Shown: positions 1 to 64,000, counted from the stretch's first letter. The stretch is DNA of 64,000 bases from Nitrospirota bacterium (GCA_016180645.1 JACPAV010000002.1:1-64000); one strand, 5' to 3'. Numbers and translations are program-made. The notes: generated by a model not told the origin, from the letters alone.

Positions 1-738
1 GAGGGCACCCCAAAGGTGACCCTCGCCTACCGCGACGTTCTCGCGAAGTTGCGTGAGGCGCTTTCCATGACCGGCGCGGATGTGGAAAACGTCCTCAAGA
101 AAATGGCCGGGATGCGACAATTGACCGTCGAGGCGCCGTCAAAAACCACCGACCGGATGATCACCATCGAGAACCCGGAGAAATTCCTTGAGAATGTGAA
201 GGGCATCGTCAAGGAAATGGATTCCTCGGTGACCCAAGGGTTCAAACAGGAGCAGGAGCTCATCGACATCCAGACCTTCTCTCAACTCGTCGGCACCGAG
301 GCCGAGAAAGTCTACAAGAAGATCATGTCGAAGGACGTGCCCGAAACCATCTTTTTCTTCCGCCGGAGCGAGGCCCTTCGCTGGGCGCAGGAAAAGGGCA
401 AGGACTTTTTCGACAAGACGACAAAGAGGCTGAAAAAGATCGAGGAGCTTGAGGGCATCAACGACGTGATCTACGTGGACAATGAGACCCTGCGGCAGGT
501 GCTCGGCTCAACGGACATCATCAAGCTCTGCAAGGTCATCAAGCACGCGGAGGAAGACGCGAAGAAGAAGCTCCTCACCAACCTCTCGGACCGCATGTCC
601 AAGATGGTAAATGAGCAGATGCCGAACATCGAAGAGGTGGACGAGGTCGAGATCGCCGACATCGAGGAGAACATCATCGGGCAGATCAAGGCAATGAAGA
701 AAGCGTCTGTGGCGGGCGCACCTCCGCCGGCGGCTTGA
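1..738 (+). CDS. FliG-like motor switch protein, 5'-truncated by the window edge
   Basis: The frame is open from base 1, so the GTG at 16 need not be the true start and the gene probably begins upstream. The last 80 or so residues resemble the FliG C-terminal domain that contacts the stator: a stretch around VDNETLRQVL followed by an amphipathic helix set (LLTNLSDRMSKMVNEQM) and a closing DIEENIIGQI helix. The preceding part, rich in charged helices, does not show the usual FliG N and middle domain signatures in what is visible. It lies 44 bp upstream of motA and motB on the same strand, which supports a rotor/stator role. No other flagellar gene is visible in the window. Alternative: a FliG-domain protein of a non-flagellar motor. 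The C-terminal family call is fairly secure, the overall function is not. Confidence 0.7.
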   Translation, partial: EGTPKVTLAYRDVLAKLREALSMTGADVENVLKKMAGMRQLTVEAPSKTTDRMITIENPEKFLENVKGIVKEMDSSVTQGFKQEQELIDIQTFSQLVGTEAEKVYKKIMSKDVPETIFFFRRSEALRWAQEKGKDFFDKTTKRLKKIEELEGINDVIYVDNETLRQVLGSTDIIKLCKVIKHAEEDAKKKLLTNLSDRMSKMVNEQMPNIEEVDEVEIADIEENIIGQIKAMKKASVAGAPPPAA

Positions 739-782
739 GAAACGGCGCCCCGTTGTCCGTCCGTCTGAGATAAGGCTCGCCC

Positions 783-1607
783 GTGAACATTGCCACTCTT
801 CTCGGGATGGGGGCCGGAATGGGCATCCTGGTCTGGTCGCTCTTCGCGTCCACCCCACAGGTCGGCGTCTTCTTTAACATCCCCAGCATCGGTATCGTTC
901 TGGGCGGCACGATCGGCGCCATGTTCGTTTCCTTTCCCATGGCGGACGTGGTCCGAAGTTTGAAAGTGGCGGGCGCTGTATTCAGGCAGGAGGATCTGCC
1001 GATCGGCACGTACATCGACCAGATTGTGGAACTCTCCAAGCAGGTATTTGCGAAGGGCACGATGAAGATGGGCTCCGCTTTGGAAGGGCAGGAAAACGAG
1101 TTCTTGAAGGACGGACTTCAAATGCTCGTGGACCAGCGGCCCATCGACAAGATCCGGGAATACATGCAGGCATCGATGCAAACCATGTACGACCAGGGGA
1201 AGGGCGAGGCCGCGATATTCAAATCGTTGGCGAACTATGCTCCGGCGTTCGGCCTCCTCGGAACGCTGATCGGCCTCATCGCCATGCTCCAGGGGTTGGG
1301 CGCCGAGGGAGGCGGGCTGGGCACAATCGGAACGGGCATGGCCGTCTCGCTGATCACAACCTTTTACGGCGTCATGCTTGCCAACATGATTTTCCTCCCG
1401 ATCGCCACGAAATACGACAAGCGTATCGAACAGCGCACGGTCCTCATGAATGTCATCATGGAAGGATTGACGCTCCTTGCAACCCGGCAACCGCCGGATT
1501 TGGTGCGCGACCGGCTCAAAGCCTACCTGCCGATGGGCAAGTGGGGCGGCGTGAAGTCGGCGGCCGGCCAGAAGCCCGCCGGCAGCGAGACAAAGGAAAA
1601 GGCCTGA
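783..1607 (+). CDS. motA: MotA-type stator channel subunit
   Basis: 274 residues, GTG start. It is the ion-channel half of the stator that converts proton or sodium flow into torque in the inner membrane. Two N-terminal membrane segments (about residues 3-25 and 32-52) are followed by a cytoplasmic loop of about 110 residues and two further membrane segments (about 155-205). Family landmarks are present: GVFFNIPSIGIVLGGTIGA in the second segment, the proline of YAPAFGLLGTLIG equivalent to the conserved MotA channel proline, and FLPIATK at the end of segment four with the second conserved proline. The C-terminal tail is Lys/Gly rich. motB follows after 24 bp, so the two are co-transcribed, probably together with the FliG-like gene upstream. 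ExbB/TolQ is less likely given the length and the MotB partner. Confidence 0.9.
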   Translation: MNIATLLGMGAGMGILVWSLFASTPQVGVFFNIPSIGIVLGGTIGAMFVSFPMADVVRSLKVAGAVFRQEDLPIGTYIDQIVELSKQVFAKGTMKMGSALEGQENEFLKDGLQMLVDQRPIDKIREYMQASMQTMYDQGKGEAAIFKSLANYAPAFGLLGTLIGLIAMLQGLGAEGGGLGTIGTGMAVSLITTFYGVMLANMIFLPIATKYDKRIEQRTVLMNVIMEGLTLLATRQPPDLVRDRLKAYLPMGKWGGVKSAAGQKPAGSETKEKA

Positions 1608-1631
1608 TCTTCCGCCTCGGCGGAGGCCACC

Positions 1632-2393
1632 ATGCCGCTCCCACGAAAGGCCGGTGGAGGTGACGAAGGCGCCGGCTGGCTCGCCAGCTTCGGCGACCTC
1701 GTCACCAATCTCATGGTGTTCTTCGTCATGCTCATCTCCATTTCCACGATCGACGAGAAGAAACTGAAGGCCATCGCCGGCGCCATCCAGGATGAAATCG
1801 GGGGGATCGAAATCCCCGAGCGGGCCATTACCGAGGATCTCATTGAAGACGTCAACCGGCTCATCTCTCTCTCCCACTTGGAGGACGTCATCACCGTGAC
1901 CGTGACGCCGGACGGCATCCTCCTCTCCGCCAAGGGATCGGCCTTCTTCGCCCCCGGCAGCGCGGACCTCCTTCCTGAAGCCCGGGAGAAATTCACCGTC
2001 ATTGTGGAGGGACTGGTCAAAATTCCATACCACATCGAAGTGATCGGGCACTCCGATACCGTTCCCATCCACACGGAGCAGTTCCCCTCCAACTGGGAGC
2101 TCTCGGGGGCCCGCGCCACGAATCTGGTTCGATACTTCATCGAAAAAGGATTCGCCCCAAATCGAATCCGGGGAATCGCCGCCGCGGATACGCGTCCGGT
2201 AGCCCCGGACTACAAGGAAGATGGAACGCCTCTTCCGGATAACCAGGCAAAGAATCGCCGCATCGACATCATGATTTTCTCCACCAAGGAGCCGGCGGAA
2301 TCCAAACCGACGGCTCCGGCCGGGGAGGCCTCCGAGGAAGAACCCACTTCTGAGGGAGAACCCGCGGCGGAAGAGGCACCGGCTGAGGAATAG
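1632..2393 (+). CDS. motB: MotB-type stator subunit with OmpA peptidoglycan-binding domain
   Basis: 253 residues, with the start preceded by a GGAGG-like site. One membrane segment near the N terminus contains SFGDLVTNLMVFFVML, whose Asp corresponds to the essential ion-binding Asp of MotB. The C-terminal half is an OmpA-like domain (about residues 95-220: IEVIGHSDTVPI, NWELSGARATNLVRYF, NRRIDIMIF), which anchors the stator to peptidoglycan. The last 30 residues are an acidic Glu/Ala/Pro-rich tail. It pairs with the MotA gene 24 bp upstream. Confidence 0.9.
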   Translation: MPLPRKAGGGDEGAGWLASFGDLVTNLMVFFVMLISISTIDEKKLKAIAGAIQDEIGGIEIPERAITEDLIEDVNRLISLSHLEDVITVTVTPDGILLSAKGSAFFAPGSADLLPEAREKFTVIVEGLVKIPYHIEVIGHSDTVPIHTEQFPSNWELSGARATNLVRYFIEKGFAPNRIRGIAAADTRPVAPDYKEDGTPLPDNQAKNRRIDIMIFSTKEPAESKPTAPAGEASEEEPTSEGEPAAEEAPAEE

Positions 2394-2462
2394 GCTGCCA
2401 ACCATTCGCCCCGTTCAGCATCATGTGTTGATCCCGGGTATTCGTCGCTCCCCCTCAAACCT

Positions 2463-2517
2463 GGTAGCCGCAGGCTTTAGCCTGCGTCCAAGACGCACCC
2501 TAAAGGATGCGCCTACC
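2463..2517. repeat. double-hairpin intergenic repeat, copy 1
   Basis: Outer arms GGTAG/CTACC enclose two adjacent hairpins: CGCAGGCT-tt-AGCCTGCG (8-bp perfect arms) and CGCACCCT-aa-AGGATGCG (one mismatch). It lies between motB and the SulP gene. The same architecture recurs at about 29.8, 54.4, 56.0, 59.4 and 63.5 kb. Confidence 0.8.
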
Positions 2518-2528
2518 AAGACACCCGC

Positions 2529-4748
2529 ATGAGCAAGTCCGAAAATCGCGCGGGAGACGTCTGGGGCGGCGTGGCCGCCACGCTCGTGGCGCTTCCTTCC
2601 TCCATCGCCTACGGCGTGGTCATGTTCTCGGCGATAGGCGCCGCCTTCGCCGCGCAGGGCGCGCTGGCGGGGGTGATCGGTGCCATCGCGCTCGGCATCC
2701 TCGCGCCGCTCTTCGGCGGCACGCCCCGGCTCATCACTTCACCTTCGGCGCCTGCCGCCGCCGTGGTCGCCGCCACCGCCGCCGAGTTTTATCAGGCCCT
2801 CTCGCCGGGGACCGATCCCGCCGGTATATCCGCCGTCCTGCTCCTCCTCGCCATCACGGGGGTTGCTACGGGAATCCTTCAGCTCGCCATCGGGGCCGTG
2901 GGCGGCGGGAAACTGATGAAGTACATCCCCTACCCCGTGGTGGCCGGGTTCCTGAGCGGGGTCGCCATCGTCATATTCACGGGGCAAATCCCCAAGTTCT
3001 TCGGATTTCCCAAATCGGCTGGGTTGTGGGGCGGCCTCACCCAGCCGGACCTCTGGCGCTGGCCGGGAATCGTCGTGGGACTCATCACCATCGGTGGGAT
3101 GGTCGTGGCCCCCAAGATTACCCGTCGACTCCCGGCTGTCATTATCGCCCTTCTCGGCGGAATAGGCGCCTATTTCGCGATCGCATTCCTCGTCGATCCG
3201 ACCCTGTTGAGCCTGACCGACAATCACTTGGTCATCGGACCCGTCGGCGGCCGCGAGGCCCTCTCCGTCTCCAGCCTCGTCGGCCGATGGAGCGCCGTTA
3301 CACAGCTCGCTCTTCCCCAACTCAAGCTTGTCTTTCTTCCGGCACTCACAATGGCCATCCTGCTCTCCCTCGACACGCTGAAGACCTGCGTCATCGTCGA
3401 CGCGCTGACCCGATCCCGAAGCAATGCGAACCGGGAGCTGATCGGCCAGGGGATCGGCAACGTGGCCTCCGGACTGATCGGGGGCGCGCCCGGCTCCGGA
3501 ACGATGGGGGCCACGCTCATCAACCTCAGCAGCGGGGCAAAAACCCGTTTCTCCGGACTGGTGGAGGGAGTACTCGTCCTCGTAGTCTTCCTGCTGTTCG
3601 CTCGCTGGGTGTCGTGGATTCCCCTCGCCGCCCTCGCAGGCATCCTCCTCGTGGTCGCCTATCGCATGGTCGATCGCGACAGCTTCCACCTGCTGAAAAA
3701 CAAGTCCACCCGTCTCGACTTCGTTGTCGTGGCGGTGGTGGCCGTCGTGACCGTAAGCGTGGATCTGGTCACCGCCGAGGCGGTCGGACTCGGCATTGCA
3801 ATTCTGCTCTTTCTCCGGGAACAAATCCGCGAGCCCATCGTCCGCCGGAAGACGACCGGGGATCACACGTTTTCAAAAAAACGCCGCGTCCCTTCCGAAG
3901 CGGCCATCCTTGAGAAGAAGGGGGAACAAACCGCCATTTACGAACTTGTGGGAAGCCTCTTCTTCGGAACCACGGACCATCTCTACACCGAGTTGGAATC
4001 GGATCTCCGAACGAAGACATTCGTGATCCTCGACATGCGCTCGGTCCGATCGGTCGACGTGACGGCCGCTCACAAGCTGGACCAAATCGAGGCCCAGCTC
4101 ACCGAGCGCGGGGCCTTCCTGGTCTTTGCCGGGCTGTCACATCATCTTCCGACAGAGCAGAACCTCCAGGCATTTTTCGCCGAAGTCGGTCTCAACAAAC
4201 CTTCGCGGAACGTGAAAATGTTCGAAGAATTGAGCGAGGCGTTGGAATGGGTGGAGGATCGTATCCTGGAAGAGGAAGGCGTTCGAAAGGCGACGACGGA
4301 GCCCCCGTTGACGCTCGGCCAGTTCGACCTGCTGCACGGCCTTGATGCGGCCGACGTCAAAGAAGTCGAGGCATTGGCGGCGACAAAGTCGTTCGTCCCA
4401 AGGAGCAAGATTTTCAGCCGGGGGGACAAAGGGGATGAGGTCTTCCTGATCCGATCCGGTGAGGTGCGGATCAACCTCCCGCTCGAAGGCGGCGAACACC
4501 ATCACCTGGCGACATTTGCGCGCGGCGATTTCTTCGGCGATATGTCTTTCCTCGACCATGCAGACCGATCGGCCGACGCCGTCACCAGCTCTGCCACCGA
4601 ACTTTATGTCTTGTCCCGGGCCCAGTTCGATGCCTTTGCCCTCCGCCACCCGCTGGTGGCCAAGCGAGTGATTGCCCGGCTCGCGCGCGCCCTGTCCATC
4701 CGCCTCCGGCAGACGGACACCGAACTCCGCGCCCTCGAAGAAGCCTGA
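2529..4748 (+). CDS. SulP-family anion permease fused to STAS and cyclic-nucleotide-binding domains
   Basis: 739 residues. Residues about 10-430 are the SulP membrane core (sulfate/bicarbonate/anion transport in the inner membrane), recognisable from LPSSIAYGVVMFSAIGAAFA, TSPSAPAAAVVAAT and YPVVAGFLSGVAIVIFTGQ. A STAS domain follows (about 465-575, with FVILDMRSVRSVDVTAAHKL). A third module (about 600-739) is a cyclic nucleotide-binding domain: SRGDKGDEVFLIRSGEVRI, then FARGDFFGDMSFLDHADRSA. In the phosphate-binding cassette the usual FGE is FGD here, while the Arg of RSA is kept, so ligand binding is plausible but not assured. No strong ribosome site precedes the ATG. Transport may be gated by a nucleotide or by the domain alone. 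The exact anion is unknown. Confidence 0.88.
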   Translation: MSKSENRAGDVWGGVAATLVALPSSIAYGVVMFSAIGAAFAAQGALAGVIGAIALGILAPLFGGTPRLITSPSAPAAAVVAATAAEFYQALSPGTDPAGISAVLLLLAITGVATGILQLAIGAVGGGKLMKYIPYPVVAGFLSGVAIVIFTGQIPKFFGFPKSAGLWGGLTQPDLWRWPGIVVGLITIGGMVVAPKITRRLPAVIIALLGGIGAYFAIAFLVDPTLLSLTDNHLVIGPVGGREALSVSSLVGRWSAVTQLALPQLKLVFLPALTMAILLSLDTLKTCVIVDALTRSRSNANRELIGQGIGNVASGLIGGAPGSGTMGATLINLSSGAKTRFSGLVEGVLVLVVFLLFARWVSWIPLAALAGILLVVAYRMVDRDSFHLLKNKSTRLDFVVVAVVAVVTVSVDLVTAEAVGLGIAILLFLREQIREPIVRRKTTGDHTFSKKRRVPSEAAILEKKGEQTAIYELVGSLFFGTTDHLYTELESDLRTKTFVILDMRSVRSVDVTAAHKLDQIEAQLTERGAFLVFAGLSHHLPTEQNLQAFFAEVGLNKPSRNVKMFEELSEALEWVEDRILEEEGVRKATTEPPLTLGQFDLLHGLDAADVKEVEALAATKSFVPRSKIFSRGDKGDEVFLIRSGEVRINLPLEGGEHHHLATFARGDFFGDMSFLDHADRSADAVTSSATELYVLSRAQFDAFALRHPLVAKRVIARLARALSIRLRQTDTELRALEEA

Positions 4749-4775
4749 ACCCTTCGTGGGGCTTTGACCCATTCG

Positions 4776-4807
4776 CGTGGTTATTTACCACGAATTTCGT
4801 CTTCTTT
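4776..4807 (+). terminator. candidate intrinsic terminator after the SulP gene
   Basis: CGTGGT-tattt-ACCACG, a 6-bp perfect stem with a 5-base loop, is followed by a T-rich stretch (aatttcgtcttcttt). It begins 28 bases after the SulP stop codon. Confidence 0.5.
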
Positions 4808-5173
4808 CCCATGGTAATTTGATTACATTGGCAACACGTTAATATTACATATATTTCCAAAGATTCGGGATTGTCATGTGTAGCGCCCCGCCTTCAGTGG
4901 CCTATCATCGTGGCCGGCCCGGAGGTCGGGGTACCGCACCTTCCATGGCTGGCATCCAGCCAGTCGCGGGGCGGCTTTGCCATCCTGGCGCCGTCCTCCG
5001 TGGTTCTATTTGCTCGGCCTCATCGGTCTGGTCGTTGCGCTCCGCACGGTCGGTGTGAGTTTGAGCGAAGCGGCCGAGCGCGGAATCGTCTTCGCTTCTT
5101 CCCCGATGAGGTCGGCGAGGCTCCTCCCAACCACCGGCCCTACCGGGCTCCGGGGGTAGCAGGGCCGGCGCGC
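4808..5173. other. gap without a convincing gene
   Basis: An AT-rich stretch at about 4810-4860, unlike its surroundings, contains a promoter-like arrangement on the plus strand (TTGGCA at 4828, 17-bp spacer, ATATTT at 4851). The remaining G+C-rich part holds short open frames with no family resemblance. It ends with a hairpin just past the glycosyltransferase stop codon. Confidence 0.5.
5128..5172 (-). terminator. hairpin downstream of the glycosyltransferase
   Basis: CCGGCCCT-ACC pairs with GGTAGC-AGGGCCGG, a strong G+C-rich stem with a small bulge. It lies immediately past the stop codon of the minus-strand gene ending at 5174. No T tract follows on the minus strand, so it may act as a transcript 3' end stabiliser rather than a classical terminator. 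Confidence 0.4.
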
Positions 5174-6607
5174 TCAGGACTTCGGTTTCTGAAACACAGA
5201 GCCGCCGAGAATTTCCCTGTACACTTCGACTTCGGCGGCGTTTTTCAGAAGGATCGCTTCCGGCCCTTCCCCAAAGGCCTCCACCTCCGCACGCATTCCA
5301 TCCATCAGCGTGGCACAGGCGGCCAGGAACGGTGCCGCGTAGGAATGCGAGGCCGTCCCCCTGAGCTTCCGCCATCCCTCGATCGCTTCATCCACCTTTC
5401 CGACCAGATAGGGTAGCAGCGGAAGGAGGGCCGCAGCCAAGGGCCCGTATTTCTCCGATCGGGTCCCTTCCGAAAGCAATCGGCACGCCGTGGCGATGCG
5501 CCGTCCGAAGGCCGGGTCCCCCATCGAGGGAGCCTGCCACCGCCACACAAGGGCCTGCCGCAACAGGCCGCGGCCTAGAAGGAATTTGTGCTCCGGGCGG
5601 TTTCTCACCGGCAACCCCCTTCGCTCAATCAGATCCTGAAGGGCCGGGGCAATCATCTCCGCACGCGCCTCGGGTGTGTGCTGTTCAACCACGCGCCGCC
5701 ATCCGCGATAGGCAATCGCCAATCGTTCCTCTCCGTGCCGGAGATACCGTTCAATCCGATCCATGGCGTCGGCCGCGTCGGCATGCCGGTAGGCGACGAA
5801 ATCCTCTCCTTCTTCAAACAACGCGCGGACGGAGGGTGCCGGCGAATCGCACAGCAGCATCGCGCCGCACCCCATGGCCTCGAAGACCCGGAAATTGGGG
5901 GCATCGACGACGGATTCAGAGCTCTGCCTCTGCGCCGGCGGAGGCGCAGTTTCATTGATCACGATTTTCGAAGAAGGATAGACGGATTCGAACTCCCCCG
6001 CGCCCACATGCAGGCGATACCGGGTACCCACCTTCGAGAGCAGCTCTTGGAAGAACCGGTGGCGCTCCGGGTGCAGGCGGACGTCCCAATTCCCGACGAA
6101 TGCGACGTCGATGGGGCGTTCACGCCCCGGATCAAACGAGGAGACCCGCTCGCGGGCGCCTTTGTAGTACAAGGGACAATAGGCGACATCGTTCGTCGAT
6201 CCCCTCCGAATGAAATATTCCACGGAGCCCTGGGTATCCAAGTAGACACGGTCGAACACGTGCGAGAAGTCCCATGCCCAGGAATTGAGATGGAAATGCG
6301 TGTCGTGGAAATAGGCCACGGAGGGGATCCCCAAGTGGTCGAGATCAAGGAGCGAATCGCAGAGGGCCCACCCGTGGAGGAAGAAAGCCACGGGGCGATC
6401 CTGCCCCTTCCCCACGGACTCCAGGATGGAGGGCAGATGATAGTTGGCCAGGGTGGCCGGGGCGGCCTGAATCTGGAGGTAGGCGATTCGATAGAACTTT
6501 TCCAGCGCGCGGGAAAGATCGTCCGGCCAGAAAGCCCAAAGGAGTACGGGCTTGGAAGCGGGCCTGTGGGCGGCTGACGAGGTCAAGTCGTTCCCATTGA
6601 CCCCCAA
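5174..6607 (-). CDS. glycosyltransferase, CgeB-like (GT-B fold)
   Basis: 477 residues. The central part resembles CgeB/DUF3880-type glycosyltransferases: an N-terminal half with SVAYFHDTHFHLNSWAWDF, a DVAFVGNWD motif beginning the C-terminal Rossmann domain, and the donor-site signature NFRVFEAMGCGAMLLCD (about residues 233-249), typical of GT-B enzymes using nucleotide sugars. The last 130 residues form a helical extension without recognised motifs. The start lies 3 bp after the FHA gene stop codon, so translation is probably coupled. It is the last gene of the minus-strand cluster that includes the PGGCGG secreted proteins. Modification of those Thr/Pro-rich proteins would be a plausible role but is inference only. 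Acceptor and sugar are unknown. Confidence 0.75.
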   Translation of the reverse strand: MGVNGNDLTSSAAHRPASKPVLLWAFWPDDLSRALEKFYRIAYLQIQAAPATLANYHLPSILESVGKGQDRPVAFFLHGWALCDSLLDLDHLGIPSVAYFHDTHFHLNSWAWDFSHVFDRVYLDTQGSVEYFIRRGSTNDVAYCPLYYKGARERVSSFDPGRERPIDVAFVGNWDVRLHPERHRFFQELLSKVGTRYRLHVGAGEFESVYPSSKIVINETAPPPAQRQSSESVVDAPNFRVFEAMGCGAMLLCDSPAPSVRALFEEGEDFVAYRHADAADAMDRIERYLRHGEERLAIAYRGWRRVVEQHTPEARAEMIAPALQDLIERRGLPVRNRPEHKFLLGRGLLRQALVWRWQAPSMGDPAFGRRIATACRLLSEGTRSEKYGPLAAALLPLLPYLVGKVDEAIEGWRKLRGTASHSYAAPFLAACATLMDGMRAEVEAFGEGPEAILLKNAAEVEVYREILGGSVFQKPKS

Positions 6608-6610
6608 GCC

Positions 6611-7183
6611 CTACACGACCGGGTCCACGTCCATCAGGCGGGCGGGCGGACCGGCCGGAGGGGCCTTCGTCTCCTGGCAGGCTTGGAATAGACCCTTCGG
6701 GGTGAAGAAAGCAAAATGGGTATCGGGGCCGAGTGACACCATGTCGCCGTCCGTCAGGGGCTTCTGTTCCCGAGGGGCGAGCCGCTTCCCGTTCAAGAAC
6801 GTTCCATTGGTTGAGGTCATCTCGACGAGATTGGCCGTCCCCGCCGCAGGACCCGCCAGGAGATACGCGTGATGTTTGGAAATCGTACTGGCCGCAATCG
6901 GGAGGTCGCAATCCTCTCCCCGTCCCACAAACACGCGGTCGCCCGCAATGAACGCCCCGGTTTCCTTGCGAACCACCTTGAAGACTTCGCATTTCGGATC
7001 GGGACGGAAGGTCGAACGAGATACGCCCAAGCTCGCCCGCTCTTGGTATGCGGTGCGGGCGGCCAACTTCGAAGCCACCACTTCGCGCGGCACTCTCACA
7101 AGAAACGGGTGCTTGAACTCGGCAAGCACCTGCTCCTCGGACTTTCCCGTCAGCGCTTGTTTGTAGGTTGCCAGTGTATCCAT
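6611..7183 (-). CDS. FHA-domain protein
   Basis: 190 residues, start preceded by GGGAGG. A forkhead-associated domain occupies about residues 70-165, with the hallmark VGRGEDCDLPI, the phosphothreonine-binding S..H pair in STISKHHAYLL and STNGTFLNGKRL. FHA domains bind phosphothreonine peptides, which fits the large Ser/Thr kinase encoded about 7 kb away. The N-terminal 65 residues are charged and unassigned (LVRVPREVVASKLAART). No signal peptide is present, so it is cytoplasmic. The gene lies between secreted protein gene 1 (30 bp) and the glycosyltransferase (3 bp). Confidence 0.85.
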   Translation of the reverse strand: MDTLATYKQALTGKSEEQVLAEFKHPFLVRVPREVVASKLAARTAYQERASLGVSRSTFRPDPKCEVFKVVRKETGAFIAGDRVFVGRGEDCDLPIAASTISKHHAYLLAGPAAGTANLVEMTSTNGTFLNGKRLAPREQKPLTDGDMVSLGPDTHFAFFTPKGLFQACQETKAPPAGPPARLMDVDPVV

Positions 7184-7213
7184 GGGCCTCCCGATCCGTG
7201 TTCCGTTACCAGA

Positions 7214-8959
7214 CTACTTGACCTCCTTCAAGCCCACGAGGGTGTAGCCGACGCTCAACGTGGATGAGGCAGACGCGCATCCGGACTCGAGGCTGCCAGG
7301 ATTTCCTGAGAGGGACCATCCCGATCCACTGGCTCCACCTGCATCGGCACAGAGCACTTTTGCCGTGCCGGCGGTTCCCACGGCGCTCAGTCTACTGAAC
7401 CCCGAGATGATGGCGACTTTGTTGTACGCCTGAAAATTGAGCTTTCCGTCCGGATCCGCCCCGATGTAAAAGAATTGAATGTTGTTGTTGGTGGACACAT
7501 TGACGTCTGTCGCCTTGGTCACCATCGGCCTTGCATCCACCGCGTAGATCGTTTTGGCGGCGTCCTCTTTGATGGAGTAGAGCTCGAGGCGGAAATCCAT
7601 CTTGGGGAGGTTGAGGACGTAGGTTTCCCGCAGGACCGTCTCGCTCACTTTGTGGGGCACCGGCGCGAGGCGGGCGGGCGTGGGCGTGATCGCGTTTCCG
7701 TTCTCGTCCCTGACCGGCTCCTGGCCATCGGCCGGAGTCTGCCCATACAGAAAGCCCTCGGGGTTCAAGACCAGGTCCAAGACAAACTGCACTTTGTTTT
7801 CCAAATCGGCCTGGGTGATCGTGAATGCCTTCTGGAATCTGAAGACACCCTTGGTGAGGCTCTGTCGAACGATCATCTCCTGGGAAGATCCCGGTGTGCC
7901 CGCCAGATTGTCCGGCTGCGTAAAGAAAACCGAACTCGTCCCCGTGCCGCTCTGGAGGATCACCGGGCCATCCTTGGTCACCAGCGTTCGACCATCGTTC
8001 ATGGTGAGTTCGGCGTTGATCTTGGCGGCGGGCGCGTCTTCGACGATCGCCCAGACGTAGTCGCCGGCCACACAGGATGAGCCGGTCCCGGAACCTTCTG
8101 TTCGACCATCGTCCCGAGTTCCTTCCGTTGATCCCGTTGTCTCCTTCGGGCAGTCGCCGGGGCAGACGAAAGGGTACTCGCCTTTGTCCTTCTCGCACAC
8201 CCCGTTGTTGTTGCAGTATCCGCTCTGAGTCTGCCTTTCGGGGGCCGCAGTTGTGGTGCAGGGCGCCAGCTCGGTCTTGATGTTCTGAAGCCTATTTAGA
8301 TCATTGGGGTCGATGACGCTCACGAACTTCGCGTCGTCCGCCTTGGCGTTGTCACCGTTGTAGTTCTCCCAGTAACTCAGGCCCTTGGAGGTTTGTTCGG
8401 GATCCATATGCAGGATGATGCAGTTCCTGAATGCGTTGTTGATTTGGTGCCCCGACCCTCCCACCGTGGCCCCCTCCTCCTTGCAGATCAGAATGCGCAG
8501 AACGTAGGCCCGCAGGGATTTGATCTGGGCTCCGAGGGACTGGCCCTGCACCTTGGAACTTGAGGATTGCCGCCGCGGCAACGCCTCTTCGAAGGCTCCA
8601 GACCCGACCCAATCCCAGAAGCGGGGGGGCGCGCCGGGAAGAGGCTCGAGAGTCGCGTTACGGACATTGGTTGTGATGAGGGCCTTGGTCGGGATGACGA
8701 CCGGTTCGGGCGGTTTCGTCACCGGCGGTTCAGGCGGCTTCACGACGGGAGGCGGCTCGGTCTTGGTTGTATCGGTTTGCGTGGTCGTTGAGGTCGGTTG
8801 CGTAGTCGGCGCGGCCGGCTCCTCAGCTGGCGCGCTTGGCGTTGTGGTCTGCGTCGTTTTCGGCTCGCTTCCTCCACAACCGCCGGGCGATGCAGCCACA
8901 TTGAAGACAAACAAGGTAACCAATATTCCGATGGGAGCAATCCAACGCTTGGTGCTCAT
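7214..8959 (-). CDS. secreted PGGCGG-family protein 1 (unknown function)
   Basis: 581 residues with an AAGGAAGGA ribosome site. A hydrophobic N-terminal segment ends in VAASPGGCGGSEP, followed by a Thr/Pro/Lys linker of about 65 residues, then NATLEPLPGAPPR, a motif shared with the next two genes. Around residues 235-265 is a Cys cluster (CNNNGVCEKDKGEYPFVCPG) resembling the C-x-C-GE-CPxDC motif of many exported proteins. The C-terminal half aligns over its full length with the protein at 10370-12070 (for example AKTIYAVDARPMVTK versus AKTIYAVDLRVIATK, and closing YTLVGLKEVK versus YTLVTMKEIK). Exported either by signal peptidase I at the AAS site or as an atypical lipoprotein (PGGC lacks the Leu of a lipobox). 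I do not recognise any function. Confidence 0.8.
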   Translation of the reverse strand: MSTKRWIAPIGILVTLFVFNVAASPGGCGGSEPKTTQTTTPSAPAEEPAAPTTQPTSTTTQTDTTKTEPPPVVKPPEPPVTKPPEPVVIPTKALITTNVRNATLEPLPGAPPRFWDWVGSGAFEEALPRRQSSSSKVQGQSLGAQIKSLRAYVLRILICKEEGATVGGSGHQINNAFRNCIILHMDPEQTSKGLSYWENYNGDNAKADDAKFVSVIDPNDLNRLQNIKTELAPCTTTAAPERQTQSGYCNNNGVCEKDKGEYPFVCPGDCPKETTGSTEGTRDDGRTEGSGTGSSCVAGDYVWAIVEDAPAAKINAELTMNDGRTLVTKDGPVILQSGTGTSSVFFTQPDNLAGTPGSSQEMIVRQSLTKGVFRFQKAFTITQADLENKVQFVLDLVLNPEGFLYGQTPADGQEPVRDENGNAITPTPARLAPVPHKVSETVLRETYVLNLPKMDFRLELYSIKEDAAKTIYAVDARPMVTKATDVNVSTNNNIQFFYIGADPDGKLNFQAYNKVAIISGFSRLSAVGTAGTAKVLCADAGGASGSGWSLSGNPGSLESGCASASSTLSVGYTLVGLKEVK

Positions 8960-8980
8960 GGTGTCCTTCCTTTCGGTCGG

Positions 8981-10366
8981 CTAAGGCTGGCTGTCAGCCA
9001 GCGAGACTTCGTTGAAGGTCAGTGGAGAAAGACTTTCAAACCAGACATCCCCTGCGGTGAAGCGCGGTCCGGCCGGATGCATGAGAAAGTCCAGATCCTC
9101 TGCTTTCATGACGCGAAGGCCGGAATTGCCGGAGCAGTCCCCTGAGCCGGAGCAGGAGGCGACGGCGGAATAGTTCGAAGGGTTGAGGAGCAAGTCGGCA
9201 GTACCCGAATTGATGTCCTTGTACCCGATACCCTTGAAGCCGGCCGCCGGATTTCCCCGGATGGTGTGAAGGAGAGTGGAATCTCCGATCTTGTGCTTGT
9301 ACAGATTCCCCACCGCGCCTTGGTAATCCGTCACCTGACTGAAGACTCCATCTGAATTGACGGTTCCGGCAATCCGAACCCTCGCATGTCGGTTGTAGGC
9401 GGTTTGGACGTTTTCGTCCGGTTGGGGATTGTCGTAGTCCTGATTCTTCTGTTCATATCGAAGAACGCCCATCTGGGTATCAAGATGAAACGTGTAGGCG
9501 TCATTCTTGTCGCTCTCCTTGATGAATCTACCCGCACCCACTGCAAGCCCTTCTCCGTCTTTGAGCAGGAGCTGAAGGTTCAGTGATTCGCCCTGGATGA
9601 CGGTAACAATCTGAAGGCTTCGATCCCAGGCTCCCGTCTTGCCAAACGCAGAGGGTGAGGAGGCGGTGATGGTGACCTGGATCGGCTGGGCGGGAAAATT
9701 GGGGACAAAATTATCCGGGAAGCATTCGGAGTCGGCGGGGTTGACGGTGGCCGTTCGCGATGAGCCATTGTAGGTCAGGTCGGGCACGGCCTTTTCCGCA
9801 AGGCACACGAAGCCGCGGGTTAGGAGCATCCGGCCCAGGGGACTTTCCGGCCCCGTGCCGGGTTGCTTTAGAACGCAATAAAACAGCGCCGGCGCGTATT
9901 TCGGGTCAAGGTCCGGGAGCGGAATTCCCGAAGCATCCAGCGGCGATGCGCCATCCGTGCACGTCGGTTCGAGTTGGACCGGATATCGGAACATGCCGGG
10001 CAACGAGGCGCGAGGGGGCGCGCCCGGGAGGGGCTCCAGCGAGGCGCCACGCGCGGTGCTTCCTCCGATCAGACTCGACCCGCCGGCGGTCATGGAGGTC
10101 GTCACCGCGTTCGTCACTTTCAAGAGCACGTCGCTCGCCTTCGAGGGCTTTGGGGGCGCTACGGAGGTCGTCCCGGTAGTCGGGGTCGTTGGAGTCGTCG
10201 CTTCGGGAATAGCGGCTTGATCGCTGCCGGTGGTCGCCGTGGACGTGCCGGTCGCCGTGGCGGGCGAGCTCTCCTTCTCGCTTCCCCCGCATCCGCCGGG
10301 TCCTGCTGCAACCCCAATGGCGAAAACGCCGGACAGGAGAAGGCCTGTTGTGAAAGTTTTTCGCAT
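8981..10366 (-). CDS. secreted PGGCGG-family protein 2 (unknown function)
   Basis: 461 residues. The N terminus repeats the family plan: hydrophobic segment, VAAGPGGCGGSEKES, Ala/Thr/Pro linker, then ASLEPLPGAPPR at about residue 110. After that it diverges from the two neighbours. The rest contains paired cysteines but no CPxDC motif, a region with VRIAGTVNSDGVFSQVTDYQG, and a Cys/Ser/Gly-rich stretch (CSGSGDCSGNSG) near residue 405. It begins 3 bp after the stop of protein 3 and ends 21 bp before the start of protein 1, so the three are almost certainly one transcript. Function unknown. It may be a distant paralogue or a protein sharing only the export module. Confidence 0.78.
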   Translation of the reverse strand: MRKTFTTGLLLSGVFAIGVAAGPGGCGGSEKESSPATATGTSTATTGSDQAAIPEATTPTTPTTGTTSVAPPKPSKASDVLLKVTNAVTTSMTAGGSSLIGGSTARGASLEPLPGAPPRASLPGMFRYPVQLEPTCTDGASPLDASGIPLPDLDPKYAPALFYCVLKQPGTGPESPLGRMLLTRGFVCLAEKAVPDLTYNGSSRTATVNPADSECFPDNFVPNFPAQPIQVTITASSPSAFGKTGAWDRSLQIVTVIQGESLNLQLLLKDGEGLAVGAGRFIKESDKNDAYTFHLDTQMGVLRYEQKNQDYDNPQPDENVQTAYNRHARVRIAGTVNSDGVFSQVTDYQGAVGNLYKHKIGDSTLLHTIRGNPAAGFKGIGYKDINSGTADLLLNPSNYSAVASCSGSGDCSGNSGLRVMKAEDLDFLMHPAGPRFTAGDVWFESLSPLTFNEVSLADSQP

Positions 10367-10369
10367 AAC

Positions 10370-12070
10370 CTATTTGATCTCCTTCATGGTAACCAATGTG
10401 TAGCTGGTATCTATCGTTGACGCCAGTGAAGCGCAACCGGCCGCGGGAGTGCCGCCGACACCGGCCAGATTCCATCCTGTACCTTCTCCGGAGGCGGTCA
10501 AGTCACTACAAATAACTTTGGCCTTCCCTGTCGCCCCTTCGGCTGCCAGCCTCGTGAATCCGGAGATGATCGGGGTTTTCAGAGGGTTCTGGAAATCGAT
10601 CTTATCATCCGCGTTCGGCACCACATAGGAGATGGCCGTGTCGGCCAGTGCGGCGGTGGTATCCTTTGTGGCGATCACTCGAAGATCCACGGCATAGATG
10701 GTCTTCGCCGGGTCATCCTTGACAGAGTACAAATCCAACCTGGCATTGTAGGTCGGTAGCGTGAACAGATAGCTCTCAAGAACAGTGTTTGAGCTACCTC
10801 GGCGCGGCACCGGGCCCACACGTAGGTTCGAGACAAAAATGCTGTTGCCGCTCAGGTCTTGCATCTGGGCCAAACCGAAGGGGGGGTTGCGGTAGCCTTG
10901 GAGAAGGCCGGCGGGGTTGAATATAATGTCGAGTGTAAACTGGGCTTGGCTGTCTAGGTCCGCCTGTGAAATCGTGAACGGCGACTGGAATTTGAAGATG
11001 CCTCCCACGTAGGAGGACACGGCGACTTCCTGTGAGGACCCGGAGGTTCCTTCAAGGTTCTCCACCGTAACGATCGTCCATGGAGTTCCTGCTCCAGCTT
11101 CACGAAGCGTTACCGGGCCTTCCCTGCTCACCAGTGTGCGCCCATCATTCAGGATCAACTCCCCGTTGACCTTTACGAACGGGGCTACCTGGAACACACC
11201 GTACACATACGACTTGGCCGCCGCACCCGCCGCCGATGTCGTCCCTCCCACTGAACAATCCTGGGGACAGTTGGCTTCATTTTCCCCGAGTGGCGCTTCG
11301 CATGTGCGGTTGAGATTGCAGGGGCCCGGCTGAGGTCCACTGATCAATGTCCCCATGTTCAGCCCACTGTTTAGGTCCACCGGGATGTTCTGCAACTTGG
11401 CGGCGAGATCCTTCGCATCCATGAGGTTGACAAAATTCCCCGAGTCGGCCTTTGCCTGATCGACCGTGTAGGAGCTGCTTGCGGCGAGTGAACCGCCGGG
11501 TTCCGGGGCCTTGTAGAGTTGGAAACAATTCGTGCTTTCCTGAAACAAATTCCCTCCGCCTCCGGGGCCGTTGAGTTGGTAGCCCTGCTCATTGCAAATG
11601 GCGACGCGAAGGAGATAAACCTTGAAAGATTTCAGTTGGGACGCCGTGGACTGACCGACGATCTGGGCTGAAGTCATCTGGAGCCGAATCGGGCTCTCAA
11701 GAAAGAACCCCGGCAGTTTCGAGAGTCTTTCGGAAGCCCGAAACGAGCCTCCGGCGTCACCGGTACCGAATAGGATCGTTCGGGGTGGCGCTCCGGGAAG
11801 CGGCTCCAGCGTGGCATTCCGAACATTAAGCGTCAGTGTCGCCTTCTTGGCTGAGATTGCAGGCGGCTGGTCCGTGGTGGAGTCGGATGTCCCACCCGGC
11901 AATTGCCCGGGCTTCGTTGGATCCGTCGGTTGGGTGGTGGGCTGAGTCGCCGTGGCGGGCGTGCTCTCTTTCTCTCCACCGCCGCAGCCGCCGGGGGAGG
12001 CGGACGCGCCGAAGGCCAGCGTGAGGGCCAGCCCGGCCGTGACCATGAGGTGCTTTTGGTTCTTCATCAT
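10370..12070 (-). CDS. secreted PGGCGG-family protein 3 (unknown function)
   Basis: 566 residues, ribosome site GGAG before ATGATG. It has a hydrophobic leader ending GASASPGGCGGGEKES, a Thr/Pro linker, NATLEPLPGAPPR (about residue 90), a segment shared with protein 1 (SQLKSFKVYLLRVAICNEQG versus AQIKSLRAYVLRILICKEEG), a Cys motif CNLNRTCEAPLGENEANCPQ around residue 250, then ILNDGRTLVSREGPVTL and a C-terminal half homologous to protein 1. Repeated ITQADL and IISGF elements suggest beta-rich modules. It is the first of the three paralogues in transcription order. Exported, probably periplasmic or surface exposed. Function unknown. Confidence 0.8.
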   Translation of the reverse strand: MMKNQKHLMVTAGLALTLAFGASASPGGCGGGEKESTPATATQPTTQPTDPTKPGQLPGGTSDSTTDQPPAISAKKATLTLNVRNATLEPLPGAPPRTILFGTGDAGGSFRASERLSKLPGFFLESPIRLQMTSAQIVGQSTASQLKSFKVYLLRVAICNEQGYQLNGPGGGGNLFQESTNCFQLYKAPEPGGSLAASSSYTVDQAKADSGNFVNLMDAKDLAAKLQNIPVDLNSGLNMGTLISGPQPGPCNLNRTCEAPLGENEANCPQDCSVGGTTSAAGAAAKSYVYGVFQVAPFVKVNGELILNDGRTLVSREGPVTLREAGAGTPWTIVTVENLEGTSGSSQEVAVSSYVGGIFKFQSPFTISQADLDSQAQFTLDIIFNPAGLLQGYRNPPFGLAQMQDLSGNSIFVSNLRVGPVPRRGSSNTVLESYLFTLPTYNARLDLYSVKDDPAKTIYAVDLRVIATKDTTAALADTAISYVVPNADDKIDFQNPLKTPIISGFTRLAAEGATGKAKVICSDLTASGEGTGWNLAGVGGTPAAGCASLASTIDTSYTLVTMKEIK

Positions 12071-12085
12071 AGTGCTCCGATCCCG

Positions 12086-12262
12086 TTATGGAATGTTGAA
12101 GATGAGGATGCGATTGGCGGTATTGTCAGCGGCGTAAAGGCGGCCGTTGGCGCCGTCGTATGCCAGCCCCTTGACCCCGCCGCAAGCGAAGACAAGCAGC
12201 GCCAGCGCCGGAGGCCGCAACAGCCGGGAAACCCTTCGACCGATTCCAATATTAGTTCTCAT
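12086..12262 (-). CDS. small lipoprotein fused to a single NHL-type beta-propeller blade (likely deletion remnant)
   Basis: 58 residues. The ATG at 12262 has an excellent ribosome site (CAGGAGGGAGAC), which is why it is chosen over longer frames. The protein is a lipoprotein signal (LALLVFACGG) joined almost directly to one NHL/SMP-30-like repeat (VKGLAYDGANGRLYAAD, then RILIFNIP) and stops. NHL proteins normally carry several blades, so the middle has probably been lost by an internal deletion. It lies 15 bp upstream of secreted protein gene 3 and may be co-transcribed. It could be a pseudogene or a leader-like small lipoprotein. Confidence 0.6.
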   Translation of the reverse strand: MRTNIGIGRRVSRLLRPPALALLVFACGGVKGLAYDGANGRLYAADNTANRILIFNIP

Positions 12263-12385
12263 GTCTCCCTCCTGAGCACATTGTGACACCTGAACTCTGG
12301 GGCTGATGGATCTCGTCCGAATTGAGGCTACAGCCGGTTTGCCCTCCACATTCCGTCCGAGCTTGACGCGCATGGTACCCACCTT

Positions 12386-12646
12386 TCACTCCGGCTTCAA
12401 TGGATGATGGCGCTCAGCATTTGATCCTGCCCCGAGAACGGGGTCTGTTCCCCGGCCACGTGATGCGTCCTGCCGCCAAGAGGGTTCCGCCGGCAGGAAC
12501 GCCCTTCGAATCCCGACCGGAGAAGGGGACGTTTGGACGACCCCGCCTGATCGGTTGCCGCTCGCCGCTGCACATCCGGTTGAGAAGGCGGTGAGCAATC
12601 CCATGAGCACGAGCAGGAACGCCGAGATCCACGTGGCGGGACGCAT
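12386..12646 (-). CDS. small putative lipoprotein
   Basis: 86 residues beginning MRPATWISAFLL, with GAGGTG eight bases before the ATG. The leader LLVLMGLLTAFSTGC is a plausible lipoprotein signal with the Cys at about residue 24. The remainder is low complexity, Arg/Pro/Ser rich, with no recognised domain. The gene starts 10 bp after the stop codon of the histidine kinase on the same strand and is probably co-transcribed with it. Confidence 0.5.
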   Translation of the reverse strand: MRPATWISAFLLVLMGLLTAFSTGCAAASGNRSGGVVQTSPSPVGIRRAFLPAEPSWRQDASRGRGTDPVLGAGSNAERHHPLKPE

Positions 12647-12656
12647 GGTTTTCACC

Positions 12657-14072
12657 TCAGCACGCCATCCCATCGCGCTCGCGGGTCTTCTCGGCGGAAC
12701 CTGCGCCATTCGCTCGCGTTCGGGCATCAAGAGCTTCTCGGACCTTCAGCGCCAAGCCGTCGAGTGTGAAAGGTTTCTGGATGAAATCGGCACCTGGGGT
12801 GCGGTTGCCGTTCGAGGCCATACGGCGCTCCGTGTAGCCAGACATGTAGAGCACCCGGATCTCCGGAAGTTTTTCGCGCAATCGCTGAACCACTTCGATG
12901 CCGCCCATGCGGGGCATGACCATGTCCGTGATCAAGAGATGGACCGGCCCGTTGTGCGATTCCAGCGCCCTGAAGGCCTCGATTCCGTCGGCCGCCTCGA
13001 TAACGGTGTAGCCGGTGGCCGTGAGGAATCGCGCCGCGAGATCTCGGACCATTCGTTCGTCCTCCACGAGGAGGATGGTTTCCGTGGCCGATTCTGCCGG
13101 CTTCTGTTTCGCCTCCACCCCGCACGGCGCGCCCCCCGCCGACGCGCGAGGGAAAAACACTTTGAAGGTCGCCCCGCGATCCGGCTCACTGTAAACGGAC
13201 ACGTGCCCGCCGCACTGCTTTGCAATTCCATACACGGTGGCCAGTCCCAAACCGGTGCCCTCCCCCTTCGCCTTGGTGGTGAAGAACGGTTCGAACACCC
13301 GCGAGAGGGTCTCACCATCCATCCCATGCCCCGTATCGCTCACCGCCAGCATGACATGGAGTCCCGGCTTCGCCTCGGGATGCTGAGACACGTAGGCTGA
13401 GTCGAACTCGACGTTCTGGGTCTCGATCGAGATGCGGCCTCCCATCGGCATCGCATCGCGCGCATTCACCGCGAGGTTCATGAGAACCTGCTCCACCTGG
13501 CTGGGGTCTGCATGGATCTTTCCGATGCCGGCCCCCAAGCCGACCTCAATGGCGATGTCCTCCCCTACAAGGCTCCGGAGAAGTTTGCTCATGTTCTCGA
13601 CGATGACGTTGAGATCGATGACCTCGGCGTGGACCGACTGTTGGCGGCTGAAGGTGAGAAGCTGGCGCGTGAGGGCCGCAGCGCGTTCGGCAGATCGGAC
13701 GATCTGCTGAACTTCAAGCCGAACCGGATCGTCCGACGGTAGACGGCGCATGACGAACTGGCCGTGTCCTAGGATGACCGTCAGGAGATTGTTGAAGTCG
13801 TGTGCGATCCCGCCCGCCAGCCGCCCGATCGCCTCCATCTTTTGGGATTGCCGGCGTCGTTTCTCATATTGATTCTTCTCGCCGTCCCCAGAGCAACGCG
13901 GCGCGGGGCGGTGCCGCTCTTCACGCACGTTCCTTTCACCGTCCCCGCAGCGGAGCGGAGCGGGACGTCTCCTCTCCTCCAGTTTCGATCCCATGCTTCC
14001 ACCCTTGTCCGCCGCGGCGGACTTGCGGGTGAAATCACCTTTCGACGTTTCCGTGTTTCTGAACGTGGCCAT
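12657..14072 (-). CDS. hybrid histidine kinase without a sensor domain (HisKA-HATPase-REC)
   Basis: 471 residues, ribosome site GAGGGGGT. Residues about 79-145 carry the phosphoacceptor helix with the H box LAGGIAHDFNNLLTVILGH (His91). The ATPase domain follows with N box NLAVNARDAMP, G1 SDTGHGMD, F box FEPFFTTK and G2 GEGTGLGLATV. A receiver domain at about 329-450 has LLVEDE and the phosphoacceptor Asp in LLITDMVMPRMGG, plus the conserved Lys in FIQKPF. No membrane segment or input domain precedes the kinase. Instead the N-terminal 75 residues are basic and contain a tandem 19-residue repeat encoded by a palindromic DNA element. It is the first gene of the minus-strand cluster leading to the PGGCGG proteins and is divergent from the large kinase/sigma54 activator. 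Phosphotransfer partner unknown. Confidence 0.9.
   Translation of the reverse strand: MATFRNTETSKGDFTRKSAAADKGGSMGSKLEERRRPAPLRCGDGERNVREERHRPAPRCSGDGEKNQYEKRRRQSQKMEAIGRLAGGIAHDFNNLLTVILGHGQFVMRRLPSDDPVRLEVQQIVRSAERAAALTRQLLTFSRQQSVHAEVIDLNVIVENMSKLLRSLVGEDIAIEVGLGAGIGKIHADPSQVEQVLMNLAVNARDAMPMGGRISIETQNVEFDSAYVSQHPEAKPGLHVMLAVSDTGHGMDGETLSRVFEPFFTTKAKGEGTGLGLATVYGIAKQCGGHVSVYSEPDRGATFKVFFPRASAGGAPCGVEAKQKPAESATETILLVEDERMVRDLAARFLTATGYTVIEAADGIEAFRALESHNGPVHLLITDMVMPRMGGIEVVQRLREKLPEIRVLYMSGYTERRMASNGNRTPGADFIQKPFTLDGLALKVREALDARTRANGAGSAEKTRERDGMAC
13863..13976 (-). repeat. tandem GTCCCC/GGAG palindromic element inside the histidine kinase gene
   Basis: Two consecutive 57-bp units encode ERRRPAPLRCGDGE-RNVRE and ERHRPAPRCSGDGE-KNQYE. 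Each contains a dyad of the type CGTCCC...GGGACG around a GCGGAGCGGAGCGGG core (plus-strand sense). Related elements lie at 41224-41260, 46443-46502 and 51497-51533. Confidence 0.65.
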
Positions 14073-14125
14073 ACCCCCTCAAGAGCAAGCGTCAGGCCAA
14101 ACGCTCCCGACCTGCGAACTGCATG

Positions 14126-14152
14126 GATAATATAGTTATGTATTATACTTAT
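14126..14152. promoter_or_regulatory. AT-rich promoter region between divergent regulators
   Basis: ATAATATA-gttatg-TATTAT forms an imperfect inverted repeat in an otherwise G+C-rich intergenic region. TATAAT occurs on the minus strand and TATACT on the plus strand, so both the histidine kinase and the large kinase gene could be read from here. No convincing -35 boxes were seen. Confidence 0.4.
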
Positions 14153-14225
14153 ACGAACACGGCGACCACCGGTTTCCGCGTTACGCGTGGTTGTTTGTCA
14201 CGTCACGTGGCGATTTGCACCGTGC

Positions 14226-17200
14226 ATGAATTCCGATATACTCCTGCGCGTGCCCGACAAAATCCTGGGAAGGCTTGAAATCCTCCAGACTCTGGGTGAG
14301 GGCCAGTTCGGCCGCGTTCACAGGGCGTTCGATCACGTACTGAACAAGGAAGTCGCCGTGAAGGAGTTCTTCAGAATGGACCTGGAGAAGGCCGACACCT
14401 CCTTCCAAACAGAGATGAAGGTTCTCGCCCACCTCCACCATCCCGCCCTGCTCAAGGTGTACGACCTGCTGGTGGACGATACGACCGGTTCGCACTTCCT
14501 CACGGAAGAACTGATCGCCGGGCGAGATGCGTCGAAGGTTCTCAAGGAGGCCGATTGGGAAATTCGATGGCAGCTCTTCGCCCAGCTCCTCCAGGGTCTC
14601 GAATACCTTCATCAGCGCGGAATCATTCATCTCGATATCAAGCCGCCCAACGTGCTCGTCAGTGCCCCCGCGCACGAAGGAGGCATTCCCCAGGCCCGAA
14701 TCCTCGACTTCGGGGTCGCCGACGAAATCGGAAAGTTCGACAAGAAGGGACTGATCGCCGGGACGTTTCCGTACATGGCGCCCGAAGTGGTCCGCGGTGA
14801 TCACATCGACGGGCGGGCCGATCTCTACTCACTCGGCATGATGTTCTTCGAAGTCTTCAAAAGGCCTTCTCCTTTGCCCGATGGCCCGGCCGGCGAATGG
14901 CCCGGCGGCGGCGAAGCGGGAGGGACGGTGGCCGCGGACGCGAGCGATATCGCCCCAAGCACGGAAGCTCTCATTCAGGAGACGCTTAACCGAACCGCAC
15001 CGCTTCGGACGGATTTCCAAGACGACGTACCCGAAAGCTTTCGAGAAGTCCTGATCACCCTACTCGATCCCAACCCGCGGCGCCGGTTCTGGTCCGCCAA
15101 CGATGTCATCCGCCGCCTTAACGCGCGGGTGGGACGCCGCTTCCTCCTCGAACCGGGACGTCTCCGCATTCCGGACAAGGCCACGGCCGTGCTCTCCGGA
15201 CGAGCGGAGGAATTCAAGGAGGTCGTCGGTTGGATGGAGCAGTTCCAGAAGACGGACGCCACACTATTCTTGGGGGTCATCGAGGGCCGCGCTCAGAGCG
15301 GCAAGTCGGCCGTCCTCGAGGAGGTTCGTCGCTGGGCGGAACTCGCCGATCGATTCGTCGTAAGCCTTCGCGGACCCTCCGAGGGACCTGCCGAACTTTT
15401 CATGAGACTGATGCACGATTCGGACGTCAAGGACCTCGAACCTCTTGCCCCATTCCTCAAGGCCCTTCTCCCGGCCCGTTTCGGGAGCGCGGAAGATCCT
15501 CCGGAACTGGAAACCCGCCCCGAGCTCCTCAAAGCGAGGGTATTGGAGAAGCATGCCGAGGCTCTCGCTCTGCTCCTGAAGAAACGACCGGTCATTCTGC
15601 TCGTGGACGACGTGGATCAGAAGAAGGATCTGGCGGAACTTCTGACGTTCCTCGGACGGGTGCTCCACGAGGCCGCAACCGCATCGGCACCCCCGGGCAA
15701 GATGAAAACGTTCCTTCTGATGACCGCTTCCGCCTCCGAGGGTTTGATGGTCGATCCGAAGCCTTCGCACACCCTGACGCTGAAAAACTGGTCGAAGCCT
15801 ACGGCATTGGCGGTGCTGAACACTCTCCTGGCGGTTGAGCATGTGCCGGAAAAGCTCCTTCAGAAATTAATGGAGAAGACCGAGGGAATGCCCGGGCTCC
15901 TCGTGGAATACGTCCGGCTCCTCGTGAATGAGGTCCTGAAGCCGGGGGAAGACATCGAGGGCCAGCTCGATGCCCTCGATTGGCGGAATCTCGACGCCAG
16001 CCTCGACCTGGCGGCGTGGTATCAGGGAGACGTCGAACGACTCGACAACCAGGAAAGATCGATCCTCCGCTGGCTGAGTCTCACTTCATTGGAATTGGCC
16101 GCCGAAGACCTTGAACTTCTGGATCCTCCCCTCGTGGGACAGGCCGCAGCCGCCATTCGGAAGCTCCAGGATCTTGGCTGGGTCCGGCAGGGACCCAGCG
16201 GCTACCAACTTTCGAGCGAACTGAGACGGGAGGCCTCGTATCGGGAGATTCCACCCGCCGACGAATTTCGAATGCGTCTCCTCCTTGGAGAGAAATGGGA
16301 GGACCTCTCGTTGTCCCGGTTCGACAGACAGGGCGAGTCGGAGGGCGTCGGGCTCGAACGGGCGCACCAGTTCTTCCTGGGCGGCGACTCCGCCCGGGCC
16401 TTCGCTCTCGCCAAGCCCGAGATCCAACTCATGCTCAAGCTCAACCGGCCCGAACCCGTCGTGCAATTCCTGAGTTCACACGACATCCCAGCCCAGGCGT
16501 TGCCGGAAGAACCCCGCCGCCAGTATCGGAAATTCCTCGCGCAGGCCTTCCTGCAAACCGCGAACTTCCCGGGAGCCACCGAAGGGTACGGCGAGCTGCT
16601 TTCCGAGTCGCAGGAGCCGAGGGAGCGGGCGGAGCTGGCCGTCGCCTTGGCGCGGGCTCACCGGTACGGCGGACAGCTTAAGGAAGCGGCGGAGACGATC
16701 CGCCAGGCGCGGGCGCAGATGGATGAGACTTCCCCCTTTGTACCCAACCTGGACTCTCTGCTGGCTGACATCCTCGTGGAGCACGCCCGTTATGACGAGG
16801 CGGCCGGTATTGCCCAGCCGTACCTCACGGGCGGGCGCCCCTGTCACGTCGAGGAAGCCCTCGCCTTCCGACATGCCGTGGCCAAGGTCCATTTCTATCA
16901 TGGCCGCATAGAGGAGGCGATCGAACTCTCGAAGCTGAACGTGACGGAAAGTCAGCGTTCGGGACGGCCCAGCCGGCATGCCCTCGCCCTCAACATGCTG
17001 GGCGCGGCCTATCTCAAACAGGGAAACATCGCCGAGGCCACGCCTCTCTTCCACTCCTGCTCCGCCATTAGCGCCGAAATCGGCGATCTCCGAACGATGG
17101 CGCTGGCGTGCGTCAACCTCGGGATGTGCTACCACGAAACCGGCGATCTCGAAGCGTCGATCAAGTACCACGAGAAGGCCGCCGCGATGTTCCGACGGAT

Positions 17201-19580
17201 TTCCGACCGGTCCTACGAGGCCCGGCTCCTGTACAACCTGGGTCAACTCCGGCGGGAGGCCGGCGATTTTGAGGCCGCGGAAGACGTGCTGGCGGATGCC
17301 ACGCGGCTGACCCAGGAGCTCCACATGGCCCACATCCAGGCCAAAATCCGGCTGGAGAGATCGGATTGTTTCCGCGCCCGCGGCCTGTTCGCTCGGGCCG
17401 CCGAGGAATGCGCGTCGGCCGAAACGATCTTCCGGGATCTCAATATCCCGGCGGAAATTCTGGCCGCGCGACTCAAGCGCATCGAGATCACGATCGATGC
17501 CGGGGAACCGGGCGCGGAATCCGCCGCGTCAACCGAGTTGGCTGAATGCGAGAAGGACCCTCTCCTGCACGAGTCGCCGATCCTCGACATCAAGGCGCTC
17601 TACGTCAAGGGACGCCTGGTTTCCAAAAGAAGCCCCGCCCAGGCCCGCAAACTTCTCGAACAAGCCATGACCAAGTTGGAGGCCATGCCCGGACCGGACC
17701 CAGAGCTCAAGCAGCGGATCAGCGATGCGTTCCGCCACGCCACGCCGGGATCGGAATCTCCCGCGGAGGAACATCGGCCGATCGAACCCATGAAGGAGGA
17801 ACGCGAAATGCCCGAGAGGACACAAACACTGCCGGTCGCATCCGCTCCGCCCCCACGCGACTACCCGGCGACCGTCGTTGCAGCCACCCCTGCCGCATCC
17901 GATCTCCCGCGCCCGGCCGCCCCGCTCCGGCGGCGAAGCGATATCGAAAGCTTGTCGCTGCTGGAGGTCGTGCGGAAGATCAATTCGCCGCTGGATGTGC
18001 AAGACGTCCTCGTTGAGATCGTCGATTCCCTCGTCGGCTTCATGGATGCGGAACGGGGATTTCTGCTCCTCGTGGAGGAAGACAAGCTTGCTGTGCGGGT
18101 CGCCCGGTCGAAGGAGAAGAAAGACGTTCGCGATCCGGCCGAAAGTTTCAGCCTCAGCATCGCGCAGGAATCTTTGGATCAGGCCAAGCCCATTATCACC
18201 CTCGATGCGGCCAAAGACCCACGCTTCAAGGAAGCCGCCAGCGTCGGTCAGCTCCAGCTCAAGTCGGCGGTCTCGGTGCCCCTCTTCATGAAAGGCGAGG
18301 CGCTTGGAGCGATTTATCTCGACACTCGGCTCAAGACCGGCCGGTTCACGGAGCAGGACGTGCCGATGCTCTCCGCCCTTGCGGAGCTGGCCGCCCTGGC
18401 GATCTTCCGCGCCCAGCTCATTGCTCAGAACGTGCGCGACCAGCGCGAACTCCGCCGAAGTTTGAAAGAGACCAAGGAGACGAAGCAAAAAGTCGATCAG
18501 TTGAATACTGAGTTGGAGAATTCGAACAGGAAGCTTCAGGAGACGGTCCAGCACCAGGAGGAGGAACTGACCAGCGCCCAACGCCGTCTCCAGGACCTCG
18601 TTCACGATGAACAGCCAAAATACAAGTACGAGCGCATCGTGGGGAACAGTCCGGGCATGCGGCAGGTTCTGCTTCAGCTCGACCGGGCCGTGGAGATGCG
18701 CGTTCCCGTGCTCCTCGTCGGAAAGAGCGGCACAGGGAAGGAACTCATGGCCCGCGCCATCCATTACAATTCGCCGTCGAAGGACCAGCCTTTCGTGGCG
18801 GTCAATTGCACGGCGATTCCGCAGGAGCTTGTGGAATCCGAACTCTTCGGCCACGTCCGGGGCGCCTTTACGGGAGCCGACCGCGACAAGCCGGGGTTGT
18901 TCGAAACGGCTGAGGGCGGCGCCCTGTTTCTGGATGAGATCGGCGATGTCCCTCTCGCGATTCAGGCAAAACTCTTGCGTGTGCTCCAAGAAAGCACAGT
19001 CAGACGGGTCGGTGGCAACACCGAGAAGAAGGTGGATGTGCGCGTCATCGCCGCCACGAATGTCGACCTCAAAGATCTGGTCGCTCAGAAGAAGTTCCGC
19101 GAGGATTTGTACTACCGACTCCGAGTGTTCCGCATCAGCATCCCTCCGCTGCGCGAAAGGCGGGAGGACATTCAGGGCCTCACCGAATATTTCTTGAAGG
19201 AAATCGCCCGCCAGTACCGCGTGCCGGCCAAAACGCTGTCGAAAGCGGCGCTGCGCTTGCTGGTCGGTTACGACTGGCCGGGGAATGTTCGAGAATTGGA
19301 GAACACACTGCGAAGCGCCTTCGTCCTGAGCAAGAACAGGGAGATACAGGTCGAGGATCTTCGCCAGATGGAGGAGCTTTTCGGCGAGGGAGGCCCGGCG
19401 CCCGTTCGGGAAGGGCTCGGCCTTCGCGAAGCCCTCCTCGAATTTCAGAAGAACAGGATTGAGAATGCGCTTCGGCGACACGATGGAAGCGTCACCGAGG
19501 CCGCCAAGGAACTCCAGGTCGACCGCTCCCAGCTCTCCCACTGGATCCGCAAGTTCAAACTGGCTGACAAAAGCAACTAG
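14226..19580 (+). CDS. Ser/Thr protein kinase-ATPase-TPR-GAF-sigma54 activator fusion
   Basis: About 1784 residues from ATG 14226 (a GTG at 14187 is possible; neither has a strong ribosome site). Domains in order (residue numbers from GTG 14187): a Hanks-type kinase (about 28-320) with GEGQFGRV, the ATP Lys in [18 protein letters not shown] (HLD rather than HRD) and DFGVAD; an STAND-like ATPase with Walker A GRAQSGKS (about 367) and Walker [11 protein letters not shown]; a long TPR array (about 690-1180); a GAF domain (about 1255-1410); a coiled coil; a sigma54 AAA+ domain (about 1480-1720) with Walker A GKSGTGKE and an intact GAFTGA loop; and a Fis-type HTH ([20 protein letters not shown]). 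All catalytic signatures look intact, so it should couple phosphorylation and small-molecule sensing to sigma54-dependent transcription. FHA proteins encoded nearby are candidate readers. Confidence 0.92.
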
Positions 19581-19623
19581 GGTGACAGCCTGCTCAACTT
19601 GAAGCAAGCAGCGTGTTCCGATG

Positions 19624-20751
19624 TCAGAGCATCTGGGCCGTGGATTGGGCCCGATCCGATCTCCGCCCATTGCCGCTGAAGCGGTCTTTCAGTTTCAAGA
19701 AAGGTTTCTCCCAAACGTGGTAGGAGGCCGCTGCGGTGAGGAAGGCCAACCCCAGGTTTACGGGGAACCTCCGCCACCCTTCGGTTCCGAGAAACCACTG
19801 TTTGTCGTAGAGAAAAATCTGCTGCCAGATGTAGAGACTGTATGAAAGGACGCCAATGTAAACCATCACCCTGTGGTTCAGAAAACGATAGGTCAAGTCG
19901 TCTCTGACGGACACGACGCTCAGCATGAGATAGGCTGCACTCAGAGCGATCAGAGTGCCGCCGAAAGGCAACACGATAATGCCCAGCTTTCCGTTGTAGG
20001 ACAGCGTTGAGACTCCCCACATCAGGCACACCGCCGTGATTCGGAGCGCCGGGTGCTTGAACAGAGCATGGTGGAGCCACTCTGGGTTGCGGTGCAATTT
20101 GACGGCGAACACGGCGCCGATCATCAGCGCATCGGCCTGGCCCAAGAAACCGCCCAGAAGGTACACGTTGAGAGATGGGATCTTGTACGTCAGTACGCGT
20201 GAGAGGGGAGCCCAAAGAATAAGAAGGGCGCTGATTCGCATAATGGCTTTTTCCGAACCTCCCAAGACCCAGGGCCAAAAGAGGTAGAATTGCTCCTCCA
20301 CGCCCAGCGACCAGAGATGACCCACCAGCCATGTGCCACCGACGAAGTTCACCGTATAGGTCAGCGCGTGTATGAATAGTGTTCCCGGGATGGGGGTGCC
20401 GATGTGGGTATTGAGCAAGAAGATGACGGCAACATAAAGGTAATGGACGGGAAAAATGCGGAGGAAGCGGCGCACGTAAAACCTGGGGATGCTGGCCCGA
20501 CCCCTTCCCCCCGATTTCTCCCTGAGAAGCAGGGTTGTGATCAGAAACCCACTGATGACAAAGAAGATCATCACGCCCAGGTTGCCCCCCGAAACAAAGC
20601 GAAGAATGCGGCCGGCCCACTCCGGGGTGCCGTTGGCATGGGCCAGATGCAAGGCGATAACGAGGAGGATGGATACGGCACGCAGGCCGTTCAAGGAAGG
20701 GATGGTGTTCACTGATGTTTTCGATTCAGCTCCCGTTTGTTCCCCGCACAT
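19624..20751 (-). CDS. membrane acyltransferase, acyltransferase-3 (OafA/YrhL) family
   Basis: 375 residues from ATG 20751, chosen because GGAG precedes it; a GTG at 20778 lacks a ribosome site. The family signature is clear: SLNGLRAVSILLVIALHLAH at the N terminus with the catalytic His, GVMIFFVISGFLITTLLL, RRFLRIFPVHYL and HLWSLGVEEQFYLFWPW. About ten hydrophobic segments follow, placing it in the inner membrane. These enzymes O-acylate exported polysaccharide, lipopolysaccharide or other glycans. No polysaccharide cluster adjoins it, so the acceptor is unknown. It ends 43 bp from the stop of the convergent kinase/sigma54 activator. Confidence 0.88.
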   Translation of the reverse strand: MCGEQTGAESKTSVNTIPSLNGLRAVSILLVIALHLAHANGTPEWAGRILRFVSGGNLGVMIFFVISGFLITTLLLREKSGGRGRASIPRFYVRRFLRIFPVHYLYVAVIFLLNTHIGTPIPGTLFIHALTYTVNFVGGTWLVGHLWSLGVEEQFYLFWPWVLGGSEKAIMRISALLILWAPLSRVLTYKIPSLNVYLLGGFLGQADALMIGAVFAVKLHRNPEWLHHALFKHPALRITAVCLMWGVSTLSYNGKLGIIVLPFGGTLIALSAAYLMLSVVSVRDDLTYRFLNHRVMVYIGVLSYSLYIWQQIFLYDKQWFLGTEGWRRFPVNLGLAFLTAAASYHVWEKPFLKLKDRFSGNGRRSDRAQSTAQML

Positions 20752-20802
20752 TGCTCCGATGGATGGGCTTGGAACCACAGTGACCGCAGGCTCGACGGGG
20801 TG

Positions 20803-20824
20803 TAATAGAGTATACTGTCACCGA
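20803..20824. repeat. half copy of the TAGAGTATACTGTCACC element
   Basis: 22 bases identical to the right arm of the perfect palindrome at 32315-32363. It abuts the stop codon of the minus-strand FHA-GGDEF gene. Confidence 0.75.
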
Positions 20825-21715
20825 TTATGAAATGACGGTGCGATTGCGGCCGGAGTTCTTGGCCTGGTAGAGGGCGCCGTCCGCCTTCTTGATGAACTCC
20901 TCGGAGGGAAGCAGGGTTTCCGCATCGATGACGTATCCGCCCACGCTCATGGTCACGGGAATCCGGTGCGGCTCGAAGATGAAGAGATGGTTCATCACGC
21001 TTTCGCGGATTTTTTCCGCCATGGACCAGGCATGCTGGGAGTCCAACCGGGCCGCCAGCACACTGAACTCCTCTCCCCCGTACCGCGCAAAGAGGTCCTC
21101 TTTGCGCACGCACGAGCGGGCGACGGACGCCACGCCCTGAAGGACTTGATCCCCTGCCACGTGGCCGAATTGATCGTTGACCTTCTTGAAATGATCCACG
21201 TCCATCATGAGCAGTGCCAGCGGTTGTTTGGTCCGTTTCGTTTCGCTGAGCTTCACTTCCAATTGGTCGAGAAAAAACCGCTTGTTGAAGACGTCCGTGA
21301 GGCCATCGCGCGTGGCCATCCGGTACATTTCGTCCACGCAGGAGGCCTCCACGTCGTCGGCGAGAAAGAACTTCACGGCGGTGGCGCCGATGTGGATCCG
21401 GTCCCCATCCTTCAGGGCCATCTCGTCCACCCTCGCCCCGTTCACATACGTTCCGTTCGTGCTCCCCACGTCCCGCACGCGGACTCCGCCCGTTTCCATG
21501 ATGATCTCCGCGTGGTGGCGTGACACACTATCATCCGTCGGAAACCGGATCTCCATGTCCGTGCCGCGGCCCAGTCTTGTTCGGCCGGCGGCGATGTCCA
21601 GCCGCGTCCCTCGAAGCTCGCCGGTGAGAACGAACAAGCACGCCTTCTTCGCCTCACCGGCGCCCGCGGGCGACGTGGCGCGCCGGGTGGTTCGTTGCGT
21701 CGTTCGCTCGGTCAT
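20825..21715 (-). CDS. FHA-GGDEF diguanylate cyclase
   Basis: 296 residues. An FHA domain (about 25-115: RLGRGTDMEIRF, SVSRHHAEII, STNGTYVNGARV) precedes a GGDEF domain (about 130-293) with MDVDHFKKVNDQFGHVAGD, the active-site GGEEF and, five residues before it, the RxxD-type inhibitory site RKED. It should make c-di-GMP with product feedback, in response to binding of a phosphothreonine partner, which links it to Ser/Thr kinase signalling. It is soluble. The stop codon directly abuts a repeat element. Confidence 0.92.
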   Translation of the reverse strand: MTERTTQRTTRRATSPAGAGEAKKACLFVLTGELRGTRLDIAAGRTRLGRGTDMEIRFPTDDSVSRHHAEIIMETGGVRVRDVGSTNGTYVNGARVDEMALKDGDRIHIGATAVKFFLADDVEASCVDEMYRMATRDGLTDVFNKRFFLDQLEVKLSETKRTKQPLALLMMDVDHFKKVNDQFGHVAGDQVLQGVASVARSCVRKEDLFARYGGEEFSVLAARLDSQHAWSMAEKIRESVMNHLFIFEPHRIPVTMSVGGYVIDAETLLPSEEFIKKADGALYQAKNSGRNRTVIS

Positions 21716-21771
21716 GAATCGAGAGCTACGTTACCGCCGCCCCCGGCCGACTTCAAGTAGGCGCCTGGAGC

Positions 21772-22266
21772 TTATAGGGTGACTTCGAGAAGCGATGAGA
21801 TCGCGGAGGACTTCCCCGCGATGATCCAGTATCTCCCCGGCAAATCCGGAGCTGTGAGCGTGTACGTTTCCTTGAAACTGCCGATCACCTGGATACAGAT
21901 TTCACCCTTGTCGATCATCACGGGGTTCAGGAAGATGGAGCATCCGTCACGTTTCTCCTCCATGCGCGAGAGCTTGTAGCAAGGAGTGGGAAGGCTTCCC
22001 TCGATCGTGACGTACACCGGCTGGCCCGGTCCGGCCGAGGCCGGCTGGAGCGAAATGGCCGACGGGGTCGCAGCCGATTCGGCAAGGCCGGGTACCGTGG
22101 TTGGGAGGGCCGGGTCTGCACAAGCAGATGGGGTCGGGGGGGGTGGTGGTGCGGCCCCGGACTCCTTGTCCGAATCGCTGCACGAAGGCGAGGCCAGGAA
22201 AAAGAAGGCGAGAAGCAGTCCCGCTCCTCTTCGCGGATGTCTGGCAATCGAGAGATTGAGTTTCAT
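21772..22266 (-). CDS. putative lipoprotein of unknown function
   Basis: 164 residues. A lipoprotein signal LLLAFFFLASPSCSDSD is followed by a Pro-rich linker (eight-base G tract on the plus strand at 22136-22143) and a compact domain with four further Cys residues (CADP, CYKL, CSIF, CIQV), ending in APDLPGRYWIIAG, which looks beta-rich. The start codon overlaps the M19 dipeptidase stop in an ATGA arrangement, so the two are translationally coupled. Function not recognised. Confidence 0.7.
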   Translation of the reverse strand: MKLNLSIARHPRRGAGLLLAFFFLASPSCSDSDKESGAAPPPPPTPSACADPALPTTVPGLAESAATPSAISLQPASAGPGQPVYVTIEGSLPTPCYKLSRMEEKRDGCSIFLNPVMIDKGEICIQVIGSFKETYTLTAPDLPGRYWIIAGKSSAISSLLEVTL

Positions 22267-23258
22267 GTCGCTCCCGGCCAGTGGCGTTCCAGGTAGCCCA
22301 TCGCGTTGTCGAAGAGAATCTTCCTTGCGACCGACTCGCCGTAGCGCTTCACAAGAGCGTCGTGGAGCCGCGGCATGCCGGAGATGTCGCCAATTTCACG
22401 AAGGGTCATCGTCCCGCTCATGTCACTGCCAATGCTCACCGTATTCTCACCGCCCAGGGACAGCCAGTGGTCGATGTGTCCGGTCACATCCTCCATCCGG
22501 CCCCACACGGCGGTCCGGCGAAGATAGTGGGGGTAAAGTATGATTCCCATCAGACCCCCCTTCTTGATCATCTCGCGACTCTGCTCGTCCGACAGATTCC
22601 GTGAGTGGCCGCAGACCGTGCGGCAGGCCCCATGGGAAAAGATGGGAGGTTTTCTCGCCTGCTCAAGCATGTCCCAAAATCCCGTCTCGGAGGCGTGGGC
22701 GACATCGACGATCATCCCCTGATCCTCCAATGTTCTCAGGAGTTCCCGACCGAACGGGCGAAGGCCGCGATTCGAGGAGAAGGCACCGGTGAGAAACGTG
22801 TCCCCCACGGGCGTATTGATGAAATGAACCATGGTGACGTAGAAGATGCCCTTTGACTTGAAATAGGCGACGTTCTCCAGATCGTTCCCAATGTGGTGGC
22901 CGCCTTCAAGGGCCAGGATTGCCGCGGTGCGTCCCGATTGAATGATCGGCTGGATTTCCGATGGAGTCTTCGCGTGAGCGAGGACATCCGAGTGAGCGGA
23001 CACCCAGGTTTCGAAGACCCTGATTTGCGCCTTGGCATTCTCGAAGCAGTTCGAACGGGGCAATCGATTGAAGGCGTACACACAGAAGGTGATGAGCTTC
23101 ACCCCGCTCGCCTTGATTCCCGGGATGTCGATGTGCGTGCCGATGGGGCCCCAGGGGAGAAACAAGGGATGCGGCTGCGGCGTCGCCAATTTCTTCCGGT
23201 AGTAGTACATCGGGATCAGCGCGTGCGTGTGCAGATCGGCCATCGGGAGGAGATCCAT
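22263..23258 (-). CDS. M19 family (renal/membrane) dipeptidase
   Basis: 331 residues from ATG 23258; an in-frame TTG lies four codons upstream. Metal-binding elements of the family are visible: ADLHTH near the N terminus (D-x-H type), the bridging Glu in ILALEGGHHIGN, His in VDVAHAS, His in IFSHGACR, and Asp in GSDMSG. M19 enzymes hydrolyse dipeptides, including those with D-residues, and some act on beta-lactams or other amides. No signal peptide is seen, so it is probably cytoplasmic. It is coupled through an ATGA overlap to the lipoprotein gene downstream. Confidence 0.82.
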   Translation of the reverse strand: MDLLPMADLHTHALIPMYYYRKKLATPQPHPLFLPWGPIGTHIDIPGIKASGVKLITFCVYAFNRLPRSNCFENAKAQIRVFETWVSAHSDVLAHAKTPSEIQPIIQSGRTAAILALEGGHHIGNDLENVAYFKSKGIFYVTMVHFINTPVGDTFLTGAFSSNRGLRPFGRELLRTLEDQGMIVDVAHASETGFWDMLEQARKPPIFSHGACRTVCGHSRNLSDEQSREMIKKGGLMGIILYPHYLRRTAVWGRMEDVTGHIDHWLSLGGENTVSIGSDMSGTMTLREIGDISGMPRLHDALVKRYGESVARKILFDNAMGYLERHWPGAT

Positions 23259-23307
23259 GGTGTGGTCCAATACTAGTCAGTCTCGTCAGAATCTCAACCC
23301 GCTGCCC

Positions 23308-24228
23308 CTACCGGTGCGCGTCAAAGTCGTCGAGCGAGCCGCTGTCTTTCTTCTCAGGAGGTTTCTTGCCATCGCCTTCTTCCTCCAGCCCTGCTTCCAA
23401 GCGGATTCCCACGCTGACCGTGAGGCCCTGATGAACATAGACATCATCAAACGGGACCATCGCGGCGGCCACGACACCCAGCCACGGCGCCGGGCGGGCC
23501 TCCACTCCCGCAAGGGCCAACGGGAGCGATTGTTCCCTCAGCTTGGGCGCATAGCACTCGCCGGCAGTGTCAACGCAGTTCGGCTCGAACCCAAGATTTC
23601 GGACCACGCCCCGCACTCCGGCCCCTCCAAAGGGGAGGAACTTTCCGAGATGCCCGTGGAGGATGAACTCGATGTGGCCCAAGATTTCGGTATCCACACC
23701 ATTGCCCACCAAGCTCCACTCCGAAGTCTTCAACTCGTAGACGGAATAGGGGATCGCCTGCCAATCGAAGCCCACCCCCACCGATCCCCCAACGCTTTTC
23801 ATCTCTTTCCTCAGGTGCAGGAAGGGGCCGAATCCGTGCGGCTTGTCGCGACTTGCCACCGCGGGAACATCGTCATAGTTACGAACCGCGCCGGCACGGC
23901 TTCCGAATATGTAGCTCACGCCGATCGACAGCCACTCGAGCGGCATGGCGTAAGGAGAAACCTCGCCCATGCGCGCGGCCACGCGCACCCCGGCATCACC
24001 CGGGCGCCCCACGCCCGCCGTCTGCAAGTCGGCCAGGCCGGGGGAGGCCGCCGCCCGAACTCCGACGGCCCTCTTGTGCCCGGCGTGCCCCGAATCCAGT
24101 GGGAGCACGGCCGGTGGGACCAAAGCGACTCGACGGATGTTCCGTACCGTTGGTTCACACGAAGCGGAGAAGATCAGCGCAGGAAGCACACCCCCGGAGA
24201 TCAGAGCCCTCCAACCCATCCTTTTCAT
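23308..24228 (-). CDS. putative lipoprotein, possibly barrel-forming, unknown function
   Basis: 306 residues from ATG 24228, preceded by AGAGAGG; a TTG at 24246 would overlap the upstream stop. The signal LPALIFSASCEPT ends in a lipobox-like SASC. The body alternates aliphatic and Gly residues (WLSIGVSYIFGSRAG, SVGGSVGVGFDW, LPFGGAGVRGVV), suggesting beta strands, and ends in a charged Lys/Glu/Asp tail. It follows the barrel-like gene at 24243-25508 by 14 bp and is probably co-transcribed with it. No family recognised. Confidence 0.6.
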   Translation of the reverse strand: MKRMGWRALISGGVLPALIFSASCEPTVRNIRRVALVPPAVLPLDSGHAGHKRAVGVRAAASPGLADLQTAGVGRPGDAGVRVAARMGEVSPYAMPLEWLSIGVSYIFGSRAGAVRNYDDVPAVASRDKPHGFGPFLHLRKEMKSVGGSVGVGFDWQAIPYSVYELKTSEWSLVGNGVDTEILGHIEFILHGHLGKFLPFGGAGVRGVVRNLGFEPNCVDTAGECYAPKLREQSLPLALAGVEARPAPWLGVVAAAMVPFDDVYVHQGLTVSVGIRLEAGLEEEGDGKKPPEKKDSGSLDDFDAHR

Positions 24229-24242
24229 CGTACGCCTCTCTG

Positions 24243-25508
24243 TCAAAACCTCAATCCCATCCCGGCCAGAAGGGTGCTGAACGAACCCTTGTCTTCGGAC
24301 GCGATGGAGCCGCTGCCCTCCACCTTGAAATCGAAGCTGATGAACTCAAAGAGCGGCGTTGCCGCATACACAAAAAGGTTCTTGATGGGAAATGCACGCA
24401 GGCCCACCATCGCTTGAAAATCGAGGATCGTGCTTTTCGTCCTGACCCCTTCGAATTCGGAGGACATCAGGATGCCGTCGAGTCCCACTTCCAAAATCGG
24501 GGCCACCACGTCCGCGATGGAGATCATCATCCCGCCGCCTGCGCGGAAGAGCTGAGGCTTCACGTCTTTGTCCGAAAAATCATACCCGTAGCCCAGGCCA
24601 TAGAAGAAGCCGCCCTTGGGCCCTCCTGCCGCAACGGTCGTCTTCCCGACAAACCCGCCGAAAACCCCTTTTTTCTCCATGAAGAAAGCCGGCGACCCAC
24701 CCCGAAGAACCTTGAAATGCGAGAGCGAAAGAGAACCCATCGCGTCTTTCTCACCCAGCTTGTAGACGAAACCTCCCCGGAAGGCGTGGTCCGGCGTTCG
24801 GCGGCTTCTCCCCTCTCCCCATCCCGTGAGGCCGGCATCGAATCCGAAGGCAAAGGTCCCGCCGCCTGCGAAGCCGTTGGGGTCGGTGCCTTCTTCGAGC
24901 AATCCCTGACGCTCGATCCCGCCCTGTTGCAGCGGCGTCCAGAAGAAAACATCCGCCGGACCGAACCCCACGGCCAGCCGCAGGCCGCTGGTCCAATCAC
25001 CCTTCGGGTCCTGCACGTCACCCTCCGTGATGATTTCCGGCAAGACGGGATTCAGAACCCGACTGTAGTCCACCGCCAACTCGAAGCCCTTTCTGGGCAA
25101 GACGATGGGTAGGGCCCGATCCCACAGCGAGACCCGCCGCCTTTTGGAAGTCGTGGAGGCGCCCGCACCTGATCCGGTGGTGCCGACGACCACAAGGATG
25201 TAGGCGGAATGGGCTTCATCCAGTGTGGCGGGATCCTCGGTCAGTTTCAGTGCTCGCGCGAGCGCCACACATTCGGCCCCCGCGGGATCCTTGCAGAAAA
25301 GTTTGTCTCCCGCAATGGGCTTCTTCGGCGTGCCCACGCGGTATTTCTTCAACCCATTTTCCTTCAGAATCCTGGCGATCCAAGGAAGGCGGTCTCCGCC
25401 GGATCCATCGAGAACAAGCACGTCGGGAGGCTCCTCGCTCTCCGCTCTGAGGCCCGATGGGTCCAGGCTCATCACCCCCGCAAGGAGAATCGCTACCGTT
25501 CGGCGCAC
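24243..25508 (-). CDS. putative outer-membrane beta-barrel protein
   Basis: 421 residues from a GTG at 25508 (VRRTVAILLAGVMSLDPSGLRAES), chosen because the longer frame would overlap the divergent gene; no ribosome site is seen. After a signal peptide there is a periplasmic domain (VLVLDGSGGDRLPWIARILK). Then come alternating amphipathic strands with aromatic girdles (FAFGFDAGLTGWG, GFFYGLGYGYDFSDKD) and a C terminus ending LLAGMGLRF, whose final Phe matches the outer-membrane insertion signal. Function and substrate are unknown. Confidence 0.65.
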   Translation of the reverse strand: MRRTVAILLAGVMSLDPSGLRAESEEPPDVLVLDGSGGDRLPWIARILKENGLKKYRVGTPKKPIAGDKLFCKDPAGAECVALARALKLTEDPATLDEAHSAYILVVVGTTGSGAGASTTSKRRRVSLWDRALPIVLPRKGFELAVDYSRVLNPVLPEIITEGDVQDPKGDWTSGLRLAVGFGPADVFFWTPLQQGGIERQGLLEEGTDPNGFAGGGTFAFGFDAGLTGWGEGRSRRTPDHAFRGGFVYKLGEKDAMGSLSLSHFKVLRGGSPAFFMEKKGVFGGFVGKTTVAAGGPKGGFFYGLGYGYDFSDKDVKPQLFRAGGGMMISIADVVAPILEVGLDGILMSSEFEGVRTKSTILDFQAMVGLRAFPIKNLFVYAATPLFEFISFDFKVEGSGSIASEDKGSFSTLLAGMGLRF

Positions 25509-25549
25509 GATGCAGTATGATACGCCGCGGACGGGAAAACAGACAGCGC

Positions 25550-26956
25550 ATGCGAAAATCCAAAGTCCTCCTCTCATTCATCCTGATCCTGTGTCTCGCT
25601 TCGTGCGCGAAGCGGGCGACCCTCGTCCGCTATTCCGATTCGGAAGGCGGACTGACCGTTGTTCGGAATGTCCGGGTCTTCCCCGCCACCGGCGCCGATG
25701 CCCTGCCCGGACACGATGTGTGGGTGGTCAACGGCGTCATCGAAGTCGTCCTGCCCACCGGACGCACTCCGCCGCCCGTGGGAGCACAAATCGTGGACGG
25801 GACGGGCAAGACTCTGCTGCCGGGGCTGATCGACGTGCACGTTCATGTCGAGGGAAGCCCTCGGCCCGCATGGGATATGGGCCTCCCGAATCCTCGGACG
25901 AACGTTCGGCAACTCCTATACGCCGGCGTTACCACCGCCTTCGATTTGGGCGGTCCGCTCAAACTCCTTGGAAAACTTCGTGCCGATATCGAAAAGGGAA
26001 GTCTGCCGGGTCCGGACCTGTATTACTCGGGTCCCCACGTTGCCATCAAGAACGGCCATCCGGCGGCGATGGTCTCGATGATCGTGCCCGGCCCGTTCGA
26101 CCGCATGGTCCGTCCACACGTCTCCTTCGAAGTCGAATCGGAGAAGGACATTGATGCGGCGCTGGCGGAAATTCGAAAGCTGGGTGGATATTTGGTGAAG
26201 GTGACCGAGGATGAAATTCCACTGGGTGCGCCCATGCTCCCGCCGGCACTTCTCGCACATGCTGTTCGCCAGGCCCACGAGATGGGTTTCAAGGTCGCCG
26301 CGCACATCGGCAGCAACGCCAACGCCCTTGCGGCCGTGGACGCCGGCGTGGACATGCTCGTCCACAATGTCTATCGTGAGGTTCTGATGCCGGACACGGC
26401 GGAGCGGATTCGCCAGGCCGGCGTGGCGGTCGCTCCCACCATCGGAGTGTTCCATTCCATCGATCTTCTCGCGTACGAAGGACCGGACACATGGCCCCTG
26501 ATGATTCAAATGGTCGAGCCGGAAGTTCTTGAGGCGCTCCGAAACCGGCCGAAGGAATGGGAACTGAAGGAGATCCGGCCATGGCTCGCGGCCGTGCACG
26601 CCAATCGCGAACAACGGTTCCGCAATGCCGCGATGCTGCGCGAACACGGCGTGACACTCCTGGTCGGGAGTGATTCGGCCAATATGGGGTGGCCGGCCGG
26701 CGCCGCGATTCATCGGGAGATGGATTACCTCGTGCGGGCGGGATACACGCCCTCGGAAGTGCTGACCGCCGCCACACGGAACAATGCGCGTGCGATGGGC
26801 CTCACGGATCGGGGCACAATTGAGCCGGGAAAACGCGCCGACCTTCTGCTGGTCGAGGGCGATCCCACTCAAGACATTGAAGCGGTCCACCGCATCGCCG
26901 CGGTGCTGGCGGCCGGTCGGGAAATCGCACGGGGTGTCCCTTCCCCCCGGCCATGA
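25550..26956 (+). CDS. amidohydrolase-superfamily lipoprotein (imidazolonepropionase-like)
   Basis: 468 residues from ATG 25550, which gives a lipoprotein signal FILILCLASCAKR. The metal-dependent hydrolase core has the HxH strand LIDVHVHVEGS, a His in VAAHIGSNANALAAVDAG, DMLVHNVY, and the Asp strand LLVGSDSANMGWPAG. It closes with ARAMGLTDRGTIEPGKRADLLLVEGDP, the small beta-sandwich typical of the imidazolonepropionase/prolidase-like group. It should hydrolyse a cyclic amide, peptide or similar bond outside the cytoplasm. The substrate cannot be read from sequence. The 81-codon gene downstream overlaps its stop codon. Confidence 0.85.
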   Translation: MRKSKVLLSFILILCLASCAKRATLVRYSDSEGGLTVVRNVRVFPATGADALPGHDVWVVNGVIEVVLPTGRTPPPVGAQIVDGTGKTLLPGLIDVHVHVEGSPRPAWDMGLPNPRTNVRQLLYAGVTTAFDLGGPLKLLGKLRADIEKGSLPGPDLYYSGPHVAIKNGHPAAMVSMIVPGPFDRMVRPHVSFEVESEKDIDAALAEIRKLGGYLVKVTEDEIPLGAPMLPPALLAHAVRQAHEMGFKVAAHIGSNANALAAVDAGVDMLVHNVYREVLMPDTAERIRQAGVAVAPTIGVFHSIDLLAYEGPDTWPLMIQMVEPEVLEALRNRPKEWELKEIRPWLAAVHANREQRFRNAAMLREHGVTLLVGSDSANMGWPAGAAIHREMDYLVRAGYTPSEVLTAATRNNARAMGLTDRGTIEPGKRADLLLVEGDPTQDIEAVHRIAAVLAAGREIARGVPSPRP

Positions 26957-27198
26957 GCGTCACTCGCCTCTGGAAATGGCGGCAGATTCCGGCGCTGATA
27001 TTTTGGCTTGCGGTCTTCGCGTGGAGAATTCGGCGACGCGATTGGTTCCGACGGTTCCCGTTTCTCCCGATTCCTCCCGGAGGGTATCTTCGGTGGCGAA
27101 TGGAGCTGGCGTACGGGCCCTACCCTGTCGGGCGCGGCAACCGGCTGATCGACATTTTCAACTTCGCCTACGCTCTCCGCCAATTCGAGCGGATGTAG
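26953..27198 (+). CDS. small membrane-associated protein of unknown function
   Basis: 81 residues. The ATG overlaps the amidohydrolase stop (ATGA), the best reason to think it is real. One hydrophobic segment near residues 13-25 (ALIFWLAVFAW) is followed by a basic Arg/Trp stretch and GPYPVGRGNRLIDIFNFAYA. No recognised family. Confidence 0.5.
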   Translation: MSVTRLWKWRQIPALIFWLAVFAWRIRRRDWFRRFPFLPIPPGGYLRWRMELAYGPYPVGRGNRLIDIFNFAYALRQFERM

Positions 27199-27325
27199 CC
27201 CCGGCCGGTCTCTTCGAAAAGAGTGTCAAGATAGCAATGTCTGACCCCTATGTCCTGTCTCTTTTCATGACCCCTGTGTCTCCCCTCATGGTTCGACTGG
27301 CTCACCACGAGCGGACAACTTGCCG

Positions 27326-27352
27326 CTCGTCCTGAGCGTGTCGAAGGACGAG
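27326..27352. repeat. CCTGAGC/GAAGGA hairpin repeat
   Basis: CTCGTCCT-gagcgtgtcga-AGGACGAG, 8-bp perfect arms. Similar CCTGAGCG...CGAAGGA hairpins lie at 28213-28250 and 40484-40505. Confidence 0.7.
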
Positions 27353-27402
27353 ACTGCATTGGCAATGCGGGCATAATTGACCCGCCTCAGCCTTGCGCAT
27401 CC

Positions 27403-27702
27403 TCAGTCCGCTTGAGGCGGATCGGAGGCCCGCTCCATCTGGCCGGGGCCGGGGCTGAGTATTCCCATCGAACCCATGGCGGGACCTGGGTCCCTCACCG
27501 ACGCAAGCATCCAGACCGTAAAAGCAAGCACGAAGAAAGCGATCAGGAGATCGATCCGGTTCAGGCCCGGAAAGAACCTCCCGCAGTAGGCGCAGGTGTA
27601 GCCGAAATGGAAGGGTGAAACGGGCATGTGGCATCGGCTGCATGCTCTTTCTCTCCGGACGCCGCTCTTCCGCACCCTCAAATGGGATCGCGCCGGGGCC
27701 AT
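27403..27702 (-). CDS. small zinc-ribbon membrane protein (uncertain)
   Basis: About 99 residues from ATG 27702; longer starts are possible and no ribosome site stands out. The sequence has CSRCHMPVSPFHFGYTCAYC, two CxxC pairs spaced like a zinc ribbon, followed by one membrane segment (IDLLIAFFVLAFTVWMLAS) and a Pro/Gly-rich tail. It resembles small zinc-ribbon/TM proteins of many bacteria. It stands alone in a repeat-rich region. Confidence 0.5.
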   Translation of the reverse strand: MAPARSHLRVRKSGVRRERACSRCHMPVSPFHFGYTCAYCGRFFPGLNRIDLLIAFFVLAFTVWMLASVRDPGPAMGSMGILSPGPGQMERASDPPQAD

Positions 27703-28105
27703 GGCGACAGCGCGGATTCGGCGGATCAGCCGCCCCCCGGAGAAAACCGCAGCACTTCGAATTCTTACTTTCACGCCCTCACTCCCATGGTCGTTAGTTA
27801 CTCCGCGCAAGAATTTCAAAAAAAACGCAAGCGATTTGGGCTTCGACTCGTCTCGCGCCGCTTATCCCCTCCTCATTTCAGAGACCCAATACGCCATCAT
27901 TCCAAGCAGGGGAAATGTTCCATGGGCGCCTTTCGCCCGCAATGGGCACTTTCCCTACCATTAGGGGGGGAAATCACCCCGTCACTGAATGCGGGGGCGG
28001 CTTCGGTCAGAGGAAATGCAACGGAAAATCAACTGGGAGTGTGTCTGGAGTTACTGAATTTCCCTCGTGCCCAACGGGGCGTGAGCATTCGGACCGCGAC
28101 CGCCT

Positions 28106-28150
28106 CATTGAGGCTAAGCCTCGATAGCCGCCATTGAGGCCTAGCCTCGG
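28106..28150. repeat. tandem GAGGC palindromes
   Basis: Two adjacent copies of CATTGAGGCYWAGCCTCG (28106-28123 and 28132-28150), each a near-perfect palindrome. Confidence 0.7.
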
Positions 28151-28212
28151 AACTTGAGCGAGTCTGCCGGGACCTTGCCGCGGAAAATCAGTAATCTCCA
28201 GACCCAATACCC

Positions 28213-28250
28213 CTCCGTTTATCCTGAGCGCCGTCGAAGGACGAACGGAG
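28213..28250. repeat. CCTGAGC/GAAGGA hairpin repeat with extended arms
   Basis: CTCCGTT-ta-TCCT pairs with AGGA-cg-AACGGAG around gagcgccgtcga. Same core as 27326-27352. Confidence 0.7.
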
Positions 28251-28308
28251 GCCATCCCAACAGTCTCCCAGGAAAAAGCGGCTGTTCGGGAAGGGATCGT
28301 CGCAACGG

Positions 28309-29268
28309 CTACTCCTCTTCCTCGTCCTCCTCGAACTCCTCCTCATCCTCCTCCCTCGGAGCCGGCTTCTTGGGTTCCTCCTTCGGTTTCACCGCCGAGG
28401 GGGGGGGAGCCTGGCCGGCCAGCCAGTTTTTCAAGTCGCCCAGCGCCGGACCCAACGCGCCCTGCGCGCATCGCTCGCTCAGCGTCGTCACTTCGGAGAG
28501 GAGAGACGAATATTTCGACTGCTTCTCGCCCATCGTGGAGTTCAAGTCTGTCTGGATGCGCCCCACCTCGGTCACGAGTTTGACCACGCGCCCGAGAGTC
28601 TCCGGCGAATTCTCGCATCCAGCCGAAGCTCCCGAAGCGGCCTTCGCGGGGACAGAACCTGCAGGCGTGGGGCCAAGCATCGTCGCCGTGAATTCGGCTT
28701 CGATGTCCATGGACGTCATGCCGACCAATTGGGGAGGCGTGAGCAGCCAGTAGACCCTGCCGCCTTTGATCTGCTTCGGCCCGAACGGCATCGTCCCGTT
28801 TTTCAACATCCGGGCGGAGCGAGCCGGACCCGGCAATTCCAATGTCAACTTGTACATTCCAGGTTTGGAGGATTGGGCGGACAACACCTGCAGATCCTGA
28901 CCGGCGGTCCAGTGCACCACCTGGTCGGGCGTCCAACTTCTTGCAAGTTTCAGCTTGTAGGATCGGCCCGTCCGCCCCGGCTCCGCCGACACCTGAAATC
29001 CCCCTCCCGGCGCCACCCCCGCCGCCATCCAGGTTCCATCGTGGGCCAGGTTGTACAGTCGCCCTTTTTGCCCTCGCACGGGGGCGATGGAAACGCTCTG
29101 GAGGGCCGCCTCGAACGGATCGACCAAGCTGGACACATCGGTCTGGAGGTACATCGAGTATTTCGACCGCCAGCTCGTGTCGAAGGATATCGTTTCGAAT
29201 ACGTCGAAGCAGGAGGTCAGAAGCGCACTCGCTCCCGCCGCCACAAGAATTGAACGTAGTTTTCCCAT
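28309..29268 (-). CDS. putative lipoprotein with acidic C-terminal tail
   Basis: 319 residues from ATG 29268, preceded by AGGGGC. The lipoprotein signal ILVAAGASALLTSCFDVFE has its Cys at about residue 20. The middle contains PGMYKLTLELPGPARSARML, and after about residue 215 there is a helical, possibly coiled segment (LGRVVKLVTEVGRIQTDL). A Pro-rich region is encoded over a nine-base G tract (plus strand 28399-28407), and the end is an almost uninterrupted Glu/Asp tail. No family recognised. Confidence 0.65.
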   Translation of the reverse strand: MGKLRSILVAAGASALLTSCFDVFETISFDTSWRSKYSMYLQTDVSSLVDPFEAALQSVSIAPVRGQKGRLYNLAHDGTWMAAGVAPGGGFQVSAEPGRTGRSYKLKLARSWTPDQVVHWTAGQDLQVLSAQSSKPGMYKLTLELPGPARSARMLKNGTMPFGPKQIKGGRVYWLLTPPQLVGMTSMDIEAEFTATMLGPTPAGSVPAKAASGASAGCENSPETLGRVVKLVTEVGRIQTDLNSTMGEKQSKYSSLLSEVTTLSERCAQGALGPALGDLKNWLAGQAPPPSAVKPKEEPKKPAPREEDEEEFEEDEEEE

Positions 29269-29451
29269 GCCCCTAAAGTGCCGCACAAAGGTCCCACCGT
29301 CAAGCGCTGAAAACGGGAGATTCTACTTTCTTGTTTCTGCCACGCAGCCGGTCGAACGGAGAGCGAAAAGGTGGAAGGTCCCCGTTTCCGAGGTCGGATT
29401 GTTGAAATGCGCCATCGTTTGTGGTACCAACCGCGCAAAAAGGAGGAATCG

Positions 29452-29742
29452 ATGAAGATATTGAAAACGCTCGGCGCGGCAACTTTGCTGGCCGGGCTGG
29501 CCGTGGCAACGCCCGCGTGCCAATCCAAGCAGCTTCAGCAGAAGATCTCGGGACTCGAGCAGGAAAAGCAGACGCTCGCGCAGGAAAAGACCGACTTGAG
29601 CAACAAGGCGGCTCAACTCACCGAGCAAGTCAACTCGCTCCAGAATCAAGTGACCGCGCTTACCCAGGAGCGGGACACTCTCCAGAAGCAGGCAGCAGAC
29701 ATGCAGGCGCACGCTTCGAAGGGGAAAGGCAAGAAGAAGTAA
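29452..29742 (+). CDS. small coiled-coil lipoprotein (Lpp-like layout)
   Basis: 96 residues from ATG 29452, with AGGAGG five bases upstream. The lipoprotein signal LLAGLAVATPACQSK is followed by an unbroken heptad-patterned helix of about 60 residues (KISGLEQEKQTLAQEKTDL, then LTEQVNSLQNQVTALTQERD) and a Lys-rich end. The layout (short lipoprotein, coiled coil, terminal Lys) resembles Braun-type lipoproteins that tether the outer membrane to peptidoglycan, but sequence identity to Lpp is not evident. A strong intrinsic terminator lies downstream, consistent with high expression. Confidence 0.75.
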   Translation: MKILKTLGAATLLAGLAVATPACQSKQLQQKISGLEQEKQTLAQEKTDLSNKAAQLTEQVNSLQNQVTALTQERDTLQKQAADMQAHASKGKGKKK

Positions 29743-29747
29743 GAGCC

Positions 29748-29838
29748 TCTAACAGAATGCCGATTCGTAGGGGAGCATCTTCAGATGCTCCCTCTTGTCG
29801 GGAGGGTCTGAAGACCCTCCCCTACGCATTCTGCTAGA
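29748..29838. repeat. double-hairpin intergenic repeat, copy 2, with outer arms
   Basis: Outer arms TCTAACAGAATGC/GCATTCTGCTAGA enclose GTAGG...CCTAC, inside which are GGGAGCATCT-tc-AGATGCTCCC and GGGAGGGTCT-ga-AGACCCTCCC. The copy at 63510-63600 is nearly identical over the full 91 bases. Confidence 0.88.
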
Positions 29839-29882
29839 CGCACTAAGATCGACATCGTCGTTCGCACGACGAAAGAATTGCG

Positions 29883-29920
29883 CGGGCACGAGCCGTTCAG
29901 GCCGTGCCCGTTTTCTTCTT
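29883..29920 (+). terminator. intrinsic terminator
   Basis: CGGGCACG...CGTGCCCG, an 8-bp perfect stem with a 12-base loop, runs straight into TTTTCTTCTT. It probably ends the coiled-coil lipoprotein transcript and insulates the copper ATPase gene. Confidence 0.8.
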
Positions 29921-29945
29921 CGGCAGAAGGATTCTAGAGAATTCA

Positions 29946-32321
29946 ATGTCTGACCCCGAATCCCTTGCCGACCCTGTTTGCGGCATGATCGTGGAGCCCG
30001 CTACAGCGGCGGGGTCGCACGTTCACAAAGGGGCGACCTACTATTTCTGCAACCCCCGCTGCCTCGACCAATTCCGCTCCAACCCCGAAAAATATATTTC
30101 TGCGGCGCCATCGACTGAGCGCACTCCGGATTCCCCATCCCCCGCGTCACACCTCCCTCCCCCCGTCTCTCGCCTCGCGCCTCACGCCTCTCGCCCCACG
30201 GAATACACCTGCCCCATGCACCCGGAGGTCCGTCAGAAGGGGCCGGGATCGTGCCCGCTCTGCGGGATGGCCCTTGAACCGGTGGAAATCGCGGCGGAAG
30301 AGGAAGCCAATCCCGAACTTCAAACCATGACCCTGAGGTTCTGGATCGGCCTGGCTTTCACGCTTCCCCTTTTCCTCCTATCGATGTCCGACCTCATTCC
30401 CGGCCAACCCGTTCAGCATGGAGTTGCTCCTTCAATCCTGGCTTGGATTCAGATGGGACTGGCAACACCAGTCGTCCTGTGGGGTGGAGCGCCGTTCTTC
30501 GCGCGCGGCTGGGCATCCATCCGCCGCCGAAGCCCCAACATGTTCACGCTCATCGCCACCGGCACGGGCGTCGCCTACGTGTACAGCGTCGCCGCCTCCG
30601 CCTACCCCTCGGCCCTTCCCGTAAGTTTCCGCGGCCACATGGGGGAAACGCCGGTGTACTTCGAATCGGCGGCCGTCATCGTCACGCTCGTCCTCCTCGG
30701 CCAGGTGCTGGAACTCCGCGCCCGCAGCCGAACCGGTCAGGCCATTCGATCCCTGTTGGCCCTCGCTCCCAAAACCGCGCGGATCGTTCGCGAGGACGGC
30801 CGGGAAGAGGACGTCCCGTTGGAACAGATCCAGCGGGGTGATCGACTCCGTGTCCGTCCCGGAGAAAAAGTCCCCGTGGACGGGACCGTTGTCGAAGGGA
30901 CCAGCTCGGTGGACGAATCGATGGTGACGGGCGAACCGATTCCCGTCGAAAAGAAAGCGGGCGATCGCGTCACCGGCGCCACGATCAATGGAACGGGATC
31001 GTTCGTGATGACGGCCGAACGCGTGGGAAGGGAGACCTTGCTCGCTCAAATCGTGCGAATGGTATCCGACGCCCAGAGAAGCCGCGCGCCGATTCAGAAA
31101 TTGGCGGACCAGGTTTCCTCCTATTTCGTGCCGGCCGTGGTCGCCGCCTCCGCCCTCACGTTCGCCGTGTGGGCGATGATCGGCCCGGAACCTCGTCTCG
31201 CCTACGCGCTCGTCAACGCCGTCGCCGTTTTGATCATTGCCTGCCCCTGCGCCCTGGGCCTCGCCACACCGATGTCCATTATGGTGGGCACGGGGCGCGG
31301 CGCCGGCACCGGCGTGCTTTTCAAGAATGCCGAAGCCCTCGAGATCCTGGAAAAAGTGGACACGCTCGTTGTGGACAAGACCGGCACGCTCACCGAGGGG
31401 AAACCGCGGCTGATGTCCATTTCCCCCCGCGCCGGGCTCGATGAGGCGGAACTCCTTCGCCTCTCGGCCGGCCTCGAACGCGGAAGCGAACATCCTTTGG
31501 CCGCGGCGATCATCGCAGGCGCGGAAGTTCGGAAGATTCCCCTCGGCGAGGTCACCGGTTTCATCTCCTTCATCGGCAAGGGAGTCAGCGGGACGGTTGG
31601 AGGCCGCCATGTGGCGCTTGGAAACGCGCGACTCTTTGAAGACCTCCGCATCGATCTTACGCCGTGGTCGTCGGAAGCCGACAAATTGCGGGCGACCGGC
31701 CAGACGGTCATGTTTGTCGCCGTGGACGGCCGGGCGTCGGGACTCCTGGGCGTCGCGGACCCCATCAAGGCATCGACCCCCGAGGCGATCCGGTCCCTAC
31801 GCGAAGAAGGCATCGAGGTGGTCATGCTGACCGGTGACACCCAGTCCACCGCCCAGACCGTGGCCGCTCAACTGGGGCTCACGCACGTGGAGGCCGAGGT
31901 GCTGCCGGAGGCGAAGAGACAGATCGTGAACCGGTTGCAGGAGGAAGGGCGCGTCGTCGCCATGGCGGGCGATGGCATAAACGATGCCCCGGCGCTGGCC
32001 CAGGCCCACGTGGGGATCGCCATGGGAACGGGGACGGACGTGGCGATTCAGAGCGCCGGGGTGACCCTCGTCAAAGGAGACCTGAGGGGGATCATGCGCG
32101 CCCGGCGACTGAGCCGGGCTACAATGAAAAACATCCGGCAGAATCTGTTCTGGGCGTTCGCCTATAACGCGCTCGGCGTCCCACTCGCCGCAGGCGTCCT
32201 CTACCCGGTCTTCGGCCTGCTCCTATCTCCCATGATCGCCAGCGCTGCCATGAGCCTCAGCTCCGTCTCCGTGATCACCAACGCCCTCCGCCTCCGCAAG
32301 GTAAGCCTGCATATTCGGTGA
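29946..32321 (+). CDS. copA: copper-type P1B ATPase with YHS and Cys-rich N-terminal metal sites
   Basis: 791 residues from ATG 29946. N-terminal YHS-like domain ([22 protein letters not shown]; residues 8-52), a linker, then a heavy-metal binding motif [20 protein letters not shown] (about 86-106). No classical HMA domain. The membrane core has [10 protein letters not shown] (about 431) in the ion path. Catalytic signatures are the phosphorylated Asp in [12 protein letters not shown] (about 477), SEHPLAAAI and [20 protein letters not shown]. It should export Cu(I), or Cu/Ag, from the cytoplasm. The TGA stop codon lies inside the left arm of a perfect palindrome. MerT/MerP-like genes 2 kb downstream suggest a metal-resistance neighbourhood. 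Confidence 0.93.
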
Positions 32322-32363
32322 CAGTATACTCTATTTCATCGTAATAGAGTATACTGTCACCGA
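32315..32363. repeat. perfect palindrome with 21-bp arms overlapping the copA stop codon
   Basis: Left arm 32315-32335 (beginning TCGGTGACAGTATACTC) is the exact reverse complement of the right arm 32343-32363, with a 7-base loop. The copA TGA is at 32319-32321. A half copy is at 20803-20824. A further small dyad (GTAGGC...GCCTAC, 32379-32396) follows. Confidence 0.9.
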
Positions 32364-32393
32364 GTATTCCTGAACGAGTAGGCTGAAGCCTGC

Positions 32394-34199
32394 CTACTTC
32401 GGAAGGAGGCCCTTCTTGCGGGAGCGGGCGAGGAGGGACTGGAGTTCGGAGGCGGGGAGCGGGCGGCTGAAGAGATAGCCCTGGGCCAGTTCGCAGCCTT
32501 TGGCGCGGAGGAATTCAAACTGTTCCTTCGTTTCCACGCCCTCGGCCACCATTTTCATTCCCAGATTGTGCGTGAGCGAGAGCACGGTTGCCGCGATCGC
32601 CGCATCGCTGGCATCGCGCACCAGGTCCGCCACAAACGATTTGTCCAGTTTCAGGGCATCCGCCGGAAAATCCTTGAGATACTCCAGCGACGAATAGCCC
32701 GTTCCGAAATCGTCGATGGCGATTCGGAGGCCGGTCTTCTTCAATTCCTTGAGAAGCACGATGGTGTCCTGCACCCTGTGCATGGCGGTGCTCTCCGTGA
32801 TTTCCACTTCCAGGCTCGATGCGGGCAGGCCGGTGTCTTTGAGGGTGCGGGAGAGGAGTTCAGAGACATTCACATCCTGGAACTGGCGGGCCGACAGATT
32901 CACCGACACACGAAGATCACGCCAGCCGGCCTCATGCCATTTGCGCACCTGCGCGCAGGCGGTTCGGAGAACCCACTCGCCGATGGGGATGATCAACCCC
33001 GTCTGCTCGGCCACAGGAATGAAATCGATGGGGAACACGAGCCCCAAGTCCGGATGTTCCCAGCGGGCCAGCGCCTCGACCCCCACGATTCTGCCGGTTG
33101 AAAGATCCACCATCGGCTGGTAGTGCACGGCAAACTCGTTTCGCTCCAAGGCCCTTCGGAGCTGATTTTCCAGGAGGAGCCGCTCAAACGCCGCCACATT
33201 CATCGAAGAGGCGTAGAACTGGTACATATTGCGTCCACGCTCCTTCGCCCGATGCAAAGCCGTGTCCGCATTCTTCAAAAGTGTCTGTGCGTTCTTCCCA
33301 TCCGACGGGTAGAGGGCGATCCCGATGCTGGTCGTGATGTGGAGTTCCTGCCGGCGGAACTTGATGGGCGGGTGAAGCGATTTCAGCACGCGCTCGGACA
33401 ACTGAGCCACAAATTGAGCTCCCGGAACCTGGGGGAGCAGCAGAACATACTCGTCGCCCCCGAGGCGGGCGAGCGTGTCACCTTCGGAAATCTGTTTTCG
33501 AAGGCGGCTGGCTACGGTGGTGAGCACCTTGTCTCCCGCCGAATGGCCGAGCGTGGCGTTGATGTTCTTGAACCGGTCCAGATCGAAACAGAGGAGCGCA
33601 AGCATGAATTTGCTCCGGGCGGCCTGCGACAGCGCTACTTCCAATCGGTCTTCGAACAGCATCCGGTTCGGGAGACCCGTCAGGGAATCGTGGTACGCCA
33701 CGTGGAGCAGTTCCGTTTCGGCCTGGCGCCGGGCGGTGACGTCCGAAGCCACCCCCAGCATGCCTGTCACCTCGCCCGATCCGTTTCGGATCGGCATGTA
33801 CCGGGTTTCGAAAATGCGTCCAGCGCCCGGTCCGCCGCCGACCTCCACGGACTCTTCAAAATCTTCGCCGGCAAGCGCCCTCTTGATGTTCTCCTGAATT
33901 TTCGGATCGCCCTTGTAAACCTCGTAGGCGGAGTGCCCCACTACCTCCCCAGCCTCCAGCCCGAGGGCACTGAGGCCCTTTCCCTCTGAAAGTGTGAAAA
34001 CACCTTTGCGGTCCACCGCAAAAAGTATGATGGGAGCATGCGAAAGCGCCTGGCGGAAGTATTCGCCGTTCGGGCGCGGCGGGGCAGGGTGTTGGTGATC
34101 GGTTGCAGGGGCCTTGCGACGAGTTGCCGCCGGCCATGGCCTGGCATGCTTTCGGGATGCCCTCCTGCTCCGTTGAACCTGCATGGAATCAAACCGCAT
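32394..34199 (-). CDS. PAS-GGDEF-EAL c-di-GMP signalling protein
   Basis: About 601 residues from ATG 34199; the start is uncertain, since a longer frame exists and ribosome sites are weak. A PAS domain (about 45-165: APIILFAVDRKGVFTLSEGK, with FETRYMPIRN) leads into GGDEF (about 170-335; active site GGDEY, about 248) and EAL (about 345-595). EAL catalytic elements are complete: VGVEALARW, SVNLSARQF, EITEST, IDDFGTGYSSL, KLDKSFV, EGVET and QGYLFSRPL. It may therefore both make and degrade c-di-GMP, or mainly degrade it with GGDEF as a GTP sensor. No membrane segment is seen. Confidence 0.92.
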   Translation of the reverse strand: MRFDSMQVQRSRRASRKHARPWPAATRRKAPATDHQHPAPPRPNGEYFRQALSHAPIILFAVDRKGVFTLSEGKGLSALGLEAGEVVGHSAYEVYKGDPKIQENIKRALAGEDFEESVEVGGGPGAGRIFETRYMPIRNGSGEVTGMLGVASDVTARRQAETELLHVAYHDSLTGLPNRMLFEDRLEVALSQAARSKFMLALLCFDLDRFKNINATLGHSAGDKVLTTVASRLRKQISEGDTLARLGGDEYVLLLPQVPGAQFVAQLSERVLKSLHPPIKFRRQELHITTSIGIALYPSDGKNAQTLLKNADTALHRAKERGRNMYQFYASSMNVAAFERLLLENQLRRALERNEFAVHYQPMVDLSTGRIVGVEALARWEHPDLGLVFPIDFIPVAEQTGLIIPIGEWVLRTACAQVRKWHEAGWRDLRVSVNLSARQFQDVNVSELLSRTLKDTGLPASSLEVEITESTAMHRVQDTIVLLKELKKTGLRIAIDDFGTGYSSLEYLKDFPADALKLDKSFVADLVRDASDAAIAATVLSLTHNLGMKMVAEGVETKEQFEFLRAKGCELAQGYLFSRPLPASELQSLLARSRKKGLLPK

Positions 34200-34355
34200 T
34201 CTAAAGTGGGAACCCGTCGAATACAATCGAATTTCACTCTGCCCTTGCCGTGCTTTCGCCGCCCTTCCTTGGGCGGCCCTGGCCGCGGCAAGGACCGCAC
34301 CATCCATGGCTGGTAACGGTTTGCCTTTGGGCCCCACAGAGCTACAGTGAGCAGA

Positions 34356-34715
34356 ATGGCGAAGGGAAAATGGTTTGGGGCGGGACTGGCCGCTTCGATC
34401 GGCGCGGCTGTGGCGGCGTCGCTCTGCTGCCTCGGGCCAACGCTCGTCATCGCCGCGGGAGGAATCGTGACAGCGGCCTTCGGCGGGGTGTTCGAATGGT
34501 TCCAGGCGTGGAGGCCGGTCTTCACCGCGATTTCGCTCGGCTTTCTGGGTTTGGGCTATTGGTACGTTTTCAGGTCCACGCCGCCGCCCGATGCGGATTG
34601 TGATAAGGGCGTATGTACGCCTCGAAATCCAGTTAACAAGACCCTTCTGTCCATTCTGACGCTGGTGGTGGCCGTATTGATCACCGCCCCATACTGGCTG
34701 ACGTGGGTGAGCTGA
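34356..34715 (+). CDS. MerT-like metal transport membrane protein
   Basis: 119 residues from ATG 34356 (a GTG at 34347 is possible). Three hydrophobic segments are visible. The first carries the MerT hallmark ASLCCLGPTLV with a vicinal Cys pair, and a second Cys pair (DCDKGVC) sits in the loop before the last segment, as in mercuric ion importers. A MerP-like gene follows 26 bp later, but no MerA or MerR is visible, and a copper ATPase lies upstream, so the metal could be mercury or copper. Confidence 0.78.
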   Translation: MAKGKWFGAGLAASIGAAVAASLCCLGPTLVIAAGGIVTAAFGGVFEWFQAWRPVFTAISLGFLGLGYWYVFRSTPPPDADCDKGVCTPRNPVNKTLLSILTLVVAVLITAPYWLTWVS

Positions 34716-34741
34716 TTTTACTCAAAGAAAGGAGCAAGAAT

Positions 34742-35032
34742 ATGAAACAGGGACTCATCATTTTCGCTTTGATCGCCGCGGTCTTCGCGGGGGCGGCCCA
34801 GGGCGCGTTCGCCGCGGAAAAATCGTGCACACTGGAAGTCGCCGGAATGACGTGCGACTCCTGCGTGAAGCACGTGCAGGATGCGCTGAAGAAAGTGGAT
34901 GGAGTCAAGACCTCGAACGTTGATATCAAAGGAAAATCCGCGAGCGTGGTCTTCTTGGACGACAAGACCTCGCCTGAGAAACTGGCGGATGCCGTGACGA
35001 AAGCGGGCTACGAAGCGAAAGTCAAGAAATAG
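34742..35032 (+). CDS. MerP-like periplasmic HMA metal-binding protein
   Basis: 96 residues from ATG 34742, with AGGAG upstream. The signal peptide IIFALIAAVFAGAAQGAFAA is followed by one HMA domain with GMTCDSCVKHVQDAL, the two-Cys metal site. It probably hands metal to the MerT-like protein encoded just upstream. It could equally be a copper chaperone. Confidence 0.82.
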   Translation: MKQGLIIFALIAAVFAGAAQGAFAAEKSCTLEVAGMTCDSCVKHVQDALKKVDGVKTSNVDIKGKSASVVFLDDKTSPEKLADAVTKAGYEAKVKK

Positions 35033-35047
35033 GCGGTCGATTCCCCA

Positions 35048-35962
35048 TCACCGCTGCCGGATCCAATCCGAATCGGCAGCCGCGGCATAGCGCGACCGGA
35101 TCAGACGGGTGAGATCCTTCGTCCGGGGATCCCCGGGGTATCCCGATGCCACAGGAATGCCCCCTTCCAAACCGAAATGCCGGTTCTCCGCCAGCATGAA
35201 CAGCTCTCGGACGTACTTCCCAACGATCGAGGCCATCGCGACCGGTGCATATCCGGCGTCCGCATCTCGAACGAAGCGAAATTCCCTGCCGTCGGAAAAC
35301 CGGTATGAGGATTCCTCCGGCTTCTCCTTCATCGATTCCCACGGAGGAATCAGGGCCAACCGCTCCGCCCGGTACTTCGTCAGGAACGGGGTGTATCTCC
35401 GTGTGCCCCCCACTTTTCCGAAAACGTACTTGTCCCCCGGTGGTCCGTAGATCACCAAATCCATAAAGAGGGAGAAATCGCAGTAGGCCTTGCTCCCCCG
35501 CGCCGGGATCAGTTCGTTGAACGTTCGAGGCGGAAGGATCGCGATGGCAATTCCCCGGACTCTCCAGCGATTCAATTCTTCGAGTCCCTTGCTTTGCAAA
35601 GCCCCCCTTGACGACCAGAGTGAGAGTTTCATGCCCTCTGCGCAGTCTCCGAGCATGCCCGCTACTTCCGGCCCGGCCCGTTCGCACAGGGCTTCAAACT
35701 TCAGCAGGGCGAACCGATCCACGAGCCCGCGCAGGGATGTCGGCCGATGGCCGGCCGCAGCCAGAATTTCGAGCGCCGCGGATTCGCCACGCGCGTAGGC
35801 CGCCGGCCGGCGGTGGAACACTTTCTTGCTGTCGCGCACGAGCAATTCATTTCCAGTGAGACGGGCGGATTTCAGATCGGGAACCTCCACGGCGACCGCG
35901 GTGGCGACCAGCGGACCGAGTTTCGGTCCGTATCCGTTTTCGTCGATGCCGACGAGAATCAC
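35048..35962 (-). CDS. divergent RNase HII-like protein (RNase H fold)
   Basis: 304 residues, GTG start. The opening VGIDENGYGPKLGPLVATAV matches the RNase HII first strand (G-D-E-x-G-x-G-P-x-x-GP) with Asn in place of the usual Ala. DSKKV follows as in the DSKxL motif, and AGYAPVAMASIVGKYVREL resembles the RNase HII helix that carries the Asp and the ASI.AK motif. SGYPGDPRTKDL near the end fits the substrate-recognition region. It is longer than typical RNase HII (about 200-230 residues), with an insert in the middle. The role may be removal of ribonucleotides from DNA, or a specialised nuclease. Catalytic Asp/Glu in the first strand are intact. Confidence 0.68.
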   Translation of the reverse strand: MILVGIDENGYGPKLGPLVATAVAVEVPDLKSARLTGNELLVRDSKKVFHRRPAAYARGESAALEILAAAGHRPTSLRGLVDRFALLKFEALCERAGPEVAGMLGDCAEGMKLSLWSSRGALQSKGLEELNRWRVRGIAIAILPPRTFNELIPARGSKAYCDFSLFMDLVIYGPPGDKYVFGKVGGTRRYTPFLTKYRAERLALIPPWESMKEKPEESSYRFSDGREFRFVRDADAGYAPVAMASIVGKYVRELFMLAENRHFGLEGGIPVASGYPGDPRTKDLTRLIRSRYAAAADSDWIRQR

Positions 35963-35963
35963 G

Positions 35964-36066
35964 AGTAGCGGTCAGCAATCAGCTTTCAGCGGTCAGCTTC
36001 GGGTGGGCAATGCGAGGAACAATGGGCGCTGAAACGGCTGAAAGCTGACGGCTGAGTGCTGATCGC
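35964..36066. repeat. AGCTGA-type intergenic inverted repeat
   Basis: GCGGTCAGCAATCAGC-TTTCAGC on the left is mirrored by GCTGAAAGCTGACGGCTGA and GCTGATCGC on the right. It fills the whole gap between the RNase HII-like gene and tolQ. A related element is at 47340-47406. Confidence 0.75.
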
Positions 36067-36072
36067 TTGTCG

Positions 36073-36753
36073 TCACACCGTCCAGCTTTTCTGCTTCACG
36101 GACATGTCCAACTGGCGGGCGTATTTCTGGAGCATGCCGGAGATCAGCCGGATTCGGGCAATGAAGAAGTTGTAGCTGGCGGCGGCCGGGATCGCGGCGA
36201 ACAGTCCGACGGCGGTCGCGACAAGCGACTCTGCGATACCGGGCGCCACCGCGGCGAGGCTGGCGGAACCCATCTGCGCGATGCCCCGGAAGGAATTCAT
36301 GATCCCCCAAACGGTGCCAAAGAGCCCGATGAACGGCGCCGTGCTCCCGATCGTGGCCAGATAAATCAGATTCTCTTCCAGGCGCCGCACTTCCTGGTCC
36401 ACAAACTCACGCGACTGGCGGTTCACCTCCTCCTCCATCCGGTCCTTGTAGGTAAACTCGGCCTCGGGATGAGGATGTTTTTGTTCGAAGAATTTCTCCT
36501 GGTCAAGGAAGGTGCACGCGTCCTTCAAAAGCGCGGCGATATTCGAGGTCTTGAGTTTGCTCGTCGCACGATACTGCGCATCGATCTCGGAGACATGTTC
36601 GATGGCCTTCCAGAATTCGGCGTTCGCCCGGCTGATTTCGTTGAACTGCCGATGCTTCATCACGATGATCGCCCACGACGCCACGGAGAGCAGGACCAGC
36701 ACGAGGAGGACGAGCTTGACGATCAGACTGCCTGAAGCAATAAATCCCAACAT
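36073..36753 (-). CDS. tolQ: TolQ/ExbB-type proton channel subunit
   Basis: 226 residues. N-terminal membrane segment (IVKLVLLVLVLLSVASWAIIV), long cytoplasmic loop, then two membrane segments with TIGSTAPFIGLFGTVWGIMNSFRGI, the TolQ/ExbB/MotA family signature, and SLVATAVGLFAAIPAA. The length and the sequence after the first segment fit TolQ better than ExbB. It powers TolA or TonB with the proton gradient at the inner membrane. No TolR/ExbD gene adjoins it here: the downstream neighbour on the same strand is the RNase HII-like gene. Confidence 0.82.
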   Translation of the reverse strand: MLGFIASGSLIVKLVLLVLVLLSVASWAIIVMKHRQFNEISRANAEFWKAIEHVSEIDAQYRATSKLKTSNIAALLKDACTFLDQEKFFEQKHPHPEAEFTYKDRMEEEVNRQSREFVDQEVRRLEENLIYLATIGSTAPFIGLFGTVWGIMNSFRGIAQMGSASLAAVAPGIAESLVATAVGLFAAIPAAASYNFFIARIRLISGMLQKYARQLDMSVKQKSWTV

Positions 36754-36790
36754 GTTGAGTGTGCGCGCAATCTATCATCGGTCCAACGCA

Positions 36791-36819
36791 TTGACAACCC
36801 TTCCCTTTTCACCTACGAT
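36791..36819 (+). promoter_or_regulatory. sigma70-type promoter, possibly giving a leaderless transcript
   Basis: TTGACA (36791) with a 17-bp spacer and TACGAT (36814). The predicted transcription start, about seven bases further, falls within a few bases of the GTG start at 36829 of the DUF465 gene, leaving essentially no leader. Confidence 0.6.
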
Positions 36820-36828
36820 CCGTACCTT

Positions 36829-37056
36829 GTGGAGCACAACACGGTGCTTGGGAGCCGGAACGTAGAGGACGTCGCCGCCCAAAATCCGGAGCTTAGGCAG
36901 TTGCTCGATGAACACCGGGTGCTGGACGGAAAGCTCGATCAGTATGCCCAGCGACCCTACCTCACTTCCTTGGAGGAAATTGAGGTCAAGACCTTGAAAC
37001 GGGAGAAACTGCTTAAGAAGGATAAGATCGAGGCGATTCTCTCGCGTTACCGCTAG
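36829..37056 (+). CDS. DUF465/YdcH-family small protein
   Basis: 75 residues, GTG start. It matches the DUF465 pattern: an N-terminal helix (LRQLLDEHRVLDGKLDQY), then RPYLTSLEEIEVKTLKREKL and KDKIEAIL, i.e. a short helical hairpin rich in Glu and Lys. The family is widespread in Proteobacteria, of unknown function. It is followed by a terminator-like hairpin before ilvB. Confidence 0.8.
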   Translation: MEHNTVLGSRNVEDVAAQNPELRQLLDEHRVLDGKLDQYAQRPYLTSLEEIEVKTLKREKLLKKDKIEAILSRYR

Positions 37057-37087
37057 CAAGGACTCGCATCAGGCGCTGAGATCAAGG

Positions 37088-37124
37088 GGGCACGGGATCG
37101 CCCCGAGTGCCCGTTTATCATTTT
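37088..37124 (+). terminator. terminator or attenuator before ilvB
   Basis: GGGCAC...GTGCCC, with an inner GG/CC pairing, is followed by gtttatcatttt. It lies 32 bases past the DUF465 stop and 43 bases before the ilvB start, so it either ends the small gene's transcript or attenuates ilv expression. No leader peptide rich in Ile/Val/Leu codons was recognised. Confidence 0.6.
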
Positions 37125-37166
37125 GCTCAGATGCTGCGCTGCGTAGCACGAGCTCACGGAGTCGAC

Positions 37167-38876
37167 ATGAAAGGTGCGGACATTTTCCTGGAGTGTCTCA
37201 AACGTGAGGGGGTGGACATCCTGTTCGGCCTCCCCGGCGGAGTCACGCTCGACATCTACGACAGCCTTTACGACTGCGAAGGCCTGCGGCACATCCTGAC
37301 CCGGCACGAGCAAGGCGCCGTTCACATGGCTGAAGGCTACGCCAAGGCGTCCGGCAAAGTCGGTGTGGCCCTCGTCACGTCGGGCCCCGGCGCCACCAAC
37401 GCCGTGACCGGAATCGCCGACGCCTACATGGACTCCGTGCCACTCGTCTGTTTCACCGGTCAGGTGAACACCTACATGATCGGGAACGACGCCTTCCAGG
37501 AGGCCGACACGCTCGGCATCACCCGGTCCTGCACCAAGCACAACTATCTCATCAAGAACGTGAAGGATTTCCCCCGGATCGTGCGCGAGGCGTTTTACAT
37601 TGCCCGGACGGGCCGGCCCGGTCCCGTGGTGGTGGACATCCCCAAGGACGTATCGAGGGCGGATGCCGAATTCGTCTGGCCCGAAACCGTGGGACTCCGT
37701 GGATACAAGCCGACCATCGAGGGCCATATCGGCCAGGTGAGACAGGCGCTGAAAGCGATCCTCGGCTCCAGCCGCCCGCTCCTCTACGTCGGGGGGGGGG
37801 CGATCAGCGCCGATGCGTCGGACGCCGTGATCCGTTTTGCGGAGAAGCTGAACATTCCGGTCACCGTGACGCTCATGGGCCTCGGCGCCTATCCCGCCTC
37901 CGGCCCCTGTTACGTCGGCCCGCTGGGCATGCACGGCTACTACAATTGCAACATGGCGATCTCGGATTGCGACTGCCTCTTTGCCATCGGGCCGCGATTT
38001 GACGACCGCGTGACCGGCAAGACGGACGAATTTTCGCTCAAGAGCGTGAAAATTCACATCGACGTGGACCCCACCTCCATCAGCAAGAATGTCCCCACCC
38101 AGATCCCTATCGTGGGCCAAATCGGGCGCGTGATCGAACAGATGTACGAAGAGCTGGCCAAGACCGATCCGAAGGTCATCGAGGCGTTCAAGAAACGCAT
38201 CAAGCCGTGGTGGAACCAGATCGCCCAGTGGGAGAAGCAGAATCCTCTCTGTTTCAAGGCATCCACCAACGGAAAGGTGAAGCCCCAGTTCGCCATCCAG
38301 AAGCTCTGGGAAGTCACGAAAGGTGATGCGGTGGTGGCGACGGACGTGGGCCAGCACCAGATGTGGGCGATGCAATACTACCGAGTGAACCATCCGAGAC
38401 ATTTCCTCACCTCCGGCGGACTCGGCACGATGGGCTTCGGCCTTCCGGCCGCCATCGGCGCGCAGTTCGCCAAGCCGGACAAACTGGTCGTCTGCATTTC
38501 CGGCGACGGCAGCCTGCAGATGAACATCCAGGAGCTGGTGGTGGCCGTGGAGCACAAGCTCCCGATCAAGGTCATGCTCATCAACAATGGCGCGCACGGG
38601 ATGGTCACCCAATGGCAGCGGTTTTTCTACAAACGGCGGTACTCTGCCTCTCAATTCATGCAGCCGGATTGGGTGAAACTGGCGGACGCCTACGGCGCCC
38701 GCGGACTGCGGGTGGAGAAACCGGAGGACATGGAGGCCGGGATCCGCGAAATGCTCAAGGTGAGCGGACCCGTGCTCCTGGACGTGAAAGTGGATCCGGA
38801 GGAGGACGTTTTTCCGATGGTGCCGGCCGGCGGCGCGGTGAATAAGATGATCCTTCCGGAATCGCCTCTCTCCTGA
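37167..38876 (+). CDS. ilvB: acetolactate synthase large subunit
   Basis: 569 residues from ATG 37167 (CGGAG upstream). It condenses two pyruvates, or pyruvate with 2-oxobutyrate, in the first common step of valine/leucine/isoleucine synthesis, using thiamine diphosphate and FAD. Visible signatures: the ThDP glutamate in ILTRHEQGAVHMAEGYA, SGPGATNAVTGIADAY, FAD/central domain ALNAILGS-like region with RFDDRVTGK, and the ThDP motif GDGSLQMN...INN. The Gly triplet at LLYVGGGAIS is encoded by a run of exactly ten G (37791-37800). ilvN follows 12 bp later. Confidence 0.95.
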   Translation: MKGADIFLECLKREGVDILFGLPGGVTLDIYDSLYDCEGLRHILTRHEQGAVHMAEGYAKASGKVGVALVTSGPGATNAVTGIADAYMDSVPLVCFTGQVNTYMIGNDAFQEADTLGITRSCTKHNYLIKNVKDFPRIVREAFYIARTGRPGPVVVDIPKDVSRADAEFVWPETVGLRGYKPTIEGHIGQVRQALKAILGSSRPLLYVGGGAISADASDAVIRFAEKLNIPVTVTLMGLGAYPASGPCYVGPLGMHGYYNCNMAISDCDCLFAIGPRFDDRVTGKTDEFSLKSVKIHIDVDPTSISKNVPTQIPIVGQIGRVIEQMYEELAKTDPKVIEAFKKRIKPWWNQIAQWEKQNPLCFKASTNGKVKPQFAIQKLWEVTKGDAVVATDVGQHQMWAMQYYRVNHPRHFLTSGGLGTMGFGLPAAIGAQFAKPDKLVVCISGDGSLQMNIQELVVAVEHKLPIKVMLINNGAHGMVTQWQRFFYKRRYSASQFMQPDWVKLADAYGARGLRVEKPEDMEAGIREMLKVSGPVLLDVKVDPEEDVFPMVPAGGAVNKMILPESPLS

Positions 38877-38888
38877 CAGGAAACGACG

Positions 38889-39404
38889 ATGAAACATACC
38901 ATTTCCGCGCTGGTCGAGAATGAATTCGGCGTCCTCGCCCGCGTGGCCAACATGTTCGCCGCGCGGGGATACAACATCGAATGCCTGACCGTGGCCGAAA
39001 CGCTGGACCCCACCGTGTCCCACATGACCATTGTGACGAGCGGGGACGACAAGATCATCGAGCAGATCCTGAAGCAGCTTAACAAGCTCATCAACGTCAT
39101 TAAGGTCTCGGACGTGACGGAGACGGACCACGTGGAGCGGGAGCTGGTCCTCATCAAAGTGGCGGCGGAGGGCGACCGGAGGGCGGAGGCCCTTCGGTTG
39201 GTGGAAATCTTCCGCGCGAAGGTGGTGGACGTGTCTCCGGACAGTCTGATGATCGAGATCACGGGCGACGAAAACAAGCTCCGCGCCGTCATCGAGCTGT
39301 TCAAGAACCTGGGGATTCGTGAAATCGTCCGGACCGGGAAGGTGGCCATGCAGCGATCCCAGAAGACCAAAGCGGCGCGCAAGCCCGTCGAAGAAGCCGC
39401 GTGA
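38889..39404 (+). CDS. ilvN: acetolactate synthase regulatory subunit
   Basis: 171 residues, with AGGAAACGACG before the start. An N-terminal ACT domain ([30 protein letters not shown]) binds valine for feedback inhibition, and the C-terminal domain ([30 protein letters not shown]) contacts and activates IlvB. Length and order are standard. Confidence 0.95.
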
Positions 39405-39427
39405 TAATCTGAAAGGACCGAATTGAC

Positions 39428-40444
39428 GTGAAAATCCACTACGAAAAAGATGCTCAACTGAAATTTCTGAAGAACAAGAAAGTGGCCATCATCGGCTATG
39501 GGAGCCAAGGCCATGCGCACGCGTTGAATCTGAAGGACAGCGGGATCGACGTGCGCGTCGGCCTCGCCGCCGGAAGCCCTTCCCGTGTGAAGGCCGAGAA
39601 AGCAGGCCTTCGCGTTACCGACAACAAGCAGGCGGCGAAGGAGGCGGAAATCGTCATGATGCTCACGCCCGATGAGCGGAGCGCGGCAATTTACACGGAA
39701 GACATCGCCCCGAACCTCGAAGCGGGCGACTACCTCGCTTTCGGCCACGGCTTCAACATCCACTTCGGACAGATTACGCCGCCGGAGAACATCAACGTCT
39801 TCATGGTGGCGCCGAAAGGGCCGGGCCACCTCGTCCGTCATGAATTCCAAAGCGGGAACGGCGTGCCGGTGCTGGTCGCCATTCATCAGGATCCGTCGAA
39901 GGATACGAAGAATGTCGCCCTCGCGTACGCGAAAGCGATCGGGGGCACGAGAGCCGGCGCAATCGAAACCACGTTTCGCGACGAGACCGAAACCGACCTC
40001 TTTGGAGAACAGGTGGTCCTCTGCGGCGGACTCACCGCCCTCATGCAGGCGGGATACGACACGCTGGTCGAGGCCGGCTACCCTCCCGAAATGGCCTACT
40101 TCGAGTGCATCCACGAGGTGAAACTGATTGTGGACCTCATCTACGAAGGCGGGATCTCTAACATGCGTTATTCGGTCTCCACCACGGCCAAGTATGGCGA
40201 CGTCACGCGCGGTCCCCGCATCGTCACCGAGGAGACGAAAGCCGAAATGAAGAAAATCCTCGGCGAGATTCAGTCCGCCTCGTTCGCGCGGGAGTGGATC
40301 CTCGAGAATCGCGCCGGCCGGCCCGTTTACAACGCCCTTCTCAAGAAGGGTGAGGCCCACCCCGCTGAACAGGTCGGCGCCTCGCTCCGTAAGATGATGC
40401 CGTGGATCGAACGGAGCAAGAAGGTGGACAAGACGAAGAATTGA
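39428..40444 (+). CDS. ilvC: ketol-acid reductoisomerase
   Basis: 338 residues, GTG start with GAAAGGA upstream. It converts acetolactate to 2,3-dihydroxyisovalerate with NADPH and Mg2+. The Rossmann motif [21 protein letters not shown] is complete. The C-terminal knotted domain has the metal-binding [28 protein letters not shown] and SISNTA-equivalent [10 protein letters not shown]. This is the short class I enzyme. Confidence 0.96.
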
Positions 40445-40483
40445 CCGGCCATGTCGGTCCACGTCCTTCCTCTCATGGGCGGT

Positions 40484-40505
40484 CATCCTGAGCGAAGCGA
40501 AGGAT
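40484..40505. repeat. CCTGAGC/GAAGGA hairpin repeat
   Basis: ATCCT-gagcgaagcga-AGGAT between ilvC and psd. Same core as 27326-27352 and 28213-28250. Confidence 0.65.
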
Positions 40506-40533
40506 CTACGCCACCCGTAGCCAAGTGTCATTG

Positions 40534-41265
40534 ATGGCATCAGACAGCAGCGTCGTCGCCTCCGTTCACCTGCCGACCCGCCGCCTTCCCCTCGCGAAGG
40601 AAGGATGGCCGTTCATCCTCCCGTTCGTGGCGCTCGGCGGAATTCTCATGGTGTGGACCCCTTGGGGTGCCCTGGCCTTCGCCCCGGCCCTCTTCTCGAT
40701 CTGGTTCTTCCGCGATCCTCGCCGCATTCCCCCCGAAGGCGACGCCCTCCTGGTCTCCCCGGCGGATGGGCGGGTCGTCCTGATCCAGCCCATACACGAG
40801 CCGCTCTTTCTCAAGCGGAATTGCACGCGCGTCAGCATCTTCATGTCGCCGATGAACGTGCATGTGAACCGGATGCCGCGCGCGGGCCAAGTGAAGAACG
40901 TGCGATATTCCGAAGGGCGATTCCACGTGGCCAGCAAGGAGATCGCCTCGAAGGACAACGAGCAGAACGCGATCCACGTCCGATGCGATGACGGCAGTGA
41001 ATTCATGCTGGTCCAGATCGCGGGCATCCTCGCGCGGCGAATCATCTGCGATGTCCGCCCCGGCCAGCAGCCCCGGACGGCCGACCGCATCGGCCTCATC
41101 CGATTCGGCTCCCGCGTGGACCTCTACCTGCCGGACGATTTCGAACCCTGCGTCTCCGTCGGCCAGAAAGTAGCGGCCGGTACGACCGTTGTGGCGACGC
41201 AAGAACCCAATGACCCTTCATCTCGTCGTCCCCGGAACGGAGTGGAGGGGGCCTCCCGGCGGTAG
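40534..41265 (+). CDS. psd: phosphatidylserine decarboxylase, short form, with repeat-derived tail
   Basis: 243 residues from ATG 40534. It makes phosphatidylethanolamine from phosphatidylserine. Two membrane segments at the N terminus, then FFRDPRRIPP, SPADGRV, the conserved IFMSPMNVHVNR, and the self-cleavage site RFGSR, whose Ser becomes the pyruvoyl group. The expected end is near GQKVAAGTTVVA. The last 20 or so residues (TQEPNDPSSRRPRNGVEGAS) are extra and encoded by the dispersed GTCCCC/GGAG element that also occurs inside tgt. pssA, the enzyme for the preceding step, lies 5.3 kb downstream beyond an inserted cassette. Confidence 0.9.
   Translation: MASDSSVVASVHLPTRRLPLAKEGWPFILPFVALGGILMVWTPWGALAFAPALFSIWFFRDPRRIPPEGDALLVSPADGRVVLIQPIHEPLFLKRNCTRVSIFMSPMNVHVNRMPRAGQVKNVRYSEGRFHVASKEIASKDNEQNAIHVRCDDGSEFMLVQIAGILARRIICDVRPGQQPRTADRIGLIRFGSRVDLYLPDDFEPCVSVGQKVAAGTTVVATQEPNDPSSRRPRNGVEGASRR
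41224..41260. repeat. GTCCCC/GGAGTGGAG element at the psd 3' end
   Basis: 37 bases, 34 of them identical to 51497-51533 inside tgt (core GGAACGGAGTGGAGGGGGCC). Read in the same frame at both sites it gives RRxRNGVEGA. Confidence 0.85.
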
Positions 41266-41432
41266 GCGGAGGCCGTGACGCAACGCATCAGTGACGCCAC
41301 ATTCCAATTATTCCAGCCACTTACGTCATTTCGGGCTGGACGGGAGAACACGCAGCATGTAGAGTTCGGAAAAATCAGTAGGAGGGATCACCATCAACCC
41401 ATGGAAGGGTGTGGGATAGGTGAGGTTGGTTG

Positions 41433-42827
41433 ATGGGCAACGCCAGAAGGCCCGATGTATCAAGGGGAGAAGCCGCGAAGGCGACCCGTTCGCTACTTCC
41501 AGCGCTCGCTATTGCCCTCCCGCTGATTATTCCGTTTCTCGATGGATGCGGGGGCAAGCACAGGAATAAGTCCAATTCAGAGGCCGCCCCAGCAACTGTC
41601 TTCACTTCCGAAGCCCCCAACCCGCAACGGGCACGCGAGTACCAGCAGTTCACACAAGAAAATCCCGGCGCATGGACGGCCCTTTGGTCGAAATCTACTG
41701 AGAATCTGACCGCCCTGATCTCTCATGAGGGATACAAGAGAAGGAAATCTGGACGATTTACAATTCAACGGAGTGCCTCCTCTCCGAGAAGGCATCTCCG
41801 TTCACGCTCTCGGCCGGCCAAGGCTCCTCCATCAGACAAAGGTAAGGACCCTCCACCCGGGCAAGAGAAAGACAAGCAGAAGGATGATAAAGGCAACGAA
41901 CAGGGTGGGGGGAACAGACCTCCGAATGCCGGCGGCGGCTCTGGCTCGTCCACCTCGGGCAAACCCGACGAACCGCCTGATTCAGCGAACTCCGATCAGC
42001 CCGCCGACGCATCAAGCGGGGCCGATTCTGAGGCCAGTGGGGACAAGCCGCCTGTTGAGGTCGAGCAGGTCGGCTTCATTGCCTCGGGACCCAAACAAAA
42101 AGCAGTTCTTCTCTCGTTCGATGCTTCCGAGCCGGCGGTCTCCCCGAACAATGATGGAGTAAAAGACCGCACCAACTTATCCTTTGCCTTTGCGCTCAGA
42201 ACCACCGATGGCCTGAATGCCCTGGATCACCATTCTCCAAAAGCCGATGAGAAGAAGTTTTTCCTGGATTGGACGGTAGCCCTGTCGCAAAACGGCGCCG
42301 CCCTGCGGACTTTCCAGGCACGGGTCCCCGTCCAGCCGCCTCTTTCTGATTGTGTCTCAGTCGTGGGTCTACAGCAGGAGAAAGACGAGAGCCAGAGCGG
42401 CATCGAGAGCGATGGAACGGACGAAGGCGGGTGTCACTTCGTGAGACTGAAAGCACAGACTGAGTGGGACGCAACGGACGATGCGGGCGCCGTCATGACA
42501 GACGGGAATTACGAAACCGTCGTCTCCGCCGTCTTCGTCCGGGAAGACATCCTGGGCAACGGGGAGATGAAAGCCAAAACGGTGGACAGCCTTTCTACTG
42601 TTTCTGCGAGTGTAAAAGTCGATACGGTACCACCCGCCATCTCTCTCCTTCCGGAAAACAACTTGATCACCAGCGACCGGTTCCTACCCATAGCCGTGAA
42701 CGTTTCAGACCCGCTTTCCGGCATCGACCAGTCGTCCATGATGCTGACGTTGGATGGAGCGGACCTACTGAAGGGTCTTGCCATGTCCGATGGAGAATTT
42801 ACGTTCGTCCCCCCCCGAGCCGTATGA
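41433..42827 (+). CDS. N-terminal part of a frameshifted secreted M36-like metallopeptidase
   Basis: 464 residues from ATG 41433 (AGGTGAGG upstream). A lipoprotein-like signal (IIPFLDGCGGK) is followed by a disordered Lys/Asp/Gly/Pro-rich linker and Ig-like modules (SPNNDGVKDRTNLSFAFAL; WDATDDAGAVMTDGNYET; VSDPLSGIDQSSMMLTLDG). The frame ends at a run of eight C (42809-42816). Removing one C would read FTFVPPEPYERGVHAVYVF and continue without a stop into the peptidase part, giving a single protein of about 1440 residues. This is either a sequencing or assembly error, a real mutation, or a slippage site. Codon use and lower G+C differ from the flanking operon. Confidence 0.75.
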   Translation: MGNARRPDVSRGEAAKATRSLLPALAIALPLIIPFLDGCGGKHRNKSNSEAAPATVFTSEAPNPQRAREYQQFTQENPGAWTALWSKSTENLTALISHEGYKRRKSGRFTIQRSASSPRRHLRSRSRPAKAPPSDKGKDPPPGQEKDKQKDDKGNEQGGGNRPPNAGGGSGSSTSGKPDEPPDSANSDQPADASSGADSEASGDKPPVEVEQVGFIASGPKQKAVLLSFDASEPAVSPNNDGVKDRTNLSFAFALRTTDGLNALDHHSPKADEKKFFLDWTVALSQNGAALRTFQARVPVQPPLSDCVSVVGLQQEKDESQSGIESDGTDEGGCHFVRLKAQTEWDATDDAGAVMTDGNYETVVSAVFVREDILGNGEMKAKTVDSLSTVSASVKVDTVPPAISLLPENNLITSDRFLPIAVNVSDPLSGIDQSSMMLTLDGADLLKGLAMSDGEFTFVPPRAV

Positions 42828-45759
42828 ACGCGGTGTGCACGCCGTCTACGTGTTTCTCCGTGACATCGCCGGAAATCCCGCTGACATGGGATCCCGCTTC
42901 TCCATATTTCTTCAAGAAGAACAACAAACGCTGGACGGCGTAAACGCAATCTTGGAAGAATCCGCCCCGCTGTTCGGCTTTGAGGATAGGATGGAATCTC
43001 TTCAGTTGGATGGTTTTGTTGAGGGGGAGGAGTCCAAAGTGTTTTCGTTTGAACAAGCGACAAACGGTGTCCCCGTCATTGGTGCCGGAATTCGAGTGGA
43101 AGTAGCCGTTAACGACGAGCCAGTAGCAGTGCTGGGGAGTTTCTTCCCGGAAGCAGAGGCAATTCCCCTTGCTCCGAGCGTGCCTCGTGATTTGGCTCAG
43201 GCTGTGGCCCTCAATGCGGTGGGGATACCCCAGAGCGAGGCTCCGCAAGGCAGTTTCGAAGAGCTCGCCATTCTTCCGGGAGAGATCCCCACTCTCGTTT
43301 GGCTGGTGGTCCTTCAAGGCGACGAGCCTTCCTCCATTCTCCCTCCCGCGAACGGTCAACCGTCGGCCCTCAGCAAGACGTTGCTTGTAAATGCCCTGAC
43401 AGGTGAGATCGAAGACAGTTTCGACAACGCCGTGAACCAGTCCGCTGTCGCCGGACGAGGCAACGTGTTCACGGACGCGCCGATTACAGACGACTGGGCT
43501 ACTTTCTTCACTGACCCCCGGCCACGCGGGTTGAGCGTGTATGCGGCAAGGGATTTGAATCACATGTCAAGCGATCCCGCAGGTTGCCTGTTCGGCACTT
43601 TCGCGAATGTGCGGGACGGTTGCGTGACAGATTCGAAGGGAACATTCCTATCGGGCAATCCGGTCTGCCGTGCTGACCGTCAATTTTTCTTCAACATCTT
43701 TCAAAGCGCTAGTCCCGGGGCTGCGGTTCTGGATCCTGAGGACAGGCGCATCGACGCGGCTTCGGCCTACTGGCAAGCAGATGAGTTCTCAACCCGGCTT
43801 TTTACCGAGCACGGCTATCAAATTCAACTTCCAAAAGTTGAAGCAAATCAAGTGACCGTATGTGTCAATGCGTTCAATGATCTCAACGCGGAGGCTGTAC
43901 CGGTGCGACTAGGCGGCGTCCGCGCCAAGGGAACCGGCCTCCGAGATATTCGCTTGGAAATGGGATCGGGCCCTGCTGTCCTCATCGCTACCCAGACGGC
44001 AACGATCCCACCTCAAGCCGTTCACATCAACGGGGATATCACGAGAAATCCCGATGTCTTGTTTCATGAATTCTCCCACGGGATTCTGTTTACAAAAGGC
44101 ATCCTCGCACCGTGGGCCACAATTCATTTGGCTTTTCATGAAGGGTTCTCCGACTTCCTACCAGCGAGCATGACGAATGATCCTAGTATCGGGGAATGGT
44201 TGCAACCCCTGTACTTCCGTACAGCCAATAATTTCGCGAAGGAAGGCGAAGTCTCCACCGAGGCACACGCATTTGGTACAGTGTTTTCCGGGGCCATGTG
44301 GGATCTGCGACTTCGGCTCACCACTAAGTACTTGGGATTCCTGGGAACGTTCGAGGCAGCTAGACGACGCGTGGAAAGATTCGCGCTCGACTCAGCGAAT
44401 CTCGTCGTCGTCAATCCAAAAGCACCGCCAAGCTTCTCCGTCATCCTCCCCGCCTTGCTGGCCAAGGAGGCCTCCTTTCGCATCTACATAAAATCCATTG
44501 GTGGACAGGAGATAACGCTTAACAACGAGGTCAAGGCGGCGTTTGCCAAGCACCACGTCAAGTTGGAGGACCGCATTGCAGTGGTAATTCCTGAGACACT
44601 CCCTGTCGGCTCTCCCATTGATTTGGCAAGCGTGCTGGACAAGGAAACTTCGTTCGTGGTGTACAGCGGGAGCAATCCGAGGGCGACCGTCGAATTCGAA
44701 ACTCCTTCCAGAGGTATCTGCTACAGCGAGACGATTGATACGTTTTCCACTTTCGGAGTCGCCCATCGGCACAGAACGTATGAGATGCCAGAGGAAGTCT
44801 ATCGAAAATGTTTTACCGATTGGTTTAGCGGAGTTTTTGCTACGGAACCAAAGACCGCGGAAAAGCTGGTTTTCCGGGTTCGTACGTTTGATCCGAACCA
44901 GCCTGGGACAACTCGGGTTTCGGATGCGGACTCACCGGCGCAATTCCTCATAGTAAGGCCCCTGTACTGTGGCGATGCTTCATGCTCTGCGGAGGCTGGA
45001 GAGGATTGCCTCGTGTGTTCGGCTGACTGTGGCTCTTGCTGCCCTAACAATATCTGTGATTCCCACGAAAGCTGCCTGAGCTGTTCGCAAGATTGTGGAG
45101 CCTGCCCGCCTCCCCCGCCGCCGCCTCCCCCTCCTCCACCCCCCCCACCGCCACCCCCCGCAGCCAACCGGTGTCCCGATGTATTCTTCGCGGCCCCTGG
45201 TTTCGGAACACCACCCGAAAAATGGTGTTGCCTGCTCCTGGTGGCTCAGGGCACAGACGGTCAAGTGGTGCGTGATCCAGACGGAGACCCCGTCACATGC
45301 ACTTGGTCGGCGACGGGGGGCACCATCAACGGCAACACATGCGCGACAGATTGGGTTACTCCAGAGGTGAATGGAACGACGAACCACACGGTCTGCGTCG
45401 GTGTGACAGACGGTCAGTGTCCGGTCGACGTAACCTGCACTGTGCTTCCGGTCCAGGAAACAGACCCGGTACCACCCCCTGGACCTCCCCCTCCGCCGAA
45501 AGACTGCAGCGTACCCTGCACTTTTTGCCTCCTTACGGGCATTGGCTGCATATCGTGTGGACTTTGTATCTTTGACCCCGAGCCCGAACCAGATATCGAC
45601 TTGCTGTGTCGTGGTGATTCGCTCTGCCATTCATGCATGAATGAGGTTCAGCCGTCGTGTGATGCCATGTATAAAGATGTTGATTGCAGGAAGGCCATGT
45701 ACGCGACGCCAGAGTGCAGGGCCGCGCTCCAGCTTCCCCCGCTGCCTTGGGAAGAGTGA
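42790..45759 (+). CDS. C-terminal catalytic part of the frameshifted M36-like metallopeptidase
   Basis: About 989 residues in the frame that follows the C8 tract; an own start (ATG 42790) is conceivable but it more likely belongs to the upstream frame. It completes an Ig-like unit (GVHAVYVFLRDIAGNPAD), then a propeptide-like region, then the gluzincin zinc site HEFSHG with the third ligand in HEGFSDF about 25 residues later, as in fungalysin/M36 and M4 enzymes. The C-terminal third has Cys-rich repeats (CSAEAGEDCLVCSADCG; CDSHESCLSCSQDCGACP), a run of about 20 prolines, a WSATGG-type beta module, and a last Cys-rich tail. Secreted or surface protease. Substrate unknown. Confidence 0.75.
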   Translation: MENLRSSPPEPYERGVHAVYVFLRDIAGNPADMGSRFSIFLQEEQQTLDGVNAILEESAPLFGFEDRMESLQLDGFVEGEESKVFSFEQATNGVPVIGAGIRVEVAVNDEPVAVLGSFFPEAEAIPLAPSVPRDLAQAVALNAVGIPQSEAPQGSFEELAILPGEIPTLVWLVVLQGDEPSSILPPANGQPSALSKTLLVNALTGEIEDSFDNAVNQSAVAGRGNVFTDAPITDDWATFFTDPRPRGLSVYAARDLNHMSSDPAGCLFGTFANVRDGCVTDSKGTFLSGNPVCRADRQFFFNIFQSASPGAAVLDPEDRRIDAASAYWQADEFSTRLFTEHGYQIQLPKVEANQVTVCVNAFNDLNAEAVPVRLGGVRAKGTGLRDIRLEMGSGPAVLIATQTATIPPQAVHINGDITRNPDVLFHEFSHGILFTKGILAPWATIHLAFHEGFSDFLPASMTNDPSIGEWLQPLYFRTANNFAKEGEVSTEAHAFGTVFSGAMWDLRLRLTTKYLGFLGTFEAARRRVERFALDSANLVVVNPKAPPSFSVILPALLAKEASFRIYIKSIGGQEITLNNEVKAAFAKHHVKLEDRIAVVIPETLPVGSPIDLASVLDKETSFVVYSGSNPRATVEFETPSRGICYSETIDTFSTFGVAHRHRTYEMPEEVYRKCFTDWFSGVFATEPKTAEKLVFRVRTFDPNQPGTTRVSDADSPAQFLIVRPLYCGDASCSAEAGEDCLVCSADCGSCCPNNICDSHESCLSCSQDCGACPPPPPPPPPPPPPPPPPPAANRCPDVFFAAPGFGTPPEKWCCLLLVAQGTDGQVVRDPDGDPVTCTWSATGGTINGNTCATDWVTPEVNGTTNHTVCVGVTDGQCPVDVTCTVLPVQETDPVPPPGPPPPPKDCSVPCTFCLLTGIGCISCGLCIFDPEPEPDIDLLCRGDSLCHSCMNEVQPSCDAMYKDVDCRKAMYATPECRAALQLPPLPWEE

Positions 45760-46406
45760 TGGCAGCATCAACGATCTCTCCACATCTTGCATCCGTGTGT
45801 CTGGCCGCCGTCCTGGCCGGCGACCTATGCGCCTCGTGTGCCAACGCCTCACCTCGGAACACAAACGCGGCGGTGGAATCAGTCCAGACCAATCCCTCTG
45901 ACATTGCCTATGCGAGTACCGCTCGGGCAGACGATGCCGTCGGCGATAGCCCTCTACCTCCTTCGCCGAAAGGAGGCGGGAATTCCAAGCTCTCTCCTTG
46001 TTCTTCCTCGTTTGTGCCGGGGGTGACGCCCTTTCTAGTCATTGAAGCTGGCGGGTGCATCTCGGGTTGTCTCACCCGGGTTGAGATCCGTTCTCAGGGT
46101 GGTTACATCATGGAACGCCGGTCCGGGGGGGTCACCCAGAAACGTGAAGGTAAGTTCAGCACGGAGGATATTTCAGAGTTTCGCCAGTACATGTCACGCT
46201 TGCGTTTTGAAGATTTGTTCGTTGATTTCGATATTTCCATCGCGGGTCAAAGTCCCGACCGCCCCACCTTAACCTTGGTCGTCCGCTCTCCGGATGCGTG
46301 CTTTGTGGGTTCCAATGATTTCGACAGTGCTGCCCCCCCCTCCTCCGACTCTGCACTGGCCATGGCGGTCTTGGCGAGGGTCGGGACGGATCGTTGTGGG
46401 TGCTGA
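45759..46406 (+). CDS. putative lipoprotein coupled to the metallopeptidase
   Basis: 215 residues. Its ATG overlaps the peptidase stop (TGATG), indicating coupling. The signal HLASVCLAAVLAGDLCASCA gives a lipoprotein-like Cys. The body contains GGCISGC and a conserved-looking core, FSTEDISEFRQYMSRLRFED, followed by PTLTLVVRSPDACFVG, and ends RCGC. The arrangement suggests an inhibitor, chaperone or partner of the peptidase, which is inference only. Confidence 0.65.
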   Translation: MAASTISPHLASVCLAAVLAGDLCASCANASPRNTNAAVESVQTNPSDIAYASTARADDAVGDSPLPPSPKGGGNSKLSPCSSSFVPGVTPFLVIEAGGCISGCLTRVEIRSQGGYIMERRSGGVTQKREGKFSTEDISEFRQYMSRLRFEDLFVDFDISIAGQSPDRPTLTLVVRSPDACFVGSNDFDSAAPPSSDSALAMAVLARVGTDRCGC

Positions 46407-46442
46407 GCGCCGGTAGCCGCTGGCCGGCGGCGCGAATCCACA

Positions 46443-46502
46443 TGGCGAATCAGATCGCCGTCCCCGAGGCGAAGCGGAGCGGGGTGGCGTGATTCGCCAT
46501 TT
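46443..46502. repeat. long GTCCCC/GGAG hairpin downstream of the inserted cassette
   Basis: ATGGCGAATCA pairs exactly with TGATTCGCCAT. Inside, CGCC-gt-CCCCG pairs with CGGGG-t-GGCG around AGGCGAAGCGGAG. A TTTT follows, so it could also act as a terminator for the lipoprotein gene. Confidence 0.8.
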
Positions 46503-46529
46503 TGCAAAAGTTCCGCCAAGTGGCTTACA

Positions 46530-47333
46530 ATGACATTTATGGTTGAACCGGCAAGAATTGTTCGTCTGGACGGGTTGAGGAAGGGCATTTACCTCCTGCC
46601 CAATCTGTTGACTACCTTCAGCCTGTTCTCAGGCTTCTACTCGATCGTGGCCACGTTCCAGGGAAATCATCTCAACGCGGCCATCGCCATTCTCGTGTCG
46701 GCCTTCTTCGACGCGTCGGACGGCAAGGTGGCGCGCCTCACGCACACCACGAGTCGATTCGGCGTCGAATACGACTCCCTGGCCGACCTCGTCGCCTTCG
46801 GTGTCGCCCCGGCGTTCCTGATTTACCACTGGGCGCTCGGTCCCTGGGGACGGTTGGGCTGGCTGGCGGCGTTCCTTTTCATGGCCTGTGGCGCGTTGCG
46901 CCTCGCGCGGTTCAACGTCCAGTTCGATTCGGTGGAGCATAAGTGGTTCACCGGTCTGCCCATCCCCGGCGCGGCAGCCATGGTCGCTTCGACTTACCTG
47001 CTCTACAATTTCCTTGGGAAAGAGGTACTCGACAGCCGGAAGTTCGTCTTCCTGGCGATGGCCTACCTCCTCGCCCTCTTGATGGTCAGCACCATCCGCT
47101 ACCCGAGCTTCAAGGAAGTGGAATTCATCCAGAAAAAACCCATTCGCTGGCTGGCCCTCTTCGTCCTCGCCATCACGTTCGTGGTGTGGCAACCCGAACC
47201 GACGTTCTTCGTCGGCATGTTGACCTACGTCTGCACCGGACCGGTCGGCGCGATCATCCGCAAAGTCAAGGGCCTGCGCGAACCGCAGGAAGAAGACCTC
47301 AAAGAGATCGAGGACGCCGGCGATGTGTTTTGA
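46530..47333 (+). CDS. pssA: CDP-diacylglycerol--serine O-phosphatidyltransferase
   Basis: 267 residues. It makes phosphatidylserine from CDP-diacylglycerol and serine, supplying Psd. The CDP-alcohol phosphotransferase motif D-G-x2-A-R-x8-G-x3-D-x3-D is complete (SDGKVARL, then G, EYDSLADLVAFG). Six to eight hydrophobic segments place it in the inner membrane. Class II (integral membrane) type. Confidence 0.93.
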   Translation: MTFMVEPARIVRLDGLRKGIYLLPNLLTTFSLFSGFYSIVATFQGNHLNAAIAILVSAFFDASDGKVARLTHTTSRFGVEYDSLADLVAFGVAPAFLIYHWALGPWGRLGWLAAFLFMACGALRLARFNVQFDSVEHKWFTGLPIPGAAAMVASTYLLYNFLGKEVLDSRKFVFLAMAYLLALLMVSTIRYPSFKEVEFIQKKPIRWLALFVLAITFVVWQPEPTFFVGMLTYVCTGPVGAIIRKVKGLREPQEEDLKEIEDAGDVF

Positions 47334-47339
47334 GGACAG

Positions 47340-47406
47340 CGTTCAGCGATCAGCACTCAGCAATCAGCTCCTGCGGGCTGAAGGCTGATAGCTGACACCT
47401 GACAGC
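47340..47406. repeat. AGCTGA-type intergenic repeat
   Basis: GTTCAGCGATCAGCACTCAGCAATCAGC-type units face GGGCTGAAGGCTGATAGCTGA. Fills the gap between pssA and leuA; related to 35964-36066. Confidence 0.7.
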
Positions 47407-47415
47407 TATTCTCCA

Positions 47416-48963
47416 ATGACAAATAAGGTTCTGATCTTCGACACCACCCTCCGGGACGGCGAGCAGTCTCCAGGCTTCTCCATGAATATTACCGAGAAAC
47501 TCCGGATGGCCAAACAGCTCGCCAAGCTCAAGGTGGACATTATCGAGGCCGGTTTTCCCATTTCGTCGGATGGAGACTTCGAATCGGTCCGCGAAATCGC
47601 GCAGAAGGTGAGGGGACCCGTCATTTGCGGCCTCGCCCGCACGAACGATGCGGACATCGAACGGGCCGCCGAAGCTCTGAAGGGCGCACCGCGGCGCCGC
47701 ATCCACACCTTCATCGCCACGAGCGAGATCCACATGAAGTACAAGCTCAAGAAATCGGAGCGCGAAGTGCTGGAATCGGCCATCCGGGCCGTGAAGCTCG
47801 CCCGAAAGCACACGGACGACGTCGAGTTCTCCGCCGAGGACGCCACGCGAAGTGACCCCGATTTCCTCTGCGAAATCTTCTCCGCGGTCATCGCCGCGGG
47901 CGCGACCACGATCAACATCCCCGATACCGTGGGCTACACGGTGCCGGAGGAATACTTCTCACTCGTTAAGAAACTCCAAAAGGGCGTAAAAGGCATCGGG
48001 AAAGTCGTCATCTCCGTGCACTGCCACAACGATCAGGGCCTCGGCGTGGCCAACTCCCTCACGGCCGTGTCGCTCGGGGCCCGGCAGGTGGAATGCACCA
48101 TCAACGGCATCGGCGAACGCGCCGGCAACGCCGCCATGGAAGAAATCGTCATGACGCTGACGAACCGGAAGGACATCTACGGGCTCGATACGAACATCGA
48201 CACGACCCAGATCTTTCCCACGAGCCGCCTGCTCACCCAGATCACGGGCATCGGCGTCCAGCCCAACAAGGCCGTGGTGGGCCGCAATGCCTTCGCGCAC
48301 GAGGCCGGCATCCACCAGGACGGCGTCCTCAAGAAGCCGCTCACCTACGAAATCATGACGCCCCAATCGATCGGCCTATCCTCCAACTCGCTGGTCCTCG
48401 GCAAGCACTCCGGACGGCACGCGCTCAAGGTGCGGCTGGCCGAACTGGGATACGAAATGACCGAGGAACAATTCGCGCGGGCATTCAAAGAATTCAAGGA
48501 GCTGGCCGACAAGAAGAAGGAGGTCTTCGATGAGGACATCGAGGCCCTCCTGCACGACCGGGTGTTCGACATCGGCGAGACGTATGCGCTGGTCTCCCTC
48601 CATGTGTCCAGCGGCACGGATTCCACGCCGACCGCAGCCGTGGAACTCGAAATCGGCGGGAAACGGGTCGAGCGCCAATCCACCGGGGACGGACAGATCG
48701 ACGCGGCATTCAAGGCCATCGCCGAACTGACCGGAACAAAGTCGGAACTGACCGAGTTTCAGACGAAAGCCGTGACGGGCGGAACGGACGCGCAAGGCGA
48801 CGTCATCGTCAAGATCAAGGACGAGGGATTCGAAGTCACGGGACGCGGAACGCACACGGATGTCGTCCTGGCCAGCGCCAAGGCCTACGTGCATGCCCTC
48901 AACAAACTGGAGTACCACAAGAAGAGAGTCCAACAGCGCAGGGAACTCCTCAAAGGGGTATGA
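47416..48963 (+). CDS. leuA: 2-isopropylmalate synthase
   Basis: 515 residues. It condenses acetyl-CoA with 2-oxoisovalerate, the first committed step of leucine synthesis. The TIM-barrel signatures are LIFDTTLRDGEQSPGFSM, the metal site HCHNDQGLGVANSL and GIGERAGNAAMEE. The C-terminal regulatory domain (TPTAAVELEIGGKRVERQ, GDGQIDAAFKAI) is present, so leucine feedback is likely. The start is preceded by a repeat and lacks a clear ribosome site. Confidence 0.96.
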   Translation: MTNKVLIFDTTLRDGEQSPGFSMNITEKLRMAKQLAKLKVDIIEAGFPISSDGDFESVREIAQKVRGPVICGLARTNDADIERAAEALKGAPRRRIHTFIATSEIHMKYKLKKSEREVLESAIRAVKLARKHTDDVEFSAEDATRSDPDFLCEIFSAVIAAGATTINIPDTVGYTVPEEYFSLVKKLQKGVKGIGKVVISVHCHNDQGLGVANSLTAVSLGARQVECTINGIGERAGNAAMEEIVMTLTNRKDIYGLDTNIDTTQIFPTSRLLTQITGIGVQPNKAVVGRNAFAHEAGIHQDGVLKKPLTYEIMTPQSIGLSSNSLVLGKHSGRHALKVRLAELGYEMTEEQFARAFKEFKELADKKKEVFDEDIEALLHDRVFDIGETYALVSLHVSSGTDSTPTAAVELEIGGKRVERQSTGDGQIDAAFKAIAELTGTKSELTEFQTKAVTGGTDAQGDVIVKIKDEGFEVTGRGTHTDVVLASAKAYVHALNKLEYHKKRVQQRRELLKGV

Positions 48964-48967
48964 CCAC

Positions 48968-49288
48968 ATGATTCCCGAAACCTTTGAAGCGAACGGAATC
49001 CGATGGGGATTCTGCTTCCTCATGGCGGATGCCCGCCTCTCCAGTGAGGAACGGCTCTCCCTCGTGCAACATGCCGCTACGATGTTCTTCAATGACGAGA
49101 AGGAAAGGATCCTCGACCTTCAGGCCTTCAGCGGCTGGATTCGCACGAACAACGAACACGACGTGGTCGGCAATTTCGGAGGGCGCCGTTACGACGCCGA
49201 GCTCGAAACTCCGAAGGGCAAGGTGGCCGTCCGCTTCCTGATCAAGGAACTCACGCAGAAACTTCCTCTCGGCTTCTCCAAGAACTGA
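48968..49288 (+). CDS. small conserved-looking protein of unknown function
   Basis: 106 residues starting five bases after the leuA stop. Soluble, mixed alpha/beta composition with SSEERLSLVQHAATMFFNDE and VVGNFGGRRYDAEL. No signal peptide or recognised motif. Position suggests co-transcription with leuA. Confidence 0.6.
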   Translation: MIPETFEANGIRWGFCFLMADARLSSEERLSLVQHAATMFFNDEKERILDLQAFSGWIRTNNEHDVVGNFGGRRYDAELETPKGKVAVRFLIKELTQKLPLGFSKN

Positions 49289-49441
49289 CGACCGCCAACG
49301 GGCGCAATCAGTTCGTGCTTGAAAATCGTCCCTCGGGCACTACCATGGGCGCAGGAAACTCAAGATGACCCCACCACCTGCAACCGGACGCTGTGCGTCC
49401 GAGATCCTGAGCCGCCTCCGGCGGCTGTTGGAGGTGGTGGG

Positions 49442-50848
49442 GTGACCCCTCTTGGCAAGGCGCGTCTTCCGGACTTTCCAGGGCTGAGATACCTCATCGG
49501 TCCCGGTCTCGTCTGGATGGCACTCGCCCAGGGTAGCGGCGAACTCGTCTGGTGGCCCTACATCGTAACCAAGTACGGCCTCGGTTTCCTCTTCCTCCTG
49601 ATCCCCGCCTGCCTCCTTCAACTTCCGCTGAACTTCGAAATCGGGCGGTATACCGTCATGACCGGCGAGGGTCTCTTCCGTGGGTTCCTCCGCATGAACC
49701 GAACCTTCGGCCTGATCCTCTACGTCCTCTTCATCCTTTCCTTCCTGTGGTTCGGGGCCTTCGCCTCCGCGGGCGGCACCGCCATTGCCGAATTGACCCA
49801 ATTCCCACCCGGATGGTCCGCGAAAGGACGAACGCTCTTCTGGGGCGAATTCTCGATCCTTGTTTTCTTCTCCGGTCTCCTCTTCGCAAAGGTTGTCTAT
49901 CGGCTCATCGAGTGGGTCATGAAAATCGTGGCCATAGGCACGCTGATCGGGATGGTCATTGCCTGCATGCACCCGGATGTGGTGAAGGTCTGGCTCGACG
50001 TCTTCAAAGGGCTTTTCATCCCCTCACCGCTCGCCCGCCCATGGGATCCTGCGGATGCGGAGAAGTTGCTGACGGCCATCACGTTCGCAGGCCTCGGGGG
50101 ATTCTGGACCACGTTCTATTCCTACTGGATCAAGGAGAAGAAGGTCGGCATGGCCGCACATGGCACTCAGCTTCTCGGGTTGCGGGCTGGGGCAAAATCG
50201 CTTTCGCTCGGCGGAGGCCAAGTTCCGGACATGGACTCCCACCTGATCGAGAACGCCGACCGTTGGAGCTACTACGTAATCGTCGACAGCCTCGTCGGAA
50301 TCATCGGCAACCTCATCACCACGGTCCTGACGTGCCTCCTCGCCTACGCCCTCCTGCACCCCAAGGGCATCCTGCCGGACGGATACCAGCTTGCCGTGGT
50401 CCAGGCTGAATTCTTCGAAGCCTCCTGGGGGGTGGTCGGACGCGTCCTGTTTCTCTTTGTTGCCGGCGCCTTCCTGGCTGATACGTGGCTGGCCACGGCC
50501 GATTCCGTCGCCCGGATCCACGTGGATGTGCTCAGCGTGATCTGGAAGAAAGCGGAAAACCTCGGACCCCAGAAACTGTACTACACGATGATCACCCTCC
50601 TCACCCTGATCACCGGCATTACGATGCTGTTCGACCAGCCCGGGCGATTGATTCTCCTCAGCGCCCTCATCGGCTTCGTGGGGACGGTCACGTACACCGG
50701 GGGGCTCGTCTTCCTCAACCATCGATTCCTTAAGGATCAAATGTTGGAAGACATCCGGCCGGGGAACGGAAGCCTGATCGCCCTTTGCGTGGCGTGGGCC
50801 GCGTATGGGGCTCTGATGGTCATCTATTTGAAGGTGAAGTTCTTCTAG
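49442..50848 (+). CDS. Nramp-related membrane transporter
   Basis: 468 residues from GTG 49442, chosen because GGAGGTGG precedes it and the sequence then opens directly with VTPLGKARLPDFPGLRYLIG; an ATG-like start at 49319 would add a low-complexity extension. About eleven hydrophobic segments. GPGLVWMALAQGSGELVWWP corresponds to the first Nramp helix, but the canonical DPGN is AQGSGE here. The MPH metal motif of helix 6 is also not found. Such Nramp-related proteins may carry other cations or another substrate. A run of hydrophobic segments and EIGRYTVMTGE support the family. tgt begins 3 bp downstream. Confidence 0.72.
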   Translation: MTPLGKARLPDFPGLRYLIGPGLVWMALAQGSGELVWWPYIVTKYGLGFLFLLIPACLLQLPLNFEIGRYTVMTGEGLFRGFLRMNRTFGLILYVLFILSFLWFGAFASAGGTAIAELTQFPPGWSAKGRTLFWGEFSILVFFSGLLFAKVVYRLIEWVMKIVAIGTLIGMVIACMHPDVVKVWLDVFKGLFIPSPLARPWDPADAEKLLTAITFAGLGGFWTTFYSYWIKEKKVGMAAHGTQLLGLRAGAKSLSLGGGQVPDMDSHLIENADRWSYYVIVDSLVGIIGNLITTVLTCLLAYALLHPKGILPDGYQLAVVQAEFFEASWGVVGRVLFLFVAGAFLADTWLATADSVARIHVDVLSVIWKKAENLGPQKLYYTMITLLTLITGITMLFDQPGRLILLSALIGFVGTVTYTGGLVFLNHRFLKDQMLEDIRPGNGSLIALCVAWAAYGALMVIYLKVKFF

Positions 50849-50851
50849 GCC

Positions 50852-52117
50852 GTGATCCGGTTCGAACTCGATCGGCCCGCTGAATTATCAACTACCATGC
50901 CCCGTGCCCAGGAGGGTACGGGGCCATGCAATGTTGCCGCGCCAGGGACGGCGCGGCATGGACCATGGCCTGACCCCCGTGGGGGGGGGGCGAGGACGGG
51001 ACGGATGGAAACGCCTCACGGGACCGTGGAGACGCCGGTGTTCTGCCCGGTGGCCTCGCAAGGCACGATCAAGGCGATGACGCCCGAAGAGGTCCAGGAC
51101 CTCGGTGGACAGGCGATCCTCTCGAACACGTACCACCTCTACCTCCGCCCCGGGCAGGAAACGATCCGAAAACATGGCGGCCTGCACGCCTTCATGAACT
51201 GGTCTGGAGCCATCATTACCGACAGCGGCGGGTATCAGGTCTTCAGCCTCGCGAATTTGAAGAAAGTGCGCGACGACGGTGTTGAATTCCAATCCCACAT
51301 CGATGGCAGCCGGCACACCTTCACTCCGGAATTGGCCGTGCGCGTTCAGGAGGCGCTCGGCTCGGATGTCATGATGGTGCTCGATGAATGCCCGCCCTAT
51401 CCCTGCTCCCCGGAACAACTGCGGGAGGCGGTTCGGCGCACCACCGAATGGGCGCGCCGATGCAAGTCGGCGCGGGGATCCCATGACGATTCCACTCGCC
51501 GTCTCCGGAACGGAGTGGAGGGGGCCGCCCGGCAGACCGATCAGGCGCTATTCGGAATCGTTCAGGGCGGGATCGACGCCGATCTCAGACGGGCATCCGC
51601 CGAATCACTGGTTGAAATCGGGTTTGACGGCTACGCGCTCGGCGGGCTCTCCGTCGGCGAGCCCAAAACGGCCATGCTGGAGACGGTGGAAGCGACGCTC
51701 CCCCATCTCCCGATCCCCTCTCCACGCTACCTCATGGGCGTCGGCGCCCCGGAAGACATCATCGAATCGATTCATCGTGGCATCGATATCTTCGATTGCA
51801 TTATTCCGACGCGGCACGCCCGGACCGGCATCCTCTACGGCCACACCGGACCCGTGAAAATCATGCACCAACGATACCGGGAGGATTCCAGCCCCATCGA
51901 CCCGGGGTGTGGCTGCTACGCCTGCCGGCACTTCTCGCGCAGCTACCTCCGGCACCTCCATGCCGCAAAGGAAATTCTCGCCGCCCGCCTCGGCACAATC
52001 CACAACCTCCATTTCTACTTTTCGCTCCTGCGCGAATCGAGGGAAGCCATCCGCCAAGGGGCATGGCCCGCCTTCCGCACCCGTTTTCTGGCCGCCTACG
52101 ACCCCTCAGGGGGCTGA
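50852..52117 (+). CDS. tgt: queuine/preQ1 tRNA-ribosyltransferase with two repeat-derived insertions
   Basis: 421 residues, GTG start, longer than the usual 370-385. It exchanges guanine 34 of GUN-anticodon tRNAs for preQ1. Core features are intact: HGTVETPVF, ITDSGGYQVFSL with the catalytic Asp, MVLDECPPYP, FGIVQGG, YALGGLSVGEPK, DIFDCIIPTRHARTG with the nucleophile Asp, and the zinc site CGCYACRHFSRSYLRH. Between the N-terminal RFELDR and ARTGRMETPHG lie about 38 extra residues. Between RCKSAR and ARQTDQALFG lie about 17 (GSHDDSTRRLRNGVEGA). Both inserts coincide with palindromic DNA. A G10 run (50981-50990) encodes GGG in the first. Its last 12 bases overlap the convergent mtgA. Confidence 0.92.
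   Translation: MIRFELDRPAELSTTMPRAQEGTGPCNVAAPGTARHGPWPDPRGGGARTGRMETPHGTVETPVFCPVASQGTIKAMTPEEVQDLGGQAILSNTYHLYLRPGQETIRKHGGLHAFMNWSGAIITDSGGYQVFSLANLKKVRDDGVEFQSHIDGSRHTFTPELAVRVQEALGSDVMMVLDECPPYPCSPEQLREAVRRTTEWARRCKSARGSHDDSTRRLRNGVEGAARQTDQALFGIVQGGIDADLRRASAESLVEIGFDGYALGGLSVGEPKTAMLETVEATLPHLPIPSPRYLMGVGAPEDIIESIHRGIDIFDCIIPTRHARTGILYGHTGPVKIMHQRYREDSSPIDPGCGCYACRHFSRSYLRHLHAAKEILAARLGTIHNLHFYFSLLRESREAIRQGAWPAFRTRFLAAYDPSGG
50897..50958. repeat. two palindromes inside the N-terminal insert of tgt
   Basis: First (50897-50926): CCCCGT-g-CCC pairs with GGG-t-ACGGGG. Second (50935-50958): TGCCGCGC-cagggacg-GCGCGGCA, 8-bp perfect arms. Neither is expected from Tgt protein constraints, because the homologues I can recall have no residues here. 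Confidence 0.7.
51497..51533. repeat. GTCCCC/GGAGTGGAG element inside tgt
   Basis: 34 of 37 bases match 41224-41260 at the end of psd, in the same reading frame relative to the protein. It accounts for most of the 17-residue insert before the DQALFGIVQGG strand. Confidence 0.85.
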
Positions 52118-53068
52118 GTCCTCAGCTTGGGTGGCCTCTTCCTTTGGGTCGGGAGAGGTTGGCGGCTCCGGCGGACTCGCTTCCGATTGCGGCGGCTCAG
52201 CGCCCTCAGTCCCATTCCCTGGCACTCCAAGCTCAGGAATTTCAGGCGGGACCTCCTCCGCCTCCTCGACCTCCGCATCGATCTCCTCCTCCGCTTCGGT
52301 ATCGACCACCGGCGGCTCCACGGCAACGGGTTCTTCAACCGCGGGCATCTCCTCCGATGGTTTGGGCGCCGGCAGCCAGCGGAGGCGGCGCATCCGCTGG
52401 AGGATAATCTCCTGCCGCTTCGACACTCCCCGCGGATTTTTGTCCGGCTGCAACCGGAAGGGATTCGGCAGCATGGCGGCGAGCAGCGCGCCGTCTTCCG
52501 CTGACAGGTCCGAACTGGATTTCCCAAGGTAGCGCTTCGACGCGGCCTCTATCCCGAATACTCCCGGCCCCCACTCCGCCACGTTCAGGTACAACTCCAG
52601 GATCCGATCTTTCGTGAGCGACCGCTCCAGTCGAATAGTGAGAATCGCCTCCTCGGCCTTGCGCCAGATGGACTTCCGCGGGCTGAGCCAGAGATTCTTG
52701 GCCAGTTGTTGGGAGATCGTGCTCGCCCCGCGCGCCCATTTCTTCTTTTTCCAATCCCTTTCCATCGCTTCCTTTATTTCGTGAAAATCGAATCCCTCGT
52801 GGCTGTAGAACGCGGCATCCTCCGCGGCGAGCACGGCGTGCCGCGCCGGTCGCGACACCTGCCGCAAGGGAACCCAGGATTGCGTCACCCTCCATGTCCG
52901 TCCGGCCTTCCGGGCCTGCTTCTCGCGCACCGCCATCCAATGCGTTCTTTTCGGGTTCGTCGAATTGAAACCGGACAGGCTCGGCGCGCGCCTGAACGTA
53001 TCGGCTGCCAGCGCGAGAACGACGAGCGCAACAGCCAAGCCGAGGCGAACCCAAAAACGCCGCATCAT
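52106..53068 (-). CDS. mtgA: monofunctional peptidoglycan transglycosylase
   Basis: 320 residues from ATG 53068 (tandem ATGATG). An N-terminal membrane anchor (WVRLGLAVALVVLALAADTF) is followed by a GT51 domain with the catalytic Glu in AVLAAEDAAFYSHEGFD, RGASTISQQLAKNLWLSP, and KDRILELYLNVAEWGPG. It polymerises lipid II glycan strands in the periplasm. The last 95 residues after LRWLPAPKPS are an unusual Glu/Pro-rich acidic tail (VEEPVAVEPPVVD, EVEEAEEVPPEIPE), not part of the standard enzyme. No transpeptidase domain is present. Confidence 0.9.
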   Translation of the reverse strand: MMRRFWVRLGLAVALVVLALAADTFRRAPSLSGFNSTNPKRTHWMAVREKQARKAGRTWRVTQSWVPLRQVSRPARHAVLAAEDAAFYSHEGFDFHEIKEAMERDWKKKKWARGASTISQQLAKNLWLSPRKSIWRKAEEAILTIRLERSLTKDRILELYLNVAEWGPGVFGIEAASKRYLGKSSSDLSAEDGALLAAMLPNPFRLQPDKNPRGVSKRQEIILQRMRRLRWLPAPKPSEEMPAVEEPVAVEPPVVDTEAEEEIDAEVEEAEEVPPEIPELGVPGNGTEGAEPPQSEASPPEPPTSPDPKEEATQAEDSAP

Positions 53069-53107
53069 TCGTGAAAGGTCACGCAAGCTGTGATATGAAG
53101 GGCCGCG

Positions 53108-54307
53108 GTGAAAAACAATCGATCGACCATCCTGCTCATGCTCTTCCTGGGAGCCGTGAGTGTCGCATGGTTGGGCGTACGCTTCGCGGGCATACACCTC
53201 CCCACGCCGTGGAACGCCCTCTTTCCCGGAGCCGCCATTGTTTGCGCGGCGTTCATGCTTTCGTGGTGCACCGAACTGGCCGAGCTGGACCTGCCCCGAT
53301 CGGTGGCAGTGATCCTCCTCGCCCTGGTGGCCGTTCTTCCGGAATATGCGGTGGACATTTATTTTGCGTGGCAGGCGGGAAAGAACCCGCAATACGTGCC
53401 CTACACTCTAGCGAACATGAGCGGCGGGAATCAACTCCTGATCGGGCTCGGGTGGACGTCTGTCGTGATCTTCTTCTGCCTCAAGACCCGGCGCCGCGCC
53501 GTCAGGGTCGAGCCCGGCTATCGGCTGGAGATGTTCTTTCTCCTTGCCGCCACGGTCTACTCGTTCATCCTCCCCCTCAAACGCACACTCTCCCTGTGGG
53601 ACTCCGCGGTGTTCATCGCGATGTTCGCGGCCTACGTCCGCCTCGCCATGAAGGCGGAGCACGAGGAGCCCGATCTTATCGGTCCAGCCGCCATGCTCGC
53701 CCAGCTCCCGCGCGGATTGCGGAGACTCTTTACGTACGGTGGATTCGTGTTTGCCGCCCTCGTCATCCTCTTTTCCGCCGAGCCGTTTGCAGAGGGACTT
53801 CTGGAGATGGGCCGCCATGCGGGCATCGATGAATTCATCCTCGTTCAATGGCTGGCTCCCTTGGCCAGCGAGAGTCCGGAGTTCATCGTCGCGATCCTCT
53901 TCGCGGCGCGCGGCAAGCCTCAGCTCGGCCTCGGCGCCCTCATCTCCTCCAAGATCAATCAGTGGACGCTCCTCGTCGGCATGCTCCCCATCGCGTACAG
54001 CGCCTCGATCGGCGCCCCCTCGGCCCTCCACCTCGACGACCGGCAGATCGCCGAGCTGACCGTCACCTCCGCCCAATCCTTCTTCGCGATGACGATCCTC
54101 GCCGATCTCTCGTTCGGGTTATGGGAGGCCGTCCTCGTTGCGGTCATTTTCCTCAGCCACCTCCCCTTCACCAGCGAGACCGGCCGATACATCTACGCGG
54201 GCGCGTACTTGCTCTTCAGCATGAACATGATCATCGCGAAATCGGAAAACCGGGCGGGGATCCGGGCGATGTGGAGCCACGCGCGTGAAACGTGGAGGTT
54301 GAAGTAG
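53108..54307 (+). CDS. Na+/Ca2+ exchanger-family (CaCA) membrane antiporter
   Basis: 399 residues, GTG start. Two hydrophobic halves each contain an alpha-repeat-like element: VAVLPEYAVDIYFAWQAG in the first and LAPLASESPEFIVAILFAAR with ALISSKINQWTLLVG in the second, matching the acidic PE motifs of cation/Ca2+ exchangers. Ten or so membrane segments are visible. It should exchange Ca2+ (or another cation) for Na+ or H+ across the inner membrane. It is divergent from mtgA, with a gap of 39 bases. Confidence 0.8.
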   Translation: MKNNRSTILLMLFLGAVSVAWLGVRFAGIHLPTPWNALFPGAAIVCAAFMLSWCTELAELDLPRSVAVILLALVAVLPEYAVDIYFAWQAGKNPQYVPYTLANMSGGNQLLIGLGWTSVVIFFCLKTRRRAVRVEPGYRLEMFFLLAATVYSFILPLKRTLSLWDSAVFIAMFAAYVRLAMKAEHEEPDLIGPAAMLAQLPRGLRRLFTYGGFVFAALVILFSAEPFAEGLLEMGRHAGIDEFILVQWLAPLASESPEFIVAILFAARGKPQLGLGALISSKINQWTLLVGMLPIAYSASIGAPSALHLDDRQIAELTVTSAQSFFAMTILADLSFGLWEAVLVAVIFLSHLPFTSETGRYIYAGAYLLFSMNMIIAKSENRAGIRAMWSHARETWRLK

Positions 54308-54363
54308 AATAGCGGGCCGTCCAACGCCGGGACCACATGGGGTTTTCCAAGAACGCCCTGTGC

Positions 54364-54422
54364 GTAGGGGAGCATCTTTAGATGCTCCCTTTTGCCGGGA
54401 GGGTCTGAAGACCCTCCCCTAC
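54364..54422. repeat. double-hairpin intergenic repeat, copy 3
   Basis: GTAGG...CCTAC enclosing GGGAGCATCT-tt-AGATGCTCCC and GGGAGGGTCT-ga-AGACCCTCCC, between two convergent genes. It lacks the CAGAATGC outer arms of copies 2 and 6. Confidence 0.85.
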
Positions 54423-54427
54423 TGGAA

Positions 54428-55750
54428 CTACTGGAAGGGAACCGGGGGGCGGGCGATCGTCGCGACCTTCGGGGCGTCCTCGAGTCTCGCGAGATAAACT
54501 TCCTTTTGCCGGTCGAACTCCCTGCGATACTTCTGGGCGACGGGGATTCCGGGCGGAAACTTGACGCGCTGCGGATTCACGTATCGCCCGGCAATTTTCA
54601 GCATGTAATGCAGATGGGGCCCGGTGGTGAGGCCGCTCGATCCGACGTAACCGATAACCTGCTGCTGTCTCACGCGCGCTCCCACTCGGATGCCCCGCGC
54701 CATCCGGGAAAGATGGCTGTACGATGTCACATATTGATTGGCGTGACGGACGATCACCGTCCGCCCGGCGGGGCCCTTCCACCCGGAGTAGATCACCTGG
54801 CCGTCGGCCACGCTCCACACGGGCGTGCCCGGCCTCGCGCCGTAGTCGATGGCATAGTGGGGCCGGCCGCGGCGCAGTACCGGATGGAACCGCCAACTCG
54901 TAAATCCGGACGTGATGTAGTCGTACCGGAGCGGGGATCGAAGGAACGCCTTCCTCATGGAGCGACCTTCGGGCGAGTAATAACCCTCGATGCCCTCCGG
55001 TGACTGGTAGTAGACGGCCGTGTGGGTGCCGAAACTGCTCTCATACTTGCCGCTCAGAATCTTGCCGTAGCCGAAGAACCGGCCGTCTTTGTATTTCTTC
55101 TCGACGAGCACGGAGAATCGGTCTCCCTTTCTCGTGCCCGTGCTGAAGTCGAAGTCCCACGCGAAAACATTCACGAAGAGGCTTGCCAACTGCGCGCTTT
55201 CGCCCATGGCCAGGATCGTCTGGTAAACCGTTTGGTCCACCTCTCCATAGATGAGAGATTCCACGGATTCCAACCGGAACTCCCGCTTGCCCGAAACCAA
55301 CCCGTCCTCATGCCGTTCGACATAGAAGACATTCAATGGATCCGCGAGATAATCGAACGCGATGAGACTCTTGTCCTGCGTCTGCACCAGCCGGAATTCA
55401 TCGCCGGCTTTTACGCGGCGCACGTCGTAGCTCTTGTTGATCTCACCGACGACATTGTTCGCTTCCTGCCGGGGAAGACCCTTGTCCACCAGCGCCTGGA
55501 AAAGTGTGGAGCCGGGCTTGACTCGACCGGTTACCGTGGCTGTGGGAATTCCCGCCACATCGATTCTCGTAGACAGCCCTTTGGTGGCCGGACTCATGAC
55601 CGCGCGGGTTTCCGACTTCTTCTGCGTGAAAAGATAGGAAAGAGTGACGGCAAGAAAGACGATGAAAAGCTTCAGAACGGTGCTTGTGCGGACTTGCCCG
55701 AATTTGGCAGTCTTTTTCTCAGGAAACCCAGCCGGATTCTCCGTCACCAT
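54428..55750 (-). CDS. M23 peptidoglycan endopeptidase (MepM-like)
   Basis: 440 residues from ATG 55750. An N-terminal membrane anchor (VLKLFIVFLAVTLSYLF) is followed by a long OapA/LysM-like region (VKPGSTLFQALVDKGL, INKSYDVRRVKAGDEFRLV). A C-terminal LytM domain (about 285-400) carries the zinc ligands in FHPVLRRGRPHYAIDYGA and the catalytic HLHY. It cleaves peptide cross-links in the cell wall during growth or division. A TTGACA box inside a dyad lies just upstream. Confidence 0.9.
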   Translation of the reverse strand: MVTENPAGFPEKKTAKFGQVRTSTVLKLFIVFLAVTLSYLFTQKKSETRAVMSPATKGLSTRIDVAGIPTATVTGRVKPGSTLFQALVDKGLPRQEANNVVGEINKSYDVRRVKAGDEFRLVQTQDKSLIAFDYLADPLNVFYVERHEDGLVSGKREFRLESVESLIYGEVDQTVYQTILAMGESAQLASLFVNVFAWDFDFSTGTRKGDRFSVLVEKKYKDGRFFGYGKILSGKYESSFGTHTAVYYQSPEGIEGYYSPEGRSMRKAFLRSPLRYDYITSGFTSWRFHPVLRRGRPHYAIDYGARPGTPVWSVADGQVIYSGWKGPAGRTVIVRHANQYVTSYSHLSRMARGIRVGARVRQQQVIGYVGSSGLTTGPHLHYMLKIAGRYVNPQRVKFPPGIPVAQKYRREFDRQKEVYLARLEDAPKVATIARPPVPFQ

Positions 55751-55759
55751 GATATTGTG

Positions 55760-55785
55760 ACTTGCGAGGTATTTACCTGTCAAGT
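55760..55785 (-). promoter_or_regulatory. dyad overlapping the -35 region of the M23 gene
   Basis: ACTTG-cga-GGTA-tt-TACC-tgt-CAAGT, symmetrical over 26 bases and only 10 bases from the start codon. On the minus strand it contains TTGACA. A -10 box is less clear, so the transcript may be nearly leaderless. A likely operator. Confidence 0.5.
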
Positions 55786-56117
55786 AAAAAATGCCTTTTT
55801 GGCCACATGGGATGTCCACTCCTCGCGGCTACTTGTGGCGCACCCGTTTCCGGCACGAATGCAAGCGAAGGAGGGAAAGAGCGATGCCCAAGGGGCTCTT
55901 ACGAATTGGATTCGCGTACGAACTTACCGCAGTGGTGAAGGGATTAGGTCTCAGCGATTGCCTCGATCGGGCAGACCGTCTACGTTGAGTGTGTCACGTT
56001 GCTAGATGGCCGGGGGCTTTAGCCCGCGCACTGGACGCAGCCTAAAGGCTGCGGCTACCCAGAACCATCTCCACGAACCCCTCTCCCCTCCGCCTGACGA
56101 TCGCTCCAACTGCCCTC
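55786..56117. other. intergenic region without a convincing gene
   Basis: Between the M23 promoter dyad and the small membrane protein gene. It holds the double-hairpin repeat at 56005-56070; other open frames here are short and featureless. Confidence 0.55.
56005..56070. repeat. double-hairpin intergenic repeat, copy 4 (diverged)
   Basis: GGGGGCT-tt-AGCCCGCG and GCAGCCT-aa-AGGCTGC hairpins with a GGCTACC right border. Same layout as copy 1 at 2463-2517. Confidence 0.7.
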
Positions 56118-56309
56118 TCAGGCAGCCAGGGATTCGCTTTCGCCGTTGCTTTCTTCTCGAACGGTTTTGCGAGACCGAAAACGCTGCACGAACCACTTGG
56201 GAAGGATCCGCCTTTTCCGGCTTGAATCCCACCAGAAATACCCAACCAACAGAGTGGTGTAGGCAAACATGGCGCTGAACATCAGACCCATGTTATCCCA
56301 TGACCACAT
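56118..56309 (-). CDS. small single-pass membrane protein
   Basis: 63 residues. Start at 56309 with AAGGGGG upstream and a TTGACA promoter further up. One membrane segment (MFSAMFAYTTLLVGYFWW) is followed by a strongly basic tail (RKRRILPKWFVQRFRSRKT). Unknown function. The regulatory sequence upstream argues that it is expressed. Confidence 0.5.
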   Translation of the reverse strand: MWSWDNMGLMFSAMFAYTTLLVGYFWWDSSRKRRILPKWFVQRFRSRKTVREESNGESESLAA

Positions 56310-56346
56310 GTGAGCCCCCTTTCTTATCTAGGATGTCCATGCGGAC

Positions 56347-56375
56347 ATATTTGCATATCACGCGTGATCTGTCAA
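56347..56375 (-). promoter_or_regulatory. promoter with palindromic operator in the spacer
   Basis: On the minus strand TTGACA (56375-56370), 17-bp spacer containing the perfect 12-base palindrome ATCACGCGTGAT (56357-56368), then AAATAT (56352-56347). It points at the small membrane protein gene. Confidence 0.55.
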
Positions 56376-56615
56376 GCGACGTATATCACAATTCACAGGT
56401 GCGACTGATCAGGGTGTTTTGGGGGTCAGGAAAGTCCGGGATATGTGATCATGTGGTCATGGAATCAGGGGGTCATCTGGAGGAGACGACCCATCGAGGT
56501 TCATCGCTCCCTATGGATCGCCCGGTCAAGTACTCCCCTCATGAATGACGGCGAATTTGACCAATGCGCCAAACCAGCCGAAAATGCGGTCGTGTCTTCG
56601 AATATCGCGCTTCCC

Positions 56616-58292
56616 ATGAACGCCATGATCAAGGCTACATTCCTCGCCGCGGTTCTACTCATCGCGGGTTCGAATCGCGAAGCGGGAGCCGCTCCCACCA
56701 TGGACGAACTCGTCCAGCAGTTCGAGGCCCAGATCGATGCCTGGGACGTCGCGGCCGCATCGTCCACCCTCAAGACTCTGGATGCTTCCGCGACGCCGGA
56801 ACATCAGGCCTCACTCCGAAGTCTAAGGTCCATCCTCGCGTTCTATTCCGGCGACTACCGGCAGGCTCGTTCCCTTCTCGATCAGGCGCGCGACCCGGAG
56901 CAGATCAAGGACGGAGGATTCTCCCTCGCCGAGGTCATCCGCAAGACGGAGGAGGCCTTTCGAGAATCGCCCCAGACCCGATTCGGACACTTTGAGGCAC
57001 GATACAAACCGGGGGTGGACGTCGTTCTCGTGGGCGATCTTTTCGCCGAGTTGGAAGACGCCTATCGCTTCTTTGAAAAACTTCTCGGCTTCAGTCCCGA
57101 CGCGCCGATCCGAGTCGAGGTGTTCTCGGACTACGACGCCTTCCGCCACGCCACCACGCTGACCGAAAAGGATCTCGAAGTCTCGGGAGCGGTTGGCGTA
57201 TGCAAATTCAACAAGCTCATGGTGCTGAGTCCCCGGCTGCTCCTCCGTGGCTACCGATACCTCAACACCGCCGTGCACGAGTACGTGCATTTCCTCGTCT
57301 ATCACCTCACCCGCAACAATGCGCCCGTCTGGCTGCACGAAGGCATCGCCTCGTATCTCGAAGACCTGTTCGATCGCGAGCGTGGATCGAAGAATCCGGG
57401 CGCCATCGGGCCGGATGCGTTCCGCTCGCGATTGCAACCTTCGAGCGAAACCCTGCTCGCCACCGCCGTCCAGAACAACACGCTGATCCCGTATTCCCGG
57501 ATGCACCCCTCCCTCGTGAAATTGGATACGCGGGAGGAAGTGGCCCTCGCGTTCGCCCAAGTTCAGGTGGCCGTGGAATTTTTGATGACGCGCACCGAGG
57601 GCAAGGGGCTGGGTCGCCTCCTCAAGGCATTGGGCGAGGGAAAGGAACTCTCCGCAGCACTTCAGCAGGTGGTGGGCCTCGATCTAACTTCCTTTGAGCT
57701 GGCCGTGAAGGAATCGCTCTTGCAGCGTGGACTCAAGGCGATCCCCGGGATGGAAGCGCCCAGTCTCACACTCAAGAGGGACGGATCGACGGGGACGGAC
57801 GAGGATCTCGAATGGCGGGAGGTGGAGCACAAGCAGGCACGGGAGTTCACCCGTTTGGGCGATCTGCTCAAGAGCCGGAGCCAGTTCCCCGCTGCCGTGA
57901 TCGAATATCAAAAGGCGCGCGAAAAGGAATCCTACTCGGCCATCATTCTGAACAAGCTGGGGCAATCCCAGCTTCTCGCCGGTCAGCCGGGGGACGCCAT
58001 TCGGACGCTGGAGGAATGCCGCGAGTTGTATCCCGACTTCTCGACGACCTACTACGCACTGGGCGAAGCCCATCTGGCCGGGAACGACATCGAGAAGGCG
58101 GTGACGAGCTACGTCGAAGTCACCCGGATCAACCCGTTCCATACGGTGGCGTGGCAGCGGTTGGCGGATCTGTTCGCCAAGACGGGCCGGAAGGACGAGG
58201 CACAACGCGCATCTGAGAAGCTTCGTATCTTATCCGCTGCGGATCGCGCGCCCGCCGCGGATCGTGGTTCCTCGAGGCCGGCCAAGCGTTGA
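56616..58292 (+). CDS. exported peptidase-MA-like protein with TPR repeats
   Basis: 558 residues from ATG 56616 (ATG 56625 equally possible), giving a signal peptide ATFLAAVLLIAGSNREAGAA. An N-terminal TPR-like pair precedes a gluzincin-type domain with the zinc helix TAVHEYVHFLVYHL (His about 221) and WLHEGIASYLED supplying the third ligand, as in the peptidase MA-like superfamily. The C-terminal third carries TPR units (AREFTRLGDLLKSRSQFPAA, LGQSQLLAGQPGDAIRTLEE). Periplasmic metallopeptidase or a pseudo-enzyme. Substrate unknown. MoxR ATPase gene 31 bp downstream. Confidence 0.78.
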   Translation: MNAMIKATFLAAVLLIAGSNREAGAAPTMDELVQQFEAQIDAWDVAAASSTLKTLDASATPEHQASLRSLRSILAFYSGDYRQARSLLDQARDPEQIKDGGFSLAEVIRKTEEAFRESPQTRFGHFEARYKPGVDVVLVGDLFAELEDAYRFFEKLLGFSPDAPIRVEVFSDYDAFRHATTLTEKDLEVSGAVGVCKFNKLMVLSPRLLLRGYRYLNTAVHEYVHFLVYHLTRNNAPVWLHEGIASYLEDLFDRERGSKNPGAIGPDAFRSRLQPSSETLLATAVQNNTLIPYSRMHPSLVKLDTREEVALAFAQVQVAVEFLMTRTEGKGLGRLLKALGEGKELSAALQQVVGLDLTSFELAVKESLLQRGLKAIPGMEAPSLTLKRDGSTGTDEDLEWREVEHKQAREFTRLGDLLKSRSQFPAAVIEYQKAREKESYSAIILNKLGQSQLLAGQPGDAIRTLEECRELYPDFSTTYYALGEAHLAGNDIEKAVTSYVEVTRINPFHTVAWQRLADLFAKTGRKDEAQRASEKLRILSAADRAPAADRGSSRPAKR

Positions 58293-58323
58293 GAAGACCG
58301 GGCAAATGTGATAGGTGAGCCGC

Positions 58324-59400
58324 ATGTCCCAGTCCGCCATGCCCGCTGAAGGTTCAGTCCGCCCGGAGGCGTCGAGTCCATCGGCCGCCGATTCCGAGGA
58401 ATTGGTAGGCCGGCTCCGGCAGAAGAAAGACCGAATTCTGGCGGAGGTGGAAAAAGTCATTCTCGGCCAGCGGGAAGTGATGGATCTCCTGCTCACGGCG
58501 GTTTTCTCACGCGGTCATTCCTTGTTCGTCGGCGTGCCCGGTCTGGCGAAAACGCTCATGGTCAATACGCTCGCCCAAGTCATGGATCTCCGGTTTCAGC
58601 GCATTCAATTCACGCCGGACCTCATGCCCTCCGACATCACCGGCACGGAGGTCCTGGAGGAGGACGTGACGGTGGGAAAACGGGTATTCCGCTTCATCCG
58701 CGGCCCCATCTTCACGAACATTCTGCTCGCGGACGAGATCAACCGCACCCCCCCCAAAACCCAGGCCGCGCTCCTTCAAGCCATGCAGGAGTTCAAAGTC
58801 ACGGCCGGTGGAGAAACGTATCCCATCGAACAGCCGTTCCTGGTGTTCGCCACCCAGAATCCCATCGAGCAGGAAGGCACGTACCCTCTGCCTGAAGCCC
58901 AGCTCGACCGCTTCATGCTCCACATCGACGTGCTCTATCCCTCCACGGAAACCGAGATGGAAATCGTGAAAGCCACAACCGGTCAGAGTGCGCCGGAGCT
59001 GCAGAAAGTGATCAGCCTGCCCGAAGTCCTGGATCTCCAGAACCTGGTCCGGCGGGTGCCGGTGCCGGATCACACGGTGGAATATGCCGTGCGGCTGGTG
59101 GCTCACACACGGCCGGACGGCAAGATCAACCGGGGGAATGGGAAGCACGAGATGCGGTCTCTCAGCTATGTGAACGAATGGGTCAGTTGGGGCGCCAGTC
59201 CCCGCGCCAGTCAGTACCTCATCGTGGGCGCCAAGGCACGGGCACTCCTCGATGGCCGCCCGTATGCGGCGATCGAGGACGTGCGAGCACTCGCCATGCC
59301 GGTGCTCAAGCACCGCATCATTTTGAACTTCAAGGCGGAAGCCGAAGGGGTTCGAAGCGAGACGCTCATCCAGAGAATTCTGGATGAGGTGAAGAGCTAG
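58324..59400 (+). CDS. MoxR-family AAA+ ATPase
   Basis: 358 residues from ATG 58324. After a short variable N terminus comes EKVILGQREVMDLLLTAVFS, the Walker A GVPGLAKT, QFTPDLMPSDITGTEV, the Walker B NILLADEINRTPPKTQAALLQAMQE, and the sensor ATQNPIEQEGTYPLPEAQLDRF. MoxR proteins act as chaperones that assemble or activate metalloenzymes and envelope complexes, usually with DUF58 and VWA partners, none of which follows here. It may serve the TPR-peptidase upstream. Confidence 0.92.
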   Translation: MSQSAMPAEGSVRPEASSPSAADSEELVGRLRQKKDRILAEVEKVILGQREVMDLLLTAVFSRGHSLFVGVPGLAKTLMVNTLAQVMDLRFQRIQFTPDLMPSDITGTEVLEEDVTVGKRVFRFIRGPIFTNILLADEINRTPPKTQAALLQAMQEFKVTAGGETYPIEQPFLVFATQNPIEQEGTYPLPEAQLDRFMLHIDVLYPSTETEMEIVKATTGQSAPELQKVISLPEVLDLQNLVRRVPVPDHTVEYAVRLVAHTRPDGKINRGNGKHEMRSLSYVNEWVSWGASPRASQYLIVGAKARALLDGRPYAAIEDVRALAMPVLKHRIILNFKAEAEGVRSETLIQRILDEVKS

Positions 59401-59417
59401 GCCGTTGTCAGCTTTCA

Positions 59418-59474
59418 GTAGGGGAGCAGCCTTGGCTGCTCCCGATGAGGGAGGACCTGAAGGTCCTCCTCTAC
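59418..59474. repeat. double-hairpin intergenic repeat, copy 5
   Basis: GTAGG border, GGGAGCAGCC-tt-GGCTGCTCCC and GAGGACCT-ga-AGGTCCTC, ending CTCTAC. Flanked by a short CAGCTTTC/GAAGCTG inverted repeat. Between two convergent genes. Confidence 0.8.
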
Positions 59475-59512
59475 GAAGCTGAACACTTTCCTACTGATGG
59501 TTGAATGCTTGC

Positions 59513-61687
59513 CTAATTGCTGAAGACGATCTTTTCCGTGAGGGTGTTTTCTTTCCGGTCCTTGACCTTGATGACCAGCGTGTGTTCGCCCTGACCGGGC
59601 ACGGGAAGCGTTACGTCGAACTTCTCCGCGTTCGAGTCCGCGATTCGATCGACCGGATAGACCAGCTCCCACTCCTGCGAATCCAGCGCCACCTCGGCGG
59701 CATCCACGGCCGTGGTCCGGTCCACCGTTTCGAATTCGATGCGCACGCCATTGGCGCCCACGGCGTGCTTGAGCGACCGGATTTCCGGGGGCGTGTTATC
59801 GATTTCGATCGGAGACGACACCACTTCTCCGGTGAGGGCCTGATCCCGCGGATTGCTCGCGCGGTCGCCGGCTATGATCTTCACGAAGTACACGCCGTCC
59901 GGGACAACGGAAATGTCCCACCGGTAGGTGGGGCGGGTCCAATCTTTCTGGATTTCCTTCCAGGCTGATTCCTCCTGACCCCGCATCAGGAGATCGTAGG
60001 TCAGGTTATCGCCGTCCGGATCCGAGGCCTTCCAGGAAAGATCGAGAAAACTGATTTTGGCCGCTTCCGGTTGGGGCGGCATGCCCGGCTGGAGCCCCGG
60101 CGTAAATCCCTGGGCGGGGGACCCACCGGCGCCCGGCGAGGCCGCCCCCCCCCCGATTTGAGCCCGCACGGATCTCGTCGGCTGGACTTCCTTCACGGAG
60201 AGGCCCTGAATTTGCGGAGCGGCGTTTTTGGTCAGGTAATTGGCGCGAACTTGCAGGAGGGAGACCGGCTCCTTCGATTTCTCGAATTCGACTTTCCATT
60301 GGAAGAATCGGGCGGGAGCCAGCGACGTCTGGCCGTTCTTCAACAAGGTCCAATCGGACCAATCCTCCCCCGGGCGCTCCGTGTTTCCCCCGCGAACCGA
60401 AAATCTCAGTCCCTTTTCCACCCGATGGGGACGGCTGCGCCATTCGACCTTGCCCCAATACGATACGCGTTGCGCATCGAAGGCCTCCGAAAAGTACGCC
60501 CCCTTGGACGCGGGCTCACCCCCGACTCGGTACACGGCTGAACCATGACTGGTAATCACGGACCAGCCTTGGGAATCGAGAGGGAGGATGGCCACGACTT
60601 CCTCCTCCTGCCCTTGGAAGATCAAACTCTTGGAGAATTCGGGACCCGACATGCCGAGGAGCCTCGCCTTCCCTCCCCCAAGGCCCAGGACGACCTCGGA
60701 ACCGGCGGCGGAGAGCGCAAAGGGCAGGTCGTCGCCATCCCAGATCGGAAACACGAAACCATCGGGGTCGATCCGGACCACTTGGTGTTTTTTGGGCGTG
60801 CTTTTCGATCCCGCGTTCCATCGGCGGGTCTCGGTGGGACTCGGTTCACCCAGGATGTCCTCCGCATCGGACGCATTCGTCGCCGACCCGGACGAAACTG
60901 ATTTCGAACCTCCGGCGGCACCCGACCGGAGGCCTACCAGCGCCGCATAGAGTGAGCCTTTGGAGTCCTGGGCCAGGGCGCGAACTTCTTCGCGATCCGA
61001 ATCGAGGATAACGGAACGCTTTCCCTTGGCCGGAACACGGTAGATCCGACCCGGCCCGGAGCAGCCGACGATCAGGGATCCGTCGGCCTGCGGGACGAGC
61101 GTGGAGACGTGGTCCTCCTTCCCCTCGAACACGAGCTGGGAATCCCCCTTGGAGGTCACCCGGTAGAGCTTCGCCGGCGAGCCCGTGCCGATCCACACAC
61201 CTCCATCGGGGGCGGGTCGCATCGCCCACACATACGATTCCGCAGGATCAAAGACGACTGTGCCCTCCGCCTTCTCCCCTTTTCCGAGCGGAACGCGATA
61301 CACCTTTCCATCCGGGCTCGATCCCGCCCAAAGCTCCCCTGACGTCAACGCCACCGCATAGACGAAGGGATCGGGCGCCTTGAAAATCAACGAGGAGGAG
61401 CCGTCCGCACCAACCCTCCAAACCTCACCTTGATCGCCTCCCGAAAGGTAGACCGTCTGAGATTTCGGATCGGCCGCGGCGGCCCACACCTGAGGCATTT
61501 TCAATTCGGCGATCCGGCGCACGTCCCGCCCAAGGCGAAGTTCACCGTCTTCCGTGATCTCGACCGATTCGACCTCGCCGCCCAGGAAGTCCTGGAAACT
61601 TTCGAGGACCCATTTTTGCGGCTCCGCGGCGAAGGCCGACCGACCCAGAAAGACAAACAAAACGGAAAATACCGAAAGCTTGTTCAA
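59513..61687 (-). CDS. exported beta-propeller protein with Ig-like C-terminal modules
   Basis: 724 residues from a TTG start supported by GAGGTGACGG. A signal peptide (VFSVLFVFLGRSAFAAE) precedes a series of seven or so propeller-like blades (VWAAAADPKSQTVYLSGGDQ, VYAVALTSGELWAGSSPDG, GSLIVGCSGPGRIYRVP). The C-terminal third has fibronectin/cadherin-like modules (DLSWKASDPDGDNLTYDLLM, ITEDG and KIIAGDRASNPRDQALTG). A C10 run encodes GGG at 60145-60154. It starts 9 bp after the S55 peptidase gene. Function unknown, probably periplasmic or surface. Confidence 0.72.
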   Translation of the reverse strand: MNKLSVFSVLFVFLGRSAFAAEPQKWVLESFQDFLGGEVESVEITEDGELRLGRDVRRIAELKMPQVWAAAADPKSQTVYLSGGDQGEVWRVGADGSSSLIFKAPDPFVYAVALTSGELWAGSSPDGKVYRVPLGKGEKAEGTVVFDPAESYVWAMRPAPDGGVWIGTGSPAKLYRVTSKGDSQLVFEGKEDHVSTLVPQADGSLIVGCSGPGRIYRVPAKGKRSVILDSDREEVRALAQDSKGSLYAALVGLRSGAAGGSKSVSSGSATNASDAEDILGEPSPTETRRWNAGSKSTPKKHQVVRIDPDGFVFPIWDGDDLPFALSAAGSEVVLGLGGGKARLLGMSGPEFSKSLIFQGQEEEVVAILPLDSQGWSVITSHGSAVYRVGGEPASKGAYFSEAFDAQRVSYWGKVEWRSRPHRVEKGLRFSVRGGNTERPGEDWSDWTLLKNGQTSLAPARFFQWKVEFEKSKEPVSLLQVRANYLTKNAAPQIQGLSVKEVQPTRSVRAQIGGGAASPGAGGSPAQGFTPGLQPGMPPQPEAAKISFLDLSWKASDPDGDNLTYDLLMRGQEESAWKEIQKDWTRPTYRWDISVVPDGVYFVKIIAGDRASNPRDQALTGEVVSSPIEIDNTPPEIRSLKHAVGANGVRIEFETVDRTTAVDAAEVALDSQEWELVYPVDRIADSNAEKFDVTLPVPGQGEHTLVIKVKDRKENTLTEKIVFSN

Positions 61688-61696
61688 ACCGTCACC

Positions 61697-63481
61697 TCAT
61701 TTCAGGGAGGACTGCACGTGAAGGAGGAGCTCTTTCTCACCGCGAACGTAGAAGGCCGTTTTCACCGACTCTTGCTTGATCACGGATCCGGTCACGATGG
61801 GCGCCTCGGTCCGATCGCGATCGGATTGAAGGAGTTCATATACCGAGGGTGGAAGATTCTCCAGGCGGCGTCCGCCGGTGCGCACCCCGGAGGAAGCCCG
61901 CTCGAGGCGAACGTAGATCTGGCGGGCATCGTAGGTCTTTCTGAGCTGGATTAGAATGGACGGGAGGGTGGATCCGGCCTCGCCGATCCCGGTCCAATCG
62001 GAGCGTTCGGCGGCCAGGGCATCGGTCACCCGAAGCGTGTAGTCGCCCGGTTCGATGTCGGCGGGCAGGGTGAACGGATGGGTCAATTCGCTTCGCCCCT
62101 TCCTTCCCGCGCGAAGGACGATTTCCAGTGGAAGCTTTTCCCCCGCTCGCACGTCAGAACGAGGCATGCGGATTCGGTCCAGCACGGCCGACTGATCCCC
62201 CTTGTTCGCCTGCACGTTCAGCTCGATTCCCTGCACGCGGAGGGGCTTGTAGGGGTTGCGGAGAAGCCAGCCGATGGTTTGGGAGACATCGCCGACGACA
62301 TCGGTAAGCGCGAAGTCGCCCGACCGGAAGATTTCCACCGGCACCGCTTCTTCCCCCTCGATCCGAATCGCGCCGCGGGCGTCGATCGTGACGGGGCTCG
62401 ACATCCCGGTGCTGAGCATGATGAGGTTCCCCACCGTCATCTGCAATAGCGCCGGGGTCAGCACGATGTGCTCCACGACGTCGAAATGGTAGGTCTGGCC
62501 GCCGTTGACGGTGACCCGCACTTTCACCGTCGGCGCGGATCGCCGCAGGAGGCCGACGATGCCGGTCGACTGGTCCCGCGTCCACGCCCCGACCGTTTCA
62601 CCGTCGGACGTAATCTTGTACGAAAGGGCCTGGCCGGGCACGACGGTGAGCACCCGCGAGGGGGCCAAGGGAAAATTGACGTCGCCACCCCACATGAACG
62701 GATGGCCGAAGGCGAGAATTCGATCTTTGTCGATGAAGGTCAGCGTACCCGACGCGCTCATGCTGATGTCGCCGGAGACGAGCCGGGCCGAGATGGAGGA
62801 ACCGGGTTCAAGATTCCCCCCCCCCGCGCCGTCCGACCCGGATCCGGCGAGCACCGGGTAGAAGCCGAGCCTCTCGAAATCACCACGGAACAACCGGAGA
62901 ATTTCGGGGTGAAAGCCGCTCATCGCCAAGGGCGTTTCGATGGGAATCACGCCTCCCGGATCAAAGACCCCTTTTCCCGTGGCCGTCGCCGCGGGTGCGT
63001 TCCGCTCCTGGATTTCCTGGGGAGGCAGCGGCCGAATTAGCCCGGGAGTCGCAGTGGGCTCGGCGGCGCCCGGCTCGGCCATACCTTCAAACAGGTCCAG
63101 CATGTCCTGGATCGGTGTGATGCCGGCGATGGGCCTCCGGGGAAACGCCCCGAACCGATACGCGAGCGCGCCGACGAGCTTGCCCTCGATGTAGACCGGA
63201 CTGCCGCTCATGCCGGCGATGACCCCCGCTTCATCCACCGCCTTGCCGCTCACCTCGGCCAGAATCAAACTGCGTTTGGGAGCGTAGTTTCGAAGAACAT
63301 CGATCACTTCGACTTGGAATTCCTCGATGGCGGTGCCTTTGAAAACGGTTTTGCCCACCCCCTTCATGCCGGGTTTGACTTGGTCGAGCGGAAAAATGGG
63401 CTCGGCGGTGCCAGCCCAAGCGGAAAGCCATGAGCCATGAGCCAGGAAGACACAGAGACACGCGATCCACTTGTACCTCAT
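61697..63481 (-). CDS. SpoIVB-type (S55) peptidase-domain protein
   Basis: 594 residues, ribosome site GAGGA. A signal peptide (WIACLCVFLAHGSWLSAWAG) is followed by a PDZ-like region (VKPGMKGVGKTVFKGTAIEE) and the S55 domain with the catalytic-Ser strand GVIAGMSGSPVYIEGKLVGA and FGHPFMWGG about 170 residues later. The C-terminal part contains beta modules. S55 domains are known as SpoIVB in sporulation signalling, but such proteins also occur in non-spore-forming Gram-negatives. A C10 run (62816-62825) encodes GGG. It is transcribed with the propeller gene downstream. Confidence 0.82.
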   Translation of the reverse strand: MRYKWIACLCVFLAHGSWLSAWAGTAEPIFPLDQVKPGMKGVGKTVFKGTAIEEFQVEVIDVLRNYAPKRSLILAEVSGKAVDEAGVIAGMSGSPVYIEGKLVGALAYRFGAFPRRPIAGITPIQDMLDLFEGMAEPGAAEPTATPGLIRPLPPQEIQERNAPAATATGKGVFDPGGVIPIETPLAMSGFHPEILRLFRGDFERLGFYPVLAGSGSDGAGGGNLEPGSSISARLVSGDISMSASGTLTFIDKDRILAFGHPFMWGGDVNFPLAPSRVLTVVPGQALSYKITSDGETVGAWTRDQSTGIVGLLRRSAPTVKVRVTVNGGQTYHFDVVEHIVLTPALLQMTVGNLIMLSTGMSSPVTIDARGAIRIEGEEAVPVEIFRSGDFALTDVVGDVSQTIGWLLRNPYKPLRVQGIELNVQANKGDQSAVLDRIRMPRSDVRAGEKLPLEIVLRAGRKGRSELTHPFTLPADIEPGDYTLRVTDALAAERSDWTGIGEAGSTLPSILIQLRKTYDARQIYVRLERASSGVRTGGRRLENLPPSVYELLQSDRDRTEAPIVTGSVIKQESVKTAFYVRGEKELLLHVQSSLK

Positions 63482-63509
63482 CGCTTTTTCCTCATCGCTA
63501 CCAAGAGCC

Positions 63510-63600
63510 TCTGACAGAATGCCGATTCGTAGGGGAGCATCTTCAGATGCTCCCTCTTGTCGGGAGGGTCTGAAGACCCTCCCCTACGCATTCTGTTAGA
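63510..63600. repeat. double-hairpin intergenic repeat, copy 6, with outer arms
   Basis: Nearly identical to 29748-29838 over 91 bases, including outer arms TCTGACAGAATGC/GCATTCTGTTAGA. It lies in the divergent gap between the S55 gene and mnmG. Confidence 0.88.
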
Positions 63601-63620
63601 CATGTAGAATCCGCCCTTCG

Positions 63621-64000
63621 ATGGCTTACGATGTGATCGTTGTTGGGGCCGGGCACGCCGGGTGCGAAGCCGCGCTTGCGGCGGCGCGAATGGACTGCTC
63701 CACGCTGCTGGTAACGCTCTCGCGGGAGGCCATCGCCCGGATGAGCTGCAACCCGTCCATCGGCGGAATCGGAAAAGGCCACCTCGTGAAGGAAATCGAC
63801 GCGTTGGGCGGCGAGATGGGCCGGAACACGGACAAGGCCGGGATTCAGTTCCGGCGGCTCAACATGAGCAAAGGCCCCGCCGTTCGCGGCACCCGCGCGC
63901 AGTGCGACCGCGGTCTCTATCACCTCTTCATGCGCCGGACGATCGAATCCCAGCCCGGGCTGACCGTGGTCGAGACTTCCGCCGAAGGTTTCCTCTTGCG
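63621..64000 (+). CDS. mnmG: tRNA uridine 5-carboxymethylaminomethyl modification enzyme, 3'-truncated
   Basis: The first 126 residues, continuing past the window end. The opening [20 protein letters not shown] is the FAD-binding Rossmann motif of MnmG/GidA, followed by [40 protein letters not shown] and [15 protein letters not shown], all diagnostic. With MnmE it modifies U34 of several tRNAs. Confidence 0.95.

Follow-up and report, generated by a model that had tools for sequence, protein, structure and literature searches.

Typically, a disordered Ser/Thr/Pro spacer comes after a Cys-Gly-Gly at the N-terminus of a bacterial lipoprotein, and a proline at position -3 is abnormal for a lipobox. 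Glycosylation of a protein ahead of its Sec export is rare. Studies of the Maf system place the glycosylation of flagellin in the cytoplasm (PMC4065374). The cysteine of the C-terminal MYXO-CTERM tag is believed to receive a lipid although no lipobox is defined there (PMC11980579). We analyzed a gene cluster within a window of 64,000 nucleotides from a Nitrospirota bacterium. The cluster encodes a real, lineage-restricted and portable N-terminal module which is carried by two orphan protein families and most likely serves as an envelope tether around a single cysteine.

The cluster comprises five minus-strand genes in a tight run with gaps of 3, 21, 30 and 3 bp (P0005-P0004-P0003-P0002-P0001). 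The three genes for exported proteins span positions 7214-12070 on the minus strand. Gene 1 (P0005, 10370..12070, 566 aa) encodes a leader, the sequence ASPGGCGGGE, a Thr/Pro linker, NVRNATLEPLPGAPPR and a C-terminal part without known relatives. Gene 2 (P0004, 8981..10366, minus strand, 461 aa) has the same N-terminal module as genes 1 and 3 and a different C-terminal family, while gene 3 (P0003, 7214..8959, minus strand, 581 aa) is a paralog of gene 1, to which it is 42% identical throughout. An FHA-domain protein (P0002, 6611..7183, minus strand, 190 aa) is encoded 30 bp past gene 3, followed by a Glyco_trans_1_2 glycosyltransferase without a leader (P0001, 5174..6607, minus strand, 477 aa). 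The spacings of 3-30 bp by which the initial annotation had linked the exported proteins to the FHA and glycosyltransferase genes were thus reproduced. It had also placed a histidine kinase at the head of the cluster, which is not supported: the upstream neighbor, a soluble hybrid histidine kinase/receiver (P0006, 12657..14072, minus strand), is separated from the operon by a gap of 586 bp containing two small ORFs. Therefore, nothing ties the kinase to the operon or shows it to be at its head, and its membership is putative. Promoter and terminator scans revealed no excess. A 12-13-mer found upstream of the kinase and upstream of a further module gene on contig C17 was considered as a candidate regulatory site and rejected, as it occurs at chance level.

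In genes 1-3 a basic and hydrophobic Sec-type leader is followed by [SG]PGGCGGxE, a Thr/Ser/Pro-rich linker and LEPLPGAPPR, and the motifs on which the initial annotation had built its description are exact in 3/3 proteins. PGGCGG starts at residue 26, 23 and 25 in genes 1, 2 and 3, respectively (residues 26-31, 11978..11995; residues 23-28, 10283..10300; residues 25-30, 8870..8887; all minus strand), and LEPLPGAPPR at residue 88, 110 and 104 (residues 88-97, 11780..11809; residues 110-119, 10010..10039; residues 104-113, 8621..8650; all minus strand). The linkers in between are Thr/Ser/Pro-rich in gene 1 (56 aa, 11810..11977, minus strand) and gene 2 (81 aa, 10040..10282, minus strand) and Thr/Pro-rich in gene 3 (73 aa, 8651..8869, minus strand). 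Thr, Ser and Pro together make up 49% of the first 45 linker residues in gene 1 compared to 22% of its C-terminal part, and 62% of these residues in gene 3; over all four members found in the genome the values are 44-62% in the linker and 21-22% in the bodies. At the boundary between linker and body the motif has the extended form RxA[TS]LEPLPGAPPR.

The fourth member is the only further bearer of the module in the genome. It lies on contig C17 (L003:1504-3243), contains both PGGCGG and LEPLPGAPPR, and aligns with P0004 over 456 residues at 38% identity. Its linker carries an inserted Big_2 Ig-like domain (Pfam, 40.7 bits, cut-off 22.8), which is its sole Pfam match. The gene follows a radical SAM gene, has an RCC1-repeat gene nearby, and is not adjoined by an FHA or glycosyltransferase gene. 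As the C17 gene lacks these partners alongside, the module is independent of an adjacent FHA/glycosyltransferase pair. The 154-aa ORF that comes next is unlikely to be a real gene.

Both motifs are largely confined to these four genes. In the whole 4.7-Mb genome the DNA pattern for PGGCGG gave 7 matches, four of them behind leaders and three in chance frames, and AxPGGCGG matched four times, each time in a real member (reversed control 0). In 385 other genomes AxPGGCGG matched 43 times, and at the 29 outside loci that were inspected it never followed a leader. LEPLPGAPP with one mismatch allowed was found exactly four times, in the four PGGCGG genes (control 0), and gave no match in the sister genus. 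As leader and linker features, the two motifs thus occur genome-wide in these four genes only. The motif is therefore not restricted to the three operon genes, an outcome that would have counted against the initial annotation, but the margin is narrow, with one additional gene in this genome and none found outside it.

Such a distribution, with all members in one genome, three of them in tandem, and no relative found elsewhere in the genomes searched, would also be expected from a lineage-specific duplication in which the motifs are shared merely through common descent or gene conversion, without any particular role. We regard this as quite improbable. Identity between the bodies has dropped to 38-42% where they are related at all, and the codons of the motifs differ without any change of amino acid, so that recent copying is excluded and selection is indicated. 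In all six pairwise comparisons both motifs are identical in protein sequence, whereas 3-4 of 6 codons differ in PGGCGG and 5-8 of 10 in LEPLPGAPPR. Moreover, when identical stretches are ranked by length within each of the two paralog pairs, the longest one has LEPLPGAPPR at its core, and (AS)PGGCGG comes second or shares second place. Judged from this invariance of the protein over differing codons, both motifs are kept by protein-level selection.

The bodies behind the module fall into two groups. The alignment of P0003 with P0005 spans 544 residues at 42% identity, which bears out the homology throughout that had been noticed between genes 1 and 3. For the C-terminal profiles of genes 1/3 against gene 2, hhalign returned a probability of 0.2%, meaning no homology, and gene 2 accordingly shares the N-terminal module alone with its neighbors, as had been proposed. 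Its presence on two unrelated C-terminal families, and in a fourth gene elsewhere in the genome, makes the module portable; the earlier idea of a portable module is thereby supported, and so is its description as a small, lineage-specific tag.

Both bodies would represent protein families without detected relatives outside this genome. No Pfam or NCBIfam family scored above cut-off for P0003-P0005. A sequence search of the PDB matched the bodies to no solved structure and yielded only weak hits, namely one chance match for the gene 1/3 family, and matches to the Ig-like insert together with chance matches for the gene 2/C17 family. When genome contigs were searched for body relatives, only the Cys-loop motif around CNLNRTCEAPLGENEANCPQDC matched, which in gene 1 covers residues 251-272 (11255..11320, minus strand); motifs resembling CNLNRTCEAPLGENEANCPQDC occurred in proteins from archaeal, CPR and deltaproteobacterial MAGs. 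Relatives of the gene 1/3 body were absent from 60 genomes searched without a positive control. For the gene 2/C17 family none was found for the body in 386 genomes, again searched without a positive control, the outside matches being confined to the region of the Ig-like insert. Searches with profiles of the C-terminal parts in 300, 195 and 397 genomes and searches of plasmids, both likewise without a positive control, recovered no body relatives. The lineage is sparse: the genomes searched include one other member of the bacterium's family, and none is listed between family and domain level. AlphaFold models built on two-row alignments had a mean pLDDT of 32 and 38 and were too poor to use.

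The cysteine of the first motif is found at residues 29, 26, 28 and 27 of the four proteins, after the basic and hydrophobic leader. The leaders thus have the basic n-region and the hydrophobic core, followed by a Cys within about 15-40 residues, that lipoproteins display. The lipobox consensus [LVI/A..][ASTVI][GAS]C is not matched by PGGC, in which the Gly at -1 fits and the Gly at -2 is tolerable but the Pro at -3 lies outside the consensus. Read from the sequence, a signal peptidase I site is present four residues upstream of the Cys in 4/4 genes (ASA/SP, VAA/GP, VAA/SP and VAA/SP, cut at the slash). The initial annotation had proposed a novel export signature. With an ordinary Sec-type leader and a consensus signal peptidase I site in all four genes, and with no leader in front of the motif at any of the 29 outside loci, a new export pathway or signature is not supported.

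On these grounds the proteins might simply be signal peptidase I substrates that are cut after [AV]-x-A and bear no lipid, the free thiol of the Cys forming an intermolecular disulfide in a dimer or with a partner. We consider this the main rival reading and a real possibility, although somewhat less likely. An Ala or Val at -3 and an Ala at -1 directly precede [SG]P in 4/4 leaders, which puts Pro at +2, and position -3 relative to the Cys is not hydrophobic in any of the four genes. Cleavage by signal peptidase I alone, however, leaves the Gly-Gly flanking the Cys and the Thr/Pro spacer unexplained, and similar Cys-Gly-Gly leaders in the genome come with different passengers and weaker signal peptidase I sites. 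In a census, which took in about 2.5 Mb of the 4.7-Mb genome, two leader proteins of unrelated function also showed a [GS]CGGG and low-complexity layout, one being a lipase-like alpha/beta hydrolase, whose sole Cys is the one in this motif, and the other a protein of the endonuclease/exonuclease/phosphatase family. The census further contained the loose lipoboxes ASPSC, LSPAC, ATPAC and LAPGC as well as SIPIGC with Pro at -3; apart from SIPIGC and two doubtful short ORFs, a Pro at -3 occurred in these four genes only. The number of cysteines other than the leader Cys is even in all four proteins (8, 6, 10 and 12), leaving the leader Cys as the odd one. This parity fits a lipidated Cys or an intermolecular disulfide, and it is a weak argument, since four even counts arise by chance in about 1 of 16 cases and canonical lipoproteins of this genome are divided into 30 even and 26 odd.

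Lipidation is favored by the Gly-Gly after the Cys, by the spacer, and by a genome with loose lipoboxes and two unrelated [GS]CGGG leader proteins, while the Pro at -3 and the perfect signal peptidase I site speak against it. It is rated somewhat more likely than a free thiol. That Sec-exported proteins are tethered to the envelope by the leader Cys, lipidated at an unusual lipobox, with the glycosyltransferase and the FHA protein as partners, is the reading that we favor, tentatively and at close to even chances. In this model the leader would insert into the inner membrane for Sec export, and the lone Cys of [SG]PGGCGGxE would then be modified, most likely by acylation as in a lipoprotein despite the Pro at -3. 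The acylated Cys would hold the protein to the envelope, and the Gly at +2 and +3 together with the lack of Asp suggests an outer membrane location. The Thr/Pro linker may act as a flexible spacer and RxA[TS]LEPLPGAPPR as a short functional motif at the boundary to the bodies, which, with their even number of cysteines, would be displayed.

The module could also be understood as an N-terminal counterpart of MYXO-CTERM or GlyGly-CTERM, in which a dedicated acyltransferase or protease, independent of the Lgt/LspA lipobox rules, recognizes a Gly-rich Cys next to a membrane helix. C-terminal tails combining Gly-Cys, a membrane helix and Arg-Arg do exist in this genome (GGGGCT..TM..RR in three proteins, CGC..TM..RR in one), and the MYXO-CTERM model gave one weak match of 14.2 bits against a cut-off of 15.85. 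Yet no dedicated enzyme was identified, the N-terminal tag occurs in four paralogs only, and Lgt and LspA could suffice. The module sits at the N-terminus, and the C-termini of the three proteins have no helix and Arg tail. We therefore judge such a counterpart to be unlikely. Similarly doubtful is the reading of the module as an N-terminal tag dedicated to anchoring, whose Gly-embedded Cys would be acylated outside the lipobox rules, whose linker would be glycosylated before export by a flagellin-type enzyme and whose LEPLPGAPPR would be recognized by a partner positioning the protein at the cell surface.

P0001 matched Pfam Glyco_trans_1_2 (PF13524) with 85.2 bits (cut-off 25) and P0002 matched FHA (PF00498) with 55.9 bits (cut-off 20.7). 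The nearest relatives of P0001 are encoded at G000:C3 in this genome and at G001:C56 in the sister genus, each among flagellin genes. These two enzymes are mutual orthologs (49% identical), P0001 is 38% identical to them, and in the tree it is sister to the pair with a support of 80/82. The strongly supported group around P0001 includes a paralog on C33 about 4 kb from a flagellin; P0001 itself does not lie within a flagellin cluster. Around the inspected sites of the sister-genus relatives of P0001 and P0002 no similar operon was present. As its nearest paralogs lie inside flagellin clusters, P0001 is a plausible modifier of the linker, and the cytoplasmic enzyme probably decorates the Thr-rich stretch. 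Linker glycosylation by P0001 would need to precede Sec export, because glycosylation in the Maf system is cytoplasmic. The earlier proposal that the linkers are glycosyltransferase targets thus gains weight from the kin of P0001 among flagellins; glycosylation itself we infer, as we do lipidation, location and the role of FHA protein P0002, which may link the system to phospho-threonine signalling.

If lipidation is true, a Pro-Gly-Gly-Cys site can be acylated and is missed by lipobox-based prediction. If the linkers are glycosylated, a flagellin-type transferase has been recruited to Sec-exported proteins. Moreover, the locus adds two body families without detected relatives, from a lineage of which very few members have been sequenced.

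Compared to known systems, the module resembles lipoproteins of the Lgt/LspA type in its basic and hydrophobic leader, the Cys right after it, the small residues before and Gly-Gly after this Cys, the disordered Ser/Thr/Pro spacer and the odd Cys. It differs from them by a Pro at -3 in place of Leu, Val, Ile or Ala and by the perfect signal peptidase I site four residues upstream. With MYXO-CTERM and GlyGly-CTERM (myxosortase, rhombosortase) it shares a short Gly/Cys signature by a membrane helix, basic residues on the cytoplasmic side and unrelated bearers in one genome, whereas the module is N-terminal, has only four bearers and comes without a known partner protease. P0001 belongs to the same family as the Glyco_trans_1_2 enzymes of flagellin clusters and groups with enzymes among flagellins in two genomes of the lineage; in contrast to those, it adjoins Sec-exported proteins, at 38% identity and with a predicted activity. 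The proteins also resemble serine-rich repeat glycoproteins and O-glycosylated lipoproteins, which are exported, contain Ser/Thr-rich stretches and have a glycosyltransferase gene nearby, but the operon described here includes no accessory Sec genes and its proteins have short linkers instead of long repeats.

Between the hybrid histidine kinase gene and gene 1, which encodes one of three exported PGGCGG-leader proteins, there are small open reading frames on the minus strand. The one at window 12386-12646 (-), beginning MRPATWISAFLLVLMGLLTAFSTGCAA, carries a classic lipoprotein leader. The other (window 12086-12373, -) ends in LAYDGANGRLYAADNTANRILIFNIP, an end that resembles the terminus of a large NHL-type lipoprotein of the same genome (L181:1119-6296), and is perhaps the remnant of a deleted gene. 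Beyond the kinase gene and divergent to it, window 14187-19580 (+) encodes a protein of 1797 aa that combines Ser/Thr kinase, AAA, TPR, GAF, sigma-54 activator and Fis-type DNA-binding domains in one chain.

On contig C17 of the same genome, the fourth PGGCGG gene lies near a gene for an RCC1-repeat-like protein of 721 aa (L025:17631-19796), and a radical SAM protein is encoded on its opposite side (L025:14220-15116). Moreover, Glyco_trans_1_2 glycosyltransferases were found in or near flagellin clusters at G000:C3:226000-245000 (L084; four Flagellin_N matches) and G000:C33:16000-35000 (L086) of this genome as well as at G001:C56:33000-52000 (L083) of a sister-genus genome.

Further unusual Cys-Gly leaders occur in a lipase-like alpha/beta hydrolase (L060:3425-4396), whose leader ends in ASEGSCGGG and contains its sole Cys, and in an Exo_endo_phos-family protein (L134:3354-4406; leader ending in ESGSCGGGGGGGGGG). 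Besides, four proteins of the genome (L130:9890-11236, L209:17106-18254, L210:10238-11536 and L060:12623-16360), half of them with metallophosphatase domains, end in a poly-Gly-Cys (GGGGCT) or CGC motif followed by a membrane helix and Arg-Arg. The MYXO-CTERM model gave one weak match among them, scoring below its cut-off; in layout, these C-terminal tails resemble tags of the MYXO-CTERM type.
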